Shown in pieces: positions 1-64,000 of a stretch of DNA of 64,000 nucleotides; the stretch's first letter is position 1, and every line of letters begins with the position of its first letter. A program made the translations under genes and the position numbers. The notes under the pieces are model-generated. The model saw nothing but the letters and a program-made list of their open reading frames with translations. It ran no database searches and had not been told where the DNA came from. Source of the DNA: an uncultured Litoreibacter sp. Lineage in GTDB: Bacteria > Pseudomonadota > Alphaproteobacteria > Rhodobacterales > Rhodobacteraceae. The stretch spans positions 186,001 through 250,000 of the forward strand of contig CANLOU010000002.1 in NCBI GenBank assembly GCA_947492995.1, in the 5' to 3' direction.

Positions 1-98
1 ATGATGGCAGCTTTTTGCGGGCCGGGCAGGGCTGCCGCCACGCCGTCCGCCGGTGCGGGCACCGAAGCCCCGCCTTGCCGCACCATTGTATGTGTCAT
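1..98 (-). CDS. Possible 5' end of fliG (flagellar motor switch protein), cut by window edge
   Basis: Read on the minus strand, an open frame from ATG at 98 (or ATG at 86) runs out of the window. It encodes a short Ala/Pro-rich leader ending in L-P-G-P-Q-K-A-A-I. FliG proteins begin with a closely similar stretch (L-T-G-x-Q-K-A-A-I-L) at the start of their N-terminal domain, which attaches the rotor switch to FliF. Only about 32 codons are visible and there is no strong Shine-Dalgarno, so the identification rests on this one motif. It could instead be an unrelated protein. Confidence 0.35.
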   Translation of the reverse strand, partial: MTHTMVRQGGASVPAPADGVAAALPGPQKAAI

Positions 99-214
99 CT
101 GCCTTGGACCCCTTCCACTCGCCCTTGTTTTATGGCGCGCGAGGGGTAAACGGATCGTTAGAGAAATGCGGCAAGCCTGTGGCGGATGCCCTTCATTTTA
201 TGACAATTTGCGGA

Positions 215-748
215 TCAATAGGAGGAGCCGACGCCGGATGTGATGGCGGTTTTCAGTGCGAACTCGGCCCAGGTGTTGCGCCCGCCGCGGCTGCGAATTT
301 CGGCCAATTGCAACTTGGCGCCCGCGTCATCCCCTGCCTCGACCATGCCTTGCCCCATATAAGAGCGCGCGAGGCTGTTGTCGGGGTCGGCCTTGATGGC
401 TGCGGTGTAGAAGGTCATCGCGGCGTCTGGGTTGCCGGTTTTGCGGGCGATGAAGCCGCGATAGGTCAGCACGCGGCTGTCGGTGGGGGCCATGACGCCC
501 AGCACGCCGGAGGCGCGATCATAGAGCCCCGCATAGGCCAGTTCGCGCACCGCTGCATAGCGGATGTCGTCATCGATCAGGGACGAGGACTTGTCGACAC
601 AGCTGGCGGTCTTTTCGTCGTAGACCTGACCGGATTTGCACTCGGTCGTCGTTTTGGTGGTTTTGGGCGGTGTGTCGTCATCGGACCCGACCGCGACGGC
701 CATAGCGGGCACCAGCAGCGCGGCAGCAAGGAGGGGGGCAAGGCGCAT
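215..748 (-). CDS. Exported TPR-repeat protein
   Basis: The 177-residue product starts with a signal peptide (residues 1 to about 19, ending AVA-VG). A short Asp/Thr/Lys-rich linker follows, then a small two-cysteine motif (Cys36 and Cys50, C-K-S-G-x2-Y-D-x2-T-x2-C-V), and then two to three TPR-like helical repeats at about 64-155 with the typical A-x-x-x-Y-x-x-A-I-x-x-D-P pattern. It is probably a periplasmic or surface protein that docks partners. ATG at 748 is preferred because it begins the signal peptide and follows AGGA about nine bases upstream; a longer in-frame start at 865 would bury the signal peptide. The cysteine motif resembles that of the next upstream gene (841-1005). Function unknown. 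Confidence 0.8.
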   Translation of the reverse strand: MRLAPLLAAALLVPAMAVAVGSDDDTPPKTTKTTTECKSGQVYDEKTASCVDKSSSLIDDDIRYAAVRELAYAGLYDRASGVLGVMAPTDSRVLTYRGFIARKTGNPDAAMTFYTAAIKADPDNSLARSYMGQGMVEAGDDAGAKLQLAEIRSRGGRNTWAEFALKTAITSGVGSSY

Positions 749-840
749 ATGGTTGATCCTGCGGTGTGAGGTTTGAAACGCATCGGGGCGACGCATGTGA
801 GATGCATCGCCCCGATAAAACTGTGTGCTGTGCCGCGCTA

Positions 841-1005
841 TCAACCGGTGGCGTCGGTCACGCATGTGCCTGTGTCAGCGTCCCATGAGGACCCTGCCTG
901 GCAGCTGGCCGCTTGTTTGTGATCGCCGCCGTTGCAGCCCATGGCCGATGCGACCGAGGGGGCGAGGGTCAGCGCGAGGGCTGCGAGAATGATCTTGGTG
1001 TTCAT
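841..1005 (-). CDS. Small secreted cysteine-motif protein (54 aa)
   Basis: A 54-residue ORF starts at ATG 1005 behind a good Shine-Dalgarno (AGGAGA, about eight bases upstream). It has a signal peptide (basic start, hydrophobic core, cleavage near A-S-A-M) and a mature part of about 32 residues with three cysteines in C-N-G-G...S-C-x2-G-x2-W-D-x2-T-G-x-C-V. This pattern recalls short chitin-binding (peritrophin-like) cysteine modules. Small proteins of this kind near purB are, to my recollection, common in Rhodobacterales, where some carry a transferred and unjustified 'adenylosuccinate lyase' name. It is probably periplasmic or secreted. Function unknown. Confidence 0.75.
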   Translation of the reverse strand: MNTKIILAALALTLAPSVASAMGCNGGDHKQAASCQAGSSWDADTGTCVTDATG

Positions 1006-1091
1006 ATTCTTGGCTCTCCTGTTGTTACGAAGAGAAAGATAGCACGGGCACCCGGTTTGGCAAACTCACGATTTTGGCAGGGGTGGCGTTT

Positions 1092-1160
1092 GAGTATTTT
1101 TAACCAAATGGAATGGGGAGGGCGCGCCCCGTTTCTGGGCGGGGCGCGTTAACCTTAATA
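1092..1160. repeat. Composite intergenic repeat (TATTTTT box, hairpin, GTTAACCTTAAT box)
   Basis: The stretch reads GAGTATTTTTAACCAAATGG, then a GC hairpin with 9-bp arms (CGCGCCCCG at 1123-1131, CGGGGCGCG at 1140-1148), then GTTAACCTTAATA just past the purB stop. The same two boxes about 50 bases apart recur at 49593-49657 behind a glutamine-synthetase gene, and the first box alone recurs elsewhere. For purB the hairpin may serve as transcript end, although no T-run follows it directly. Confidence 0.7.
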
Positions 1161-1165
1161 CGGGG

Positions 1166-2467
1166 TTAGCCGAAGACCCGTTTGAAGATCGTGTCGACAT
1201 GTTTGGTGTGGTAGCCCATGTCGAATTTTTCGTTGATTTCGTCCACGGAGAGGGCTTTGCAGACTTCCTCGTCGGCCAAGAGTTCCTCGCGGAAATCAGT
1301 GCGGAATTCCCAGACTTTCAGCGCGTTGCGCTGCACCATGGCATAGGCGTCTTCGCGTGATACGCCTGCCTGGGTGAGGGCCAGAAGCACCCGTTGGCTC
1401 ATCACCAGCCCGGGGAATTTATTCATATTGTCGAGCATGTTGTCAGGGAAGATCAGCATTTTGTCGATCACGGAGGTCAGGCGAGCCAACGCGAAATCGA
1501 GCGTGATGGTGGTGTCCGGGCCGATATTGCGTTCGACCGATGAATGACTGATGTCGCGCTCATGCCACAGGGCCACGTTTTCCATGGCAGGGACCACGGC
1601 CATGCGGACCACGCGGGCGAGGCCCGTGAGGTTTTCGGTCAGAATCGGGTTTTTCTTATGCGGCATGGCCGACGAGCCTTTTTGGCCCATCGAGAAAAAC
1701 TCCGCGCCCTCCAGCACCTCGGTGCGCTGCATGTGGCGGATTTCCGTGGAGATGTTTTCGATCGAACTGGCGACCACGCCCAAAGTCGCGAAAAAGGCCG
1801 CGTGGCGGTCGCGGGGGATGACCTGGGTGGAGATCGGTTCGGGGGAAAGGCCGAGTTTCTCGCAGACATGTTCCTCGACCGCGGGGTCGACATTGGCGAA
1901 TGTGCCGATGGCCCCCGAGATGGCGCCTGTGGAAATCTCGTCCCGCGCGGTGCGCAGGCGCGTCAGGTTGCGGTCCATTTCGGCGTAAAAGCGCGCGAAG
2001 GTCAGCCCCATAGTGGTGGGTTCGGCATGAATGCCGTGCGAGCGGCCGACGCGCAGCGTGTCTTTATGTTCCATCGCGCGTTTTTTCAGGGCGGCCAGCA
2101 GACCTTCGACATCTGCAATCAAGATGTCGGCGGCGCGGACAAGCTGCACGTTGAAACAGGTGTCGAGCACATCCGAGGAGGTCATGCCCTGGTGCACGAA
2201 GCGCGCCTCGTCGCTGCCCACATGTTCGGCCAGATGGGTCAGGAAGGCGATCACGTCATGCTTGGTGACGGCCTCGATCTCGTCGATGCGGGCGACGTCG
2301 AACTCGACGTCCTTGGCTTTCCACACCGCGTCCGCGTTTTCGCGGGGGATGACGCCCAGATCCGCCATGGCATCGCAGGCATGGGCCTCGATCTCGAACC
2401 AGATGCGGAATTTGGTCTCGGGCGACCAGATGGCGACCATGTCGGGACGAGAATATCTAGGGATCAT
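1166..2467 (-). CDS. purB: Adenylosuccinate lyase PurB
   Basis: The 433-residue product is full length for PurB. It splits SAICAR to AICAR and adenylosuccinate to AMP, both with release of fumarate, in cytosolic purine synthesis. The fumarase/aspartase-superfamily signature G-S-S-A-M-P-H-K-K-N-P sits at about 264-274 with the mobile-loop serine, and the substrate-binding histidine segment G-R-S-H-G-I-H-A-E-P at 141-150. The N-terminal I-P-R-Y-S-R-P is typical. The start at 2467 is the only sensible one. The partner enzyme PurA, which makes its second substrate, is encoded at 61683-62981. Confidence 0.98.
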   Translation of the reverse strand: MIPRYSRPDMVAIWSPETKFRIWFEIEAHACDAMADLGVIPRENADAVWKAKDVEFDVARIDEIEAVTKHDVIAFLTHLAEHVGSDEARFVHQGMTSSDVLDTCFNVQLVRAADILIADVEGLLAALKKRAMEHKDTLRVGRSHGIHAEPTTMGLTFARFYAEMDRNLTRLRTARDEISTGAISGAIGTFANVDPAVEEHVCEKLGLSPEPISTQVIPRDRHAAFFATLGVVASSIENISTEIRHMQRTEVLEGAEFFSMGQKGSSAMPHKKNPILTENLTGLARVVRMAVVPAMENVALWHERDISHSSVERNIGPDTTITLDFALARLTSVIDKMLIFPDNMLDNMNKFPGLVMSQRVLLALTQAGVSREDAYAMVQRNALKVWEFRTDFREELLADEEVCKALSVDEINEKFDMGYHTKHVDTIFKRVFG

Positions 2468-2545
2468 GCGTGTGATCTTTCGTGATTTGTGTGGCAGTTG
2501 GAGGCGTCATAAACTGCCGCCCAACGGGCCACAAGGGAGACAGAC

Positions 2546-2920
2546 ATGATAGCGCGCATGGCGGCGGTTTTGGCCGTGCTGACGGGGCCTGTCTGGGCCG
2601 AAGACCGGGTCAATGACTGGAGCAAAGACCGGGGCAAAGACTGGGTGGCGCTGAACGGCGCCGAGCTGCAGGCGGCGCTGAATGGCACGACCCTGCAATA
2701 TGACATTGCCCGCCAGGTCTTTTACCCGTCGGGCAAAACATTGTACGATAATGGAATGCCCTCCTGGGGCAACTGGGCCGTGCGGGCTGATGCCTATTGT
2801 AGCCAGTGGCCGCCGCAAGACGGGTGGACATGTTTCGCGCTGGAACGCCATTCCGGTGACGGCAGGTTAAGATTTGTATCGCAAACTGGGGCCATGACCG
2901 AAGGCTCAATCGTGGAGTAA
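2546..2920 (+). CDS. Conserved exported protein of unknown function
   Basis: The 124-residue product begins after a good ribosome site (AAGGGAGACAG) and has a short signal peptide (cleavage near V-W-A-E, residue 19). The mature part has a W-V-A-L-N-G-A-E-L segment, a D-G-x-P-S-W-G-N-W core and two cysteines in Y-C-S-Q-W...W-T-C-F that could form a disulfide, consistent with a small periplasmic beta-rich domain. It is divergent from purB and adjacent to a DUF6314-like gene starting six bases past its stop. Function unknown; I recognise it only as a conserved Rhodobacterales type. Confidence 0.75.
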   Translation: MIARMAAVLAVLTGPVWAEDRVNDWSKDRGKDWVALNGAELQAALNGTTLQYDIARQVFYPSGKTLYDNGMPSWGNWAVRADAYCSQWPPQDGWTCFALERHSGDGRLRFVSQTGAMTEGSIVE

Positions 2921-2926
2921 GTGCCT

Positions 2927-3352
2927 ATGGCACGCATGCCGGACTTATCAGACTTTGAAGGCGCCTGGGCTTTGTCGCGGGTGATTGAGGACCGGTTGAC
3001 GGGGGCGGAGGGCCGCCTGACGGGGCAGGCGCAGTTTTTGCCGCGCCACGCGGGGGGGCTGGATTACGTCGAAGAGGGGGAGCTGAGCTATGGCGGCCAG
3101 CCGCCAATGGCCGCGACCCGGCGCTACATTTGGCTGCCAGCGCCTGACGGGGTCGCGGTGCAATTTGAAGACGGGCGGGCGTTCCATATGATCGAGGGCG
3201 ACCGGCTGATGCCGGACGCCAACCATCATTGCGACCCGGACCTGTACCACGTCAGCTACGACTTCACGCGCTGGCCGGACTGGCAGGCCATTTGGCGCGT
3301 GGTTGGCCCGCGCAAGGATTACCGGATGTTGTCCTCCTACAGCCGCGCCTGA
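2927..3352 (+). CDS. DUF6314-like protein
   Basis: The 141-residue cytosolic-looking protein has the layout of the DUF6314 family: an N-terminal F-x-G-x-W-x-L-x-R-x-I-x-D motif, then G-x-x-Y-x-E-x-G-x-L, R-x-Y-x-W, and a C-terminal H-x-C-x-x-D-x-Y...W-x-V-x-G-P-x-K-D-Y pattern, suggesting a small calycin-like barrel. ATG 2927 has GGAG nine bases upstream; GTG 2921 is also in frame but sits too close to that site. It is probably co-transcribed with the preceding gene. Biochemical role unknown. Confidence 0.75.
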   Translation: MARMPDLSDFEGAWALSRVIEDRLTGAEGRLTGQAQFLPRHAGGLDYVEEGELSYGGQPPMAATRRYIWLPAPDGVAVQFEDGRAFHMIEGDRLMPDANHHCDPDLYHVSYDFTRWPDWQAIWRVVGPRKDYRMLSSYSRA

Positions 3353-3400
3353 CCCAATTGTGCGCTACCGCGCCTTATTATTTCTACCAGTGGCACCGCG

Positions 3401-4120
3401 CTACGCCGTTCTGGGGTTGGGCGCGCCTTGCGCATGGCTCAACGCCATATAATCGGCAAGGGACTTGCCCTGCTCCTCCACAAACAGCTCTGCCATCACC
3501 TTGAGCGACCGGATGCGGTCGATGCGGAACACCCGAAACTCATGCCGCAGCTCGCACCAGCATGACGTGGTCCAGACCCGGCCCCAATATTCCATTTGCA
3601 GCGGGCGGATCACCCGGTCGGTGCGCGCGCCCTGCTCATCCGCATAGGTGATTTCCAGCTTCTGGCGCGACCGGATGGCCTTGCGGATTTGTGGCATGAA
3701 CCGAAAGCCCGCCGCCGCGTCCTGAAACGGGTAGACCGCAAACCCCCAGCCCGAGGGCGGTGTGGAGCGGTCCTCGGGCAGCACCGCGTCTATTTTGGCC
3801 GACAAGGTCTTGGCCGCGCGTTTCAGCTCGTCATCGGCGGCCTCGCCGACCACCGCCATGCCAAGATGCAGCGCCTCAAGCTCGGTCAATGTCAGGTTCA
3901 GCGGCGGCAAGGTGATGGGGGCGGTCATCATGTAGCCCAGGCCCCGCTCGCCCGCGACGGGCACCCCTGAAAGGGCCAGCGTGTCCATGTCGCGGTAGAT
4001 CGTGCGCACCGAGACATCCATCGCGCGGGCCAGATCCTCGGCGCGGTGCAGCCGCCCGTCGCGCAGGATCAAGATCAGGTCGAACAGGCGGTCGGTGCGC
4101 GTCAAAGGGGCGGCTTTCAT
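3401..4120 (-). CDS. HTH / WYL-domain transcriptional regulator (YafY type)
   Basis: The 239-residue product has an N-terminal DeoR/HTH_11 winged helix (about residues 8-60, with V-S-V-R-T-I-Y-R-D-M-D-T-L) and a C-terminal WYL domain (about 140-220, with Y-A-D-E-x-G...R-x-I-R-P-L-x-M-E-Y-W-G-R-V-W). WYL regulators of this type sense small ligands or nucleic acids. ATG 4120 is chosen because it begins the canonical family N-terminus; the longer frame to 4228 adds unrelated residues. It is divergent from tatA across a 219-base gap, but nothing shows that it controls tat. Target unknown. Confidence 0.88.
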   Translation of the reverse strand: MKAAPLTRTDRLFDLILILRDGRLHRAEDLARAMDVSVRTIYRDMDTLALSGVPVAGERGLGYMMTAPITLPPLNLTLTELEALHLGMAVVGEAADDELKRAAKTLSAKIDAVLPEDRSTPPSGWGFAVYPFQDAAAGFRFMPQIRKAIRSRQKLEITYADEQGARTDRVIRPLQMEYWGRVWTTSCWCELRHEFRVFRIDRIRSLKVMAELFVEEQGKSLADYMALSHAQGAPNPRTA

Positions 4121-4339
4121 GATTCTGCGTCGGCAGGGGCCTAGCTGGCCCCACAACTGACATAAACCTGTCAGGAGGATTGCTGCAAATGCAAAATGGG
4201 TAGGATTGCATCCAGAAACATGGCCCAAGGCGCGAAATTCCCCGCTTTTGCCGCTTTTCCAACGGGCCGCGACCGCTTACATGTCAGACAGACACAAGGA
4301 ACGCCGCGCGGATCTGCGGCACCGCAAGGGAGCACACAC

Positions 4340-4555
4340 ATGTTTAACAATATCGGACCAATGGGCCTGATCCTCATCGCCGTCGTCGTTTTGGTTCTGT
4401 TTGGCCGGGGCAAAGTGTCCTCGCTTATGGGCGAAGTCGGCAAAGGCATCACCGCCTTCAAGAAGGGCGTCGATGACAGCGGCAAAGAGCTGGACGAGGC
4501 GACCGCCGCCAAGGACGTCACCCCCGAAGACGAAAAAGAAAAAGACAAAGCCTGA
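4340..4555 (+). CDS. tatA: Sec-independent translocase subunit TatA
   Basis: The 71-residue product is a classic TatA/E: a very short periplasmic start, one transmembrane helix (about 5-22), the F-G-R-G-K hinge, an amphipathic helix (S-L-M-G-E-V-G-K-G-I-T-A-F-K-K-G) and a charged acidic/lysine tail. Oligomers of TatA form the pore through which folded twin-arginine substrates cross the inner membrane. The start has AAGGGAG seven bases upstream. It is the first gene of a tatA-tatB-tatC cluster with short gaps or overlaps. Confidence 0.97.
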   Translation: MFNNIGPMGLILIAVVVLVLFGRGKVSSLMGEVGKGITAFKKGVDDSGKELDEATAAKDVTPEDEKEKDKA

Positions 4556-4578
4556 TCGTCTGAGCGGGAGCGTCTGAT

Positions 4579-5142
4579 ATGGGCGGATTAGGTGGCATGG
4601 AATTGCTGGTCATCGGGCTGGTGGCGCTGATTTTCGTCGGCCCCAAGGACCTGCCGGGCATGTTCCGCACAATCGGGCAATTCACCGGCAAGGCAAAACG
4701 CATGGCGCGGGAGTTCTCGACCGCGATGGAAGCGGCGGCCGATGACGCCGGCGTATCTGATGTGACCAAGACGTTGAAGGCGGCGACCAATCCGGTCAAG
4801 GCGGCCACCAAAGCCGCCAAGGATGCCGTGACCAAGACCATCGACCCTGACGCATACGAGGAAGGGTCCTCGACCCAGGCTCTGGCCAAGGATCGCGCGG
4901 CGGCGGCACAGAAAATCCAGGCCGCGACCGCCAAGGTTGAAGACGCCAAACGCGCCAAAGCCGCCGCCGAGGCGGAGGCGGCTGCAAAGCCCGCCCCAAA
5001 AGCCAAGGCCAAGCCCGCAGCCAAACCGGCCGCCAAGCCCAAAGCGAAACCGGCGGCAAAGCCAAAGGCCAAAACGGCCGCGGCCAAACCCGCAGCCAAA
5101 AAGCCGGCTGCGCGTAAACCTGCTGCGAAGAAGGCGACCTGA
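4579..5142 (+). CDS. tatB: Sec-independent translocase subunit TatB with a long Lys/Ala/Pro tail
   Basis: The product has 187 residues. The first 60 are typical TatB: one membrane helix ([11 protein letters not shown]) ending in G-P-K-D-L-P, then the amphipathic helix with M-F-R-T-I-G-Q. TatB receives twin-arginine precursors together with TatC. The C-terminal third (about 120-187) is a low-complexity run of A-K-P-A-A-K-P units, highly basic and probably disordered, as in some other alphaproteobacterial TatB. GGGAG precedes the start; the stop overlaps the tatC ATG (TGATG). Confidence 0.96.
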
Positions 5143-6005
5143 TGAGCGACACGGATATGGAAGACAGCTCCGCCCCGTTGATCGAGCACCTGACCGAGCT
5201 GCGCACCCGGCTGATCCGGTCGGTGCTGGCCTTCATCGTCGGCATGATGATCTGCTTCACGGTCTGGAACCCGATCTTCAACTTCCTGACCGGCCCCATC
5301 TGTACCTCGCTTGAGGCGATCGGGCAGGAATGCGGGCTGATCTTCATCAAGGCGCAGGAAGGCTTTTTCGTCGCCATCCGCATCTCGCTTCTGGGCGGGC
5401 TGATGTTGTCCTTCCCCTACATCGCCTACCAGATGTGGCGTTTTGTGGCGCCGGGGCTGTACAGGACGGAAAAGAACGCGTTCCTGCCGTTCCTGCTGGC
5501 CTCTCCGGCCATGTTCTTTCTGGGCGCGGCCTTCGCCTTCTACGTGGTCACCCCGCTTGCCTTCGACTTCTTCCTCGGCTTCCAGCAGATCACTCCAACC
5601 GGCGATGTCGCGGCGGGCGAGGAAGCCCCGATCTCGGTGCTGTTCCAGGGCTCTGCCGAGGAATACCTGTCGCTGACCATGAAATTCATCGTGGCCTTTG
5701 GCCTGTGTTTCCAGCTGCCGGTGCTGTTGACCCTGATGGGCAAGGCGGGGCTGGTGTCATCCGAGGGCCTGAAGGCCGTGCGCAAATACGCGATGGTGGG
5801 CATTTTGGTGCTGGCGGCACTTGTGACGCCGCCAGATGTGATTACCCAAATCATCCTCTTTACAGTGGTTTACGGCCTCTACGAGGTCTCCATCTTCCTT
5901 GTCGCCCGCGTTGAGAAAAAGCGCGAAGAAAAGCTGCGCGAGGAAGGTCTGTGGGACGAGGATGAAGACGAGGACGAGGTGCATTTCGAGGATCGCGGTC
6001 CTTGA
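5142..6005 (+). CDS. tatC: Twin-arginine translocase subunit TatC
   Basis: The 287-residue product has the six-helix TatC fold. It opens with [15 protein letters not shown], the conserved cytosolic N-terminus that helps bind the twin-arginine signal. The loop [11 protein letters not shown] and the [10 protein letters not shown] segment of the fifth helix are also family hallmarks. The acidic C-terminal tail (D-E-D-E-D-E-D-E) is unusually long. It is translationally coupled to tatB by a one-base overlap, and its own stop overlaps the TTG start of the next gene. Confidence 0.98.
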
Positions 6006-6841
6006 CCGACGACGCGCTGAACCGCATCGCCGACGCGCTGGAACGGGTGTCGCCGCCCGCCAGCGCGGCCCCTGACTTTGCCTCCGCCTCGGCCTTTCTG
6101 TGGCATGTGGAGCCGGACCGGCTGCAGCCTGTGCCGGATGTCAAACGGGTGGAACTGGACCTGCTCATCGGCATCGACCGCGCGCGCGACACGCTGCTGG
6201 CCAATACACAGCAATTCGCCGACGGCTTTGCCGCCAATAACGCGCTTCTTTGGGGGTCGCGCGGCATGGGGAAATCGTCGCTGGTCAAGGCCATCCATGG
6301 CGCGCTGAGCGAGACAACCGGCCTCAAGCTGATCGAGCTGCAACGCGAGGACCTGCCATCCGTCGGGCGGCTGCTGACGCTGCTGCGCGACGCCCCCGAC
6401 CTGCGGTTCATCCTGTTCTGCGATGATCTGAGCTTCAGCCATGATGACGAGCATTACAAATCGCTCAAGGCGGTGCTGGATGGCGGCATCGAGGGCCGGC
6501 CCGAAAACGTGATCCTCTATGCCACGTCCAACCGCCGCCACCTGATGCCCCGCGACATGATCGAAAACGAGCGCGGCTCCGCCATCAATCCGTCCGAGGC
6601 GGTGGAGGAAAAGGTGTCCCTGTCCGACCGGTTCGGGCTGTGGCTGGGCTTCCACCCCTGCGATCAGGACCAGTATCTGGCGATGATCCGGGGCTATTGC
6701 GACGCGCATGGGGTCAAGATCGACGACGACACGCTCCGGGCGGAGGCCATCGAATGGCAGCAGACCCGTGGGTCGCGGTCGGGCCGCGTGGCGTGGCAGT
6801 ATTTCACTGATCTGGCGGGCCGCAAGGGCGTCGCACTTTAG
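6002..6841 (+). CDS. DUF815-family AAA+ ATPase
   Basis: The 279-residue product has a P-loop (G-S-R-G-M-G-K-S-S, residues 85-93), a Walker-B-like strand F-I-L-F-C-D-D-L at about 137-144, a sensor-like Y-A-T-S-N-R-R-H-L and the closing [11 protein letters not shown]. This matches DUF815 ATPases of unknown substrate. The start is TTG overlapping the tatC stop (TTGA), implying coupling to tatC translation. Its stop overlaps the convergent Hint gene by four bases. Its place in the tat operon suggests, but does not prove, an envelope-related role. Confidence 0.92.
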
Positions 6842-7890
6842 TGTAGCAACGCGGCCTCATAGCTTTTCAAGCTCATATGGGCGGCGTCGATCACGGGGGC
6901 CTCGGCCCAGCGCAAATCAGGAAACAGTTTCAGCAATTCGTCGCGCGGGCCACGGTTCAGCGAGGGCAGGGCCTGCGGGCCGGGGTGGAAGCTTTCGGCC
7001 CACGCGCCTTCTGCGCGGACCACTTGGTGGGCCTCGCACAGAATGTGGTGGTAGGTGATCTTGCCGCCCTCGCGGCGGTACACGGTGTCGCCGTTCACTA
7101 GGTCTTTGGCCTTCACCAAAACCTCCTGCGCGCCGAAATGCAGTTCGGCCTGCCAGCCGGTCACCAGAATGCGGTGCTGGGGGGAGACGACCAATTCGCG
7201 CGTGTTCCCAAAGCTGCCCTCGGTAATCACAATCGGGGCCATGTCGCCCACGGCGTCAACGCGCCGGGCGCCGGTCCAGATCAGCTCTTGCGGGCCGTCG
7301 TCGCGCGTCAGAACGACGTCGCCGGGGGCCAGATGTTTCACCTGCACGGGCCCGTCCGGCGTGTCGATCAATGTGCCGGAGGCAAAGCACACCACGGTGC
7401 CCCCAAGGTCGGTATGCGGGGTGTTGTCGCCATTCGCCACGATCGAGCCGATGGTGTAATCCACGCCCGCAGGCGGCACCCCGTCGGGGAAAATAAGGTA
7501 AAAGCCGTCCTCGTCGTCGCCGCCCACAGTGTCGTTGAGGTCGTTGTCATTATTCAGGTCGACGTCAATGACCGCGACCCGGTAAACGGTGCCGTCGGCG
7601 GCGGTTATTTCAAACGTGTAGTCCCAAATGACCTGCTGCGCGGTGCCGTCAATGTCGACCGTCTGCTCCCACGCGCCGCCGATACGCTCGTTTACGTCGA
7701 CCTCTTCGTTGACATCGCCGTCGCCGTTGAACACGGTCGCGCCGTCATTTTCCTGAACCGCAAAGCTGGTGGTGACACCCGTCCACGACCACGTCCCGCC
7801 ATTGGGCGGCGCGAAAGCGTAGTCAATCGGCGACCCGTTGGCCGTCGATTGCGTTCCGAAAATAGCGGTGTAGCCATAAAAGATGGCCAT
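6838..7890 (-). CDS. Hint-domain (Hedgehog/intein-like) protein
   Basis: The 350-residue product has an N-terminal Asp/Asn/Gly-rich beta domain (about 1-160, with D-L-N-N-D-N-D-L-N-D that could bind calcium). A Hint_2-type domain follows, starting at C168-F-A-S-G-T and running through I-D-T-P-D-G-P-V-x-V-x-x-L-x-P-G-D and S-P-Q-H-R-I-L to about residue 300. Hint domains of this type are frequent in Rhodobacterales in secreted RTX-like proteins and may undergo self-cleavage at the Cys. No N-terminal signal peptide is evident, which would fit type I secretion. Convergent with the DUF815 gene. Substrate or role unknown. Confidence 0.88.
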   Translation of the reverse strand: MAIFYGYTAIFGTQSTANGSPIDYAFAPPNGGTWSWTGVTTSFAVQENDGATVFNGDGDVNEEVDVNERIGGAWEQTVDIDGTAQQVIWDYTFEITAADGTVYRVAVIDVDLNNDNDLNDTVGGDDEDGFYLIFPDGVPPAGVDYTIGSIVANGDNTPHTDLGGTVVCFASGTLIDTPDGPVQVKHLAPGDVVLTRDDGPQELIWTGARRVDAVGDMAPIVITEGSFGNTRELVVSPQHRILVTGWQAELHFGAQEVLVKAKDLVNGDTVYRREGGKITYHHILCEAHQVVRAEGAWAESFHPGPQALPSLNRGPRDELLKLFPDLRWAEAPVIDAAHMSLKSYEAALLH

Positions 7891-8033
7891 AGTCGTAGCC
7901 TTTCAACACGTAACACCGCAGAAGATGACGTTAGGGAAAGGCGTCGCTATGCCGGAATTGGACAGTTTTTGTGACAAATTGAGGCATCCGCGCCCCAATT
8001 GGTGCGCAGATGGAAACAATCAAACCGGTTGAT

Positions 8034-9206
8034 TTAATTCAAATATTTCGCCGGATTGACGCTTTCAAAGCCCTCGCGGACCTCAAAATGGACAAATGGC
8101 GGGCTGCCGGGGCCGACTTTGGCGATGGATTGCCCTTTGGAAACCTTGTCGCCCTTCTTCACCGTAATGCCCGTGATGTTGGCATAGACCGTCAACACGT
8201 TGCCGGTGTGGCGCACGACCAAAATGGGCACCTGATCGGTGTCACGCGTGATGGCCGCAACGGTGCCGTCCGCTGCCGCCTTGACCGGCGCACCGGCGGC
8301 GGCCTCAATATCAATGCCCTCGTTTCTGCCCTTGCGGTAGGGGCGCAGAATTTTGCCGGAGGCCGGTTGGATGAAGCTGACCTTGGGGGCGGCTGCCGCT
8401 GGTGCGGCTGTCGTGGTCACCGCCGGAGTTCCGCCGGTATCGGGCGTCGCGGGCTTTTCCACGGCTTTGATCGGCTCGGGCAAGGGTTTCGAGGCGGAGG
8501 GCGGCGTAGGGGTCGCGGTCCCCGCACCCGGCGACACAACTGCCGTGGGGGTGGGGGTGGCACTTTGGTCCACAACCGGGACCAACAGGTATTGATCCTC
8601 GCGCACCTCAAGGTCCGGGCCAAGCCCGTTCCAGTCGGCAAGCGCACGCACGGACACGTTGTACAGCCGCGCGATGGAATAGGCGGTTTCGCCGCGCTCT
8701 ACCTGATGGCGAATGGGTTCGGGGCCGTCGATGCGTTTCGATGGGGTCGCGGTGGCGATCCCGCCGCCCGATGGGGCGCGGTCGATGGCAGATGTCGCAA
8801 TGTCGGTGATGTCCAGCGGCGCGGGTTCACCCAAGACCGCAGGCGCGGGCACGGAACGAGGCAGGGCGACGATTTCGCCGCGGTTCAACACATCGTCGGC
8901 GTTCAGGCCGTTCAGCTTGGCAATTTCGCTGGCATTGCCGCCGACCCGCGCCGCGATGGAGGCCACGTTGTCGCCACGCTTGGCAACCGCCACTTGGTAA
9001 TTGGGGTATGAAATAACGCCACGGCTGTCCGGGCGGGGCCGGTCCAACGTCGCCTGCCGCGCCGCGTTCGAGGTATCAAGCCCGCCCACCGTGTTGCGCA
9101 AATCAAGGTCCAGATTGGCGAAGGTGTCGCCCACCTGCTCGCAGGCAGACAGCCCGAAACCCAAGGCCACCATTGGCAAAATCTTGCTGAAACGCCTGTT
9201 CCGCAT
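8034..9206 (-). CDS. NlpD-like murein-hydrolase activator lipoprotein (2x LysM, degenerate M23)
   Basis: The 390-residue product has a lipoprotein signal (G-F-G-L-S-A-C, Cys22 lipidated), two LysM peptidoglycan-binding domains (about 50-95 and 165-215), a Pro/Thr/Ala linker and a C-terminal M23/LytM domain. The metal-binding residues look lost: N-E-G-I-D instead of H-x-G-x-D, V-Y-A-N instead of L-Y-A-H, F-V-H-F-E instead of H-x-H-F-E. That is what non-catalytic NlpD/EnvC-type amidase activators look like, so a role in cell separation is inferred. ATG 9206 is preferred because it begins the lipoprotein signal and has GAGG upstream; ATG 9233 is in frame. Follows pcm and surE. Confidence 0.9.
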   Translation of the reverse strand: MRNRRFSKILPMVALGFGLSACEQVGDTFANLDLDLRNTVGGLDTSNAARQATLDRPRPDSRGVISYPNYQVAVAKRGDNVASIAARVGGNASEIAKLNGLNADDVLNRGEIVALPRSVPAPAVLGEPAPLDITDIATSAIDRAPSGGGIATATPSKRIDGPEPIRHQVERGETAYSIARLYNVSVRALADWNGLGPDLEVREDQYLLVPVVDQSATPTPTAVVSPGAGTATPTPPSASKPLPEPIKAVEKPATPDTGGTPAVTTTAAPAAAAPKVSFIQPASGKILRPYRKGRNEGIDIEAAAGAPVKAAADGTVAAITRDTDQVPILVVRHTGNVLTVYANITGITVKKGDKVSKGQSIAKVGPGSPPFVHFEVREGFESVNPAKYLN

Positions 9207-9254
9207 CTTACTCACCCTCAATACCCGACCCATATGCTTGGGCCTTTGGTTGTT

Positions 9255-9908
9255 TTAGTCCTGTCCCAGCCCCTCAAGCAAAGGGACAAAGCGTACCGGC
9301 AAAAGCTCTTCATAATCAAAGCCTTGCTCAAGGCGTGTGACCTTGATGAGGCTCTGAACTGCGTCGGATTGGCCGACCGGTACAACCATGATACCCCCCA
9401 TCCGCAGCTGTGCCAACAGCGGACCGGGCGGATCTTCGGCCGCCGCAGTCACGATGATGCGGTCAAACGGGGCCTGCTCGGGCAGCCCAAAGCTGCCATC
9501 GCCCGTGACCACCGTGATGTTGGTCACATCCCAATCGGCAAACATCTTGCGCACCGGGCGGGTCAGCGCCGCGTGACGGTCAACGGTATAGACCCTGCGG
9601 GCCAGATGCCCCAGAACCGCCGCTTGGTAGCCTGAGCCGGTGCCGACTTCCAGGACCTTGTCTCGCGGCTGCACATTCAGCGCCTGCGTCATCAGCCCCA
9701 CCACCGAGGGTTGGCTGATCGTTTGCCCGCAGGCAATCGGCAGCGGCATGTCGTCATAGGCGCGGTCGGCAAAATGGCCCGTCACAAAGGCCCCGCGGTC
9801 CACCTTTTCCATTGCGGTCAGCACGCGGCTGTCCATCACGCCCTTGGACCTCAGCGCGTAAAGAAACTGCATCTTGCGTTCCGCATCCGATGTCGCGGCC
9901 TCACTCAT
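9255..9908 (-). CDS. pcm: Protein-L-isoaspartate O-methyltransferase
   Basis: The 217-residue product uses S-adenosylmethionine to methylate isoaspartyl residues in aged proteins, starting their repair. The SAM-binding motif [11 protein letters not shown] is at about 85-95, preceded by Q-T-I-S-Q-P, the substrate-binding loop of the family; I-I-V-T-A-A-A and L-L-x-Q-L-x-x-G-G are also present. Full length. Its ATG overlaps the surE stop by four bases (ATGA). The order surE-pcm-nlpD is a classical proteobacterial operon. Confidence 0.97.
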
Positions 9909-10702
9909 GCAAGGGCGGCCTTCAGGTCGGCAAGCTGGTCATGCGCGGTCAGGTCGCAGCGCATGGGCGTGACCGACACCCAGCCATCCAAATTGACGGT
10001 GCCGTCCGTATCAGGGCCCGAGTCTACATTCTGCGGGTTGCCTTGTATCCACAGGTATTTGCGCCCGTTGGGCGGCAAATGCGGCTCGATGCCAAAGCCC
10101 CCTGACGGCCTGCGGCCTTGGGCCACCACTTTGGTGCCCTTGACATCCGCCGCTGTGACCGGCGGGAAGTTGACGTTGTAGAACGTGTGATACCCCAGCG
10201 CGTGGCTGTCGCCGCCCCAATGCCCGTGTTCGACCAGCTGGCGCACCACCTCGGCGCCATGCGCGGCAGAGGCCTCGAACGGGTTGGCCAGCCTCGCATT
10301 GGCCGGGCCAAAATATTGCGACATCGCGATGGATTTGACGCCTTGCAGCGCCGCCTCCATGCAGGCGCCAATGGTGCCGGAATAGACGGTGTTCTCGGCG
10401 GAATTGTTGCCCTTGTTGACGCCGGACAGGATCAGGTCCGGCGGCGCATCGGCCATCACGTCATGCAGCCCCGCCAGCACGCAATCGGCAGGCGCGCCTT
10501 CGGCGGCAAAAACGCGGTCGCCCATCTGCGCAATCATCGTGGGGTGGGCGTAGTTGATGCAATGCGCCACGCCGGACTTCTCGAAGGCGGGCGCCACGGT
10601 CCAGACCTCGCCGCCGTCGCCTGCAACCTGCGTGGCAATCGCGTGGATGATCTTCAGCCCCGGCGCGTTGATGCCGTCGTCATTGGTGATGAGAATGCGC
10701 AT
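9905..10702 (-). CDS. surE: 5'/3'-nucleotidase SurE
   Basis: The 265-residue product is a metal-dependent nucleoside monophosphate phosphatase of the SurE family. The metal-binding N-D-D (residues 7-9) follows [14 protein letters not shown] and Y-S-G-T-I-G-A complete the active site. It acts in the cytosol, probably in nucleotide turnover under stress. Upstream and co-oriented with pcm, with a four-base overlap that implies translational coupling. Confidence 0.97.
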
Positions 10703-10765
10703 GTCAGCCGCCCCTGTTGTCCCTTCCAGACCTAGAGCAGCAGGGCGGGGCGGTAAAGCGCACCC

Positions 10766-11488
10766 TTACGTCTTGGCCCGCAATTGGGCGGCGGCGAGGC
10801 CCAGCATAAGCAAAGCGGCAACACCTGCGGCCACGGCCAGCCCGATGTTCTGCTCTGTGTTCTGCCCAATGTTCTGCGCCATGATGCCCACCAGCCCCCA
10901 GGCCACGGCCACGCCGTAGGTCCACACCCCGCGCAGGGTCATCTGGTAGGACAGCGCCGACAGCGCCGCCAGAACAACCATGGCCCAGGCCCAGCCGGTC
11001 TCGCCCATGACCCAGCCGTAGCCCGCGCCCAGCAGCCCGAAGGACACGAATGTCGCCGCCGTCAGCCAGCCCGCGTAAAGGCCGAGCGGCAAGGCCAGCG
11101 CCCAACCCGGCGCCGCCTTGCGCGCCGCGTCACACGCCATCACCGCGCCCACCAGCATGATGACAATCATCACCGTCGCCCAAACGGGCGAGACCAGGGC
11201 CACCGGCAGCCAGAACATGCCCACGCCCAAGCTGACCAGCAACGGGATCCGCGCCGCATCCCAACCGGCATCCTCGCGGTATCTCCAAACCCCCATCAGG
11301 GCGGAGACCGTCAACCATGTATAAATCACCCCCCAGATCGAAAACGCCCAGCCCGCGGGCTGCACCGGCGGGTCATTTTGCGGGATCGGGTAGCGATCGG
11401 GGTCAAACCCGCCAAATTCGGGGTTCAAAAACGGCGACACGGCAAAGGCCAAAGTCGCCAGCAAAACAAGGATGGATTTCAAAGTCAT
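10766..11488 (-). CDS. TspO/MBR-related tryptophan-rich membrane protein
   Basis: The 240-residue product has about seven hydrophobic helices. P-A-G-W-A-F-S-I-W-G-V-I-Y-T-W near residue 50 and frequent tryptophans resemble the tryptophan-rich sensory protein (TspO/MBR) family, but it is longer than the usual 160-residue, five-helix TspO and so belongs to a divergent branch. In Rhodobacter, TspO modulates tetrapyrrole-linked gene expression; that role cannot be assumed here. The start is ATG 11488 with GGAG nine bases upstream; an upstream TTG is in frame but badly spaced. It lies between surE and serS on the same strand. Confidence 0.8.
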   Translation of the reverse strand: MTLKSILVLLATLAFAVSPFLNPEFGGFDPDRYPIPQNDPPVQPAGWAFSIWGVIYTWLTVSALMGVWRYREDAGWDAARIPLLVSLGVGMFWLPVALVSPVWATVMIVIMLVGAVMACDAARKAAPGWALALPLGLYAGWLTAATFVSFGLLGAGYGWVMGETGWAWAMVVLAALSALSYQMTLRGVWTYGVAVAWGLVGIMAQNIGQNTEQNIGLAVAAGVAALLMLGLAAAQLRAKT

Positions 11489-11518
11489 GCCGTCCAACTC
11501 CAGTTGTCTGCATTTGGT

Positions 11519-11565
11519 TTCATCTTGGCAAAAATACCTCGGGGGTGCGGGGGCAGAGCCCCCGC
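11519..11565 (-). repeat. Intergenic repeat: GGTATTTTTGCCAAGATGAA box next to a GC hairpin
   Basis: Read on the minus strand this is a perfect GC hairpin (8-bp arms GCGGGGGC/GCCCCCGC at 11547-11554 and 11558-11565) followed by G-A-G-G-TATTTTTG-CCAAGATGAA. It matches the TATTTTT box at 1092, 32230 and 49593. It sits between serS and the TspO-like gene, where it could end or attenuate the serS transcript. Confidence 0.65.
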
Positions 11566-11593
11566 TTGGCGACGCGCAAACGCGCGGCGCAAG

Positions 11594-12886
11594 TCAAATA
11601 AGCGTCCCGAACGGGTCCAGCGTGGATTTGCCGCCCAGATAGGGCTGCAACGCCACCGGCAGTTCCACCGATCCATCCGGCATCTGGCCGTTTTCCAGCA
11701 CCGCAATCAAGGCCCGCCCCACGGCCAGCCCGGACCCGTTCAGCGTATGCACGAACTCCGGCTTGCCGCCGCCTTCGGGCTTGAACCGCGCATTCATCCG
11801 CCGCGCCTGAAAGTCGCCGCAGGTCGAGACGGAAGAAATCTCGCGATACTTGCCCTGACCGGGCAGCCAGACTTCAATGTCATGGGTGCGCCGCGCGCCA
11901 AAGCCCAGATCGCCGTGGCACAGGGTGACCGTGCGGTAGGGCAGCAGCAGCTCCTCCAAAATCTTCTCGGCGCAGCGGGTCATGCGTTTGTGCTCGTCCT
12001 CGGAATGATCCGGATGGGTGATCGACACCATCTCGACCTTTTCAAACTGGTGCTGGCGCAGCATGCCCGCCGTGTCACGCCCGGCCGAGCCCGCTTCCGA
12101 GCGGAAACACTGCGAATGGGCGGTGTAGCGCCGCGGCAAATAGCTTTCCTCCACCACCACATCGCGCACGATGTTGGTCAGCGTCACTTCTGAGGTTGGG
12201 ATCAGCCACATGCCTTCGGTGGTCTGGTAGCTGTCCTCGGCAAATTTCGGCAGCTGGTTGGTGCCATACATAGACGCGTCATTGACCAAGACCGGCGTCC
12301 AGGCCTCGGTCAGCCCGTTCTCGTCGACATGGGTGTTCATCATGAATTGCGCCAAGGCCCGGTGGATGCGGGCAACCGCGCCCGATAACAGCACAAACCG
12401 CGCGCCGCTCAGCTTGGCGGCGGTCTCAAAATCCATCCCCGCCTGCACCGAGGGCAGCTGGTAATGTTCTTTGGGTTCAAACGGGAACCGCCGCGGGGTG
12501 CCCCAGCGGTTGATTTCGACGTTGTCCTCTTCATCCGCGCCCTCGGGCACGTCAGCGTATGGAATGTTGGGCAGGCCCATCAGCAGGTCATTGAGCTCGC
12601 CATCTTGCTTCTTCGCATACTCCAGCAGCCTTGCTCCCTCTTCTTTCTGCTGAGAGACCAATCGGCGCAGCCTTTCGAATTCTTCATCGTCGCCACGAGC
12701 TTTGGCCGCGCCTACTTCTTTGGAGGCCCTGTTTTGCTCTGCTTTTGCGTCCTCAGCCGCTTGAATTGCCATTCTACGTTTTTCATCAATCAACAGCACG
12801 TCCGTGGAGGACACGTCAGACTTCCGCAGCTTCATGGCAGCGTCAAAGACCTCAGGGGTCTCGCGGATCATGCGAATGTCATGCAT
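11594..12886 (-). CDS. serS: Seryl-tRNA synthetase
   Basis: The 430-residue class II synthetase charges tRNA-Ser (and tRNA-Sec where present). An N-terminal coiled-coil arm (about 28-110, D-E-K-R-R-M...A-A-K-A-R-G-D-D-E) grips the long variable arm of the tRNA. Motif 2 contains [12 protein letters not shown], and motif 3 ends in [13 protein letters not shown] 12886 gives the usual M-H-D-I-R-x-I-R-E-x-P-E start behind AAGGAA; the frame runs open further upstream but without family similarity. Confidence 0.98.
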
Positions 12887-13070
12887 GTGTCTGGTTCCTT
12901 TTCGATTGGAGGAGCCGATGGCTCCGATACGTGGCCGTCGCTTATTGGAAAATGCCCTGAAAGGCCAGATCAAAGGCAGATCACAATAGGCTTTGTAGAA
13001 CCCAACAATTGCCAAACTGTTGCCGCCTTTGGGCGGCTCAATCGGATCAAAGCCATTTAGAGAATATAAC

Positions 13071-13550
13071 ATGTTAGACACAAACGCAGAGATCACCGCA
13101 CAATTTGGGCAATCGGAAAAGCCGCAGGTGCCCGACACTCGCACACCAAATACCCATTACGAGGCTGACGCGCATACGCGGCTGCAAGCGGCGCGGATTG
13201 TGCGTGATCTGGTCTCGGCAGCAAAGGCCCTCAAGCTCCAGCACGGCCGGGAATTGCCGGTCTATGGCGCGTTGGGCGAATTGTTCGCGGTGGCCAAGCT
13301 GGGGGTGCAGCTCCATAATGACGCCTGCAAAGAAGGGTCTGACGGTCGATTGGGGAAGGATTTTGTCGAGGTCAAAACCATATCACCGTTCAAGAACGAT
13401 CACTCCGTTCAGGTCAAAAAGGCGGGCAATTGGGGCGTGCTGGTCATCGTGCGGGTCTATGAAGATTTCACGATGGACTGCCGGGCAATTCGCCGTAAAA
13501 AACTGGGCAAGACGGACGGCGATATGTTCACCGTCCCTTGGTGCGCCTGA
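13071..13550 (+). CDS. Protein with a possible PD-(D/E)xK nuclease-like fold
   Basis: The 159-residue product is of no family I can name firmly (possibly DUF6998-like). Its central part reads [10 protein letters not shown]...[17 protein letters not shown] conserved Glu, then an Asp, then a hydrophobic strand carrying E-x-K is the arrangement of PD-(D/E)xK restriction-endonuclease-like domains. No partner methylase or helicase is adjacent, so a restriction role is not supported. ATG 13071 is favoured, with only a weak AGAGAA upstream; the frame is open to TTG 13020. It lies divergently between serS and yajC, an insertion into otherwise conserved order. Confidence 0.7.
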
Positions 13551-13718
13551 CCATCTAGTTGGTCGCAGACGCTTCCATTTTCTCCACTCACTTCCTACCT
13601 CGTAATTCAGGCCCCGACAGGGCAGTTAACCCGTTGCGCCCGTACCCCCCCGCAGATAGGGTGCGCGGCAACTCGAAACTGGCCCACCAGAGGCCCGCAA
13701 AACCAAAAAGGACCGCTG

Positions 13719-14045
13719 ATGTTCGTCTCGCCAGCTTACGCCCAAGCCGCCGGAGGTGCCGGAGGCGCCTTCACCAGCTTCGTTCCCCTCATCCTGATCT
13801 TCGCGATCATGTATTTCCTGCTGATCCGTCCGCAGCAAAAGAAGGTCAAGGAACACGCCGCCATGGTCGAGGCCGTGCGCAAGGGCGACCAGATCGTGAC
13901 CCAAGGCGGCATCGTGGCCAAAGTGTCCAAAGTGATGGCCGAAGGCTCCAACGAGGTTGAGGTCGAGATCGCGTCGGGCGTCAAGGTTCGCATTATCAAA
14001 GGCACCATCGCGCAGGTGATGAACAAAACCGAACCGGCGAAATAA
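13719..14045 (+). CDS. yajC: Preprotein translocase subunit YajC
   Basis: The 108-residue single-span membrane protein has a hydrophobic helix at about 20-40 (F-V-P-L-I-L-I-F-A-I-M-Y-F-L-L) followed by the family signature I-R-P-Q-Q-K-K-x-K-E-H and a cytosolic basic/beta domain with G-D-x-I-V-T-x-G-G-I. YajC associates with SecDF at the Sec translocon. One base separates its stop from secD, so the three genes form one operon. Confidence 0.97.
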   Translation: MFVSPAYAQAAGGAGGAFTSFVPLILIFAIMYFLLIRPQQKKVKEHAAMVEAVRKGDQIVTQGGIVAKVSKVMAEGSNEVEVEIASGVKVRIIKGTIAQVMNKTEPAK

Positions 14046-14046
14046 C

Positions 14047-15741
14047 ATGCTGCAAATGTCGCTGTTCCAGAAGGTCGTCATTTGGCTGACCGTCGCCGTA
14101 GGCATCCTGTTGGCCATGCCCAACGGCTTTTACACCACGGTCGAAAAGCACAATGACGCGCTGGCGTTTCTGGAAACGGGCATCTCGCCCAACGCAGAGA
14201 CATCGCAGCTGACACCGCAAGAACTGGAGGCCAACCGCGCAGGTTGGCCCGAATTCCTGCCGTCTTCCTTGGTCAATCTCGGCCTTGATCTGCGCGGCGG
14301 GGCGCATCTGCTGGCCGAGGTTAAGGTCGAAGACGTCTATGACGACCGTATGGACGGCTACTGGCTGGAAATCCGCGACATCCTGCGCACGGAACGCGAT
14401 TCAATCGGCACAATCCGCCGCCAGAACGCCCCGCAAGGCGAGTTGCGCGTCACCGTGTCCGACCCCGAAGGCATCCAGCAAGCGCTTACGCTTGTCCGCT
14501 CCGTGGCCACGCCGGTGGTGTCGCTGACCGGCGTCGGCTCAAACGACATCGAAGCCCGCGCCGAGGGCAACACCATCATCGTTGAGCTGTCCGAGGCGGA
14601 GCGCATCGCAACGAATGACCGCACCATTCAGCAGTCCCTTGAAATCATCCGCCGCCGTGTGGATGAGGTTGGGACCCGCGAACCCACCATTCAGCGCCAA
14701 GGCGAACGCCGCATTCTGATTCAGGTGCCGGGCATCGGTTCTGCGCAGGAACTCAAGACGCTGATTGGCACCACGGCGAAGCTGACGTTCCACCCCGTGG
14801 TGTCTCGGACCACCAACGCAAATGAAAATCCCGGTCCACGCAACATCATCTACCCGTCCATTGACCCCCAAGACGCAGGCAGCTTCTACATTCTCGAACA
14901 ATCCCCGGTGGTCACGGGCGAAGAACTCGCCGACAGCCAGCCTGCCTTTGACCAGAACGGCACGCCAGCCGTCACCTTCCGGTTCAACCCCGGCGGAGCC
15001 CGTAAATTCGGCATCTACACGGCCGAGAATGTCGGCTCTCCTTTCGCTATAGTTCTAGATGAGAAAGTGATCTCCGCCCCCGTCATCCGCGAAGCCATCA
15101 CCGGCGGCTCCGGCCAAATCTCCGGCAACTTCACGGTCGAGGAATCCACCAACCTTGCCGTGCTGCTCAGGGCAGGGGCCTTGCCGGCCGAGATGACCTT
15201 CCTGGAGGAACGCACCATCGGCCCGGAGCTTGGCCAAGACAGCATCGACGCAGGCAAAATCGCCTGCATCGTGGCCTTCGTCATGGTGCTGGTCTTCATG
15301 TTCCTCAGCTACGGCACTTTCGGCATCTTCGCCAATATCGCGCTGATCCTGAACGTCGGCATGATCTTCGGGCTGCTGTCGCTGATCGGGGCCACGCTGA
15401 CATTGCCCGGCATCGCGGGCATCGTGCTGACCATCGGTATGGCGGTTGACGCCAACGTGCTGATCTTTGAACGTATCCGCGAAGAGCTGAAAACCTCCAA
15501 AGGCCCAGCCCGCGCGATCGAGCTGGGCTACGAAAAAGCGCTGTCCGCCATCTTGGACGCCAACATCACCACCTTCATCACAGCCGTCATCCTGTTTGCC
15601 ATGGGCTCCGGCCCGGTGCGCGGCTTCGCAATCACGCTGGGCTTCGGCATCCTGACATCGGTCTTCACCGCCATCTACGTGACCCGCGTCATCATCATCA
15701 CATGGTACGAGCGCAAACGTCCCAAGACGATCGAGGTATAA
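14047..15741 (+). CDS. secD: Protein translocase subunit SecD
   Basis: The 564-residue product is full length for SecD. An N-terminal membrane helix is followed by a large periplasmic P1 region (with V-D-E-V-G-T-R-E-P-T-I-Q and Q-V-P-G-I) and then five membrane helices including G-M-A-V-D-A-N-V-L-I-F-E-R-I-R-E-E, the conserved RND-type segment. With SecF it uses the proton motive force to pull exported proteins through SecYEG. The start is immediately after yajC; ATG 14059 (M-S-L-F-Q) is an alternative. Confidence 0.98.
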   Translation: MLQMSLFQKVVIWLTVAVGILLAMPNGFYTTVEKHNDALAFLETGISPNAETSQLTPQELEANRAGWPEFLPSSLVNLGLDLRGGAHLLAEVKVEDVYDDRMDGYWLEIRDILRTERDSIGTIRRQNAPQGELRVTVSDPEGIQQALTLVRSVATPVVSLTGVGSNDIEARAEGNTIIVELSEAERIATNDRTIQQSLEIIRRRVDEVGTREPTIQRQGERRILIQVPGIGSAQELKTLIGTTAKLTFHPVVSRTTNANENPGPRNIIYPSIDPQDAGSFYILEQSPVVTGEELADSQPAFDQNGTPAVTFRFNPGGARKFGIYTAENVGSPFAIVLDEKVISAPVIREAITGGSGQISGNFTVEESTNLAVLLRAGALPAEMTFLEERTIGPELGQDSIDAGKIACIVAFVMVLVFMFLSYGTFGIFANIALILNVGMIFGLLSLIGATLTLPGIAGIVLTIGMAVDANVLIFERIREELKTSKGPARAIELGYEKALSAILDANITTFITAVILFAMGSGPVRGFAITLGFGILTSVFTAIYVTRVIIITWYERKRPKTIEV

Positions 15742-15744
15742 GCC

Positions 15745-16719
15745 ATGCGATTGAAACTTGTCCCCCAGAAAACCAGCTGGGATTTCTTCTCCCGGGCGAA
15801 GTATACGCTGGGCCTGTCGGTCCTGCTGATTATCGTGGGCTTTGCGTCCTTCATGTATCAGGGCCTGAACTACGGCATCGACTTCCGGGGCGGGACGACC
15901 ATCCGCACCGAAAGCACCACGCCCGTCGATGTGGCCGCGATGCGCGCCGCGCTTGAGCCTGCGGGCCTTGGTGACATCTCCATCACCGAGGTGTTCGACC
16001 CGACCTTTCCGGCCGACAAAAACGTGGCCATGATCCGCATCGAGGCGCAGGAGGGCGACGAAGCCGTCAAAGGCGCAACCGTGCAGGCAGTCGAGGACGC
16101 CATGCGCGCCCTCGATCCCGGCATGACCTTCCCTTTCCCATCAGTGGAATCCGTGGGTCCAAAAGTCTCGGGCGAGCTGATCCAGACGGCCGCCATCGCC
16201 GTGGTGCTCGCCATTTTGGCGGTGCTTTTCTATATCTGGCTCAGGTTCGAATGGCAGTTCGCGCTGGGCGCGGTGGCGGCACTGGTCCACGACGTGGTGC
16301 TGACGCTCGGGGTCTTCTCTGAGCTGCAGATCAAATTCGACCTCGCCATCATCGCGGCGCTGTTGACCATCGTCGGCTACTCGCTCAATGACACCGTGGT
16401 GGTCTTCGACCGAGTCCGAGAGAACCTGCGCAAATACAATAAGAAGGACCTCAAGGACGTCCTGAACATCTCCATCAACGAGACGCTGTCGCGCACGGTG
16501 ATGACCTCGGTCACCACGCTTCTGGCGCTGATCTCGCTCTATATCTTGGGCGGGGATGTGATCCGGGGCTTTGTCTTTGCGATGATCTGGGGCGTGATCG
16601 TGGGGACCTATTCGTCGGTCTTCGTGGCCTCCGCGATCCTGCTCTATCTTGGTGTCAAACGCGACTGGTCCAAGCCGGATGCAAATGCGGGCAACCAGTT
16701 CGGCAACGTCGACGCCTGA
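15745..16719 (+). CDS. secF: Protein translocase subunit SecF
   Basis: The 324-residue partner of SecD has the G-I-D-F-R-G-G-T motif after its first helix, a short periplasmic domain and five C-terminal helices with Y-S-L-N-D-T-V-V-V-F-D-R-V-R-E-N and the following N-E-T-L-S-R-T segment. It starts three bases after the secD stop. It is the last gene of yajC-secD-secF, followed by a convergent small secreted-protein gene. Confidence 0.98.
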   Translation: MRLKLVPQKTSWDFFSRAKYTLGLSVLLIIVGFASFMYQGLNYGIDFRGGTTIRTESTTPVDVAAMRAALEPAGLGDISITEVFDPTFPADKNVAMIRIEAQEGDEAVKGATVQAVEDAMRALDPGMTFPFPSVESVGPKVSGELIQTAAIAVVLAILAVLFYIWLRFEWQFALGAVAALVHDVVLTLGVFSELQIKFDLAIIAALLTIVGYSLNDTVVVFDRVRENLRKYNKKDLKDVLNISINETLSRTVMTSVTTLLALISLYILGGDVIRGFVFAMIWGVIVGTYSSVFVASAILLYLGVKRDWSKPDANAGNQFGNVDA

Positions 16720-16737
16720 CGTTGCCGCTGGGCTCGG

Positions 16738-17034
16738 TTAGCGCTGGAACAGGAACTGACCCGCCTTGTAAATCGTCTGGCCAGAGGTGGGGCTTGGCTG
16801 CGGGATGCGGTGGGTCATTGAAAAGTCGTGCGGTTGCACGTTGTAGCCAAGCCGCTCCCGGCGCTCGCTGGCGTTGACCCGTTTCATAACATGCTCAAGG
16901 CTGCTTTTGGTGGCGTTTGCCGGTGCTACGGTGACCCCGAATGCGCTGATGTTTTCGGTGGCGTGGATCGGTGCTGTTGTCAAAGCAACGAGGACGGAGA
17001 GGCCAAGGGCGGCGGAGGAGAGAAGTTTAATCAT
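16738..17034 (-). CDS. Small secreted protein of unknown function (98 aa)
   Basis: The ATG at 17034 has AAGGA eight bases upstream. Residues 1-25 form a signal peptide (L-S-V-L-V-A-L-T-T-A-P-I-H-A). The mature protein of about 73 residues has no cysteines and is rich in Arg, Pro and Ser. I do not recognise a domain. It lies convergent to secF, 18 bases from its stop, and divergent from the TauE gene. Confidence 0.6.
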   Translation of the reverse strand: MIKLLSSAALGLSVLVALTTAPIHATENISAFGVTVAPANATKSSLEHVMKRVNASERRERLGYNVQPHDFSMTHRIPQPSPTSGQTIYKAGQFLFQR

Positions 17035-17216
17035 GGTCAAAGTCCTTTTGAAGTCGGGGCTGGGATGCCGTTTGGTTTAAGTTGACACTACGCTAGCCGC
17101 GGTTGCGTTCACGCACAATAAAACCACCCGTGATGTTGTTGTGTGCGTTTGTGTGATCCGCTGTAACATTCCACTTTCCACAAGCGGAGCATGATCCGCG
17201 CTGCTAGACCTCGCAT

Positions 17217-17960
17217 ATGGGTTGGGAAACGATACTCACGCCAGAGCTTGCCTGGGTCGCATTCGCCGCAACCTTGGCGGGGCTCGTAAGGGGCTTTGCG
17301 GGGTTTGGCACGGCAATGGTGTTCTTGCCATTGGCCAGTCAGGTCGTGTCTCCCTTTTGGGCGCTCAGCATTATGGTTGTGATGGATGTGATCGGGCCGC
17401 TGCCCACGGTCCCAAGGGCGCTGAAGGACGGGCACCCGAAGGACGTGCTGCGCCTGACGGCTGGGCTGTTGGTTGGCATGCCGATCGGGGTTTGGCTGCT
17501 CACCCTCATGGCGCCCGAGGTCTTCCGCTACGCCGTCTCGATCATCGCGCTGGTCCTTTTGGTGGCGCTTATCATGGGGCTGCGCTATCGCGGCACGCTG
17601 ACAAAGCCGCTGATCTACGGAACCGGCGGGCTGGGCGGCGTTCTGGGCGGGGCGTCCGGCCTCGCCGGGCCGCCCGTCATCATGTTGTACATGGCCTCCA
17701 CCCATTCGGCGGCGGTCATTCGGGCGAACCTGATGCTCTATCTCATCTGCGCCGATGCGCTCATGCTGCTGCTATTTGCGGTGACGGGCTTCATCACGCT
17801 GACGCCTGTTGTCATGGGGTTGATCGTGGCGGTGCCATATCTGCTGGCAAATATGGTGGGGGCCGCTATCTTCAAACCCGAATACGAAAAAGCCTACCGG
17901 GTGGCGGCCTATGCGATCATCGCCCTATCCGCGCTCACCGGGCTGCCAGTTTGGGACTGA
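17217..17960 (+). CDS. TauE/SafE-family sulfite or organosulfonate exporter-like permease
   Basis: The 247-residue integral membrane protein has about eight helices. It shows the TauE/SafE layout of two similar halves: an early G-F-A-G-F-G-T-A-M-V segment and, in the second half, G-x-x-G-G-x-x-G-G-A-S-G-L-A-G-P-P. Members export sulfite, sulfoacetate or other small anions; the substrate here is unknown. It is followed five bases later by the Mth938-domain gene and probably co-transcribed with it. No sulfonate catabolic gene is visible nearby. Confidence 0.88.
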   Translation: MGWETILTPELAWVAFAATLAGLVRGFAGFGTAMVFLPLASQVVSPFWALSIMVVMDVIGPLPTVPRALKDGHPKDVLRLTAGLLVGMPIGVWLLTLMAPEVFRYAVSIIALVLLVALIMGLRYRGTLTKPLIYGTGGLGGVLGGASGLAGPPVIMLYMASTHSAAVIRANLMLYLICADALMLLLFAVTGFITLTPVVMGLIVAVPYLLANMVGAAIFKPEYEKAYRVAAYAIIALSALTGLPVWD

Positions 17961-17964
17961 CACG

Positions 17965-18318
17965 ATGAAGCTGACAGAGATCGACTATGACGTTGCCAAA
18001 CCCATCGACAGCTATGGCGATGGCGGGTTTCGGGTGGCAGGTGAGGTGCATCAAGGCGCAATGCTGATGCTCCCCGACGAGGTGCTGCCATGGGGCGGAT
18101 ATGACGACACCGCCGCCATCATCGCCAATGCGGGCAAGATTGATGTGCTGTTTGTCGGAACCGGCGCCGAGATCGCCCATATCCCCGCCTCCACGCGCGA
18201 CGTCCTAGAGGCCGCCGGCATCGGCATCGAGATGATGGCCACCCCCGCCGCCTGCCGCACCTACAACGTGCTGCTCAGCGAGGGCCGCCGCATCGGCGCC
18301 GCGCTGCTGCCGGTGTAA
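17965..18318 (+). CDS. Mth938-like (DUF498) domain protein
   Basis: The 117-residue single-domain protein has the Mth938 pattern: G-D-G-G-F-R-V-A-G-E-V-H-x-G-x-M-L-M-L-P, D-V-L-F-V-G-T-G-A-E-I and C-R-T-Y-N-V-L-L-S-E-G-R-R. In other alphaproteobacteria this gene directly follows secF, so here the TauE and small secreted genes seem to have been inserted. The human relative NDUFAF3 helps assemble respiratory complex I, but the bacterial role is not settled. ATG 17965 gives the family start M-K-L-T-E. Confidence 0.87.
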   Translation: MKLTEIDYDVAKPIDSYGDGGFRVAGEVHQGAMLMLPDEVLPWGGYDDTAAIIANAGKIDVLFVGTGAEIAHIPASTRDVLEAAGIGIEMMATPAACRTYNVLLSEGRRIGAALLPV

Positions 18319-18388
18319 GCCCAAGGCCAAGCCGCGAGTCCGCCGTAAAGCGACCTCATCACCGCCCTAGGCCGCGTCAGGAATGGAA

Positions 18389-18520
18389 GTCCGCTATGCG
18401 GACGAAACGGTCGTTCGGATCGGGAAAAATCCGCTTCGAAGCGGATTGGGGCAAACGTCTTCGAAGACGTTTTTGAGCACGAATTGCAATTCGTGCGCAC
18501 AAGGCCGTTCGAACGGCCTT
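18389..18520. repeat. Array of perfect palindromes with 24-25 bp period
   Basis: After a first inverted repeat (GTCCGC-TAT-GCGGAC, 18389-18403) come four perfect 20-bp palindromes at 18428-18447 (half-site AATCCGCTTC), 18453-18472 (AAACGTCTTC), 18477-18496 (GCACGAATTG) and 18501-18520 (AAGGCCGTTC), separated by 5, 4 and 4 bases. The four sequences are unrelated beyond a frequent TTCGAA centre; only the palindromy and spacing are kept. The array lies between the convergent Mth938 and DUF1194 genes. Each unit could form a hairpin or cruciform; a role as double terminator or mRNA 3' protection is inference. Confidence 0.9.
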
Positions 18521-18575
18521 TTCCCGCTAATGGCTCAAAGCGGCCATTCAGCAGGCTACCAAGTCTCTAAAGGGC

Positions 18576-19277
18576 TTAACGCAGCCCGCCCACCATCAGG
18601 TTCTGTGTTTCACGCAGCAGCTTCTTGGTCATGGCGCGTTCAAAATCAGCGAAGCCCAGCGCGATCTCGATGAAGGCGTCCGGTCCCTGGATGATGCGTT
18701 TGCGGTAATACGCGGACAGCTCCATCAGATCCATCTGCCGCTCGTCGCGGCCCACCGTCAGGTCCAGCGCGATCACCAGCCCGTTGATGTCGCGGCCCAC
18801 CAGCCGCTTGCGGATCTCCTCCGGCGCGGGGCCGTCATTGTTGGTGCCGTCGCCAGATATGTCCAATGTGTAGCGCCAGCAGCCGGGGCGCTGCTCAAAC
18901 AGCCGCTCCGCAAACATCATCGCGCCGCCGATGCCGGTCGAGTTGATGCCGCCCCGCCGCTGTGTGGCCCGCAACGTGGCGGCCACACGCCCGATGGCCC
19001 CTGCGCTGTCCAGCGCCACCCAATCCACCAGCAGCCGTTGGTTGTCCCGCCCGGCCCACTCAAAAGCCGCGACCCAGACCGGGGCGTCAGGCGTCAGCAG
19101 CAGCTGCGCCTGCACCTGCGGGTTCATCAAGGCGTTGGCCAGCCCGTCCAGCTGCAGCCGGTACTCCACCGCGTCCACCGAGCCCGAGACATCCATCCCC
19201 AAAGCCAGCGCCAGCCGGCATTGTGCCTGCGCCGCACCCGTCAAAAGGCACAGCGCAAGCAGCGCGGCCCTTACCAA
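18576..19277 (-). CDS. DUF1194 (von Willebrand A-like) exported protein
   Basis: The 233-residue product has an N-terminal signal peptide (cleavage near A-Q-A-Q-C) and a vWA-like domain with a MIDAS-type D-V-S-G-S at about 29-33, followed by the second acidic loop D-I-S-G-D-G-T-N-N-D-G. DUF1194 proteins are typical of Rhodobacterales and Rhizobiales; their partners are unknown. The start is most likely TTG 19277, which begins the signal peptide and has GGAG about ten bases upstream. It overlaps the glyoxalase stop by seven bases. A longer TTG start at 19304 is possible. Confidence 0.85.
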   Translation of the reverse strand: MVRAALLALCLLTGAAQAQCRLALALGMDVSGSVDAVEYRLQLDGLANALMNPQVQAQLLLTPDAPVWVAAFEWAGRDNQRLLVDWVALDSAGAIGRVAATLRATQRRGGINSTGIGGAMMFAERLFEQRPGCWRYTLDISGDGTNNDGPAPEEIRKRLVGRDINGLVIALDLTVGRDERQMDLMELSAYYRKRIIQGPDAFIEIALGFADFERAMTKKLLRETQNLMVGGLR

Positions 19278-19705
19278 TGCCCGGTGTTCTCCATCGAGGC
19301 CCAAGGCTCCTGCTCGGGCAGGCTGTCGCCCATCTGCAAAAGCTCGACCGACACGTTGTCGGGGCTGCGCACAAAGGCCATATGCCCGTCGCGCGGCGGG
19401 CGGTTAATCACCACGCCCGCGTCCATAAGCTGTTGGCACATCTCGTAGATGTTTTCGACGCGGTAGGCCAAATGCCCAAAATGCCGCCCGTCGCTGGGCA
19501 GCCCGTCGTCGCCGTCCCAGTTGTAGGTCAGCTCCACATCGGCGCGGCCGTCGGCCTGGTCGGGCGGGCACAAAAACACCAGCGTGAACCGCCCGCCTTC
19601 ATGCTCCATGCGGCGGCGTTCCACCAGCCCCAACATCTTGTAAAACGCGATCGAGGCGTCCAGATCCTTCACCCGCACCATCGTGTGCAAATACTCTACC
19701 TTCAT
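19271..19705 (-). CDS. gloA: Lactoylglutathione lyase (glyoxalase I)
   Basis: The 144-residue VOC-fold protein matches GloA, which converts the methylglyoxal-glutathione hemithioacetal to S-lactoylglutathione. The metal ligands are visible in order: H7 (Y-L-H-T-M-V-R-V), the Glu of D-V-E-L-T-Y-N-W, the His of G-H-L-A-Y-R-V and the Glu of S-V-E-L-L-Q. The length and the start M-K-V-E-Y-L-H are usual. It overlaps the DUF1194 gene downstream, so the two are coupled. Confidence 0.93.
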   Translation of the reverse strand: MKVEYLHTMVRVKDLDASIAFYKMLGLVERRRMEHEGGRFTLVFLCPPDQADGRADVELTYNWDGDDGLPSDGRHFGHLAYRVENIYEMCQQLMDAGVVINRPPRDGHMAFVRSPDNVSVELLQMGDSLPEQEPWASMENTGHW

Positions 19706-19736
19706 GGCTCTTCCTTTCTTGTAGCTCCATCGCTAC

Positions 19737-20636
19737 CTAGCGCCCGCCGCCGTCCTCGCCAGCGTCGCGGCCCAAAAAGTCGTCCCGCTCGGCGGGGGTG
19801 ATCTTGTGGTGGATCAGCGCCGACCGGCTGACCAGCGTCACCGTGGTGAAGGCTACGAATTGCAGCAGGTACCACGACCCCATCTTGGCCCAGTTCACGG
19901 TCTGCCACTGCTGTTGGCCTGCGTATAACCACGTGGCCGTCAGGGTGGACCCGATATATTCCGCCACCCATAGCACGAAGGCGCAGCCCAAAGCGGCCAC
20001 CGGCAGCGGCAGCCAGCGCGCCGTTTTGCCGGCGAAAAACCACACCCGGGTGCGCCCGAACAGCAGCACCGAGCCGATGAACAGCGCCACCCGGATGTCG
20101 ACGGTGAAGTGATGCGCGAAAAAGTTGACGTAGCACAACGCGCCAAAGACAAAGGTGATCCACAAGGGCGGGTAGGGGGCAAACTTCATGTCGAAAATCC
20201 GCGTGGCCCGGGCCACGTAGGACCCGACCGAGGCATACATGAACCCCGAAAACAGCGGCACGCCGTAGATCATCAAATAGCCCGCCTCCGGGTAGGACCA
20301 GCTGCCCTGGGAGACCTTGAACCACTCCATCACCGTGCCGGTGACGTGGAAAATCAGGATGACGCGGGCCTCTTCCCAGCTTTCCAGCTTGGTCGCGATC
20401 ATGAAGACCTGCGTCAGCACCGCAAAAATCACCAGCCCGTCATAGCGGGTCAGCGCCCAGTCGGGCTGCCACACCGCCTTCGAGACGACAATCGCGGCCA
20501 GGATCAGCAGCCCAAACAGCGCGGCCCAGGCCTGTTTGGCGAAAAACATGATGGTTTCCGACAGCCAGCCGGGCAGCAGGCCGCGCAGCGGCTCACCAAT
20601 CCGTGTCTCTAATGCGCGTGTGCCCCAGTCTGCCAT
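19737..20636 (-). CDS. DUF817 integral membrane protein
   Basis: The 299-residue protein has about eight hydrophobic helices and the DUF817 hallmarks: K-Q-A-W-A-A-L-F-G near the start, E-S-W-E-E-A-R-V-I-L-I-F-H-V-x-G-T-V-M-E-x-F-K, and P-L-F-S-G-F-M-Y-A-x-V-G-S-Y. These keep charged residues inside membrane segments, suggesting an enzyme or transporter, but no function is known. The start is uncertain: ATG 20636 is chosen, and in-frame non-ATG starts extend to 20678. It lies between gloA and the Slam-like gene on the same strand. Confidence 0.8.
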   Translation of the reverse strand: MADWGTRALETRIGEPLRGLLPGWLSETIMFFAKQAWAALFGLLILAAIVVSKAVWQPDWALTRYDGLVIFAVLTQVFMIATKLESWEEARVILIFHVTGTVMEWFKVSQGSWSYPEAGYLMIYGVPLFSGFMYASVGSYVARATRIFDMKFAPYPPLWITFVFGALCYVNFFAHHFTVDIRVALFIGSVLLFGRTRVWFFAGKTARWLPLPVAALGCAFVLWVAEYIGSTLTATWLYAGQQQWQTVNWAKMGSWYLLQFVAFTTVTLVSRSALIHHKITPAERDDFLGRDAGEDGGGR

Positions 20637-20678
20637 GGCCTGCACATTGGCGCGAGCGCAGCCCTTGTGCAACGCCAA

Positions 20679-22064
20679 TTAGAACGACGACCGCAGCCCG
20701 AAGCTGACGCCCAGATTTTTGCTTTCATAGGCGGAGATGTTGGATTTGGTGCGCGACCCGCTCAGCGTCGCGGTGGGGGAGAAGCCGAAATAGTCGAGGT
20801 CCTTGAGAACCAGCGTCGCGGATGCGCTCAGCTTGGTGTCGGCCCGTGGCTCGGGGCCCAGCAGGATCGGTCGGTCGTAGCTGCTGCGCTTGGCGCCCAG
20901 CGACAGCTCCAGGCTGGTATTGGCAAAGACCGGCTTTGCAAATCGGTAACCCACTGTCACGCCCACGGAATCATGGGCGGTCGACGCGGCGGCCGAGACA
21001 ACATCTGTTAGCGATCCACGCAGTGTGACCACGTCGCCATTGCCCAAAGCCTGCGCGTAATTGGCATTGACCGCCCACACGGTCGAGTTGCGCAGCGCGT
21101 TGTCCTGTCGCCAGTTGCGGGTGCCGGAGATGCCAAAGCCGGCCTGTGCTTTGTCACTGATCGCAAACTGCCGGTTCGCGTCCACCCGCACAAAGCGGGT
21201 CAGCGGGTTGCCGCCGTACCAGTTCTGCCCCAGCGTGATGCCGCCGCCGATGGAGCCTTTGCCGTCTGCGTCCAGCAGCCGCGTGCGGGCGGACAGTTTG
21301 ATCTCGTTAAATTCCAAATCCGAGGCCCGCAGGCTGGGGGCCTGCGCCCTGGCTTGCGAGGACAGGGAATACTGGTTGCTGTCGGCGCTGATCCCGAATG
21401 TCAGGGTTTGCCGCTCGGACAGGGCGAACCGGTAATCCGCGCTCACGCCAAAGCGGTAGGACATGCCCGACAAGGCGCGGTTTTCACCCGTCAGCTCAAA
21501 AGCCAGCCCGTTGATGGTCGAAAACAACGAGCTCGACCCGTTGTTGATGTTGTTGGACGGCGCCACCGAGAACCGCAGGTTCACGGTCAACGGGTTGCGG
21601 TCGCGCACGAATTTGAAGTTGCGTTCTGCCGATTGGCGCAGCTCCGCGTCGGGCGCGGCCTGCGCGGCGCGGCGCAGCCAAAGCTGGGCCAGCAGGGGGC
21701 GTTTGTCGGTGGAATAGCTCTGCGCGGCAACCGTCGCCGAGGCATAGCGCTCTGCATCCGTGTCAGACGCCCGCCACGCGGCCTTGGCCGCTTTGATGGC
21801 GGTCTTGGTGCGGCCCGCGCCGCGTTCGGCCTGGGCCAGGGCCAGCAGGGCGGATTGGTCTTCGGGGTCGCGCTCCAGCAAGGTCTGGGCAAGGGCCGCG
21901 GCGGAGTCGAACTTCCCCTCCGACACCAGCTGGAAGGCCAGTGTGCGCGCGGCGTCAATGTTGAGCGTCTGCGCCGATGGGGGCGTCAGAACGGTCAGGC
22001 ACAGCGCAGATGCAAGTAAGACAGATGTAACGCGCCCCAGCCCGCGCTGTCTTGTTTTGGTCAC
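20679..22064 (-). CDS. Slam-like surface lipoprotein assembly modifier (TPR + DUF560 barrel)
   Basis: The 461-residue product has a signal peptide (to about residue 31, P-S-A-Q), a TPR-type helical domain (about 35-145, with E-R-D-P-E-D-Q-S-A-L-L-A-L-A-Q-A) and a C-terminal beta-barrel (about 165-461) of alternating amphipathic strands ending in the outer-membrane terminal Phe. This is the architecture of Slam proteins, which move lipoproteins to the cell surface. The GTG start overlaps the stop of the upstream lipoprotein gene (GTGA), the usual pairing of Slam with its substrate. It is a divergent member; Slam activity is inferred. Confidence 0.8.
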   Translation of the reverse strand: MTKTRQRGLGRVTSVLLASALCLTVLTPPSAQTLNIDAARTLAFQLVSEGKFDSAAALAQTLLERDPEDQSALLALAQAERGAGRTKTAIKAAKAAWRASDTDAERYASATVAAQSYSTDKRPLLAQLWLRRAAQAAPDAELRQSAERNFKFVRDRNPLTVNLRFSVAPSNNINNGSSSLFSTINGLAFELTGENRALSGMSYRFGVSADYRFALSERQTLTFGISADSNQYSLSSQARAQAPSLRASDLEFNEIKLSARTRLLDADGKGSIGGGITLGQNWYGGNPLTRFVRVDANRQFAISDKAQAGFGISGTRNWRQDNALRNSTVWAVNANYAQALGNGDVVTLRGSLTDVVSAAASTAHDSVGVTVGYRFAKPVFANTSLELSLGAKRSSYDRPILLGPEPRADTKLSASATLVLKDLDYFGFSPTATLSGSRTKSNISAYESKNLGVSFGLRSSF

Positions 22065-23047
22065 CTTGAGGCTATGAAACCTCCGACTTCGCGGCCCGTG
22101 ACGGCGGCGTTGCCGTCCACTGGGTCAAAGTTCGGGTCGCTGTCGGGAAGGTCGCCCTCGATGACCAGCAGGCCCACAATTTCTTCGCCATTGGGGCCGG
22201 AGAACAGCCCGCTATAGGTGCCCGTCTGCGCGACGGTGCCGTCGCCGTTATTGGTCTGCGCGCCGCTCTCCGCGATGGAATTGTCGGCGGTCAGAATGCT
22301 TGGCGCGGTGATGTTTTCGGCCAGCCCGATGCCGGACAGGGCGCCAAGGTCGTTGCCGTCCGCGTCATACAGGCGTCGCCCGGTGATGCTGCCCACAACC
22401 GCGCCGCCCACGTCAAGGTCGCGCAGGTCGACCAGAATGGTGGCGTTGCCGGTGGTCAGCTGGATGGTGTTGTTGTCTGCAATCGCGCCTTCGCCGACCT
22501 GGCGGATGACGCGCACGCCGTTATAGGTGCCGGTGTAGCGATATGCGATTGACGTGTCGGGTGGCAGCCCGCCGCTGTCGCGGCTGGCAAATGCGCCGCC
22601 ATAGCCGAAGCTGGCGTAGCCATCCGTGCCCACGACGCCGATCAATGCGCCGGTGGTGCCCGAAACCTGCACCACGGCCAGATAGCTCAGGTCCGCCCCG
22701 GCGCCCGCGTTGTCAAACACCTGTCCGTTCGGCAGCAGCACATCCAGGGCGCGGGGGGTGTAGGTCCCGTCCTCGGCGCTGACATTGTCAAATGGCAGGT
22801 TGTTGACGACGATGGTGTCGTCGGCCGGGGTTGCCCCCGGCTGGTAGGTGAACTGGTTGGCCGTCAGCTGCCGCGCCTGGTCAAAGATGAAGCTGGTGTT
22901 GGTCGATTGGTTGTTGGGGTCGGGGATGGTGCCCGGGTCGGCGTTAACCACGCCGTCGTCGGACGCGCCGGTGACTGGGTTGGACCCGCCGCCGCCGCAG
23001 GCGGCCAGTGCGATGATCGAAAGAGTGCCGAATATGCGTGCGTACAT
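22061..23047 (-). CDS. Probable Slam-dependent surface lipoprotein (TbpB-like barrel)
   Basis: The 328-residue product has a lipoprotein signal (I-I-A-L-A-A-C, Cys17) followed by a Gly-rich and Pro/Asn-rich tether. The remainder is Gly/Asp/Asn-rich beta sequence. Near the C-terminus, G-T-Y-S-G-L-F-S-G-P-N-G-E-E-I-V-G-L-L matches the G-x-F-x-G-P-x-x-E-E-x-x-G strand pair of transferrin-binding-protein-B-type barrels. ATG 23047 begins the signal; the open frame upstream to 23725 is not coding and runs antisense to thyX. It overlaps the Slam-like gene by four bases. The bound ligand (metal, heme, protein) is unknown. Confidence 0.82.
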   Translation of the reverse strand: MYARIFGTLSIIALAACGGGGSNPVTGASDDGVVNADPGTIPDPNNQSTNTSFIFDQARQLTANQFTYQPGATPADDTIVVNNLPFDNVSAEDGTYTPRALDVLLPNGQVFDNAGAGADLSYLAVVQVSGTTGALIGVVGTDGYASFGYGGAFASRDSGGLPPDTSIAYRYTGTYNGVRVIRQVGEGAIADNNTIQLTTGNATILVDLRDLDVGGAVVGSITGRRLYDADGNDLGALSGIGLAENITAPSILTADNSIAESGAQTNNGDGTVAQTGTYSGLFSGPNGEEIVGLLVIEGDLPDSDPNFDPVDGNAAVTGREVGGFIASR

Positions 23048-23296
23048 GATGAAATCTCTGCTGCCCCGTTTGGGGGCAAATTCCCCGCCGCTCACGGTAA
23101 AGTCAACGGCGGACCGGGGCCAAACCGCCGCTAATTTTGCCATGTTGCGGATAGGTCGCCTCCCGCCGGGCCGCGCTTTGCGCAGCCAAATCAATCTCTT
23201 GGGGATAAGGTGACACATTATCTTGATATGCGGCCCCATATCCCGTCTAAATGTGGCCTCAGCAGCCGCATGATTCACCAAGCAAGAGGCCCCGCA

Positions 23297-24211
23297 ATGC
23301 CCATCTCCGCCGACCAGCAGCAAGAAATCGACGCCCAGCGCGCGCAAACCGCCACCACGGCCCGCGCCACGGTGCAGGGCATGGAAAACCACCTCTACAC
23401 GGCGCACCCCGTGCTCGATCACGGCTTCATCCGGGTCATCGACTATATGGGCGACGATGCCGCCATCTGTCAGGCCGCCCGCGTCAGCTACGGCAAGGGC
23501 ACCAAATCCGTGCAAAACGACGAGGGGCTGATCCGCTACCTGATGCGCCACTGGCACTCCACCCCGTTCGAGATGTGCGAGATCAAGCTGCACGTCAAAC
23601 TGCCCGTCTTCGTGGCCCGCCAATGGATCCGGCACCGCACCGCCAACGTCAACGAATACTCCGCCCGCTACTCCATCCTCGATCGCGAGTTCTACATTCC
23701 GGCCCCCGAAGACCTCGCCGCCCAATCCGTGGTCAACAACCAGGGCCGCGGCGAAGCGCTCTCAGGCGACGAGGCCCAAAAGGTCCTGCGCTACCTCCAA
23801 GACGACGCCACCCGCGCCTATGACCATTACGAGGAAATGATCTCAGATGACGGCCAGCAAGGCCTCGCCCGCGAACTGGCCCGCATGAACCTGCCCGCAA
23901 ATATCTACACGCAATGGTACTGGAAGGTGGACCTCCACAACCTCTTCCACTTCCTGCGTCTGCGCGCAGATAAACACGCACAATATGAAATAAGGGTTTA
24001 CGCCGACGCAATTTGTGACGTGGTCAAAGACTGGGTCCCCGCCGCCTATTCCGCCTTCGAGGACTACCGCTTGGGAGGCGCCCAACTCTCCGGCAAAGCC
24101 CTAGACTGCCTCCGCCGCATGCTCGCCGGCGAGACCGTCACGCAGGAGACATCTGGCATGTCGAAAGGCGAATGGCGGGAGTTTGAGGGGGTTTTGAGCG
24201 ATCCCGCCTAA
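23297..24211 (+). CDS. thyX: Flavin-dependent thymidylate synthase ThyX
   Basis: The 304-residue product makes dTMP from dUMP with methylenetetrahydrofolate, FAD and NADPH. The ThyX motif is present as [15 protein letters not shown], and R-E-L-A-R-M-N-L-P supplies the dUMP-binding arginines. It is longer than the 220-residue bacterial ThyX, as usual for alphaproteobacteria. ATG 23297 has AGAGG eight bases upstream. It is divergent from the surface-lipoprotein gene over a 249-base gap in which I see no clear operator. Confidence 0.96.
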
Positions 24212-24241
24212 GGCGGGATGAAAGGCTCCAGTGGAGCGTTT
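24201..24241. repeat. Two inverted repeats at the end of thyX
   Basis: The first is ATCCCGCCT-A-AGGCGGGAT (24201-24219, 9-bp arms), which includes the thyX stop. The second is AAAGGCTCC-AGT-GGAGCGTTT (24221-24241, one mismatch). They are spaced like the palindrome clusters at 18389 and 46031 and probably end or protect the thyX transcript. Confidence 0.7.
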
Positions 24242-24346
24242 CAAGTTCAAAACGGGCGCTCGTTAGCATGGCCAGATGGATTGTTTTGTCTGAATTGCGG
24301 CGGTATCCTATGGAATAACCTGTTTGTAGGAGGCGGTTTCTCAACA

Positions 24347-24985
24347 ATGACAAGTTTTGTTCAATTCCGAGAAAAGTTCTCTGTTCATTTGAACAATCAG
24401 AAAGAAGTGCTGCCAGCGTCCCTTCCTGACTTTCCGGCAATCGATGAAGCGTTTCGGACGTGCATAGCCGAGTTAGGAGGAATGTCATTTAATGCTGGGC
24501 TTTATCAAGTATTCACTCCAGATGGGGTGAAAGACGCTACGGCTGCAATTGAAAAAATGTTTCCTAGAACAGCTACAAAAGTCGCCGTATTCGGGTGTGA
24601 TTGGTCCGGACGGTACTTTGCCACAACGAGCCATGAAAATCAGACCGCCTTGCCTGAAACGCTGCTTCTTGAACCTGGAGTGGGTGAGATATTCAGAATT
24701 CCCGTTGGAATTGAAGAATTTCACAACGTCGAGTTGGTTCAATATACCAACGACGCGCTGGCCGAGAACTTCTTCAACGAATGGAGAACATCCACTGATG
24801 AAGAACTCAATCCAACATCCTGCGTCGGTTACAATGTACCTCTATTCCTTGCTGGGAAAGACACGATTGAAAACCTCAGCGTCATCGACCGCGATGTCTA
24901 CATTGAGATATGTACGCAATTGTTTAATGAGACCATGTCTCTTCGGGAAGGGCAGTCTATTCGTGACATAAGAATGAGCCTTTGA
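24347..24985 (+). CDS. T6SS immunity protein Tdi1-like (DUF1851) protein
   Basis: The 212-residue soluble protein has the GAD-like/DUF1851 layout: V-A-V-F-G-C-D-W-S-G-R-Y-F-A in the middle, E-P-G-V-G-E, and V-P-L-F-L-A-G-K-D-T-I-E-N-L-S-V-I-D-R-D-V-Y near the end. Tdi1 in Agrobacterium neutralises a type VI secretion DNase; homologues are scattered in genomes without the cognate effector. No effector or T6SS gene lies nearby. The gene is visibly richer in A+T than its neighbours and sits beside repeats, suggesting acquisition. AGGAGG precedes ATG 24347, but 13 bases away. Confidence 0.8.
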   Translation: MTSFVQFREKFSVHLNNQKEVLPASLPDFPAIDEAFRTCIAELGGMSFNAGLYQVFTPDGVKDATAAIEKMFPRTATKVAVFGCDWSGRYFATTSHENQTALPETLLLEPGVGEIFRIPVGIEEFHNVELVQYTNDALAENFFNEWRTSTDEELNPTSCVGYNVPLFLAGKDTIENLSVIDRDVYIEICTQLFNETMSLREGQSIRDIRMSL

Positions 24986-25001
24986 CTGTGGCAAGCCGTA
25001 G

Positions 25002-25099
25002 GGTGGGCAAATTTGCCCACCTTCCGCAACATCCCCCGGACGATCTCCCAGCGCCGTAGGGTGGGTGGTTCCGCGCCTCTGGCGCGTGGTTCACCCACC
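25002..25099. repeat. GTAGGGTGGG hairpin repeats
   Basis: The words GCCGTAGGGTGGG and GCGCCGTAGGGTGGG head two structures. One is a perfect 20-bp palindrome with half-site GGTGGGCAAA (25002-25021). The other is a nested hairpin with outer arms GGTGGGTG/CACCCACC (25060-25067 and 25092-25099) and inner arms CGCGCC/GGCGCG. GTAGGGTGGGC repeats of this look are found scattered in many bacterial genomes. Confidence 0.75.
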
Positions 25100-25238
25100 A
25101 TTCCCCACAGATCAAAATATCTTCCCAGTGCTCCGCCTGTCCAAGACCGATACAATTCCCGTTCGGCCGAAATCGGTCCACCGGATCGATTTCGACGGCC
25201 TCACCGTTTCCAAAACGCCGCCAACCTCTCAACGCATA

Positions 25239-25313
25239 CATTAAAGTTTTGTACAAAACGGGTTCGCCCCTCTCAAAATCATCCCCAATTTGTACAAAAC
25301 TCCGTACAAAACC
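25239..25313 (-). repeat. Triple-GTAC element, copy A
   Basis: GTAC occurs at 25251, 25292 and 25304, each inside TTTTGTACAA-type or CGTACAA sequence. The same three boxes at the same distances (41 and 12 bases) recur at 54845-54919, including TTGTACAAAACWTWAATG on the minus strand. The full element is about 60 percent identical between copies by eye, apart from the near-identical boxes. It may be an operator or part of a mobile element; no regulator is known to me. Confidence 0.7.
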
Positions 25314-25464
25314 AAAAAAACCGGCCCACGTCGCCCAATTCCTTACAAATCTATGAAGTTAACTTTTGCCGCCCCGCGTTAGCTCGGTCTTAACGGACAG
25401 CGATGTCGGTGCGCATTTCAAATCTGTATGAAAGACACATGAAATACACACGCTTTACACAGAC

Positions 25465-25494
25465 AAAAAAACGGCCCGCAAAAGCAGGCCGTCC
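25465..25494 (-). terminator. Rho-independent terminator of the cold-shock gene
   Basis: On the minus strand ACGGCCTGC-TTTT-GCGGGCCGT (one G-T pair) is followed by seven T. It lies 26 bases past the csp stop. Confidence 0.9.
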
Positions 25495-25519
25495 CAAATC
25501 TCAGCAGTGCTGATATCGC

Positions 25520-25729
25520 TTAGTCCAGCGCGACCAGATCGCCAGCGGACGCACGTCCGTCGCGGCCTTCGATCATTTCGTACTGGATTTTCTGGTCGTC
25601 GCGCAGCCCGGTCATCCCGGCGCGCTCAACGGCAGATATATGTACGAACACGTCCTTGCCCCCATCATCTGGTGCAATAAAGCCGAAGCCTTTGGTGGTG
25701 TTGAACCATTTTACGGTGCCAGTGGCCAT
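25520..25729 (-). CDS. Cold-shock protein (CspA family)
   Basis: The 69-residue single cold-shock domain has RNP1 K-G-F-G-F-I (13-18) and RNP2 D-V-F-V-H-I-S, and starts M-A-T-G-T-V-K-W-F-N. It binds single-stranded RNA/DNA as a chaperone. AGAAGGAG lies well placed before the ATG and a strong terminator follows, so it is monocistronic. About 200 bases upstream carry no gene and could hold a long leader, as is usual for csp genes, but I see no decisive structure. Confidence 0.97.
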   Translation of the reverse strand: MATGTVKWFNTTKGFGFIAPDDGGKDVFVHISAVERAGMTGLRDDQKIQYEMIEGRDGRASAGDLVALD

Positions 25730-25949
25730 TTCCGTTCTCCTTCTAATCCCGCCCAGAACATCCGGCGGTGTGGTGCCTTGCCAGTCTTACTTGAGGCATC
25801 TGCATGGGAGAAGAAGGCCATTACGTAAAGTCTGCGTCACAGTTGCAGAGTTAGGCCGTTAATGTAAAATTTCAACGACAACGCATTATTGAGACTTCAT
25901 AGGCAAAAACCCGCCGAAGTTGACGCAAGGGAAATTAGGAGCTTTTTTC

Positions 25950-26270
25950 GTGAAATTATACGGCATCAAAGCCTGCGACACCTGCCGTAAGGCATTGAAA
26001 TCCCTGCAAGCTGCGGGCAAAGACGTGACCTTCGTTGATGTGCGCGAAACGCCATTGGCCCCCGAAAAGCTGGCAGAATTTCACGATTCATTTGCTGCTG
26101 AAATATTAAACACCCGTTCGACCACGTGGCGTTCGTTAACAGATGCCGACCGCGCGCGTCCGCCTTTGGACTTGCTGGCAGAGCATCCCACATTGATGAA
26201 ACGCCCCGTCATCGAGGCCGACAAACTCTATCTTGGCTGGAAGAAGGACGTGCAAGACGCCCTTCTCTAG
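25950..26270 (+). CDS. ArsC/Spx-family reductase-like protein (YffB type)
   Basis: The 106-residue thioredoxin-fold protein begins V-K-L-Y-G-I-K-A-C-D-T-C-R-K-A, with a C-x-x-C at residues 9-12. L-N-T-R-S-T-T-W-R and the late L-M-K-R-P-V-I fit the ArsC/YffB family. YffB-like members are not proven arsenate reductases. The start is GTG 25950 with GGAG nine bases upstream; an earlier TTG at 25920 is in frame but would add a non-family leader. It ends directly against the convergent thrS gene. Confidence 0.88.
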   Translation: MKLYGIKACDTCRKALKSLQAAGKDVTFVDVRETPLAPEKLAEFHDSFAAEILNTRSTTWRSLTDADRARPPLDLLAEHPTLMKRPVIEADKLYLGWKKDVQDALL

Positions 26271-28217
26271 TCAACGCAGATCGGGCGGGGTCACCTCAGT
26301 GGCCAAAGCCGCAATCACGTCGCTCAGGCCTTCCACCTTGGTCTGTTTCTCGCCAAGGCGGCGCACCGTAACCGTTTGATCCTCAACCTCTTTCTTGCCC
26401 ACGGCAAGAATGACAGGGACCTTTCCGACGGAATGTTCGCGCACCTTGTAGTTGATCTTTTCGTTGCGAATATCGGCCTCCGCGCGGATGCCAGCGGCCT
26501 TCAAAGCCGCCACAGCGTCCTTCACATAGCCATCCGCATCCGACACGATCGACGCCACCACAACCTGCCGTGGCGCCAGCCACATCGGCAACTTGCCCGC
26601 GTGTTCCTCGATCAAAATCCCGATAAACCGCTCAAACGATCCCAACGTCGCCCGATGCAACATCACCGGCCTGTGTTTGGCGTTATCCTCGCCCACATAG
26701 GTCGCGTCCAGGCGTTCCGGCAGCACGAAATCCACCTGATGGGTGCCGCACTGCCAGTCCCGCCCAATGGCGTCTGTTAACACAAATTCCAGCTTCGGGC
26801 CGTAAAACGCCCCCTCGCCAGGGTTCATCTCCGGCTCAATCCCCGCCGCCCGCGTCGCCGACAACAGCGCCGCCTCGGCCTTGTCCCAGACCTCGTCAGA
26901 GCCGGACCGGACATCAGGCCTGTCAGAGAACTTTACACGGAAGTTTTCGAACCCCAGGTCGCGGTAGACTGACGACAAAAACTCAATGTAAACAGCGGTT
27001 TCCGACTCAATCTGATCTTCGCGGCAGAAGATATGCCCGTCATCCTGGGTGAAGCCGCGCACCCGCATTATGCCATGCAAAGCACCCGATGGTTCGTACC
27101 GCGCGCAGGACCCGAACTCCGCCATACGCAGGGGCAAATCACGGTAGGATTTGAGCCCCTGGTTATAAACCTGCACGTGGCAGGGACAGTTCATCGGCTT
27201 CAGCGCGTTAACCGCTTTCTCGCGGGCATGGTCCTCGTCGACTTCGACGATAAACATGTTCTCCTGGTACTTTTCCCAGTGGCCCGAGGCCTCCCACAGC
27301 CGACGGTCCACGACCTGCGGAGTGTTCACCTCGACATAGCCGCCGGCCCGCTGACGCCGGCGCATGAAATCCTGCAATTCGGTGTAGATCGTCCAGCCGT
27401 TCGGGTGCCAGAACACCTGTCCCGGAGCTTCCTCCTGCATGTGATACAGGTCCATTTCGCGTCCCAGTTTGCGGTGGTCGCGCTTCTCGGCCTCTTCAAG
27501 GAAGTGCATGTATTCTTTCAGCTTTTCCTTGTTCTGAAAGGCCACGCCGTAAATGCGCTGTAGCATGGCGCGATCTGAATCCCCGCGCCAATAGGCCCCC
27601 GCCACGCTCATCAGTTTGAACGCATCGGCTGGGACCTGGCCCGTATGTTGCAGGTGCGGCCCGCGGCACAGGTCCTGCCAATCGCCATGCCAATACATGC
27701 GCAAAGGCTCATCGCCCGGGATGCTGTCAATCAGCTCGACCTTATAGGGCTCGCCATTGTCTTCATAAAACTTGACGGCGCGGGCGCGGTCCCAGATTTC
27801 GGTCCGCACGGGGTCGCGCAAGTTGATGATTTCTTTCATCTTCTTTTCAATCGCGCCCAGGTCTTCGGGCGTGAAAGGCTCCGTGCGGTCAAAGTCATAA
27901 TACCAGCCGTTTTCGATCACCGGCCCGATGGTCACTTTCACATCAGGCCAAATCGCCTGCACAGCGCGCGCCATGATATGCGCCAGATCGTGGCGGATCA
28001 GCTCAAGGGCGGGGGCCTCGTCCTTCATGGTGTTGATCGCAATCGACGCGGAGGCCTCAATCGGCCATTGCAGGTCGTGGTGCTGGCCGTCAACTGTGGC
28101 GGAAATCGCTTTCTTGGCGAGGGATGACGCAATGGATGCGGCCACCTCGGCAGGGGTGACACCTGCGTCAAAGTCGCGCGCATTGCCATCGGGGAAGGTA
28201 AGGGAAATCTGGGCCAT
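26271..28217 (-). CDS. thrS: Threonyl-tRNA synthetase
   Basis: The 648-residue product shows all domains: N-terminal TGS (about 1-60), the second editing-type domain with zinc-site histidines including [10 protein letters not shown], the class II catalytic core (motif 2 [25 protein letters not shown]) and the C-terminal anticodon domain (W-L-A-P-R-Q-V). It charges tRNA-Thr and clears mischarged Ser. ATG 28217 follows GAGGAG; TTG 28220 is immediately upstream in frame. Confidence 0.98.
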
Positions 28218-28451
28218 CAAAGGGCTCCTCGTCGGTTTGGCGCCTACTAAACGCCCGTTTGCGGGTTATTTTCAGGGGCTTAGTGAAACGTCCGCCCATG
28301 GCAGTCAAGGGACTGATTTCGGTATGCAATTGTATGCTCTGAATGCGACAAAAAATTAGCTATTTACGACATAAACATGCTGTGGTTTAGAGATTATGAG
28401 ACAAGAATGACGCCTATAGGAAACTTTTGACACCACGACTTGGAGGGACAT

Positions 28452-28658
28452 ATGCCAGCATACAACAAGACCTTCGACCTCACCCCGGATGATCTGGACC
28501 TGATCGAAAACGCGTTGCGCGAAAAGCAGCGGCAGCTGTCCGCCAACGTCAACGGCAAGCCATGCGAGACGCTTCGCGGCACACATGATCTGCTGGGTCG
28601 TCTGCACAATCAAAAGAATTTCTACCGCCCCAAGGCGCAAGCCTATATCGGCGGGTAA
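28452..28658 (+). CDS. Small conserved protein of unknown function (68 aa)
   Basis: This ORF starts at ATG 28452 with GGAGGG five bases upstream and ends before a strong terminator, which supports a real single-gene unit. The soluble product has an L-T-P-D-D-L-D-L-I-E-N-A-L-R helix, a K-Q-R-Q-L segment and H-D-L-L-G-R-L-H-N-Q-K-N-F-Y-R-P near the end. No domain is recognised. Relatives seem restricted to Rhodobacterales, from memory only. A 234-base AT-rich leader region separates it from thrS. Confidence 0.75.
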   Translation: MPAYNKTFDLTPDDLDLIENALREKQRQLSANVNGKPCETLRGTHDLLGRLHNQKNFYRPKAQAYIGG

Positions 28659-28688
28659 AGTCCCCCGTAGCCAACGGATCAGATGTTT

Positions 28689-28724
28689 AGCGGCGGCCCT
28701 CAGACAGGCCGCCGCTTTTCGTTT
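28689..28724 (+). terminator. Rho-independent terminator
   Basis: AGCGGCGGCC and GGCCGCCGCT form a 10-bp stem with an eight- to nine-base loop, followed by TTTCGTTT. It ends the small gene at 28452-28658 and borders the convergent MAPEG stop, so it may work in both directions. Confidence 0.9.
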
Positions 28725-29158
28725 CAGCTGGCGAGCCGTCCCATGAACACCTGGCTTGCAAGCACCAGAATGCAGACCCAACCCAATGTGAAGATGATCG
28801 GGCGGGCAGGGAATTTGGTCAGCCCGGTCGTGTAGCCCACTGCATGCGCCACGCGCAGCCAGAAAAACGCGATGCAGGTCCAGTAGGTGACCGCGTTGAA
28901 CCCGCCCACGCGGTCCAGCAGGAACACGATCACGGCAAAGGGCAGAAACTGTTCAAGCAGGTTCAGATGCGCGCGGTAGGCGCGATGCACCCAAGGCCGT
29001 TGGAACGCGGGGTCGGGCGGGCGATGAAAGCCGTCCGGCGCGTCGGCGGGGATGGACCCCTCCGGCGCGGTGTTGACCCCCACAATGTACGGGATCCAAA
29101 GCGACGCGGCGAGGATGGTCAGACATGTCAGGATGCCCAGTTCTGTCGGGAAGTCCAT
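28724..29158 (-). CDS. MAPEG-family membrane protein
   Basis: The 144-residue, four-helix membrane protein has the MAPEG pattern: an N-terminal helix, then P-W-V-H-R-A-Y-R-A-H-L-N-L-L-E-Q-F-L-P-F (the R-x-x-R-A-H-x-N-x-x-E hallmark) and a later R-V-A-H-A-V-G-Y. MAPEG proteins include glutathione S-transferase-like enzymes; the substrate is unknown. ATG 29158 is one base past the upstream regulator's stop, so the two are coupled. A longer start at 29200 would overlap that gene. Confidence 0.88.
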   Translation of the reverse strand: MDFPTELGILTCLTILAASLWIPYIVGVNTAPEGSIPADAPDGFHRPPDPAFQRPWVHRAYRAHLNLLEQFLPFAVIVFLLDRVGGFNAVTYWTCIAFFWLRVAHAVGYTTGLTKFPARPIIFTLGWVCILVLASQVFMGRLAS

Positions 29159-29159
29159 G

Positions 29160-29906
29160 TCAGCCCCCATACCCAAATTTCGCGGTCTCGCCGGTTTCAA
29201 GGAAGGTCTTCAAACCCGCCGCCATGCGCTGCCAGCCATCGGCCACGCCGTCCTGCCCGGCAGGGATGTCGTAATGCTCGACCGCAAATTTGCAGAACGC
29301 ACCTTGCGGCTCAATCAGGTAGTCAAAGCGGGATTTGACCATATCAGGCCCTTCCCATTTCGGCTCGAACGTCGATGAAATCAGTGTCTTGGGCTCTTGA
29401 TGCGTCTCTGTGCAGACGAGCATCACCCCGCCGTCGGGCGTGTGGTAGGTGAGGGTGTTGCCGTCTTTCGTGATCTTGTCGCAGGCAAAGTGGTATTGCG
29501 CTTCCAGCTCGGGGTCCGTCAGCGCGTCCCACAGGGCATCCTGGGTGCAGCGAATATAGGTTTCCATGCGGAAATCGGGTGTGTCGGTCATGTTGGCAGC
29601 TCCTTCTAGCCGTTGCTTCAAATTCAGGACGCCCTGGGCCACGGGCTTGGCCAGCAGCGGCTCAATCCAGCGGTCAATGACCTCCTGCAGGGGCAGGGCG
29701 TTGAGGTAATGATGTTTGAAACGCCCCACTTTCTTGGTCGTAATCAGCTTCGCCTCCTCCAACACCGCCAAATGCTTCATCACGCCGAAGCGGGTCATGT
29801 CGAACTGGGCTTCCAGATCGCTGAGGCTCTGGCCGTCCTTCTGCCGAAGGCTGTCCAGTATCTCGCGCCGGGCGGCGTCGTTGAGGGCTTTGAAAATCAC
29901 GTCCAT
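29160..29906 (-). CDS. ArsR-family regulator fused to an SRPBCC (AHSA1-like) domain
   Basis: The 248-residue product has an N-terminal ArsR winged helix (about 1-85, with D-A-A-R-R-E-I-L-D-S-L and M-T-R-F-G-V-M-K-H-L-A-V-L-E-E-A) and a C-terminal SRPBCC/AHSA1 domain (about 105-240, with R-C-T-Q-D-A-L-W-D-A-L-T-D-P and D-G-W-Q-R-M-A-A-G-L) likely to bind a hydrophobic ligand. In most genomes these are two genes. No metal-binding cysteines are seen. ATG 29906 abuts the operator; an in-frame GTG at 29915 lies within the predicted -10 box, so it is unlikely. The transcript may be leaderless. Confidence 0.9.
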   Translation of the reverse strand: MDVIFKALNDAARREILDSLRQKDGQSLSDLEAQFDMTRFGVMKHLAVLEEAKLITTKKVGRFKHHYLNALPLQEVIDRWIEPLLAKPVAQGVLNLKQRLEGAANMTDTPDFRMETYIRCTQDALWDALTDPELEAQYHFACDKITKDGNTLTYHTPDGGVMLVCTETHQEPKTLISSTFEPKWEGPDMVKSRFDYLIEPQGAFCKFAVEHYDIPAGQDGVADGWQRMAAGLKTFLETGETAKFGYGG

Positions 29907-29910
29907 GGGA

Positions 29911-29953
29911 GTCACTTATAAGTGACAAAGTAGTCACGTGACAAGATGGTCAC
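29911..29953. promoter_or_regulatory. Operator/promoter of the ArsR-SRPBCC gene
   Basis: GTCACTTATAAGTGAC is a perfect 16-bp palindrome (29911-29926), followed by GTCACGTGAC (29933-29942, perfect 10 bp) and another GTCAC half (29949-29953). On the minus strand TTGTCA (29944-29939), an 18-base spacer and TATAAG (29920-29915) form a promoter whose start point would fall within about three bases of ATG 29906. The -10 box is inside the first palindrome, so binding there would block transcription. The site also lies upstream of the divergent hydrolase operon. Confidence 0.75.
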
Positions 29954-30038
29954 CTATAAGAAGTGCCGACGCCACGTTGTTGTTCCCTTTGCGCAGGCCC
30001 TCGCGTAGCGTAGCGACAAGACAGCCGGAGAACGCCCT

Positions 30039-30782
30039 ATGCCCCAGTATTTGCAGACAAAAGCGGGCCGCACGCTCGCCTATCACCGCCAAGACGGGCA
30101 CGGCCCCGGGCTGGTTTTCTTGGGCGGTTTCAAATCCGACATGGAGGGCACAAAAGCCATCCATTTGCAGGATTGGGCCAAAGCGCAGGGCCGCGCGTTC
30201 CTGCGATTCGACTATTCCGGGCATGGCCAATCTTCCGAGGAATTCACCGACGGATGCATTGGCGACTGGGCCGAGGATGCCGAGGCCGCCATCATGGAAC
30301 TCACCGACGGGCCGCAAATCCTGGTCGGGTCGTCGATGGGCGGCTGGATTTCCCTGCTCATGGCCAAACGCATTCCCGAAAAGATCGCGGGCCTTGTGAC
30401 AATCGCCGCAGCGCCGGATTTTACCGAAGACAGCATGTGGGGCGGCTTCACCGATGCGCAAAAGGCGGAACTGGATGCGGGGCAGGTGGCTTTGCCATCG
30501 GATTACGGTGATCCTTACATCATCACCAAAAAGCTTATCGAGGATGGGCGCACCCAGTTGGTGCTGCGCGACCCACTTCAACTGCCATTCCCTGTCAGGA
30601 TGTTGCAAGGCACCGACGATGCAGATGTGGACATGAGCGTCGCGTTGCGGCTCATTGGCCATGCGGATGGTGAGGATATGCGGCTGGTTGTGCTCAAGGG
30701 CGGGGACCACCGTTTTTCTGATCCGGTGGCGCTCAAATTAGTGGAAGACGCAATCCGCAACGTGATCGAGGTGACGGGATGA
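30039..30782 (+). CDS. Alpha/beta-hydrolase (ABHD10-like)
   Basis: The 247-residue product has the alpha/beta-hydrolase core: an F-L-G-G-F oxyanion region, F-D-Y-S-G-H-G-Q-S-S, and the nucleophile elbow G-S-S-M-G-G with Ser99. The acid is probably in Q-G-T-D-D-A-D-V and the base in G-G-D-H-R-F-S-D. The sequence is closest to the thioesterase/ABHD10-like group; the substrate is unknown. GGAGAA precedes the ATG. It is the first gene after the ArsR operator and overlaps the next hydrolase by four bases. Confidence 0.88.
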   Translation: MPQYLQTKAGRTLAYHRQDGHGPGLVFLGGFKSDMEGTKAIHLQDWAKAQGRAFLRFDYSGHGQSSEEFTDGCIGDWAEDAEAAIMELTDGPQILVGSSMGGWISLLMAKRIPEKIAGLVTIAAAPDFTEDSMWGGFTDAQKAELDAGQVALPSDYGDPYIITKKLIEDGRTQLVLRDPLQLPFPVRMLQGTDDADVDMSVALRLIGHADGEDMRLVVLKGGDHRFSDPVALKLVEDAIRNVIEVTG

Positions 30783-31762
30783 GGAAATTTGGCAAATTGC
30801 TGGGCCGGGTCCTGCTGGGCTTCATCATCGCAATCGTGGCGGTTTGGCTTTTGTGGCCGCGCGAGCCCGTTGATACGGAAATCGCCTTTGACCCGCGCAT
30901 CCTTCCCGAAAATCTGGACGTCTATCTGGCCAAGGAAGAAGGCCGTTTTGACGACATCACCGAAGGCGTCGAAAAGCGCATCATCTGGGCGGGGGAGCCC
31001 GGCGCGCAGACTGACATCGCCATCGTCAACATCCACGGCTATTCCGCCACCTCCCAGGAAATCCGCCCCGTCCCCGATGATGTCGCCAAGTCGCTGGGCG
31101 CAAACCTGTTCTTTGGCCGCTTAAAGGGGCATGGCCGCGGCGGCCTTGCGATGGCCGAACCCGTCGCCGGCGACTGGATGGAGGACGCCGCCGAGGCGCT
31201 GGCAATCGGCCGCCGCATCGGCAAAGAGGTTGTCGTCATTACCACCTCCACGGGCGGCACCATCGCAGCCATCGCCGCCACTGACCCCGCGCTGGCCGAG
31301 GCCGTCAAAGGCATCGTCTTCATCTCCCCCAACTTCCGCATCAAAAACCCGACCGCGACCATTCTGGAATGGCCCTTGGCCCGTACCATCAGCACGCTGG
31401 TCGCAGGCGCCGAACGCAGCTTCGCGCCAATGAATGACGACCACCAGAAGTACTGGACCACGATCTACCCAACCACCGCGCTGATCCCCATGGCGGCCAT
31501 CGTGAAACACGCCCGCGACGCTGATTATTCAGGCGTCACGATGCCGGGCTTGTTCATCTTCTCGGATGATGACGCTGTGGTGGACGCAGAAACCACCCGC
31601 GCGATTTCGACCAAATGGGGCGGGCCAGTCACGCTGGAGCCGCGCGTCATGGGCGAGGGCGACGACCCGTTTAACCACGTGATTGCGGGCGACATCCTCA
31701 GCCCGTCTCAAAACGAAGAAACCACAGCAATCATAACCACTTGGATCAAGGAGCTTCCATGA
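30779..31762 (+). CDS. Membrane-anchored alpha/beta-hydrolase
   Basis: The 327-residue product starts with one hydrophobic helix (about 8-26), probably an uncleaved anchor, then an esterase-type domain: N-I-H-G-Y-S-A-T, G-R-L-K-G-H-G-R-G-G, the nucleophile T-T-S-T-G-G (Ser157) and F-S-D-D-D-A-V-V for the acid. A C-terminal F-N-H-V may supply the catalytic His. It resembles monoacylglycerol-lipase/carboxylesterase types. ATGA overlap with the preceding hydrolase; the VOC gene begins within its last bases. Confidence 0.85.
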   Translation: MRKFGKLLGRVLLGFIIAIVAVWLLWPREPVDTEIAFDPRILPENLDVYLAKEEGRFDDITEGVEKRIIWAGEPGAQTDIAIVNIHGYSATSQEIRPVPDDVAKSLGANLFFGRLKGHGRGGLAMAEPVAGDWMEDAAEALAIGRRIGKEVVVITTSTGGTIAAIAATDPALAEAVKGIVFISPNFRIKNPTATILEWPLARTISTLVAGAERSFAPMNDDHQKYWTTIYPTTALIPMAAIVKHARDADYSGVTMPGLFIFSDDDAVVDAETTRAISTKWGGPVTLEPRVMGEGDDPFNHVIAGDILSPSQNEETTAIITTWIKELP

Positions 31763-32196
31763 CTTTCGAACAACGCGTCAGCCTCATCACCCTCGGCGTG
31801 GCGGACATGGAAACATCCGCCGCTTTCTATGAAGGCATCGGCTGGACACGCGTTGAAAGTCAGGACGGGGTGGTCGCGTTTGACCTGATCGGCCAAACCC
31901 TGGGCCTCTATCCGCAGTCCGGCTTGGAGGAAGAACTGGGCCTTGAACCCGGCACTCTTTCGGGTCGTGCCGCTATGTCCCTCGGCCACAATGTCCGCGA
32001 AAAGGAACATGTCGCCCAGCTTCTCTCGCTTGTTGAACCGGCAGGCGGCAAGGTCTTGAAGCCCGCGCAAGACGTGTTCTGGGGCGGGCACCACGGCTAT
32101 TTCCAAGACATTGACGGCCATATCTGGGAGGTCGCCCACAACCCGTTTTCACCGCTGCACGATGACGGCGCGTTCCGTTGGAACGGCTATGGGTGA
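31759..32196 (+). CDS. VOC-family (glyoxalase/bleomycin-resistance-like) protein
   Basis: The 145-residue product has paired beta-alpha-beta-beta-beta units: the first is L-I-T-L-G-V-A-D-M-E-T-S-A-A-F-Y-E-G-I-G-W; the second ends G-Y-F-Q-D-I-D-G-H-I-W-E-V-A-H-N-P. Such single VOC proteins may be isomerases, dioxygenases or binding proteins, and none can be chosen here. ATG 31759 has AAGGAG six bases upstream and overlaps the hydrolase stop by four bases. Confidence 0.88.
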   Translation: MTFEQRVSLITLGVADMETSAAFYEGIGWTRVESQDGVVAFDLIGQTLGLYPQSGLEEELGLEPGTLSGRAAMSLGHNVREKEHVAQLLSLVEPAGGKVLKPAQDVFWGGHHGYFQDIDGHIWEVAHNPFSPLHDDGAFRWNGYG

Positions 32197-32199
32197 TCC

Positions 32200-32255
32200 G
32201 ATTTTTCGACGAAAAATCATGCCTCCGGCGGGAGTATTTTTGACCAATTGGAGAG
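32200..32255. repeat. Palindrome followed by a TATTTTT repeat box
   Basis: GATTTTTCG-A-CGAAAAATC (32200-32218) is an inverted repeat with 9-bp arms. It is followed by GGAGTATTTTTGACCAATTG at 32231, the same box as at 1092, 11519 and 49593. The box's trailing GGAGAG is the Shine-Dalgarno of the next gene (ATG 32259), an unusual reuse of repeat sequence. Confidence 0.7.
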
Positions 32256-32258
32256 TGT

Positions 32259-32921
32259 ATGCGTAAACCCGCCTCCATGTGGTCGCTTGAAACGCTGGGC
32301 CGTGTGCGTTTGTCGAAATACTTCTTCATGCGGGAGTTTCTCTACTCCGAAATCTCCAACTTCCACGAACGCGCCAACATCCCCGAAAACCCCGACCTCG
32401 CCATCGAGGTCGGCCGCGCCTTCTGCACGAGCCTGCTGGACCCGCTGCACGAAACCTTCGGCTGCGTCACGGTGCGTTCAGGTTACCGGTCCCCGCCGCT
32501 CAACTCCTATGGCAATGAGAACAAACTGAACTGCGCCCGCAACGACTATCCCGGCGAGTGCCACATCTGGGATCGGGGGCAGGGCGACTGGCGCATCGGC
32601 GGCGCGACAATCGTCATTCCATGGTTCGCCGATCAATATGCGCAGGGGCGCGACTGGCGCGATCTGGCCTATTGGATTCACGATCATCTCCCCTATTCGG
32701 AACAATGGTATTTCCCCAAACTCGCCGCCTTCAACCTGACATGGGAACCGCAGCCGCGCCGCACCATCTCCAGCTATATCGCGCCGCGTGGCAAGCTGCT
32801 GGCAGCGGGCGCGGAGCCCGTAGAAACCCTGACAAACCGCCAGAAGCGCTACGCCGATTTTCCGCCCTTCAAAGGCGTCGCGCAACCCGCTATCCCTGAT
32901 CCGTGGACAGGAGAGAGCTAA
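32259..32921 (+). CDS. Peptidase M15-like domain protein
   Basis: The 220-residue soluble product shows V-R-S-G-Y-R-S-P-P-L-N, the S-G-Y-R-S start of M15_3 (D-Ala-D-Ala carboxypeptidase/VanX-like) domains, then E-C-H-I-W-D-R, which would be the metal-binding H-x-x-D, and Y-S-E-Q-W-Y-F late. Insertions between these and the lack of a signal peptide make it a divergent member; a peptidoglycan or phage-type substrate is not assured. Its ribosome site lies in a repeat. It is followed directly by the SDR gene (next base after the stop). Confidence 0.65.
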   Translation: MRKPASMWSLETLGRVRLSKYFFMREFLYSEISNFHERANIPENPDLAIEVGRAFCTSLLDPLHETFGCVTVRSGYRSPPLNSYGNENKLNCARNDYPGECHIWDRGQGDWRIGGATIVIPWFADQYAQGRDWRDLAYWIHDHLPYSEQWYFPKLAAFNLTWEPQPRRTISSYIAPRGKLLAAGAEPVETLTNRQKRYADFPPFKGVAQPAIPDPWTGES

Positions 32922-33683
32922 ATGACATTGCCCAAAACCCCTTCATTCCGCTTGGATGGCAAGCGTGCATTGGTCGCCGGCGGCTCTCGCGGCATTGGCC
33001 TTGGCTGCGCGGTTGCTTTGGCCGAAGCGGGCGCACATGTTGTCATCGCCGCGCGCGGCGTTCCGGCCATTGATGCCGCCGTCCACGAGATGACAGGCGC
33101 GGGCATGTCGGCCACAGGCGTGGGGCTGGACGTAACCGATCTTGACGCCGTCAAGGCGGTCTTCGCCGATCACGGCCCGTTCGACATCCTGTGCAATTCC
33201 GCGGGCCTCGCCCGCCACTCCAAGGCCACGGATACCGACCCCGCCGACTATGATGCGGTGATGAATATCAACGTCAAAGCCGCGTATTTTTTGGCCCAGC
33301 AGGCCGCGATTTCCATGAAGGGGCAGGGCAGCGGGTCGATCATCCAGATCTCCAGCCAGATGGGCCATGTGGGCGGCCAGGACCGCGCCGTCTATTGCGG
33401 CACCAAACACGCGATCGAGGGGATCAACAAGGCCATGGCCATCGAGTTCGGCCCCGACAATATCCGCGTCAATTCCATCTGTCCCACCTTCATCCTCACG
33501 CCCCTGACCGCCGCCACCTTTGCCGACCCCGCGAAACGGGCATGGATCGACGAAAAGATCAAGCTGCCCCGCGTCGGCGAGGTCGAGGACATCATGGGCG
33601 CGGTCACCTATCTGGCGTCCGATGCGTCCAGTCTGGTAACCGGCACCTCAATCCTCGTCGATGGGGGCTGGACTGCGGGTTAA
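32922..33683 (+). CDS. Short-chain dehydrogenase/reductase
   Basis: The 253-residue classical SDR has the cofactor motif G-G-S-R-G-I-G (20-26), N-S-A-G (the N-A-G site), the catalytic Ser144, and Y158-C-G-T-K162. A-A-R-G after the second strand favours NADP. The C-terminal G-T-S-I-L-V-D-G-G-W is typical. The substrate is unknown; closest in look to sugar or 3-oxoacyl reductases. It starts immediately after the M15-like gene with GGAGAG inside that gene's end. Confidence 0.92.
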   Translation: MTLPKTPSFRLDGKRALVAGGSRGIGLGCAVALAEAGAHVVIAARGVPAIDAAVHEMTGAGMSATGVGLDVTDLDAVKAVFADHGPFDILCNSAGLARHSKATDTDPADYDAVMNINVKAAYFLAQQAAISMKGQGSGSIIQISSQMGHVGGQDRAVYCGTKHAIEGINKAMAIEFGPDNIRVNSICPTFILTPLTAATFADPAKRAWIDEKIKLPRVGEVEDIMGAVTYLASDASSLVTGTSILVDGGWTAG

Positions 33684-33737
33684 GGCTTTTCCCGCACACC
33701 ATTTCGTGATGAAACTACCCCAAGCAAGGGGACATGC

Positions 33738-34868
33738 ATGACCATCAAGACCACCCACACCGGCAGCCTGCCACGCACCCAAAAGGTCGTGGACATGATC
33801 TTTGCCCGCGAAAACGGCGACCCCTATGACCAAGCAGCGTTTGACGCGGTGATGACCAAGGCCTGTGCCGACACGGTCAAAAAGCAGGCCGAGGTGGGCG
33901 TGGGCATCGTCAGCGATGGCGAGACCTCCAAGATCAGCTACGCCACTTACGTCAAAGACCGCTACACCGGCTTCTCCGGCGACAGCCCGCGCAACGCGCC
34001 GGGCGATCTGAAGCTGTTCCCGTCCTTTCTCAAACGCCTCGCGGATGACGGCGGCACGCCGCAATACGCGCGGCCCATGTGTACCGGCGAGGTCAAATCC
34101 AAAGGCCAGGACGACCTGCAATCCGACATCGCCAACCTCAAAGCGGGCATGGCCGCCAACGGCATCGCCGAAGGCTTCATGAATGCGGCGTCCCCCGGCG
34201 TGATCTCGCTGTTTTTGCAAAACGACTTCTACGCCACGCGGGAGGACTATCTGGCGGCATTGGCCGATGCGATGGCCGAGGAATACCGCACCATCGTGGA
34301 CGCGGGGCTTTACCTGCAGCTCGACTGCCCGGACCTCGCCTTGTCGCGCCACATGCTGTTCCAAGATCTGAGCGACGATGAGTTCCTCAAGATCGCCGCC
34401 ACCCATGTCGAGGCCCTGAACCACGCGCTCAAAGGCATCGACCCAACCCGCGTGCGCGTCCACATCTGCTGGGGCAATTACGAGGGGCCGCATGTTTGCG
34501 ACATCGACATGGCCAAGGTCTTTGGCACGCTGATGAGCGTGGACGCCTCGCAGCTGTTGTTCGAGACATCCAATCCCCGCCATGCCCATGAATGGACCGT
34601 GTTCCGCGACCGCGCCTCCGAGATCCCCGAGGACAAAATTTTGGTCCCCGGCGTGGTCGATACGACCACAAACTTCGTTGAGCACCCCGAAGTGGTGGCG
34701 CAGCGGCTTGACCGTTTCGTACCTTTCATGGGCACGGATCGGGTGATTGCCGGCTCTGATTGTGGTTTTGGAACATTTGCTGGTTTTGGGGCGGTCGATC
34801 CCGACATCGCCTATGCAAAATTGAAATCGCTGGTTGAAGGCACCCAAATTGCGAACCAAAACGCATGA
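33738..34868 (+). CDS. Cobalamin-independent methionine synthase II (MetE C-domain)-like protein
   Basis: The 376-residue product is a stand-alone UROD/MetE-C-type barrel. It begins T-T-H-T-G-S-L-P-R-T, has V-S-D-G-E-T-S-K, a zinc-type H-I-C-W-G-N-Y-E-G-P-H, and a C-terminal G-S-D-C-G-F-G-T-F in which the Cys is the second thiolate. Stand-alone members include methyltransferases acting on small thiols and epoxyalkane:coenzyme M transferases; the substrate cannot be told. No B12 riboswitch precedes it. It overlaps the downstream hydrolase by four bases. Confidence 0.85.
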   Translation: MTIKTTHTGSLPRTQKVVDMIFARENGDPYDQAAFDAVMTKACADTVKKQAEVGVGIVSDGETSKISYATYVKDRYTGFSGDSPRNAPGDLKLFPSFLKRLADDGGTPQYARPMCTGEVKSKGQDDLQSDIANLKAGMAANGIAEGFMNAASPGVISLFLQNDFYATREDYLAALADAMAEEYRTIVDAGLYLQLDCPDLALSRHMLFQDLSDDEFLKIAATHVEALNHALKGIDPTRVRVHICWGNYEGPHVCDIDMAKVFGTLMSVDASQLLFETSNPRHAHEWTVFRDRASEIPEDKILVPGVVDTTTNFVEHPEVVAQRLDRFVPFMGTDRVIAGSDCGFGTFAGFGAVDPDIAYAKLKSLVEGTQIANQNA

Positions 34869-35560
34869 ATGAGCCGCTGGTCCTGCTGCCCGGCATGATG
34901 TGCGACGCCCGCCTGTTCGGGCCGCAGATCATGGCGTTCGGGTCGGAGCGGGCGATCCACCTGCCGCCCATCGGCCAGCATGACCGCGTCGAGAAAATTG
35001 CGGTCGATGTGCTCAATGGCGCGCCCAACCAGTTTGCTTTGGCCGGGCTGTCGCTTGGCGGCATCATCGCGATGGAGATCGTCCGCATTGCGCCCTCACG
35101 GGTCACGCGGCTTGCGTTGATGGACACAAACCCGCTGAAAGAAACCCCCATCATCGCCGCCAATCGCGAGCCGCAAATCGCCCGCGTCATGGCCGGGCTG
35201 CTGCCTGATGTGATGCGCGACGAAATGAAGCCCAACTATCTTGCAGACGGGCCGCAGTGCGACGAGGTGCTTGAACTGGTCATGGCCATGGCCATGGATC
35301 AGGGGGAGGGCGTCTTTGTCCGGCAATCGCGCGCATTGCAACGCAGGCTCGATCAGCAAAGCACCTTGGTCAAACTCACGTTGCCAACCTTGGTTCTATG
35401 CGGTGAATATGATGCGCTGTGCCCGGTCAAACGTCATGAATTCATGGCCGAATTGATCCAGACGGCAACTCTGTCGGTTATCCCTGACGCGGGCCATCTG
35501 CCGACGCTGGAACAGCCCGATGCCACTACGCAGGCGCTGCGGGAGTGGCTCGCCAGATAA
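34865..35560 (+). CDS. Alpha/beta-hydrolase (small, MhpC/BioH-like)
   Basis: The 231-residue product has the L-L-P-G-M-M-C-D oxyanion segment, the nucleophile elbow G-L-S-L-G-G and, near the end, C-G-E-Y-D-A-L-C-P for the acid and D-A-G-H-L-P-T-L for the His. It is translationally coupled (ATGA) to the MetE-like gene, so the two may act on one substrate, for example a methylated or ester-linked compound. It is convergent with phaZ, eight bases apart. Confidence 0.87.
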   Translation: MNEPLVLLPGMMCDARLFGPQIMAFGSERAIHLPPIGQHDRVEKIAVDVLNGAPNQFALAGLSLGGIIAMEIVRIAPSRVTRLALMDTNPLKETPIIAANREPQIARVMAGLLPDVMRDEMKPNYLADGPQCDEVLELVMAMAMDQGEGVFVRQSRALQRRLDQQSTLVKLTLPTLVLCGEYDALCPVKRHEFMAELIQTATLSVIPDAGHLPTLEQPDATTQALREWLAR

Positions 35561-35568
35561 GCGCGGAG

Positions 35569-36876
35569 CTAGATCGCCACGCGACCCGTTTTGATCGGTG
35601 TGACACTCGCGGTGTTTTTGCTGCGCTTGCGCGGCTTCGATTTGATGCCGGAATTGGCGTCAATGAAGTCCAGAACCAGCGGCCGGATGTTGTTGCGCCA
35701 GCTTTTGCCCGCGAAAATCCCGTAATGCCCGGCGCCGTCTTCCAGATGGCTGGCTTTCTTGTCATCGGGCAGGCCGGTCAGCATGTCCAAAGCCGCAACG
35801 CATTGGCCCGGCGCGGAAATATCGTCATTCGAGCCTTCGACCGTTTTCACCGCAACGGATGTGATCTTGCCAATATCGACGGGTTTCCCGTTCACGACGA
35901 ACTCATTCTTGGCGATCTCGCCGTTCTTGAAGATGCGCTCCACCGTGGACAGGTAGAATTCCGCTGTCATGTCCATCACGGCCAGATATTCGTCGTAAAA
36001 CTTGTTGTGCCGGTCATGGTCGCCAGCCTCACCTTTTGACACTTTCATGATCTGCTCGAAGAAGGCGCGGCCATGGGTCTCGGAATTCATCGACATGAAA
36101 GACTGCAGCTGCAGCAGGCCCGGATACACCATCCGCCCCACGCCGCTATATTTGAAGCCCACCCGTTGAATGGCCATTTCTTCCAGCTGTCCCATGGTCA
36201 CGCGGCGGCCAAAATCGGTGACGTCGGTGGCCGCGGCATCAGGGTCAATCGGGCCGCCAATCAGGGTCAGGGTCGCAGGCTGCGCCTTGGGGTCTTCCTC
36301 GGCCAGATAGGCGGTTGCCGCCAGCGCCAACGGGGCGGGCTGGCAGACCGCAATCACATGCGTGTCGGGTCCCATTTCACGCATGAAATCAACCAGATAC
36401 AGCGTGTAGTCTTCAATATCGAACTTGCCCTCGGACACCGGAATGTCGCGGGCATTGTGCCAGTCGGTGATATACACCTCCGCGTCCGGCAGCAGCGACA
36501 TGACGGTGGACCGCAGCAGGGTCGCGTAATGGCCCGACATGGGCGCCACCAGCAGCACTTTGCGCGGTTTCAGCGGGCGGTCGGTGACGTTGAAACGGAT
36601 CAGGTCGCCAAACGGGCGTTTGATAACGGTTTCGACGTCAATCAGGTGGTCGCGGCCATCTTCGCCCACTACGGACGGGATGTTCCAATCCGGCTTGGCA
36701 ACCATGCGTGCGAAGCTGCGTTCGGTCACTTGGCCCCAGGCGTCCAGCATCTTGAACATCGGGTTGGGGGTCATGGCCACGGCGGGGTGGGCGCCGATGG
36801 CTTGCGCGGTTGCTCCGAGCCACTGATTGGTCAATCTCATCGATTCCATCAGGTCATATGTTACCATGTACTTCAC
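35569..36876 (-). CDS. phaZ: Intracellular polyhydroxybutyrate depolymerase PhaZ
   Basis: The 435-residue product matches the intracellular PHB depolymerases (PhaZ1 type) that mobilise native granules. The nucleophile is a cysteine: A-V-C178-Q-P-A, equivalent to the catalytic Cys of the Cupriavidus enzyme. Y-I-T-D-W-H-N-A-R-D and the C-terminal D-G-A-G-H-Y-G-I-F-A-G with the catalytic His are also present. No signal peptide. GTG 36876 is chosen because AGGAG lies six bases upstream; ATG 36867 is in frame but poorly spaced. Divergent from phaC. Confidence 0.95.
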   Translation of the reverse strand: MKYMVTYDLMESMRLTNQWLGATAQAIGAHPAVAMTPNPMFKMLDAWGQVTERSFARMVAKPDWNIPSVVGEDGRDHLIDVETVIKRPFGDLIRFNVTDRPLKPRKVLLVAPMSGHYATLLRSTVMSLLPDAEVYITDWHNARDIPVSEGKFDIEDYTLYLVDFMREMGPDTHVIAVCQPAPLALAATAYLAEEDPKAQPATLTLIGGPIDPDAAATDVTDFGRRVTMGQLEEMAIQRVGFKYSGVGRMVYPGLLQLQSFMSMNSETHGRAFFEQIMKVSKGEAGDHDRHNKFYDEYLAVMDMTAEFYLSTVERIFKNGEIAKNEFVVNGKPVDIGKITSVAVKTVEGSNDDISAPGQCVAALDMLTGLPDDKKASHLEDGAGHYGIFAGKSWRNNIRPLVLDFIDANSGIKSKPRKRSKNTASVTPIKTGRVAI

Positions 36877-36968
36877 AGTGGGCTCCTTTCGCGGGTAACA
36901 TACCCGCTATGTGCTAACTCGGCTTTTCGTGACGGCGACGTAACGCTATCAGGGCTCACACGTTATTA

Positions 36969-36981
36969 TGCATCTGCAGCA
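36969..36981. promoter_or_regulatory. Candidate PhaR site between phaZ and phaC
   Basis: TGCATCTGCAGCA lies 24 bases before the phaC start in the phaZ-phaC divergent gap. PhaR of Paracoccus binds TGC-rich sequences of CTGC-N3-4-GCAG type; this match is looser than those before phaP. The assignment is inferred from sequence and locus. Confidence 0.45.
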
Positions 36982-37005
36982 TCAAGATATGGTGGAACAC
37001 TTTCG

Positions 37006-38817
37006 ATGACAACCGAAACTGACCAAACGGACGAGAAACTTTCTGCAGAGCGGCTAGAACGCCTCAACGCGAATATGGCCCGTATAGACGAATTAACTAA
37101 AAGAATGGTTTCTGCGATGGGGCAGAAAAAGCAGGCCGATCCGGGGCTGCAAGGGCCCGGGCAGGACCTTTATGTCAAGGCTGCCGCCGCCTATATGGCC
37201 GAAATGATGAGCAATCCGGCCAAGATGATCGAACAGCAGGTCGGGTACTGGGGCAAGTCGCTGAAACATTATGCCGAGGCGCAGCAACAGCTGGCCAATG
37301 GCAAGCTGGCCCCGCCCGAGGACAAAGGCCCCTCTGACGCGCGTTTCAAGAACGAGCTGTGGGACACCAACCCCTATTTCAACTTCATCAAACAGCAATA
37401 TCTGCACTCCTCCGAGGCGATCACCCAAGCCATGGACGACCTGCCGCAACTGGAAGGCGCGGACAAATCCCGCGTGTCCTTCTTCGCCCGCCAGATCACC
37501 GACATGCTGTCGCCGACGAATTTTCTGGCCACAAACCCCGACGCGTTGACCAAAGCGGTCGAAACGGACGGCGAAAGCCTTGTGCGCGGTCTCGAAAATC
37601 TGGTCCACGACATCGAACATAATGAGGGCGACCTGCTGGTCAGCCTCGCGGATGAAAAGGCCTTCAAGGTCGGCGAAAACATCGCCGCCACCGAAGGCTC
37701 CGTCGTCTATCGCAACCGCATGTTCGAGCTGATCCAGTACAAGCCGACCACGGATAAGGTGAAGGAAACGCCGCTCATCATCTTCCCCCCATGGATCAAC
37801 AAATTCTACATCATGGACCTCAAGCCCGCCAATTCGCTTATCAAGTGGATCGTCGATCAGGGCTACACGCTGTTCATCGTCTCATGGGTTAACCCAGACG
37901 AGACCTACCGCGACGTGGGCATCGACGATTATGTCGATGACGGCTACCTGACCGCGATCAACGAGGTCAAAAAGATCACCAAGCAGGAACAGGTCAACGC
38001 CGTGGGCTACTGCATCGCGGGCACGACGCTCTCGATGGTGCTGTCGCTTATGGAAAAACGCGGCGACACGTCGGTCAAATCCGCGACGCTCTTCACCACG
38101 CTCACCGATTTCGAGGACGCGGGCGAGATGTCCGTCTTCCTCGACGATGATTTCGTCGACGGAATCGAGCGTCAGGTGGCCGAACGCGGCTACCTGCACT
38201 CCTACTTCATGTCGCGCACCTTCTCTTATTTGCGCGCAAATGACCTGATCTACGCGCCCGCCATCCGCAACTACATGATGGGGGAGGCCCCTCCGGCCTT
38301 CGATCTGCTCTATTGGAACGGTGACAGCACAAATCTCGCGGGCCGCTTCGTGGTCGATTATCTGCGCCAGCTTTGTCAGGGCAACCAATTCGCCAAAGGC
38401 ACGATGGAGATCCTCGGCGAAACCGTCAGCCTCGACACTGTGCAGACGCCGCTTTGCGCCATTGCCTGTGAAACCGACCACATCGCGGCGTGGAAGGGCA
38501 GCTTCAACGGGGTCAAACAGATGGGGTCCGAGGACAAAACCTTCATCGTGTCCCAGTCGGGCCACGTCGCGGGCATCATCAACCCGCCCTCCAAGAAGAA
38601 ATACGGCCACTACACCAACCCCGATGTGTCAGGTGATACGGACGCATGGATGGAGGCCGCCGCATTCAACGAGGGCTCTTGGTGGCCGCGCTGGGAAAAA
38701 TGGCTCGAGTCGCGGTCTGGCGCTGAAATTAAGGCCCGAAAGCCCGGAATAAAATCGCATCCTGTCCTGGAAAAAGCGCCCGGAACCTACGTTCTGCCAA
38801 AGCAAGCCGCTGAATAA
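37006..38817 (+). CDS. phaC: Class I poly(3-hydroxyalkanoate) synthase PhaC
   Basis: The 603-residue product polymerises 3-hydroxybutyryl-CoA on granule surfaces. The catalytic triad is visible: Cys336 in G-Y-C-I-A-G-T, Asp491 in C-E-T-D-H-I-A-A-W and His520 in S-Q-S-G-H-V-A-G. The length and the G-S-W-W-P-R-W segment fit class I. ATG 37006 has GGTGGA upstream; the frame stays open for 311 codons upstream, but that part is antisense to phaZ. Part of phaZ / phaC-phaP-phaR. Confidence 0.97.
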   Translation: MTTETDQTDEKLSAERLERLNANMARIDELTKRMVSAMGQKKQADPGLQGPGQDLYVKAAAAYMAEMMSNPAKMIEQQVGYWGKSLKHYAEAQQQLANGKLAPPEDKGPSDARFKNELWDTNPYFNFIKQQYLHSSEAITQAMDDLPQLEGADKSRVSFFARQITDMLSPTNFLATNPDALTKAVETDGESLVRGLENLVHDIEHNEGDLLVSLADEKAFKVGENIAATEGSVVYRNRMFELIQYKPTTDKVKETPLIIFPPWINKFYIMDLKPANSLIKWIVDQGYTLFIVSWVNPDETYRDVGIDDYVDDGYLTAINEVKKITKQEQVNAVGYCIAGTTLSMVLSLMEKRGDTSVKSATLFTTLTDFEDAGEMSVFLDDDFVDGIERQVAERGYLHSYFMSRTFSYLRANDLIYAPAIRNYMMGEAPPAFDLLYWNGDSTNLAGRFVVDYLRQLCQGNQFAKGTMEILGETVSLDTVQTPLCAIACETDHIAAWKGSFNGVKQMGSEDKTFIVSQSGHVAGIINPPSKKKYGHYTNPDVSGDTDAWMEAAAFNEGSWWPRWEKWLESRSGAEIKARKPGIKSHPVLEKAPGTYVLPKQAAE

Positions 38818-38844
38818 TAACAAAAATACCTAACTGAAAATCTT

Positions 38845-38912
38845 TTGCTGCACTGCAGAATAAATACTTGAAATGCTGCGGTGCGGCATGTATATATTCT
38901 GCAGACGCAAAC
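38845..38912 (+). promoter_or_regulatory. phaP promoter with three PhaR-type sites
   Basis: Three TGC-rich sites lie before phaP: TTGCTGCACTGCAGAA (38845-38860), TGCTGCGGTGCGGCA (38874-38888) and TTCTGCAGACGCAAA (38898-38912). TTGAAA (38868-38873) and TATATA (38891-38896), 17 bases apart, make a good sigma-70-type promoter. The second PhaR site fills its spacer and the third overlaps the start region, as expected for repression by PhaR. Confidence 0.75.
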
Positions 38913-38958
38913 AAATCCGGGGCCGCTGAACAGGTCCCTCAGTTAGGAGATGACTACA

Positions 38959-39405
38959 ATGGCTAAGACCACAGACTTCACAAAAGTATTCGCAGACATG
39001 ACAGCAGCATTCCCAGTGGACATGACCGCTTACAACGAAGCCGTCAAAAACTCCGCAGCCTTCGGCGAAAAATTCGCCAAAGTTGCACTGGACGCCGCTG
39101 CAACATCGACAGAACTGTCCTCGAAATGGACCAAAGAAACGCTGACCAAAATGTCCGGCGTGACCAAAGCCCAAGCCGAGCCTGCTGATTACACAAAAGC
39201 GGTCACCGACTTCGCTTCCGCTCAAGCCGAATCTTCCGCTGAGCACATGGCCGCTTTCGCTGAAGTTGCGAAAAAAGTTCAAATGGAAACTGTTGAGCTG
39301 ATGATGGCCGCTGGCAAAGACGCTTCTGAAGAAGCAACTGCCGCCGTCAAAAAAGCAACTGACGATCTGACAGCACAAGCCAAGAAAGCTGCAAAAGCAG
39401 CCTAA
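38959..39405 (+). CDS. phaP: Phasin PhaP
   Basis: The 148-residue, Ala/Lys-rich helical protein has a phasin_2-like pattern (D-F-T-K-V-F-A-D-M, S-S-K-W-T-K-E-T-L, A-E-H-M-A-A-F-A-E-V-A-K-K) and a lysine-alanine tail. It coats PHB granules. AGGAG lies nine bases before ATG 38959. The codon choice is strongly biased and less GC-rich than its neighbours (AAA, GCA and ACA common), as in a highly expressed gene. Controlled by the PhaR sites upstream and ended by a clear terminator. Confidence 0.95.
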   Translation: MAKTTDFTKVFADMTAAFPVDMTAYNEAVKNSAAFGEKFAKVALDAAATSTELSSKWTKETLTKMSGVTKAQAEPADYTKAVTDFASAQAESSAEHMAAFAEVAKKVQMETVELMMAAGKDASEEATAAVKKATDDLTAQAKKAAKAA

Positions 39406-39460
39406 GGCGAACGTTTTACTGCGGTTCTGATCCTCCCTAGACGAGCCGTAAGTATACGAA

Positions 39461-39491
39461 GGCGCATCCCTCGCGGGGTGCGCCTTTTCTT
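39461..39491 (+). terminator. Terminator of phaP
   Basis: GGCGCATCCC-TCGC-GGGGTGCGCC (one G-T pair) followed by TTTTCTT, 56 bases after the phaP stop and touching the end of the convergent esterase gene. Confidence 0.9.
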
Positions 39492-40305
39492 ATTGCGCCT
39501 CTATCCATTCCCGCGCCATCGCGGTCCAGCCGCGCGGCAACCCGTGGCCGCCATCATGTTCGCAAAACGTGATCGCCCCATCCTCGCAGCTCGCTGACCA
39601 TTCGCGACACCGAAATTGCTCACCGATGGTGATCTCGTCCGGGTTCGACCGGCAGGCATTGGTCTTGCGCAGCAATCCCAACGCCTCGAACAGATCGCCC
39701 TGATGCCAGTCCCGAATGGCGCGCCCCTCAAAGGGCACTTGGCCGTCGGCAAACCCATGCACCTGTAACAGGTTGAACGGCCCGCCGGGGCAGGCGGCCT
39801 CTGGGATCGGGCGGCGCAATGCGCCCGACACGCTCACTACCGCGCCAAAATTCTCAGCCGCGTAACACCCCATCATCCACGCCATCGACCCGCCCGCCGA
39901 AAAGCCCGACGCGTAAACGCGGTCCATATCAATGGGCATCTTGGTGCCCGCGTCTTCCAGCACCGCCAAGGTGAACGCCACGTCGTCGCGCCCGTCATAG
40001 CCCGGCCGCGCAGGCCAGGCCCGCGTCCCCGACGGCGACACCACTTGGCCGTTCGGTGCGATCAGCAAATACCCTTGCTCCACAAAATCCGCCTTCAACC
40101 CGCCGGACCGAAACACAGTGGCCCCCCGCGAATTATGCCCATGAAAGAAGACCAGGGCGGGCAGGGGCGTGGCCCCGTCCCAATCCGGCGGGGCCATCAT
40201 ATGATACGAACCGCCCTCAATTTCGCACGCCGCGTCGCGCCCGCATGGGGCTTGCGCCATGGCAAGGCTGGGGAGGGTCGCAAGGGCAATAAACAGGCTG
40301 CGCAT
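39490..40305 (-). CDS. Secreted LpqC/PHB-depolymerase-like esterase
   Basis: The 271-residue product has a signal peptide (to A-M-A-Q, about residue 18) and an esterase domain: V-F-F-H-G-H-N, the nucleophile elbow G-F-S-A-G-G, and L-Q-V-H-G-F-A-D for the acid, with the His in the terminal H-D-G-G-H-G-L-P-R. Extracellular PHB depolymerases, LpqC and feruloyl esterases share this pattern. Being inside the PHB locus suggests polymer or oligomer hydrolysis outside the cytosol, but it lacks a substrate-binding domain. ATG 40305 follows GGAG. Confidence 0.85.
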   Translation of the reverse strand: MRSLFIALATLPSLAMAQAPCGRDAACEIEGGSYHMMAPPDWDGATPLPALVFFHGHNSRGATVFRSGGLKADFVEQGYLLIAPNGQVVSPSGTRAWPARPGYDGRDDVAFTLAVLEDAGTKMPIDMDRVYASGFSAGGSMAWMMGCYAAENFGAVVSVSGALRRPIPEAACPGGPFNLLQVHGFADGQVPFEGRAIRDWHQGDLFEALGLLRKTNACRSNPDEITIGEQFRCREWSASCEDGAITFCEHDGGHGLPRGWTAMAREWIEAQ

Positions 40306-40414
40306 ATCAGGGCTCCGTTGGCTGATTTTCGCGCAGCTTGGCACGCCCGCCCGCAATCTGCATCTCGCAATGCCGTGAGGCCCTCGAATACAACGCCCCA
40401 ACGTCCCTCTTTCT

Positions 40415-40452
40415 TTTCTGCTGCACCTGCGCTAGCGTTTTCTGCACTGCAA
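40415..40452 (+). promoter_or_regulatory. PhaR-type sites before phaR
   Basis: TTTCTGCTGCACCTGC (40415-40430) and TTTCTGCACTGCA (40440-40452) repeat the TGC-rich words found before phaP. They lie directly upstream of the phaR start, consistent with the autoregulation known for PhaR. Confidence 0.65.
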
Positions 40453-40468
40453 TATGGGGAGAGATTGC

Positions 40469-41029
40469 GTGGCACATTCCGAAGGCAAACCGTTGTTGAT
40501 TAAGCGCTATGCAAGCCGCAGGCTGTATAACACCGAAACCAGCGACTACGTCACGCTTGACGATATTTCTGGCTTCATCCGGGAAGGCCGCGACGTGCAG
40601 ATCGTCGATCTCAAAAGCGGCGATGACCTGACCCGTCAATATCTGCTGCAAATCATTGCGGAGCGCGAAAGCCGTGGCGACAACGTGCTGCCGACCAATG
40701 TGCTGACCGATCTGGTGCGCAGCTACGCCGAGGGCGCGCAAACCATGGTCCCCGACTTCCTGTCCGCCAGCTTCGATATGCTGCGCGACGGGCAGTCCAA
40801 GGTCATGGAAACGATGTCCAACCCAATGACCACCTTGCCCGGATTTGACCAGATCAAGGCCCAGCAAGAGGCCTTCATGAAATCCATGATGGGCGGTTGG
40901 ACCGGAACCTCCGCCCCGGAGGCCGAAGGCAAAGAAGAGCCGGCCAAAGCCGAAGACAGCTCCGAGCTGGACACCATCAAGAAGCAGCTGGCCGAGATGC
41001 AGGACGCGTTGAAAAAAATGACCAAATAG
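40469..41029 (+). CDS. phaR: Polyhydroxyalkanoate synthesis repressor PhaR
   Basis: The 186-residue product has the PHB/PHA-accumulation DNA-binding N-terminus (L-L-I-K-R-Y-A-S-R-R-L-Y-N-T...Y-V-T-L-D-D-I) and a second PHB_acc segment (D-L-T-R-Q-Y-L-L-Q-I-I). An acidic linker and a C-terminal coiled coil (L-D-T-I-K-K-Q-L-A-E-M-Q-D-A-L-K-K) follow. It binds both DNA and PHB, releasing phaP when granules form. GTG 40469 is preferred (GGGGAGA six bases upstream, family start); ATG 40454 is in frame. Confidence 0.95.
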   Translation: MAHSEGKPLLIKRYASRRLYNTETSDYVTLDDISGFIREGRDVQIVDLKSGDDLTRQYLLQIIAERESRGDNVLPTNVLTDLVRSYAEGAQTMVPDFLSASFDMLRDGQSKVMETMSNPMTTLPGFDQIKAQQEAFMKSMMGGWTGTSAPEAEGKEEPAKAEDSSELDTIKKQLAEMQDALKKMTK

Positions 41030-41140
41030 GGCGATCGTCTGACGCGTCTGCACATTGAAAGCAGGCCGCAGATTGTCGAAGTGAGCGCGAAGCGCATAGC
41101 TTCGCTACGCGGGCTGCGGCGGCACCCTTGAGCAGTAGAA

Positions 41141-41824
41141 ATGCGTAAGAAGATGGCAGCCCAGCAGACCCTAAAGAAAGACTTCGAAACCTATGGCCGC
41201 GTTTGGCTCAGAGACGCCGTCTCCCAAGCCGACCTTGCGCTGTTCGACACTGCCACGGCAGTCACCGCGAAAGCCGGACAAAGAATGAATTCATCGCCCG
41301 CGTTGGATATCGCGTTGTCAGAAAACAGCTCCACGATGGCCGCGATACGGCAGCTCGACCCAAATGCGGTGCCGGTCCGCACAGTCTCATTCAACAAATC
41401 TGACAAGGCAAATTGGGGTGTCGCGTGGCATCAAGATCGGGTCATCAGTGTGCGTGAAAAGACTGAAAGCGACGGCTTCCGCAATTGGACCCGTAAGTCA
41501 GGTTTCTGGCATTGCGAACCACCCGCATTCATTCTGGATCAAATGCTCTTTGTTCGGATTCACTTGGATGACAGCGACGAAACGAACGGGGCAATGGAGA
41601 TTGCGGTGGGAAGCCATGCAGGCGGCATAATCCCATCAGCTCAAGCTGAAACGGCTGCGGCGCGTTATCCGACGGAGGTCTGCAAGGCCAACAGAGGAAA
41701 CATACTGGTTTTGAAGATGCTGACGTTACATGCGTCCAAACCTGCCAAGGACCAATCCGGACGCAGGGTGCTAAGAGTTGATTTTTCTTCCGCACAACTG
41801 CCCGCACCGTTGCGTTGGAACTGA
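41141..41824 (+). CDS. Phytanoyl-CoA dioxygenase (PhyH)-family protein
   Basis: The 227-residue product is a PhyH-type Fe(II)/2-oxoglutarate oxygenase by motif: the metal-binding W-H-Q-D-R, the later T-L-H-A-S as distal His, and R-R-V-L-R-V-D-F for 2-oxoglutarate. I-A-V-G-S-H is the usual pre-helix segment. The substrate is unknown. The start is uncertain (ATG 41141 or ATG 41153, the latter behind AAGAAG). It is somewhat less GC-rich than its neighbours. The 111 bases before it hold a GCGAAGC-GCATA-GCTTCGC hairpin. Confidence 0.82.
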   Translation: MRKKMAAQQTLKKDFETYGRVWLRDAVSQADLALFDTATAVTAKAGQRMNSSPALDIALSENSSTMAAIRQLDPNAVPVRTVSFNKSDKANWGVAWHQDRVISVREKTESDGFRNWTRKSGFWHCEPPAFILDQMLFVRIHLDDSDETNGAMEIAVGSHAGGIIPSAQAETAAARYPTEVCKANRGNILVLKMLTLHASKPAKDQSGRRVLRVDFSSAQLPAPLRWN

Positions 41825-41958
41825 ACCAGGATCGTAGGCGACGCACAATCTGAACGAGGCCCCGCGATTGCTGCGCCTTCCGTCAAACCCGCGTTACTAT
41901 TCGCGGTTTCCGTGGCGTTCTGTTTGAAATCGTAGGTAAATCGCTGCAGCGTCGGGCC

Positions 41959-42609
41959 ATGACCAAGCCCGATCCCGACGCTTACCCCGCCTACGCCCTG
42001 TCTGAAAAGCTGGCCGATGGGGCCGTGCATCTTGCCGGCATCGGCTCTGCGCTGGCAGCGATTGCGGTCTTCATGGTCTTTCATGTCGACATGGTGGGCG
42101 CGGGCACGATGACCGGGCTGACCATCTATTGGGTCGGCCTCGTCGCCATGCTCAGCGTGTCGTTTTGCTACCATATGACCCCGTGGGAACGGCTGCGCCC
42201 AACCCTGCGTCGCGCGGATCACGCCACGATTTTCCTCAAGATCGCGGGGACTTACACACCACTCGTGATCTCGATCGGAACCGCCTTCGGCTATGTGATC
42301 CTCGCCGTGGTCTGGACGCTGGCCCTGATCGGCGCCGCCATGAAGCTGTTCATGTGGCGCACGCCCGGCAAGTTGAATGCGGGTCTCTATCTCGGCCTCG
42401 GCTGGATCAGCGTCTTCCTCATTTGGTCGGTCTTTCAGACCTCACCGGCCGCAGGCTGGTCCGCAGTGGTAGGCGGTCTGCTTTATTCCAGCGGCGTGAT
42501 TTTCTTCCATTGGGAGAGCCTCAAATTCGCCAATGCCATCTGGCATGGCTTTGTCGTGGTGGCCTCGGCCTGCTTCTTCGCGGCCATCTGGATCACGGCC
42601 ACGGCCTGA
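41959..42609 (+). CDS. Hemolysin III-family (PAQR-like) membrane protein
   Basis: The 216-residue protein has seven hydrophobic helices and the HlyIII/PAQR pattern: E-K-L-A-D-G-A-V-H-L-A-G at the start, S-F-C-Y-H-M, R-R-A-D-H-A-T-I-F-L-K-I-A-G-T-Y-T-P and a final E-S-L-K-F-A-N-A-I-W-H-G-F-V. The conserved His, Asp and His form the putative zinc hydrolase site. Despite the name, hemolysis is not established for such proteins. Confidence 0.92.
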   Translation: MTKPDPDAYPAYALSEKLADGAVHLAGIGSALAAIAVFMVFHVDMVGAGTMTGLTIYWVGLVAMLSVSFCYHMTPWERLRPTLRRADHATIFLKIAGTYTPLVISIGTAFGYVILAVVWTLALIGAAMKLFMWRTPGKLNAGLYLGLGWISVFLIWSVFQTSPAAGWSAVVGGLLYSSGVIFFHWESLKFANAIWHGFVVVASACFFAAIWITATA

Positions 42610-42610
42610 T

Positions 42611-43534
42611 CTACGCCGCCGTCAGCAAAACATCCTCCGCCACCAAGTCCGTTCCCCCCGGCAAACGAACCACCGGCGCCCCATCCAGCAGGATGGATGC
42701 GTCATTGGTGTCGGGGTCGGTGCTGATCGTCACTTCGGGGGCAGGGAGGCCGTCTTGTTCCGAATACACCACTTCGATCTGGTCCGCCGCCGCTTCGAAA
42801 TCGGTGATCGTCACCAAAGTCTCCTCGTCATTGGCGTCCATCACCCGGAACTGGTCCGCGCCATCCCCGCCGGTCCCAGAGTCATTGCCAAACAGCCACA
42901 ACACGTCATCCCCGTCGCCGCCATCCAGATGGTCAATGCCACGCTCGATCCCGCCGGACCCATCAAACCGGTCACCCGAAAGCACGTCGTTCCCGGCTCC
43001 GCCGCTCAGAACATCGTCGTCGCGGCCGCCGGACAAAACATCGTCCCCATCATTGCCAAAAAGCGCGTCCGCGCCGGTGCTGCCGTCCAAATTGTCATTA
43101 TCTGGCCCGCCATAAAGGCGGTCGTCGCCCGGCCCGCCAAACAGCGCGTCATCGCCGCTGCCGCCAAGCACCAGATCATCGCCATCGCGCATCAGCAATC
43201 GGTCGGCCCCGGATCCGCCTTGCGCGTAATCCGCGCCTCCCGTGGCGTCCAGAAAATCGTTGCCCGCACCAAGGAAATACGCCTGACCCAGCGCCCCGTC
43301 TGGCCCAGGATCGTGCCCAAGGATGCTGTCATCGGCGGGGCTGCCATCCGTGACCCCAGCATAAAGCGCTGCATCATAAAGCGGGTCAACAAAACGGTCC
43401 TCCGGCAGCCCCAAAGGTGTGTCGGGGGCGTCCTCAACCTCCTCCTCAAACAGGTCTTCCAGCCAGCCAAACTGGACCGATGCCATCAGCAGCAACACCA
43501 CGGTATTTCCTAAGAAAGCAAAGTCGAGCAGCAT
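42611..43534 (-). CDS. RTX (hemolysin-type calcium-binding) protein
   Basis: The 307-residue product starts with one hydrophobic segment (about 5-22, L-G-N-T-V-V-L-L-L-M-A) and an acidic linker. About ten RTX nonapeptide-like repeats follow (about 90-235; for example G-G-S-G-D-D-A-L-F-G-G-P-G-D-D-R-L-Y) that fold into a calcium beta-roll, and then a C-terminal V-T-I-T-D-F-E-A-A-A-D-Q-I-E cap. Such proteins usually leave by type I secretion; the N-terminal hydrophobic segment is less usual and may anchor it. No transporter genes lie adjacent. Confidence 0.88.
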   Translation of the reverse strand: MLLDFAFLGNTVVLLLMASVQFGWLEDLFEEEVEDAPDTPLGLPEDRFVDPLYDAALYAGVTDGSPADDSILGHDPGPDGALGQAYFLGAGNDFLDATGGADYAQGGSGADRLLMRDGDDLVLGGSGDDALFGGPGDDRLYGGPDNDNLDGSTGADALFGNDGDDVLSGGRDDDVLSGGAGNDVLSGDRFDGSGGIERGIDHLDGGDGDDVLWLFGNDSGTGGDGADQFRVMDANDEETLVTITDFEAAADQIEVVYSEQDGLPAPEVTISTDPDTNDASILLDGAPVVRLPGGTDLVAEDVLLTAA

Positions 43535-43602
43535 CGGCGGGCCTGTGTAGGGGGCAAACTGTCCCCATTGTGACGCGCGGATGCTAAGATCGCGTTAAAG
43601 CG

Positions 43603-44970
43603 TCATGCAACCTCTGCAAACACCTGTTTCAGGGCGCTTTCCAGCTTGTTGAACATCTCGTCCATCTGGCCCTCAGTCATGATAAACGCAGGGCACAACA
43701 CCACGGCCTGACCCAGCGGGCGGCAAATCAGCCCATGGTCGGTGCAGGTGTTGGCAATGCGTTCCGACACGCTGAGATGCCCCTCAAAGGGGGTTTTCGA
43801 GGCCTTGTCGCGCACCGCTTCAACCGCGCCCATCAGTCCTTTGCCGCGCGCCTCGCCGATATTGGGGTTCTCGGCCAGATAGGCCAATCCGGCCTCGAAT
43901 TTCGGGGTCAGGGCGCGGACGTTGTCGATCAGCCCTTCGTTCAGGATGACGTCGATTGCTTTCAACGCCACGGCGCAGCCCACGGGGTGGCCCGAGGCGG
44001 TGTAGCCATGCGGAAATTCCTCGATCGCGTCAGATGCGGCCTGCAGTTTGTCGGTCAGTTCGGGCCCCAAAATCACCGCGCCCATCGGGAAGTAGCCCGC
44101 CGTCAGGTTCTTCGATGAAATGATCGCATCCGGCATGAAATCATAGGCCTCGCAGCCCCATGTCTCGCCGGTGCGGCCAAACCCGCAGATAACCTCGTCC
44201 GAAATCAGCGGGATGCCGTGTTTCTTCAATACGGCCTGCATTGCGGGGAAATATCCCTCCGACGGCGGGATCACCCCGCCTGCGCCCATCACCGGTTCCG
44301 CAAAGAAGCCCGCGATCGTGTCGGCGCCTTCGCGGGCGATCACGTCTTCCAGTTCCTGCGCCATGCGCGCGGTAAACTGCGCCTCGCTTTCGCCGTCGCG
44401 CCCCTCGCGCCAGTAATGCGGGCAGGTCAGGTGGATAAACCCGTCCAGCGGCAGCCCGAACACCTCGTTATAGGGCTTGCCCGTCATCGAGGCCGACACG
44501 GCGGTCACCCCGTGATAGGCGTTTTTGCGGGTGATGATCTTGCGCCGCTGCGGCTGGCCCTCGCTGCCTGCCAGGAACCACAGCATCTTGACCATCGTGT
44601 CATTCGCCTCGGATCCGGAGTTGGTGTAAAACACCTTGCCGCGCGCGTAAGGTGAAACCTCGATCAGCTTCTCGGACAGCATCACCGTCTGGTCGCTCAT
44701 CCGCCCGAAAAACGCGTGATAGCCGGGGAAGCGATCATATTGCGCCTTTGCGGCCTCCGCCAACCCCGGGTGGTCAAAGCCTGCCACCATATTCCAAAGC
44801 CCTGAATTGGCGTCCAGATAATCGCGCCCATGCACATCCGTCACATAAGGCCCATGCCCATGGGTCAGGATCACGGCACCACGGTCGTTGATCGTCGGCA
44901 GGTCGGTAAATCCATAGAAGGAATGGGCGTCGGCACGCGCCTCCCACGAGTTTGGGCTGTCGTCACGCAT
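43603..44970 (-). CDS. Class III PLP aminotransferase (omega-transaminase type)
   Basis: The 455-residue product has the class III fold: N-S-G-S-E-A-N-D-T phosphate site, Y-H-G-V-T-A, the metal-loop-like D-E-V-I-C-G-F-G-R-T-G and the lysine that binds PLP in S-S-K-N-L-T-A-G-Y-F-P-M-G. It is closest in look to putrescine/beta-alanine/taurine-pyruvate transaminases. It is divergent from the LysR gene and a few kb from gamma-glutamyl ligase genes, which makes an amine such as putrescine or GABA a reasonable substrate, by inference. Confidence 0.92.
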   Translation of the reverse strand: MRDDSPNSWEARADAHSFYGFTDLPTINDRGAVILTHGHGPYVTDVHGRDYLDANSGLWNMVAGFDHPGLAEAAKAQYDRFPGYHAFFGRMSDQTVMLSEKLIEVSPYARGKVFYTNSGSEANDTMVKMLWFLAGSEGQPQRRKIITRKNAYHGVTAVSASMTGKPYNEVFGLPLDGFIHLTCPHYWREGRDGESEAQFTARMAQELEDVIAREGADTIAGFFAEPVMGAGGVIPPSEGYFPAMQAVLKKHGIPLISDEVICGFGRTGETWGCEAYDFMPDAIISSKNLTAGYFPMGAVILGPELTDKLQAASDAIEEFPHGYTASGHPVGCAVALKAIDVILNEGLIDNVRALTPKFEAGLAYLAENPNIGEARGKGLMGAVEAVRDKASKTPFEGHLSVSERIANTCTDHGLICRPLGQAVVLCPAFIMTEGQMDEMFNKLESALKQVFAEVA

Positions 44971-45051
44971 TTGGGGTCTCCCTGATGGTCCAAAATTACG
45001 CTAGAGGGAGTTTCAACGCGGGGCAATCGGTTCCGCAAGGAGAATGCGCTC

Positions 45052-46020
45052 ATGGTTGACACCCCTGGTAAAATCACCCTCTGGCAGGTCGAAATATTCG
45101 TGGCCGCCGCGGAAGAAGCCTCGATCTCCGCTGCCGCGCGCCGCCTCGGCGCGTCCAACTCTGCCGTGTCGCAGCAGCTGTCGAACCTTGAAACGGCGCT
45201 TGGCGCCCGGCTCTTGGAACGCGGCGAGCGGCCCATGCCGCTGACGGCTGCCGGCGAGATGTTTCTCAAACGCGCGCAGGCCATCCTGAACGAGGCCGCC
45301 CAGGCCACAGCCGAGCTGACCGTGCGCGACATGTCCAGCCGCGTGCGGCTGCGTCTGGGGATGATCGAGGATTTCGACGCGGACGTAACGCCTGCGTTGT
45401 TGATGAAGCTGTCGGAAACCATGCCCAAAGCGCGGTTCCTGCTGGAAACAGGCGCCAGCCACCGGCTGCTGGACAAGCTGGAAACACGCGGGCTGGACCT
45501 GACGGTCACCGCCGAGCCGCCTGATTTGTCCTCAGGTCTGGAAGTGCATCCGCTGCTGGAGGACCCCTACATTGTGGTTGCCCCCAAACGCATGATCCGC
45601 GACGAAGCCAAAATGCTGAACCTGCTGCGCACCACGCCGCTTATTCAATACACCTCCCGCCACGTCATGGGCCGCCAGATCGCGGCGCATCTGACGCGGC
45701 ACAATCTGGTGCTGTCGCACCGGTTTGAATTGGACAGCTACCATTCCATTATGGCCATGGTTGCGCGGGGCGAGGGGTGGACGATCCTCACGCCTTTGGG
45801 CGTGATGCGGGCCAAACGGTTCATGGACCGGGTCGAAACCTTTGCGCTGCCATTTGCACCTTTGTCGCGCCAGATCTCGCTGATTGCGCGGCGCGATGAT
45901 GCGCAGAACATGCCCGGCATATTGGCTGACACGTTGCGCCCGCTGATTGCGGAAGAAATCGTGGAGTTCTGCCAGGGCCGCATGCCTTGGCTCGGCGATC
46001 AGATGAAGGTCATGCGTTAA
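45052..46020 (+). CDS. LysR-family transcriptional regulator
   Basis: The 322-residue product has an N-terminal LysR winged helix (about 8-66; A-A-E-E-A-S-I-S-A-A-A-R-R-L-G-A-S-N-S-A with Q-Q-L-S-N-L-E) and a C-terminal type-2 periplasmic-binding-like effector domain (about 95-295). AAGGAG precedes the ATG. It faces away from the aminotransferase gene across 81 bases, the usual setting for a LysR activator of its divergent neighbour; a coinducer cannot be read from the sequence. Confidence 0.94.
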   Translation: MVDTPGKITLWQVEIFVAAAEEASISAAARRLGASNSAVSQQLSNLETALGARLLERGERPMPLTAAGEMFLKRAQAILNEAAQATAELTVRDMSSRVRLRLGMIEDFDADVTPALLMKLSETMPKARFLLETGASHRLLDKLETRGLDLTVTAEPPDLSSGLEVHPLLEDPYIVVAPKRMIRDEAKMLNLLRTTPLIQYTSRHVMGRQIAAHLTRHNLVLSHRFELDSYHSIMAMVARGEGWTILTPLGVMRAKRFMDRVETFALPFAPLSRQISLIARRDDAQNMPGILADTLRPLIAEEIVEFCQGRMPWLGDQMKVMR

Positions 46021-46030
46021 ACGCTGCGGC

Positions 46031-46084
46031 AAAACTCTTCGTCGAAGAGTTTTATTGTAAGAATTTTCGATCGAAAATTCTTAC
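46031..46084. repeat. Two tandem perfect palindromes between convergent genes
   Basis: AAAACTCTTCG-T-CGAAGAGTTTT (46031-46053, 11-bp arms) is followed three bases later by a perfect 28-bp palindrome with half-site GTAAGAATTTTCGA (46057-46084). They lie between the convergent LysR and DegT genes and have the style of the array at 18389-18520. T-runs follow each stem, so they may end transcription from both sides. Confidence 0.88.
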
Positions 46085-46155
46085 GCCCGCTCTGTAGAGA
46101 CCGGCGTATGACAGGACGACCGTCGCATTTGCATATTTTTGGCAGAAAGAAACCT

Positions 46156-47340
46156 CTAGCCCTTCACCATCCGTGCGGCATCTATCAAGGCGCTGGAGAC
46201 ATACTCCAATGCGGCCCCAGTCAGGGACACAGGCAAGCGGACGTCGCACGCTTTGGCCAGCATTGCGCGGGTTTTTGGCAGATCGGGTGTGCCACCTTCG
46301 ATAAATTGCCAGTTCCAAAATGCCCGCGCATTGTCTTCGCTCAGCCCGAAAATTTGCGCCGACGCGCCGTTTTCCTTGGCAAACATCACAAAGGCGCGGG
46401 CCTCCGCCTCGGTGAAATCTAACAGATTGAATTGAATGGAATCCGGTGCGCGGGTTTCTTGCGCCAATGGGGCGGGGACGTCGAAATACCCGCTCTCTTG
46501 CAGTTGCGCGGCGACATAGTCGTGGTTTGCCAAGCCGTCATTGACGCGGCGGGGCAGCTCGGCCAATTGGGGCCGGATCACGCAGGCGCTGAGGTTTTGC
46601 ATGCGCAGGTTGTAAAGGGGCAGCCGGTTTTGCCATTTGGCGGCTGTCTCGCCCACAATGTCATGCTTTTTCCAGTTGTGCTCATAGGCGCCCGACATGA
46701 TGACGGCCTTGGCCACCAGTTCGGGGTCGTCGGTGATTAATATGCCGCCTTCGCCCGCGTTTATCATCTTGTAGGACTGGAAGGAGAAGCAGCCGACATG
46801 CCCCAGCGTGCCGATTTTCCGGCCCCGCCAAAGCGTGCCCAGGGAATGCGCCGCGTCCTCGATAACGGGCAGGTTATGCGCCTCGGCCAACGCCAATATG
46901 GCGTCCATGTCGGAGGTATGTCCGCGCATATGGCTCACTAGCACGGCGTCCGCATCCGCAAGTTTGGCCTCAAAGTCGCGCAGGTCGATGCGGTAGCTCG
47001 GCCCCACCTCGACCAGCACCGGCTGCATCTCGGCATGGACCACGGCCGAGGGGACGGCGGCGAAGGTGAAGGCGGGGACCAGCACCTTTGCGCCTTTGGG
47101 CAGGCCCAATGCCTTCAAGGACAAAAACAGCGCCGCCGAGCAGGATGACACGGCCAGCGCGAATTTGGCGCCCATCATCGCGGCGAAGTCGCGTTCCAGC
47201 AGCGCGACGGGGGAGTTTTCCGGCGCGGTGTAGCGGAACAAGTCACCCGAGCGCAGCAGCGCCTCGATCGCGTCGCGCGCGGCTGCGGGGATGGGTTCGG
47301 CCTGATGGAGGTCGGGGGCGGGGCTTTGAAAATCGCGCAT
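46156..47340 (-). CDS. DegT/DnrJ/EryC1/StrS-family aminotransferase
   Basis: The 394-residue PLP enzyme of the sugar-aminotransferase fold has V-S-S-C-S-A-A-L-F-L-S-L near the phosphate site, D-A-A-H-S-L-G and the Schiff-base lysine in S-F-Q-S-Y-K-M-I-N-A-G-E-G-G. Family members act on nucleotide-linked keto-sugars, but stand-alone ones near amino-acid genes occur too. No sugar-nucleotide genes are adjacent. AAGGAA precedes the ATG. GCATATTTTTGGCAGAAAGA, a variant of the intergenic repeat, lies just past its end at 46131. Confidence 0.9.
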   Translation of the reverse strand: MRDFQSPAPDLHQAEPIPAAARDAIEALLRSGDLFRYTAPENSPVALLERDFAAMMGAKFALAVSSCSAALFLSLKALGLPKGAKVLVPAFTFAAVPSAVVHAEMQPVLVEVGPSYRIDLRDFEAKLADADAVLVSHMRGHTSDMDAILALAEAHNLPVIEDAAHSLGTLWRGRKIGTLGHVGCFSFQSYKMINAGEGGILITDDPELVAKAVIMSGAYEHNWKKHDIVGETAAKWQNRLPLYNLRMQNLSACVIRPQLAELPRRVNDGLANHDYVAAQLQESGYFDVPAPLAQETRAPDSIQFNLLDFTEAEARAFVMFAKENGASAQIFGLSEDNARAFWNWQFIEGGTPDLPKTRAMLAKACDVRLPVSLTGAALEYVSSALIDAARMVKG

Positions 47341-47413
47341 GATGTTTCCTTAATTCGAAAATGTCATTTCGGAAAATCGGTAACACATCTTTGCCCAAAC
47401 CCATAGTGACGTT

Positions 47414-47427
47414 TTGATGACGCTCAA
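47414..47427. promoter_or_regulatory. Possible FNR-type box before the DegT gene
   Basis: TTGATGACGCTCAA differs from the FnrL/FNR consensus TTGAT-N4-ATCAA at one position. It is about 74 bases before the DegT start and 24 before the end of the co-oriented glutamine-synthetase gene. A single near-match is weak evidence for oxygen control. Confidence 0.3.
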
Positions 47428-47450
47428 ATTTGCGCGAAATCAGGCGCGGC

Positions 47451-48824
47451 CTAGACGTTCAGCAGCAAATGTTCCCGCTCCCACGGGCTGATGACTTGCA
47501 GGAATTCGTCATATTCCGCCGCCTTCACGATAGAGAAAACGCGGACAAAGTCAGGATGCAGTATCTTGGCCATGGCCTTGTTTTCCGTCAGCAAATTCAG
47601 TGCCGAGAACAGGTCGCGCGGGATGTCGGCGTCGCCGTCATAGGCGTCGCCCTTGAAAATTTTGTCGGGTTTGCAGCCCTGTTTCAGCCCCAGATAGCCG
47701 CAGGCCAGTGACCCGGCGATGGCCAGATAGGGGTTGCAATCCATGCCCGCCAGCCGGTTTTCGACGCGCCGGGCGGCAGGCTCTGAAACCGGAATTCTGA
47801 TGCCGGTGGTGCGGTTGTCCCGGCCCCATTCAAGGTTGATGGGGGCGGCATGGTCCTTCACGTAGCGCCGGTAGCTGTTCACGTAGGGGGCCATCAGCGC
47901 AATCACCGAGGGCAGATGCGTCTGCAGCCCGCCAATGAAATGCATGAAGGCGTCGGTTTCGGCCCCGCGCGGCCCGGAGAAGATGTTCTTGCCGGTTTGG
48001 CGGTCCACCACGGAATGGTGGATATGCATGGCGCTGCCCGGCTCGCCCTCGATGGGTTTGGCCATGAAGGTGGCAAAGCAGTCGTGGCGCAGGGCGGCTT
48101 CGCGGATCAGGCGTTTGAAGTAGAAAATCTCGTCCGCCAGCTTGACCGGGTCGCCGTGTTGCAGGTTGATTTCCAGCTGGCCCGCGCCGCCTTCTTGGGT
48201 GATGCCGTCGATTTCAAACCCCTGCATTTCGGCGAAGTCGTAAATGTCGTCAATCACGGGCCCGAACTCGTCGACGGCGGACATGGAATAGGCCTGCCGC
48301 GCGGCGGCCGGCCGGCCGGAGCGGCCCATCATCGGCTTGATCGCCTCGGCAGGGTTGACGTTGCGGGCCACCAGAAAGAATTCCATCTCGGGGGCCACAA
48401 CCGGCTCCCAGCCTTCCTTGCGGTACATGTCCACCACGCGTTTCAGCACGTTGCGCGGGGAAAACGGCACGGGGCTGCCGTCATGGTTATACGCGTCATG
48501 GATCACCTGCAGGGTCCAGTCGCCGGTCCAGGGGGCGGCCGTGGTGGTGTCCATGTCGGGTTTCAGCACCATGTCGGGTTCGGTGAACCCTTCTTCGCCC
48601 GCCGCTTCCCCCCAGCCGCCGGTGATGGTCTGGAAATAGATCGAGTTGGGCAGGAAGAACTGGCTTTGCTTGGCGAATTTCGACGCGGGCATGGCCTTGC
48701 CGCGGGCAATGCCGGGCAGGTCGGCGATGACGCATTCGACCTCATCAAGACGGCGCCCTTCGATATAGGCCTTGGCGGCGGCGGGCAGGGCGTCTTGCCA
48801 GTTGGGTTCAGGCTTGGCGGGCAT
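47451..48824 (-). CDS. Glutamine-synthetase-family ligase (gamma-glutamylpolyamine synthetase type)
   Basis: The 457-residue product is GS-like: the metal/ATP site M-E-F-F-L-V-A-R, G-A-G-Q-L-E-I-N-L-Q-H-G-D, M-A-K-P-I-E-G-E-P-G-S-A-M-H-I-H-H-S and R-V-E-N-R-L-A-G-M-D-C-N-P-Y-L-A. The missing adenylylation region and the presence of a second GS-like gene nearby point to a PuuA-type ligase joining glutamate to an amine, not to assimilatory GlnA. It overlaps the upstream amidotransferase gene by 17 bases. ATG 48824 follows GAGGTGG. Confidence 0.9.
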   Translation of the reverse strand: MPAKPEPNWQDALPAAAKAYIEGRRLDEVECVIADLPGIARGKAMPASKFAKQSQFFLPNSIYFQTITGGWGEAAGEEGFTEPDMVLKPDMDTTTAAPWTGDWTLQVIHDAYNHDGSPVPFSPRNVLKRVVDMYRKEGWEPVVAPEMEFFLVARNVNPAEAIKPMMGRSGRPAAARQAYSMSAVDEFGPVIDDIYDFAEMQGFEIDGITQEGGAGQLEINLQHGDPVKLADEIFYFKRLIREAALRHDCFATFMAKPIEGEPGSAMHIHHSVVDRQTGKNIFSGPRGAETDAFMHFIGGLQTHLPSVIALMAPYVNSYRRYVKDHAAPINLEWGRDNRTTGIRIPVSEPAARRVENRLAGMDCNPYLAIAGSLACGYLGLKQGCKPDKIFKGDAYDGDADIPRDLFSALNLLTENKAMAKILHPDFVRVFSIVKAAEYDEFLQVISPWEREHLLLNV

Positions 48825-49518
48825 GGGCCACCTCGTCTCGGGGTTGGGTGAAAAACTCGGCGATTTGGCGCGCCGCGTCGTCATTGTTGTCGGGCAGGGC
48901 TGCACGGGCATGGGCCGCGTCCATCATCGCGTCGGGGTAGGTGCCGGTGCCGCGCCGGATGCGGGCATAGTCGGCGATGATCTCCCCGCCAAACTCGGGA
49001 TGCGGCTGGAGGGTCAGGGCCTTCTTGCCATAGACCAGCGCCGCGTTTTCGCAAAACGCGTTGGACGCAATCGGGGTCGCGCCTTCGGGGCGACGGGTCA
49101 CCTGATCCTGATGCCAGGCGTTCAGCTTCAACGTGCCGAGGCCCTCAAACTGGTATTCGCTCAGACCCAGCGCCCAGCCGTCTTTGAATTTCTCCACATG
49201 GCCGCCCAGGGCTTGCGCGATGATCTGGTGGCCAAAGCAGATGCCCACCATCGGCACCCCCTTGGCGTAGGCCGCGCGGATGAAGTCCTCCAAGGGGGGG
49301 ATGAAGGCGTGGTCCTCATAGGCCCCATGTTTGGAGCCGGTCAAAAGCCAGCCGTCGCAGTCTTCCACGCTGTCTGGGAATTCCATGAATTCAACGTCGT
49401 AGCTGGCGAAGGTGAAGTTGCCGTGTCTCAGAAGGCGCGCGAACATGGTCGGGAAGGTGCCATGCTTGGCCTCAACCTCGGGCATGGTGTGGCCGCATTC
49501 GAGAATGCCGATTTTCAT
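48808..49518 (-). CDS. Class I glutamine amidotransferase
   Basis: The 236-residue GATase-1 domain protein has the nucleophile in V-G-I-C-F-G-H-Q and the partner His/Glu in L-Q-P-H-P-E-F. In gamma-glutamylation pathways such proteins could cleave the gamma-glutamyl product (PuuD is a different branch of the same superfamily), so its place between two GS-like ligases is suggestive. ATG 49518 begins M-K-I-G-I-L-E-C-G behind AAGAGG; a longer start at 49545 is in frame. Confidence 0.9.
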   Translation of the reverse strand: MKIGILECGHTMPEVEAKHGTFPTMFARLLRHGNFTFASYDVEFMEFPDSVEDCDGWLLTGSKHGAYEDHAFIPPLEDFIRAAYAKGVPMVGICFGHQIIAQALGGHVEKFKDGWALGLSEYQFEGLGTLKLNAWHQDQVTRRPEGATPIASNAFCENAALVYGKKALTLQPHPEFGGEIIADYARIRRGTGTYPDAMMDAAHARAALPDNNDDAARQIAEFFTQPRDEVAHARQA

Positions 49519-49592
49519 GGGGGCCTCTTGGGTGGTGTTTGGCACAGGCTATCTGAGGGCGCGCCGCTTGGGAAGGTGGGACCCTGCGGGGC

Positions 49593-49657
49593 GGATATTT
49601 TTGAACATGGGAAGTGGGGGGACGTCTGTCTGCAGGCGGCGCGCGTTAACCTTAATA
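49593..49657. repeat. Composite intergenic repeat, second copy
   Basis: GGATATTTTTGAACATGGGA is followed 30 bases on by GCGCGCGTTAACCTTAATAT. The order and approximate distance (49 against 52 bases between boxes) match the copy at 1092-1160. Like that copy it lies just past the stop of a minus-strand gene. Confidence 0.65.
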
Positions 49658-49670
49658 TCAGGTGAAGATG

Positions 49671-51005
49671 TCACACCGTGTCGAGATAGAGGTCGATGCG
49701 TTCCTCCTCGGTCAGCTCTGCGTAGTATTGGGCTTCCTGCTTTTTGGTCATGACGAAGTTGCGCGCCAGCTGCTTGGGCAGGATGCGCGGGATCAGCGGG
49801 CTGGCCTCGAACGCGGCGATGGCGTCGCCCCATGTGGTGGGCAGCTGGTCGAGCTTGGTGTCATAGGCGGACCCGGTGATCGGGGCGGGGGCCTGCATCT
49901 GGTCGTCGATGCCGGTGATGGCCGCGCCCAGCACCACCGAGAGCATCAGGTAGGGGTTGATGTCGCCCCCCGCCACGCGGTGTTCGATCCGGCGGGCCTT
50001 GTGGCTGCCGCCCGGCACGCGGACGGCGGCGGTGCGGTTTTCATAGGCCCAGCAGATGCCCGTGGGGGCGTGGGCCTCCGGGGTGAAGCGGTCATAGCTG
50101 TTGCCATGGGGCGCAAAGATCAGCGCCGAGGCGGGCATCGCCGCCAGACAGCCCGCAATGGCCTGCTTCAGCAGGTCGGTGCCATCCGGCCCGCCATCGT
50201 CGAAAATGTTGGTGCCGTCCCGGTCCACCACCGAGAAATGGGTGTGCATCCCCGTGCCCGAATGTTCGGCGTAGGGTTTGGCCATGAAGCTGGCGGCGAA
50301 GCCGTGCTTGCGGGCCAGCCCGCGCGTCAGCTGCTTGAACAGCCACGCGTCGTCGGCGGCCTTCAGGGCGTCGTCGGTGTGGACGAGGTTGATCTCGTAT
50401 TGGCCCATCCCGGCCTCGGAAATGGCGGTCTCGGCGGGGATGTCCATCGCCTCGCAGGCGTCGTAAAGCTCGGTGAAGAAGGCGTCGAAGGCGTCAAGCG
50501 AGCGCAGCGACAGCACTTCCCCGCCAAGCCGGCGTTTGCCGGAGCGCGGCGAGGGCGGCGGCTGCAGCGTGTCGCCCGCGTCGTCAATCAGGTAGAATTC
50601 CAGCTCGGTCGCCACCACCGGCCGCCAGCCGCGGGCGTCATAGCGGTCCAGCACCGCCTTCAAGGCATGGCGCGGGTCGCCTGCAAAGGGGGTGCCGTCT
50701 TCCAAAAACATCCACATCGGCAGCAGCGCGGCGGGGGAGGCCAGCCACGGCATCGGCACGAACCCGCGCTCGGTGGGGCGCAGCACCCCGTCAGGGTCGC
50801 CCGCGGCAAAGACCAGCGGGCTGTCTTCGATGTCGTCGCCCCATATGTCGACATTCAGGACCGAGAACGGCATGCGGGTGCCGTCTTCCAGCACTTTCGG
50901 GGCAAAGCGGGCGGGCATGCGTTTGCCACGTGCCTGGCCGTTCAGGTCGGCCACGGCGGCGCGGATGTTGCGCACCTCTGGGTGGTCGCGAAGCCAGTTT
51001 TGCAT
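49671..51005 (-). CDS. Second glutamine-synthetase-family ligase
   Basis: The 444-residue GS-like protein, divergent from its neighbour, has A-T-E-L-E-F-Y-L-I-D, Q-Y-E-I-N-L-V-H-T-D-D, M-A-K-P-Y-A-E-H-S-G-T-G-M-H-T-H-F-S and R-I-E-H-R-V-A-G-G-D-I-N-P-Y-L-M. It opens H-P-E-V-R-N-I-R-A-A-V-A-D-L-N-G-Q-A-R-G-K-R, the usual GS-III/PuuA-like start. Two such genes around an amidotransferase suggest different amine substrates (for example putrescine and another polyamine), by inference. Lies just downstream of the ABC permease genes. Confidence 0.9.
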   Translation of the reverse strand: MQNWLRDHPEVRNIRAAVADLNGQARGKRMPARFAPKVLEDGTRMPFSVLNVDIWGDDIEDSPLVFAAGDPDGVLRPTERGFVPMPWLASPAALLPMWMFLEDGTPFAGDPRHALKAVLDRYDARGWRPVVATELEFYLIDDAGDTLQPPPSPRSGKRRLGGEVLSLRSLDAFDAFFTELYDACEAMDIPAETAISEAGMGQYEINLVHTDDALKAADDAWLFKQLTRGLARKHGFAASFMAKPYAEHSGTGMHTHFSVVDRDGTNIFDDGGPDGTDLLKQAIAGCLAAMPASALIFAPHGNSYDRFTPEAHAPTGICWAYENRTAAVRVPGGSHKARRIEHRVAGGDINPYLMLSVVLGAAITGIDDQMQAPAPITGSAYDTKLDQLPTTWGDAIAAFEASPLIPRILPKQLARNFVMTKKQEAQYYAELTEEERIDLYLDTV

Positions 51006-51010
51006 ATCTG

Positions 51011-51817
51011 TTACCTGATGATCTGTGGGCGGTATTTCAGCCTGGGCCGGCGGTCCTGCGGCAGGTGGCGGTTCAGATGCCGGTTGGCCAGCCCGAAGAC
51101 GCCGATGACCGCAAGGGTCAGCACGATGAAGTAGAACGCCACGATCGGGTAGGGGATGAACGGGTTGAAGGTCTTGTCCGCAAAGTAGGACGCGTAATAC
51201 AGCGCGTCGCCCTTTTGCTGGAAGGCCGGGAAGCCCGAGAAAAACACCAGCGTGGTGGCGTGGAACAGGAAGATGGCCTCGTTGGTGTAGGCGGGCCAGG
51301 CCAGCCTGAGCGTGGTCGGCCAGATGATGCGTCGGAACCGCGACCAGCCGGACATGCCGTAGGCGTCGGCGGCCTCAACCTCGCCACGTGGGACCGACCG
51401 CAAGGCGCCGTAGAAAATCTCCGCCGAATAGGCGGCGGTGTTGAGAAACAGCACCACCAGGGCGCCCGCCCAGGCGGAGGTCAGCCAGGACACCGACCCC
51501 GTTGATTGCTTCAACTCCTGAAACAGGAAATAGGCGAGGAAGAACTGGATAAACAGCGGCGAGCCGCGGAAGATCAGGATGAACCATTCCGCCGGTTTGC
51601 GCAGCCAGGCGCTGGGCTGCGCCTTCATCACCGCGATGGCGTTGGCCAGAAAAAACCCGGCAACCAGCGCGATCACTCCGAAATAGATGTTCCACAACAT
51701 GCCCGACCCTATCAGGGTGAACTGGGTGCAGAGCCCGAAATCGTCCTTGGGCAGGATGCGCTCGCCAAAGCCAAGGGACCTAAACGCGTAGGCCTGAACT
51801 ATTTCCCAACAGGTCAC
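51011..51817 (-). CDS. ABC transporter permease (polar amino-acid type), second subunit
   Basis: The 268-residue membrane protein has the HisM/GlnP-type permease signature: I-F-R-G-S-P-L-F-I-Q after the second helix and the ATPase-contacting loop E-A-A-D-A-Y-G-M-S-G-W-S-R-F-R-R-I-I-W-P. Polar amino-acid or opine/polyamine uptake is the family's use. GTG 51817 overlaps the stop of the upstream permease (GTGA), so the two are coupled; the frame is open further upstream only as antisense noise. Confidence 0.9.
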   Translation of the reverse strand: MTCWEIVQAYAFRSLGFGERILPKDDFGLCTQFTLIGSGMLWNIYFGVIALVAGFFLANAIAVMKAQPSAWLRKPAEWFILIFRGSPLFIQFFLAYFLFQELKQSTGSVSWLTSAWAGALVVLFLNTAAYSAEIFYGALRSVPRGEVEAADAYGMSGWSRFRRIIWPTTLRLAWPAYTNEAIFLFHATTLVFFSGFPAFQQKGDALYYASYFADKTFNPFIPYPIVAFYFIVLTLAVIGVFGLANRHLNRHLPQDRRPRLKYRPQIIR

Positions 51818-52680
51818 GTGGTTCCCCCCAAAGTGGCCTGCCCACGGGTCAGTTTCTTCATCACGCGTTCCAGCACCACCTCGGACAGCTTGGTGAAGCA
51901 CAAATAAAACACCAGCAACACAAGGAAGTACCACAGCCGCCAGTCGCCATGCGGGTAGTCGGTGAAGCGCGGGGTTTTTGAGCCGCCCAGCTCGCGGGCC
52001 CAATACACGATGTCTTCGACGCCCAGCAAAAACAGCAACGGCGTGGCCTTGATAAGCACCATCCACAGGTTGCTCAGCCCCGGCAGGGCGTAGACCCACA
52101 TCTGCGGGACCAGCACGCGCCAGAAGGTCTGGCGGCGGGTCATGCCGTAGGCCTCGGCGGTCTCCAGTTGCCCCTTGGGCACGGCCCGCATGGCCCCGTA
52201 TAAAACATTGGCCGAGAAGGCCCCAAAGACGATGGCAAAGGTCAAAACGGCGGTGAAAAAGCCGTACACCTCATGCACCCATTGCTCGGCGGTGCCCAGG
52301 GGCAGCTTGGCGGCGGCGCACACGACAAAGTCGTTGCCTTGGCGGATCGCGTCAGGCCAGTCGGGGCATTTCCACTGGTGGCGGATCCACTCAAAGGCCT
52401 GGTCCAGCGCGATGACGAAGAACAGGAAGAACGCAATGTCGGGCACCCCGCGCACAATGGCGATGTAGCTTTTGCCAAACCAGCGCAGCGGCGCAAACTG
52501 CGACCGCGCGGCGGAGGCCCCGCCAAACCCGAACGCCAGCGCGGTGGGGGCGGTGATGGCCAACAGCGTCAGAACCGTCAGGAACGACCAGTAAAACCCC
52601 GCATGTTTGGCGGTGGTCAGGTAGCAAGACAGCCAGCGCAGGCCGGACAGGGTGTCGGGGTCGGTGCAGTAGCTGAACAT
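51814..52680 (-). CDS. ABC transporter permease (polar amino-acid type), first subunit
   Basis: The 288-residue membrane protein has the matching permease domain: A-I-V-R-G-V-P-D-I-A-F-F-L-F-F and the EAA loop E-T-A-E-A-Y-G-M-T-R-R-Q-T-F-W-R-V-L-V-P. It pairs with the gene at 51011-51817 to form the membrane channel. The matching ATPase (55772-56596) and binding protein (55008-55733) are on the same strand but separated by a divergent oxidase and a secreted-protein gene. Confidence 0.92.
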   Translation of the reverse strand: MFSYCTDPDTLSGLRWLSCYLTTAKHAGFYWSFLTVLTLLAITAPTALAFGFGGASAARSQFAPLRWFGKSYIAIVRGVPDIAFFLFFVIALDQAFEWIRHQWKCPDWPDAIRQGNDFVVCAAAKLPLGTAEQWVHEVYGFFTAVLTFAIVFGAFSANVLYGAMRAVPKGQLETAEAYGMTRRQTFWRVLVPQMWVYALPGLSNLWMVLIKATPLLFLLGVEDIVYWARELGGSKTPRFTDYPHGDWRLWYFLVLLVFYLCFTKLSEVVLERVMKKLTRGQATLGGTT

Positions 52681-52797
52681 GTGGCGCGTTATCCCTCTTG
52701 GTCTCAGTCCTGTCGGAAGCCGCCGCGCAAGTCAATCTATCGGCTTGAAAACAACGCCCGCCGCGCCGACAGTGCCGCAAGGGAACGGGGGGCGGTC

Positions 52798-53877
52798 ATG
52801 TCGCAAAACATCGTGGTTGTGGGCGCGGGCATCATCGGGGCCAGCACGGCCTACCAGCTGGCCAAGGCCGGGGCGCGGGTCACACTCATTGATGCGGGCG
52901 GGGCAAATGCCACGCAGGCGTCGTTCGGGTGGATCAACGCCTCTTTCTTCCTCGACAAGGACCACTTCCACCTGCGCGCCGACAGCATCAAAGCCTACCG
53001 CGATCTCGCGCGGGAGCTGGAGCTGCCGGTCAGCTGGTGCGGCTGCCTGTGCTTTGAAAACAAGGGCGCCGCCTTTGACCAACAACGCGACGCGCTCAAA
53101 GACCTCGGCTACGCGGCCACCGAAATCGACGCGGCAACCTTCGCCAGGCTGGAACCCCACGTGGCCAACCCGCCCGAACAATGCCTGATGTTCCAACAGG
53201 AGGCCGCCGCCGAGTCCGGCCCGCTCGCAGCCAAGCTGCTCGACGCCGCCACGTCGCTTGGCGCGCGCGTCCTCAGCGGCGTCGCCATCACCGGGTTCGA
53301 GACGCAAGGCAGCCGCGTCACCGGCGTCCGCACGCCGCATGGCACCATGCACGCCGACCAAACCGTCCTCGCCGCAGGCACCGCCACCGAGCATCTGATG
53401 GCCACCCTCGACCTGCCACTGCCCATGCTCACCCGCCCCGCCTTGATGCTGCGCACGGCCCCCGTGCCAAAGGCGCTCAGCCACATCCTCGTTACCGAAA
53501 TAGGGGAGCTGCGCCAGCTCCCCGACGGCTCCCTTATGATGCCTGCGGCCATCGCCCATCAGCGCGACGAGGCCGAGACGCTGGGCGACCCCCAACAAGA
53601 GGCCGACGCCGCACTCGCCCGACTGCAGGCCCTGTTGCCCGACCTGCCGCTCACATGGAGCCACGCCAACGTCGCCCACCGCCCCGTGCCGCAAGACGGC
53701 AAACCCGTCGCGGGCCACGCGATGGACGGGCTCTACACCGCCACCATGCATTCCGGCATCACGCTCGGCGCGCTGATGGGGCAACTGATTTCAACGGAAG
53801 TGATGCAAGGCCCCACGAACGAGACCGCCAAACGGCTCGCCCCCTACAGGCCCGATCGGTTCAAGACCGGCCTGTAG
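52798..53877 (+). CDS. FAD-dependent amine/D-amino-acid oxidase (DAO family)
   Basis: The 359-residue product has an N-terminal Rossmann motif V-G-A-G-I-I-G-A-S (8-16), the second FAD motif near E-S-G-P-L-A-A-K-L-L, V-L-A-A-G-T-A-T-E and a C-terminal H-S-G-I-T-L-G-A-L-M-G. Members oxidise D-amino acids, glycine/sarcosine or gamma-glutamyl-amines (PuuB). Next to gamma-glutamyl ligases, a PuuB-like step is a fair inference. ATG 52798 is preceded by a G-rich stretch; the long open frame upstream is antisense to the permease. Confidence 0.9.
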   Translation: MSQNIVVVGAGIIGASTAYQLAKAGARVTLIDAGGANATQASFGWINASFFLDKDHFHLRADSIKAYRDLARELELPVSWCGCLCFENKGAAFDQQRDALKDLGYAATEIDAATFARLEPHVANPPEQCLMFQQEAAAESGPLAAKLLDAATSLGARVLSGVAITGFETQGSRVTGVRTPHGTMHADQTVLAAGTATEHLMATLDLPLPMLTRPALMLRTAPVPKALSHILVTEIGELRQLPDGSLMMPAAIAHQRDEAETLGDPQQEADAALARLQALLPDLPLTWSHANVAHRPVPQDGKPVAGHAMDGLYTATMHSGITLGALMGQLISTEVMQGPTNETAKRLAPYRPDRFKTGL

Positions 53878-53889
53878 TGGGCGCAGCCC

Positions 53890-54591
53890 TTAATTTTTCG
53901 CGAAGCAGTATAGCAACCCGGCGCCGCCAGTCCGTGGGAACGCATCCGCGCTGCACCCGGCAGAACCATGCGCCGAATTCCACGAAATCATGTTGCGCGA
54001 CCGGTTCAGCCCGACGCGGTCATGGTGGCCCACAATCGCCGACCCCTCGTCGCCGCTGGTCCAGTTGCTGCAGGTCGTGTCGCCGCCCGCGGTCGAGAAA
54101 TGCCCGTTGGAATCTGATCCCGTCAGAATGTCGTGCTTGTTCGGGTTGGCGCCGCGCCCGTTGACCTCGTTGCCATTCTCGTCCAGCCCGGTGGCGAGGC
54201 TGATATTGACCGCGTCGCTATGCAGGTCGTCGACGTCCTTGGCGATCATCACGCCCTTCGCGTTGTACCACGGCCCGGACCCAATCCGGTCCCGGGCGCT
54301 GATACCGTCGGTTACCTTGGGTGACCCGCTGCTGCGGTCAATCACCATGCTGGTGCTCAGATAGGCGGCCCATTCCTTGGAAGACCCCGCAGCCTCCGCC
54401 AACGAGGTGCAATGCGCATCAGCGCCTTCCAGCCCGCCAAAGTTCCCCCCATTGGGGGAGCCAACGCTGGAGATGAAGAAGGACATCTTTTCCACGTCCG
54501 TTGCAGATTGCGCGTTGCCCGCGACGGTTGCTCCCAAAGTCGCGACGGCGAAGGACGCTGCAAGAGCGGTCAGTTTCGTTATTTTTGGCAT
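53890..54591 (-). CDS. Secreted lectin-like protein
   Basis: The 233-residue product has a signal peptide (cleavage about G-N-A-Q, residue 28) and one domain of the type often labelled 'lectin' in Rhodobacterales: S-F-F-I-S-S-V-G...G-N-F-G-G-L-E-G-A-D-A-H-C, W-A-A-Y-L-S-T-S, a middle N-A-K-G segment, H-D-I-L-T-G-S and C-S-N-W-T-S-G-D-E-G-S-A-I-V-G-H-H-D-R, ending G-G-A-G-L-L-Y-C-F. Four cysteines could pair. A C-type-lectin/endostatin-like fold is suggested by the pattern; the ligand is unknown. It sits in the middle of the ABC-transporter genes without obvious relation. Confidence 0.72.
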   Translation of the reverse strand: MPKITKLTALAASFAVATLGATVAGNAQSATDVEKMSFFISSVGSPNGGNFGGLEGADAHCTSLAEAAGSSKEWAAYLSTSMVIDRSSGSPKVTDGISARDRIGSGPWYNAKGVMIAKDVDDLHSDAVNISLATGLDENGNEVNGRGANPNKHDILTGSDSNGHFSTAGGDTTCSNWTSGDEGSAIVGHHDRVGLNRSRNMISWNSAHGSAGCSADAFPRTGGAGLLYCFAKN

Positions 54592-54844
54592 GGTATGTCT
54601 CTCTCCCTGAATTGAGCAGTGGCGGAACGCTAGGAAGCGGACCCGAACGGGTCTAATCACCTGCGATCACAAAACGGAGAGCGCCGCCAAGTCTCAGACC
54701 CTGATCCGAGGGTAGGAGCCGGGTCCGCCAATGCGTTTCATAGTTCGGCCAGCGCCGAACTATGTCGTTTCGGTTAACGCCGGAACCGCCTGACATAAGG
54801 GTGCGTTGGTGCCGTGGGCTTTGCCTAAAACTCCCAAATTTGTG

Positions 54845-54919
54845 CATTTATGTTTTGTACAATTTGGGTTTTGCGCCTCTAAGTTTTGCCCCAAATTGTA
54901 CAAAATCTCGTACACACCG
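54845..54919 (-). repeat. Triple-GTAC element, copy B
   Basis: GTAC at 54857, 54898 and 54910 repeats the 41- and 12-base spacing of copy A (25239-25313). The minus strand reads TTGTACAAAACATAAATG here and TTGTACAAAACTTTAATG there. The regions beyond the ATG do not match, so the shared unit ends there. Confidence 0.7.
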
Positions 54920-54957
54920 CGAAATTCTTACCGGCGGGTAAATTTGAGCACGTCACG

Positions 54958-54983
54958 AAAAAGGGCCGCGCAACGCACGGCCC
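54958..54983 (-). terminator. Terminator of the binding-protein gene
   Basis: On the minus strand GGGCCGTGC-GTT-GCGCGGCCC (one mispair) is followed by five T, 24 bases after the stop of the substrate-binding-protein gene. Confidence 0.88.
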
Positions 54984-55007
54984 TGTCCCAATTCCAAACG
55001 CCAGTTC

Positions 55008-55733
55008 TTAGAACTGTGCGCCGACTTCCCATTTCGCGATCAGCGCGTTCAACGAGCCATCTTCCTTCATGGAAGTGATTGCCGCGTCGAATTTGTCTTT
55101 CAATTCGCCGTCGCTTTCACGGATGCCCATGCCAACGCCGCCGCCAATTAATTCTTCTTGTTCAAGCAGTTGCACGTCGCCGTCGGCCTCTGCAATCGGG
55201 GCCAGATAGGACTTGTCAGCCAGCACCGCATCCGCTTCGCCATTCTTCACGGCAGTTACGGTTTCCTCAGGGGTCGCGAACTCGACCAATGTGGCACCCG
55301 AGGACGCGATGAACGACGCCTGAATGGTGTTGGTCTGTGCCGCAACAACGCCGCCCGCAACATCCGCGTCAGCCGACAATGCCAGATAGGCAGATGGGTC
55401 AGGCTGCGTGTAATTTTGTGTAAAATCAATGACTTCGTCGCGTTCGTCAGTGATCGACATGCCCGCGATGATGACGTCATAGTTGCCCGACACAAGGTTC
55501 GGAATGATCGAATCCCACTCGTTGGTCACCCACTCGCAGGTCAGCTCGGCCCGCGCACACAGCTCGTCGCCAAGCTCGCGCTCAAACCCGTCAACTTCGC
55601 CAGCATCGTTGATGAAGTTGTAGGGAGGGTAAGCCCCCTCGGTGCCCATGCGGACAGTTGTGGCGTGGCCATCGGCCAGTGCGAACCCGGCCGAAAAGGC
55701 CAGTGCGGTGGTCGCAAGGATCAGTTTTTTCAT
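55008..55733 (-). CDS. ABC transporter substrate-binding protein (polar amino-acid family)
   Basis: The 241-residue periplasmic protein has a signal peptide (to F-A-L-A-D, about residue 20) and the SBP_bac_3 fold: T-V-R-M-G-T-E-G-A-Y-P-P-Y-N-F, G-F-E-R-E-L-G-D-E-L-C, Y-D-V-I-I-A-G-M-S-I-T-D-E-R and D-F-T-Q-N-Y. It resembles lysine/arginine/ornithine or opine binders; a cationic amine would fit the neighbouring catabolic genes. GGGAG precedes the ATG. It probably serves the permeases at 51011-52680 and the ATPase upstream. Confidence 0.93.
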   Translation of the reverse strand: MKKLILATTALAFSAGFALADGHATTVRMGTEGAYPPYNFINDAGEVDGFERELGDELCARAELTCEWVTNEWDSIIPNLVSGNYDVIIAGMSITDERDEVIDFTQNYTQPDPSAYLALSADADVAGGVVAAQTNTIQASFIASSGATLVEFATPEETVTAVKNGEADAVLADKSYLAPIAEADGDVQLLEQEELIGGGVGMGIRESDGELKDKFDAAITSMKEDGSLNALIAKWEVGAQF

Positions 55734-55771
55734 CTCGGTAGTCTCCCAACTAGTGTAGCGCTTTCAATAGG

Positions 55772-56596
55772 TTACGCCGGAACAGTCGCGCTTAGAAACT
55801 GTTGCAGCCGGTCCGTTTTCGGAGATCCGAAAACAGCATCAGGGGGGCCTTCTTCTTCAATCAGGCCTTGATGTAGGAACACAACATGGTCGCTGACGTC
55901 AGCCGCCAGGCGCATGTCATGGGTCACGATAATCATCGTGCGGCCTTCTTTGGCCAAGTCTTTGATAACTTTGACGACTTCCTGCTCCAACTCCGGGTCC
56001 AGCGCGGAAGTCGGTTCGTCAAACAGCAGCGCCTTGGGCTGCATGCACAGCGCCCGCGCAATCGCCGCGCGTTGCTGCTGCCCCCCCGACAATTGCGCCG
56101 GATAGACGTCACATTTGTCACCGATCCCAACCTTCACCAGCAGGTCGCGGGCGCGTTTTTCAACGGCCTGCGCGTCCTCGCCCAGCACCGTGACAGGGGC
56201 CTCCATCACGTTTTGCAAAATGCTCATATGCGCCCACAGATTGAACTGTTGGAACACCATGGACAGGTTCGTACGAATACGGATTATCTGTTTGTTATCA
56301 GCGGGTTTTCGGTTGTGGCCTTCGCCACGCCACGTGACCGGTTCGCCGCAAAACAAGACCTCGCCTTGCTGGCTGTCTTCCAACAAATTGGCACAGCGCA
56401 GCAGCGTGGACTTGCCCGATCCCGACGATCCAATCAGCGAGATAACCTGCCCCGCACGGGCCGTGATCCCGACGCCTTTCAAAACCTCCAACTCGCCATA
56501 AGCTTTGTGCAGGTTCTTGATCTCAATGACTGGCGGCTCGGTCGTTGTCACGTATTGGCAGCTTTTGTTGATCCCCGATGCCGGAGTAATCCCCAT
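55772..56596 (-). CDS. ABC transporter ATP-binding protein (polar amino-acid family)
   Basis: The 274-residue ATPase has Walker A G-S-S-G-S-G-K-S-T (56-64), signature L-S-G-G-Q-Q-Q-R, Walker B A-L-L-F-D-E-P-T-S-A-L-D and the switch His in I-V-T-H-D. It is closest to HisP/OccP/GlnQ-type importers. It is the first gene of the ATPase-binding-protein pair. The start is uncertain: ATG 56596 has no clear ribosome site, and GTG 56551 (V-T-T-T-E-P-P) is a shorter option. Confidence 0.92.
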   Translation of the reverse strand: MGITPASGINKSCQYVTTTEPPVIEIKNLHKAYGELEVLKGVGITARAGQVISLIGSSGSGKSTLLRCANLLEDSQQGEVLFCGEPVTWRGEGHNRKPADNKQIIRIRTNLSMVFQQFNLWAHMSILQNVMEAPVTVLGEDAQAVEKRARDLLVKVGIGDKCDVYPAQLSGGQQQRAAIARALCMQPKALLFDEPTSALDPELEQEVVKVIKDLAKEGRTMIIVTHDMRLAADVSDHVVFLHQGLIEEEGPPDAVFGSPKTDRLQQFLSATVPA

Positions 56597-56641
56597 TTTT
56601 CAGGGATTTGCAATGGGTTGTGGTCGCTTGACCTTAGGGCA

Positions 56642-57424
56642 TCACCCAAAGACAGTTTTAGGGTCGGGTGGCACCGGCAACTCGGTGTAACGCTCGACAT
56701 GGATTGTCGCTAACCCTTTGAGGTCAAGATGATTTTTGTTGTTCGATGGTGTGCTGAATATGGCCTGATTAAGCGATCCCCAGAATTCGTTCGCATCCCA
56801 TCCGCGTCTGGTAATCAGCGGCAGGCCGGGCGTTGGCTCGGTGTGACCGACTTCGATCAGATGATCCATGAAGGGCTCATATCGGCGCAGCAACCGATAC
56901 GTTTGTGCATCAATCGCCGCTATGTCCGCCCGCCCTTCGGCGACTGCCTTGGCGGATGAATAATGCGCACCTGTCTCAGTCCCTTTGCCGAAACTTAAGC
57001 CCATTTGATGCAAGTGAAAATACGGCGCCGCCCACCCTGATTGGCTGTCCGGTGCATTGTAAGCCATTGTAAGGTCTGACCAATTCTGTGGTTCGCGGCG
57101 CGGATCGTCCTCGCGCATCAGCAGGATTGAGTTGTAATACCCCGGCGGACAACCCGGCAGTGCAAAGTCGAATGTGCCCAGATAGGTCACCTTTCCATGC
57201 AGCCGCGTCCGGTACGGCAAAGAGCAGGTTTGAGACAGGACCAGATCATCCCGGGTCCAATGGCTCGCGTCACCCGCATCCCATGTCAAAGCGTCCGGAA
57301 TGTCGGGCAAATCCTGCCCAATGGTGGTGCGCCAGAGGCGATACTCTTTGACGGTATCAGACCACATCGCATCCCAAGCGGCCCGCGTCTCAGGCCGATC
57401 ATACATCGGCAGGCTGGCAATCAC
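56642..57424 (-). CDS. PhnD-like (phosphate/phosphonate-binding type) protein without signal peptide
   Basis: The 260-residue product resembles PhnD/type-2 periplasmic-binding proteins: S-Q-T-C-S-L-P-Y, G-C-P-P-G-Y-Y-N-S, S-D-L-T-M-A-Y-N-A-P-D-S-Q-S-G, H-Y-S-S-A-K-A-V-A-E-G-R-A-D-I-A-A-I-D and a final V-G-H-T-E-P-T-P-G-L-P. The start M-I-A-S-L-P-M-Y has no signal peptide, so it acts in the cytosol or is not a transporter part. GTG 57424 overlaps the TerB stop (GTGA). Ligand unknown; a phosphonate gene pair lies 6 kb away but is not linked. Confidence 0.8.
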   Translation of the reverse strand: MIASLPMYDRPETRAAWDAMWSDTVKEYRLWRTTIGQDLPDIPDALTWDAGDASHWTRDDLVLSQTCSLPYRTRLHGKVTYLGTFDFALPGCPPGYYNSILLMREDDPRREPQNWSDLTMAYNAPDSQSGWAAPYFHLHQMGLSFGKGTETGAHYSSAKAVAEGRADIAAIDAQTYRLLRRYEPFMDHLIEVGHTEPTPGLPLITRRGWDANEFWGSLNQAIFSTPSNNKNHLDLKGLATIHVERYTELPVPPDPKTVFG

Positions 57425-57867
57425 CCGTTGAGCCGCTCAATGACCCTCTGACGCGCTAGGGCGCTGTCGCGGTCGTTGATGCCCAGCAGGGGGGCCACCA
57501 TGCGGATCAGGCTGTCCTCGTCATCGGAGCGCGACCCGTCGGCCAGCGCCAGCTCCCAGATGTCCTCGATCACCCGTGTGCGGTCCTCGTGGGCCGTGTG
57601 GTCCTTGATCGCGCGGGTGAAGCGCACCGTGTCGGGGGCTTCGGTCTCCAGCACCTCCGCCTCGGAGCGCAGGCTCAGGGCCGCCAGGTCAGACAGCGCG
57701 TAGTGGCGGGCGAGGATGTGGTTGATCCTTTTCGCCTCCGAGGCGTCATAATGCCCGTCTGTGCGGGCCACGCGGACCAGTAGGGCCGCGAAGGCGAGGC
57801 GGGCGTCTGTGGCCTCTAATTGGTCGGGGGTCTCGGCGGTGAGGGATTTCAGGAGGGCAGCAAACAT
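57421..57867 (-). CDS. TerB-family (tellurite-resistance-like) protein
   Basis: The 148-residue acidic helical protein has the TerB pattern: A-A-L-L-V-R-V-A-R-T-D-G-H-Y-D-A-S-E near residue 30 and a second D-G-S-R-S-D-D-E-D-S-L-I-R late, two EF-hand-like acidic repeats as in TerB/DjlA. Such stand-alone TerB domains do not show tellurite resistance. Coupled on both sides: its ATG shares one base with the DUF1330 stop (TAATG) and its stop overlaps the PhnD-like start. Confidence 0.88.
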   Translation of the reverse strand: MFAALLKSLTAETPDQLEATDARLAFAALLVRVARTDGHYDASEAKRINHILARHYALSDLAALSLRSEAEVLETEAPDTVRFTRAIKDHTAHEDRTRVIEDIWELALADGSRSDDEDSLIRMVAPLLGINDRDSALARQRVIERLNG

Positions 57868-58160
57868 TAGGCGTCGTATCCTTCGATGATGACCAGATCG
57901 CCCGTGGAGGCGGGCGCGCGCAGGGACTTGGCGTGCTGGTATTCGGGGCTGTCGTAGCAGGCGTTGGCGGTGGCGAGGTCCTTGAATTCGATCACCACGG
58001 AGCGGGAGCGCTGCGCGCCTTCGCGGACCGTCTGATCGCCGCCACGGACGAGGAATTTGGCCCCGTATTTGGCGAAGGCCTCGGCGTTCGCCGTGCGGTA
58101 GCTCTCGTAGGCTGCGGGGTCGGTGACGTCTACGTGAGCGATCCAGTAGGCTTTGGGCAT
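57867..58160 (-). CDS. DUF1330 (dimeric alpha/beta barrel) protein
   Basis: The 97-residue product starts A-Y-W-I-A-H-V-D-V-T-D-P-A-A-Y-E-S-Y and has F-L-V-R-G-G, R-S-V-V-I-E-F-K-D and A-C-Y-D-S-P-E-Y-Q, the usual DUF1330 dimeric ferredoxin-like layout. It is probably a small enzyme or ligand-binding dimer. ATG 58160 has GGGAGAA nine bases upstream. First gene of the DUF1330-TerB-PhnD-like operon. Confidence 0.9.
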   Translation of the reverse strand: MPKAYWIAHVDVTDPAAYESYRTANAEAFAKYGAKFLVRGGDQTVREGAQRSRSVVIEFKDLATANACYDSPEYQHAKSLRAPASTGDLVIIEGYDA

Positions 58161-58246
58161 TGAGGCGTTCTCCCGGTTGCGACGCATGCGTCGTTTTCTG
58201 TAAGCTATTGATTTATAACGAAACTCATCGCGCCGTTAGGCATATG

Positions 58247-59359
58247 TTAACCCAGCTTATTTGTGCTGAATAGCCAGACTTTCAAGCCCCCATGTGGGAT
58301 CGGGGCGCATTGAGGTTTGAACGGCAGGCCGGTGGCTTTAGCCAGCGGAGGCTCTGAGGTGACCAGCCCAACGCGCCACCCGCGAAAGCGGGTTTTCAGC
58401 GTTTCGCCAAGCGTGCCGTAAAGCGGGTAGAGCAATTTCTTGTTGCCGATGCGTCCGCCATAGGGCGGGTTGACCATGACCAGACCGGGAGGACCTTCGG
58501 GCGGTTGCAGCTCGCCCGCGCCGTGGGTTTGGAAGTCAATTAGAGGCCCCACGCCTGCGCGGTCCGCATTGTCGCGGCTCATCTTGATCGCGCCCGCGTC
58601 GCGGTCCGAGCCATAGAATTTCAGGTCTGTGGCTTTGGGGGCGCCGCGCTTGAGCGCCTCAAACGCCGCTTGGTCAAAACTTGCCAGCTGTTCAAACGCA
58701 AAGCCACGCGACCGACCGGGCTGCAAATCCACAGCGATTTCAGCGGCTTCGATCAGGAATGTGCCCGATCCGCACATCGGGTCAACGACCGTTTCCGAGC
58801 CGTTATAGCCGCAGTGGCGCAGCATCAGAGAGGCCAGCGTTTCGCGCATGGGGGCCTTGCCGATGCCCAGCTTATGGCCCCGCTTGTGCAGGCTTTCGCC
58901 CGTCGTATCGACGCTGATGGTGACGCGGTTGTCGTCGATGCGGACCTTCAGGACGATCTCCGCCTCAGGGGAGACCGTCATCCCATGGTTGTCTTTTAGA
59001 GCCGTTTCAATACGTTGGATGGCGGCGCCCGCGTGGTAGATTTTGGAGGCTTTCGTCGTGACCTCGACCTTTACCGGCAGGTCAGGGCGCAAAATATCGC
59101 CCCATGGAAATTTGCGCGACCGCTTGTCGAGCTGCGCCAGATGGAAGGCCATGAAGGTGCCGACGCGGGCCAGCACGCGGGTGGCCCCGCGCAGGTCGAG
59201 ATTGGCGCGCCAGACGTCGGGCCAATGGCCTTGGATGGTGACGCCGCCACGAATGGCTTGGGCATTTTTGAAGCCCTTTTCCTGAACCTCGGCCAGCAGC
59301 ATATCTTCGAGGCCCGGCGTGCCGGTGAGGAAGATTTCAAAGGGGGCGTGATCGGTCAT
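58247..59359 (-). CDS. RlmL/RlmK-type class I SAM-dependent RNA methyltransferase with THUMP domain
   Basis: The 370-residue product begins with the ferredoxin-like/THUMP region (P-G-L-E-D-M-L-L-A-E-V...G-G-V-T-I-Q-G), has T-T-G-E-S-L-H-K-R-G, the SAM site V-V-D-P-M-C-G-S-G-T-F-L-I-E-A and the catalytic N-P-P-Y-G-G-R-I-G. The N-P-P-Y motif means methylation of an exocyclic amino group, for RlmL the N2 of a 23S rRNA guanine. It shares one base with the pyrG stop (TGATG), so it is coupled to pyrG. Confidence 0.92.
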   Translation of the reverse strand: MTDHAPFEIFLTGTPGLEDMLLAEVQEKGFKNAQAIRGGVTIQGHWPDVWRANLDLRGATRVLARVGTFMAFHLAQLDKRSRKFPWGDILRPDLPVKVEVTTKASKIYHAGAAIQRIETALKDNHGMTVSPEAEIVLKVRIDDNRVTISVDTTGESLHKRGHKLGIGKAPMRETLASLMLRHCGYNGSETVVDPMCGSGTFLIEAAEIAVDLQPGRSRGFAFEQLASFDQAAFEALKRGAPKATDLKFYGSDRDAGAIKMSRDNADRAGVGPLIDFQTHGAGELQPPEGPPGLVMVNPPYGGRIGNKKLLYPLYGTLGETLKTRFRGWRVGLVTSEPPLAKATGLPFKPQCAPIPHGGLKVWLFSTNKLG

Positions 59360-61002
59360 CAGACCAGTCGGGAGACCTCTTTGGCCGCCCGCACGAAGTC
59401 AGCGAAAAGAGGGTGGGGGGCGAAGGGTTTGGATTTCAATTCCGGGTGAAATTGCACGCCGATAAACCACGGGTGGTCTTTGACTTCGACGATTTCGGGC
59501 AATTTGCCGTCGGGCGACATGCCGGAGAAGATCAGGCCCTGTTTTTCCAGCTCTTCGCGGTATTTGATGTCGACCTCGTAGCGGTGGCGGTGGCGTTCTT
59601 CGATGGTGGTTGAGCCGTAAACCTCTGCCACTTTGGAGCCTTCGCTTAGCGTCGCGTTATAGGCGCCCAGACGCATGGTGCCGCCCTTGTCGTCGCCTTC
59701 TTTGCGTTTGACTTTGTGGTTGCCCTGCACCCATTCCTTGAGGTGGTAAACCACTGGTTCGAAACGTTTCTTGCCTGCCTCATGGTCGAATTCTTCGGAG
59801 CCTGCGTTCTCCATTCCGGCCAAGTTTCGGGCGGCTTCAACGACGGCCATTTGCATGCCAAGGCAGATGCCCAGATAGGGAATTTTCTTCTCGCGCGCGA
59901 ATTTTGCGGCTTTGATTTTGCCCTCGGTGCCACGTTCGCCAAAGCCGCCCGGGACCAAAATGGCGTGGAAGCCTTCGAGATGGGGGGCCGCGTCTTCCTT
60001 GTCGAAAATTTCGGCATCCACCCATTCGATCCGCACTTTGACGCGGTTTTTCATGCCGCCATGGGTCAATGCCTCGTTGATGGATTTATAGGCGTCTTCC
60101 AGCTGCGTGTATTTGCCGACGATGGCGATTTTGACCTCGCCTTCGGGGTTGTTGACGCGGTCTTTGACGTCTTTCCAGACGTCGAGTTTCGGCTTGGGCG
60201 CGGGGGAAATGCCAAAGGCGTCCAGCACGGCCTGGTCAAGGCCCTGTTCGTGGTAGGCCAGCGGTGCCTCGTAGATGGATTTCAGGTCGTAGGCGGCGAT
60301 GACGCTTTCTTTGCGCACATTGCAGAAGAGGGCGAGTTTTTCGCGCTCTTTCTCGGGGATTTCGTGTTCCGAGCGGCAGACCAGAATGTCGGGCGCGATG
60401 CCGATAGATTGCAATTCCTTGACGGAGTGCTGGGTCGGTTTGGTTTTCAGCTCGCCCGACGCCGACAGGTAGGGCAGCAGGGTCAGGTGCATGAACAAAC
60501 ATTCGCCGCGAGGGCGTTCATGGCTGAACTGGCGGATGGCTTCAAAGAAGGGCAGGCCCTCGATGTCGCCGACGGTGCCGCCGATTTCACAAAGCATGAA
60601 GTCGACCTCGTCTTCGCCTATGTCGATGAAGTCTTTGATTTCATTGGTCACATGCGGGATGACCTGAATGGTTTTGCCCAAATAGTCGCCGCGACGTTCC
60701 TTTTCCAGCACGGTTGAATAGACGCGGCCCGACGAGATGGAATCGCTGTTGCGCGCCGCCACGCCGGTGAAGCGTTCGTAATGACCCAGATCGAGGTCGG
60801 TTTCGGCCCCGTCATCGGTGACGAACACCTCGCCATGCTCGAAGGGCGACATCGTGCCGGGATCGACGTTGAGATAGGGATCAAGCTTGCGCAGCCGGAC
60901 GGAATAGCCACGTGCCTGCAGCAACGCGCCAAGCGCGGCGGAGGCCAGCCCCTTGCCCAAAGAAGACACAACGCCGCCGGTAATAAAAATGAATCGCGCC
61001 AT
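59359..61002 (-). CDS. pyrG: CTP synthase
   Basis: The 547-residue product makes CTP from UTP, ATP and glutamine. The N-terminal synthetase opens [13 protein letters not shown] (6-18); the C-terminal GATase has the nucleophile in Y-L-G-I-C-L-G-M-Q and the late H-P-E. Full length with the canonical M-A-R-F-I-F-I-T start. Lies just downstream of secG, the common alphaproteobacterial order. Confidence 0.98.
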
Positions 61003-61158
61003 GTGTGCAGGGTCCCCGTGGTCCGAATTATCTGGTGCTTCAGGGCCGCAAAATGCCCTTACTCACGGGATTTAAGTCATAGAGGATTCGCGCCCGTCCC
61101 GCAACGGGGCACGCCAGATAATGTGGGGATTGTTGGCCAAACCCCCATAAATGGTAGC

Positions 61159-61509
61159 TTATTCGTCGACCCGTGGCGGGGTCAGCGGCGCGTCGCCCGC
61201 CGTGGGGGGCAGCAACACATCGCCCGACGCCGGTGCATCCGCCGCCGGCGGTGGCAGCAGATCAAGGTCGATGCCGCCGCCCGCATTTTGCGCCGCCAGC
61301 ACGGTCAGCGTGATGGATGTGATGACGAAGCCGATGCCGAAGACCCATGTCAGTTTGCCCAATGCGGTGACGCCCGGGCGGCCCGACATCGCGCCGCCGC
61401 CACCACCGCCACCGATGCCCAGACCACCGCCCTCGGAGCGTTGGATCAGCACGATCCCGATCAGGCAAAGCGCGATAATCAGGTGGATGGTGAGGACGAT
61501 GTTTTCCAT
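61159..61509 (-). CDS. secG: Preprotein translocase subunit SecG
   Basis: The 116-residue product has two membrane helices (about 3-20 and 52-72). Between them lies V-L-I-Q-R-S-E-G-G-G-L-G and a glycine-run loop, the SecG hallmark, and after the second helix a Pro/Asp/Ala-rich tail. It assists SecYE in protein export. ATG 61509 gives M-E-N-I-V-L-T-I-H; the frame is open to 61587, but that extension is not family-like. pyrG follows 156 bases later. Confidence 0.94.
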   Translation of the reverse strand: MENIVLTIHLIIALCLIGIVLIQRSEGGGLGIGGGGGGGAMSGRPGVTALGKLTWVFGIGFVITSITLTVLAAQNAGGGIDLDLLPPPAADAPASGDVLLPPTAGDAPLTPPRVDE

Positions 61510-61682
61510 GGATGTGCGGCTCTCAGGGTTCGTGTTAGTGGGTATGTAGTCGCGCATCGCGAAAGGCGCAACCCGTGGCGTGCGCAAAGCGCGTCTGTGG
61601 CGGGTGGACGATTTTGCGGTTTCCCCTTGGGGACGGCCCCGCTATACGGGCGCGGGTTTGATCCAACACATGAGGGAAGAGC

Positions 61683-62981
<1,299 letters not shown>

Positions 62982-62994
62982 GGAGACGCGCCCC

Positions 62995-63219
62995 ATGGCC
63001 CTAAGCTACAAAGCCCGCAAACGCTGGTCGCTGCTGCTATTGGTCATCGGCCTGCCGCTTTATATCGTGGTTGCGGTGACATTAGTGGGGCTGTTGCCCC
63101 GCCCGTCATTCCTGCTGGAGCTGGGCATTTATCTGGGTTTGGGCATCTTGTGGGCGCTGCCGTTCAAGTTCCTGTTCAAGGGCATCGGGCAGGCCGAACC
63201 AGACGCGGATGCAGAATGA
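62995..63219 (+). CDS. DUF2842 small membrane protein
   Basis: The 74-residue product has two hydrophobic helices (about 11-33 and 41-62), starts A-L-S-Y-K-A-R-K-R-W-S-L and ends with an acidic tail after L-P-F-K-F-L-F-K-G-I-G. It follows purA by 13 bases, as DUF2842 genes often do in this order, and is probably in the same transcript. Function unknown. A 16-base tandem duplication covers its stop codon. Confidence 0.88.
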   Translation: MALSYKARKRWSLLLLVIGLPLYIVVAVTLVGLLPRPSFLLELGIYLGLGILWALPFKFLFKGIGQAEPDADAE

Positions 63220-63246
63220 GCGGCGGTTTAAATGAGCGGCGGTTTG
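63215..63246. repeat. Tandem duplication of AATGAGCGGCGGTTT
   Basis: AATGAGCGGCGGTTTA (63215-63230) is followed immediately by AATGAGCGGCGGTTTG (63231-63246). The first copy contains the stop of the DUF2842 gene. The repeat is short and probably a slippage product. Confidence 0.85.
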
Positions 63247-63354
63247 ACGTGAATGTGCGTCTTCGACGCGCCTGATTTTTTGCGCTCTTGAAGGGGGTTC
63301 CCCCCTTCGCCGCGCGGGCAAATCCCTGAGCATATTTCCGGCAGAAAGACGCCG

Positions 63355-63936
63355 TCAGGTGGCGTGCCCAAGATGGTCGTTCACCACCCGTTGCATCATT
63401 GGCGCGAAATGCGCGAAGGGCGGGGTTTGCAGCCCCGCGACCTTGCCCTGGTCATCATAGAGCCGCACCTGCACGATGTCCTTGAGATTTGGGTTCTTTT
63501 CCATCTCGGCAAGGTCCTCAGGGGTCATCGGCCCGCCTTGCAGGTTGAGCGAATGGACCGAGGCCGCTGAGAGAGCATCGAAATAGGCAGGCCGTGTCGC
63601 GCAGAGGTAGCGTTTCGCGGCGACGTGGTAGCGCACGCAATCGGTGACGAGTTTCGGGAAGAAATCTTCCAACACCCGAGCACCGGCTTCTTCATGCATG
63701 CGGTCATGGGTGTCGTCCATTGAAAACATGCCGAATTCAGAGGTGAAATGCCCAATGTCATGCAAGAGCGTGGCCACGATCAGCGTCTCGCTTTCGCGGG
63801 CCTCTTGCGCAAAATATGCGCCTTGCAGCATATGTTCGGCCATGGTGACAGGCTCGCCCAGATATTCCTCGCCGCCGCGGCGCTCGAAGATGTCTGCGAG
63901 GAAGGGCACGATGGTGGTGCGGGTCAGGTCTTTCAT
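63355..63936 (-). CDS. HD-domain mixed-valent diiron oxygenase of phosphonate degradation (PhnZ/TmpB type)
   Basis: The 193-residue product keeps the whole PhnZ/TmpB site: Tyr25 and Glu28 in E-Y-L-G-E, His35, His59-Asp60 in L-L-H-D-I-G-H, His81, His104 and Asp161/162. PhnZ splits (R)-2-amino-1-hydroxyethylphosphonate and TmpB its trimethylated analogue, giving phosphate. Its ATG overlaps the stop of the upstream partial gene (ATGA), which looks like the TmpA-type dioxygenase that makes the hydroxylated substrate. Which phosphonate is used cannot be told. Confidence 0.85.
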   Translation of the reverse strand: MKDLTRTTIVPFLADIFERRGGEEYLGEPVTMAEHMLQGAYFAQEARESETLIVATLLHDIGHFTSEFGMFSMDDTHDRMHEEAGARVLEDFFPKLVTDCVRYHVAAKRYLCATRPAYFDALSAASVHSLNLQGGPMTPEDLAEMEKNPNLKDIVQVRLYDDQGKVAGLQTPPFAHFAPMMQRVVNDHLGHAT

Positions 63937-64000
63937 TGCGCCGCCGCGCCATGTTCGAGGGCTGCGAGCGTTGAGAGCAGCCCGTCCTTGTCGGCGTAGC
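63933..64000 (-). CDS. 3' end of a probable TmpA/gamma-butyrobetaine-hydroxylase-like dioxygenase
   Basis: Only the last 21 codons are inside the window, reading Y-A-D-K-D-G-L-L-S-T-L and ending E-H-G-A-A-A-Q. The TmpA/GBBH family of Fe(II)/2-oxoglutarate dioxygenases ends with a similar Y-x-D-x-D-x-L-x-S-x-x-x-x-L helix. The coupled downstream HD oxygenase supports this reading. The identification is tentative because the catalytic part lies outside. Confidence 0.5.
   Translation of the reverse strand, partial: YADKDGLLSTLAALEHGAAAQ

Follow-up and report, generated by a model that had tools for sequence, protein, structure and literature searches.

Among known systems, those nearest to the locus analyzed here include the REP/BIME repeats of the GTAG and CGTC superfamilies, which are short hairpins behind genes, mostly in tandem or convergent gaps (PMC3733652). 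According to the main text of that paper, families 1 and 2 of the CGTC group have 8-bp stems with A-T feet, CGTC-1 repeats also have 4-nt loops, and CGTC repeats occur mainly as head-to-head dimers, not as rows of four. Intrinsic terminators, including bidirectional ones, place a stable hairpin near a stop codon, with an A-rich foot before the stem and a T-rich foot after it. Finally, stems can be maintained by template switching between their arms, a published mechanism; as outlined in PMC8794818, changes on both sides keep the pairing perfect.

We studied a row of hairpins in a 64,000-nucleotide stretch of DNA from an uncultured Litoreibacter sp. (the window). The row shares features with all three systems and differs from each. 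Unlike REP/BIME repeats, it and its relatives are rows (typically of four) of near-perfect palindromes with a fixed period; hairpins within one array have different stems, and REP tags and the CCA tail are rare. Unlike intrinsic terminators, the arrays have several hairpins in a row, the sequence downstream is C rich instead of T rich, and non-Watson-Crick pairs are far fewer (41/2352 in tandem arrays, versus 31/232 in 29 control hairpins). Unlike the template-switch stems outlined in PMC8794818, the stems here are also under strong short-term constraint and are linked to gene ends. We file the element as a variant among extragenic palindromic elements, outside the named REP families.

A dispersed family of hairpin rows

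The array lies between a DUF498 gene (PF04430; 17965 to 18318, + strand) and a DUF1194 gene (PF06707; 18576 to 19304, - strand), both of which have their stop codons toward it. As first read from the sequence alone, four 20-bp palindromes start at 18428, 18453, 18477, and 18501, and all four are perfect, with spacers of 5, 4, and 4 bases. The outer hairpins are AATCCGCTTCGAAGCGGATT (18428 to 18447) and AAGGCCGTTCGAACGGCCTT (18501 to 18520), both with the tip TCGA; the inner hairpins are AAACGTCTTCGAAGACGTTT (18453 to 18472, tip TCGA) and GCACGAATTGCAATTCGTGC (18477 to 18496, tip TGCA). The 15-base inverted repeat reported ahead of them, GTCCGCTATGCGGAC, is present at 18389 to 18403 and overlaps the degenerate left end of the element. 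In the 17-copy subfamily described below, the left flank (18398 to 18427) was multiplied along with the array. The right flank (18521 to 18552) contains AGCGGCCATTC at 18539 to 18549, which matches the left end (GAATGG..CCGCT) imperfectly in inverted orientation; together these may form a terminal inverted repeat, although this is unproven.

Perfect palindromes of at least 20 bp are rare by chance: six occur in the window, including four side by side, versus a mean of 0.12 and a maximum of 2 per copy in 50 first-order Markov copies of the window. The two outside the array are at 46057 to 46084 (28 bp) and 25002 to 25021 (20 bp). A search of positions 18200 to 18700 against Rfam (E up to 5) gave one match, which scored under the gathering threshold of its family and did not overlap the array. 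Structure prediction gives all four hairpins for + strand DNA and for - strand RNA. The minimum-energy fold of + strand RNA retains three of them and pairs the arms of the fourth with other bases. For the + RNA, + DNA, and - RNA folds, the energies have z scores of -4.5, -5.3, and -4.5, and 0, 0, and 1 of 200 shuffles were as good.

The window's own genome has 17 places that match a 151-base query over 122 to 151 bases, the other 16 at 92 to 97% identity, and it also carries older copies with other stems. Among the 17 copies, just 1 of 1088 stem cells and 1 of 272 loop cells are off consensus, versus 18 of 221 spacer cells (P = 1e-13 for stems and 4e-6 for loops); in the left flank, 33 of 510 cells are off consensus. 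The sole stem difference is an A-C mismatch, with no G-T. Three of the copies (L022, L031, and L035) have an extra right-flank stretch in common. The element ends in the consensus look inverted but are degenerate. When the flank consensus sequences were joined and used as a query, degenerate left modules turned up at other places, but no clean empty site did. Near the middle of L073 (G000:C1:550758), a degenerate left flank module stands alone around TTGCGGGACGAAG, and its ends are changed but still pair.

Relatives with the same layout and other stems occur in a congener (G017) and in a genome from another genus of the same family (G022). A covariance model built from 13 structure-aligned arrays matched 5 of 61 genomes: the window's own, 2 of 20 congeners, G022, and, weakly, one from another genus. 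In larger samples, the model matched at least 23 of 296 Rhodobacteraceae genomes (own included) and at least 1 of 289 genomes from the class, namely the window's own; these are lower bounds because strict filters were applied and at most 13 candidates per genome were scored, and the class sample includes some further genomes from the same family. In the species collection, 49 stretches contain the exact 20-mer of hairpin 4. The titles of 46 of these name Rhodobacteraceae, Rhodobacterales, or genera that we take to belong there; the other three are one alphaproteobacterium and two records titled Enemella evansiae. (The latter are the TN21-6 records L117 and L136, and the title of L117 is probably wrong.) The plasmids searched gave no match, and no viral contig contained the exact 20-mer. 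A literature search, which covered titles, the beginnings of abstracts, and few subscription journals, found no named family of such arrays. Separately, L129:6414, L143:2106, and L156:5958 have successive long palindromes, two or three per row, whose centers differ from those here (TTTCAAA, TTCTAGAA, and TTCTGGAA), and these are perhaps further families of a like kind.

The array is thus one copy of a dispersed multi-hairpin gene-end family, found in Rhodobacteraceae as far as we searched. The sequence-only reading had called the palindromes unrelated and had expected members of a dispersed family to be alike in sequence. The stems do differ within the array, but each resembles the hairpins at the same place in other genomes' arrays, and the same four sequences recur almost unchanged at 17 places in the genome. 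The argument against a dispersed family is therefore not supported: the copies are nearly identical here and diverged elsewhere.

The copy in the window is probably a recent arrival out of the 17-copy burst, because the DUF498 gene is present in 19 of 20 congeners and none of these 19 relatives has a perfect palindrome of at least 16 bp in the 500 nt behind its stop codon. The DUF1194 gene still adjoins DUF498 in only some of the 19, and the two genes abut or overlap in G006.

Anatomy and position relative to genes

Of 172 array places collected, 162 remained once duplicates and arrays with fewer than two hairpins were dropped. As they were found by the covariance model or by the exact 20-mer, they are biased toward well-paired copies. 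They are also partly related: 2 of the 162 have a 70-mer in common with another. Exactly four hairpins are present in 94 arrays, in which the centers are 24.1 nt apart (standard deviation, 0.9) and the spacers are mostly 4 to 5, 3 to 4, and 4 to 5 nt. The typical order is outer-inner-inner-outer. The first stem base is A (0.97), the second is A or C, and the third is G (0.90); the hairpins have A-T feet and mostly T-NN-A tips. The outer tip is TCGA in 178 of 185 four-base loops, and the inner tips are more variable.

Three further features that we considered were set aside. First, a closing helix between the G-rich left and C-rich right flanks was hardly longer than expected (3.82, versus 3.62 with shuffled partners; shuffle standard deviation, 0.11; 93 arrays). 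Second, arrays might avoid identical stems: 0 of 240 pairs were identical, versus 2.49 under the oriented null (standard deviation, 1.19; P about 0.05), and stronger figures were dropped, as they ignored position or orientation. Third, in 23 of 68 arrays, an outer core and the inner core next to it are reverse complements. Mean distances were close to shuffled, and we left arm swapping between neighboring hairpins as a curiosity.

Gene calls were made with our own scripts. For the 154 arrays with both neighbors called, 65 gaps are convergent, 81 are tandem, and 8 are divergent, so that 146 are in unidirectional or convergent gaps; among 174 baseline gaps of at least 100 nt, the corresponding numbers are 25, 95, and 54. 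Arrays are thus less often in divergent gaps (P = 8e-10, Fisher's exact test) and more often in convergent ones (P = 2e-8). The median distance from the stop codon to the first hairpin is 12.5 nt (130 convergent ends) or 14 nt (81 tandem arrays), versus 73 nt from a hairpin to a start codon (97 ends). The flanks are G rich before the array and C rich after it. In the 81 tandem arrays, we did not find a T-tract after the last hairpin: at positions 1 to 8, the frequency of T is 0.09 to 0.25 and that of C is 0.30 to 0.64. The array is therefore not a canonical intrinsic terminator.

Pairing, stem change, and constraint

In tandem arrays, read in the mRNA sense, 2,311 of 2,352 pairs are Watson-Crick, 15 are G-T, 11 are C-A, and 15 are other. 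Without the two arrays that share a 70-mer, there are 2,263 Watson-Crick, 15 G-T, 11 C-A, and 15 other pairs, and the medians are the same. Convergent arrays are similar (2,024 pairs: 1,994 Watson-Crick, 12 G-T, 7 C-A, and 11 other). As a control, we used 29 T-tract hairpins behind stop codons from the same loci, which were found with our own scripts at a score threshold and loop range slightly different from those for the arrays and a few of which look like chance; they have 232 pairs (201 Watson-Crick, 18 G-T, 5 C-A, and 8 other). G-T pairs are rarer in the arrays than in the control (P = 1e-11). Furthermore, G-T is in excess over C-A in the control (P = 0.01) and not clearly so in the tandem arrays (binomial P = 0.56), although the direct contrast of the two ratios was not significant (P = 0.14).

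Other features are also symmetric between the strands. The two commonest hairpin orders in tandem arrays, in the mRNA sense, are mirror images (11 versus 10), and loop variants do not clearly favor either strand there (for example, TGGA 11 and TCCA 6; TCAA 7 and TTGA 6). Together with the strict pairing, this symmetry points to selection on both strands. Because G-T is not clearly above C-A in the tandem arrays, an RNA role in the sense direction only is somewhat disfavored. The initial suggestion of paired RNA stems at the gene end fits the position of the arrays, and its sense-only form fares less well, with the caveat that the contrast with the control is not significant.

Stems change on both sides together. 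Among the 13 structure-aligned arrays, 18 of 32 pairs have two-sided changes, with 47 two-sided cells versus 1 one-sided cell; none of 500 shuffles reached the observed values, and the signal collapsed in slid controls. Most cells (94.6%) are paired, and the 5.4% that are unpaired are mostly in helix 3, of which 80.2% is paired.

The same pattern holds at orthologous sites. First, L225 in the window's own genome and L222 in G017 lie in a common gap whose flanks can be aligned (73% over 618 bases), and both members have changed in 10 of the 32 pairs. Second, L254 and L190, from different genera, have both flanking genes in common, and two-sided changes are present in 13 of the 32 pairs. Across the 2 x 32 pairs there is one non-Watson-Crick cell, which is in the first comparison. 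(A third two-flank pair, L285 and L132, was left out, as the hairpin numbers differ.) Arrays also lie behind one common protein of about 75 residues at seven loci (the copy tested had no Pfam match), behind rpoC in two genomes, and behind yebC in three (one protein of each was tested against Pfam). However, some coincidence is expected by chance with 209 flanking genes, so we count just the two-flank cases as proof of orthology. The initial proposal that palindromy and spacing are conserved and sequence is not thus holds across genomes and at orthologous sites, where the palindromes do not drift freely.

Over shorter times, the arrays hardly change. In three Nioella species with two arrays at one locus, 0 of 43 and 1 of 42 array sites are variable, versus 21 of 70 between the arrays (P = 1e-7) and 56 of 188 third codon positions (24 of 86 plus 32 of 102; P = 1e-9); behind the second array, 5 of 40 sites are variable. 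These vertically inherited arrays vary far less than synonymous sites do. A host function is suggested by the constraint, the gene-end position, and the way arrays persist at orthologous sites.

What the arrays may do

We tentatively favor a gene-end element that is selected for hairpins on both strands and acts as a two-way barrier at transcript ends, and we give this reading, which we infer from sequence comparisons, a probability of about 0.45. Transcripts from either side would fold into a row of stable hairpins. The row could stop read-through or define where it ends, together with Rho or RNA decay, and might shield the 3' end of the mRNA against 3'-5' exonucleases. If both directions count, then a G-U pair on one strand, which is A-C on the other, would not be tolerated. 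Several observations count against this barrier. The downstream sequence is C rich and has no T-tract. Tandem arrays should require the sense RNA alone and so tolerate G-U, yet they have nearly as many C-A as G-T pairs, so the model must assume that antisense transcription matters. The distribution is patchy (2/20 congeners, and 0/19 relatives at the window's own site), the unpaired cells are concentrated in helix 3, and the fourth hairpin is mispaired in the predicted + strand RNA.

A role at the level of DNA is a serious alternative; two such readings seem less probable than the barrier, and about equally so. In one, the palindromes act as cruciforms or single-strand hairpins that are recognized by a topology, replication, or transposition enzyme; the element would be nonautonomous and MITE-like, with hairpins that serve its own spread, and its position at gene ends would reflect target choice or tolerance. 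This would suit the near-perfect pairing with its balanced G-T and C-A counts in tandem arrays, the lone A-C mismatch in the 17 copies, the equally common mirror-image orders, the near-uniform outer tips, the burst with its flanks and possible terminal inverted repeat, and the orthologous genes without a palindrome in all 19 relatives. However, that balance does not differ significantly from the control; dead mobile copies would neither be as constrained as the fixed Nioella arrays nor persist at orthologous sites with renewed stems; and the REP transposase family (Y1_Tnp) has no match in the window's own genome (G000) and no association with the element (3 of 23 element-bearing genomes versus 28 of 273 others, treating two 296-genome samples as identical). 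Also, positive supercoiling between convergent genes disfavors cruciforms. In the other reading, which we consider about as probable, only the architecture matters: Watson-Crick self-complementarity on both DNA strands would be selected, unrelated sequences would serve one DNA-level function at gene ends, and new stems would perhaps arise by template switching from arm to arm.

It is quite improbable that template switching from arm to arm during replication (quasipalindrome correction) keeps the palindromes perfect while selection on function is weak or absent. Such correction has been described (PMC8794818), and it would account for two-sided changes almost without one-sided intermediates; single-pair two-sided differences include as many transversions as transitions (18 to 17), but we rejected this ratio as a discriminator, since it cannot separate template switching from independent compensation. 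Free correction in both directions predicts nearly neutral change in the stems, whereas the stems of the 17 copies and of the Nioella arrays change far more slowly than their spacers and the sequence between arrays, respectively, and the position at gene ends is left unexplained. Hairpin-templated repair, as proposed in the sequence-only reading, may therefore supply the two-sided changes but fails as the whole explanation. Ordinary REP/BIME repeats of the CGTC or GTAG families are the least probable, since the gene-end position and the resemblance to CGTC-1 in stems, feet, and loops are outweighed by the rarity of tags at hairpin feet (CGTC 4, TGTC 9, CCTC 6, GTAG 1, and the CCA tail 17, of 1,120 hairpin ends), by the dimeric arrangement of CGTC repeats, and by the absence of the six genus names that we looked for (Rhodobacter, Roseobacter, Ruegeria, Silicibacter, Paracoccus, and Dinoroseobacter) from the main text of PMC3733652.

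More broadly, extragenic palindromes are common, and their families are usually recognized through shared sequence. In this family, the main shared property is self-complementarity together with spacing, which can be traced at orthologous sites in several species. With these arrays, two questions can be tested directly: the route by which perfect stems evolve with hardly any wobble intermediates, and the function of palindromes at gene ends.
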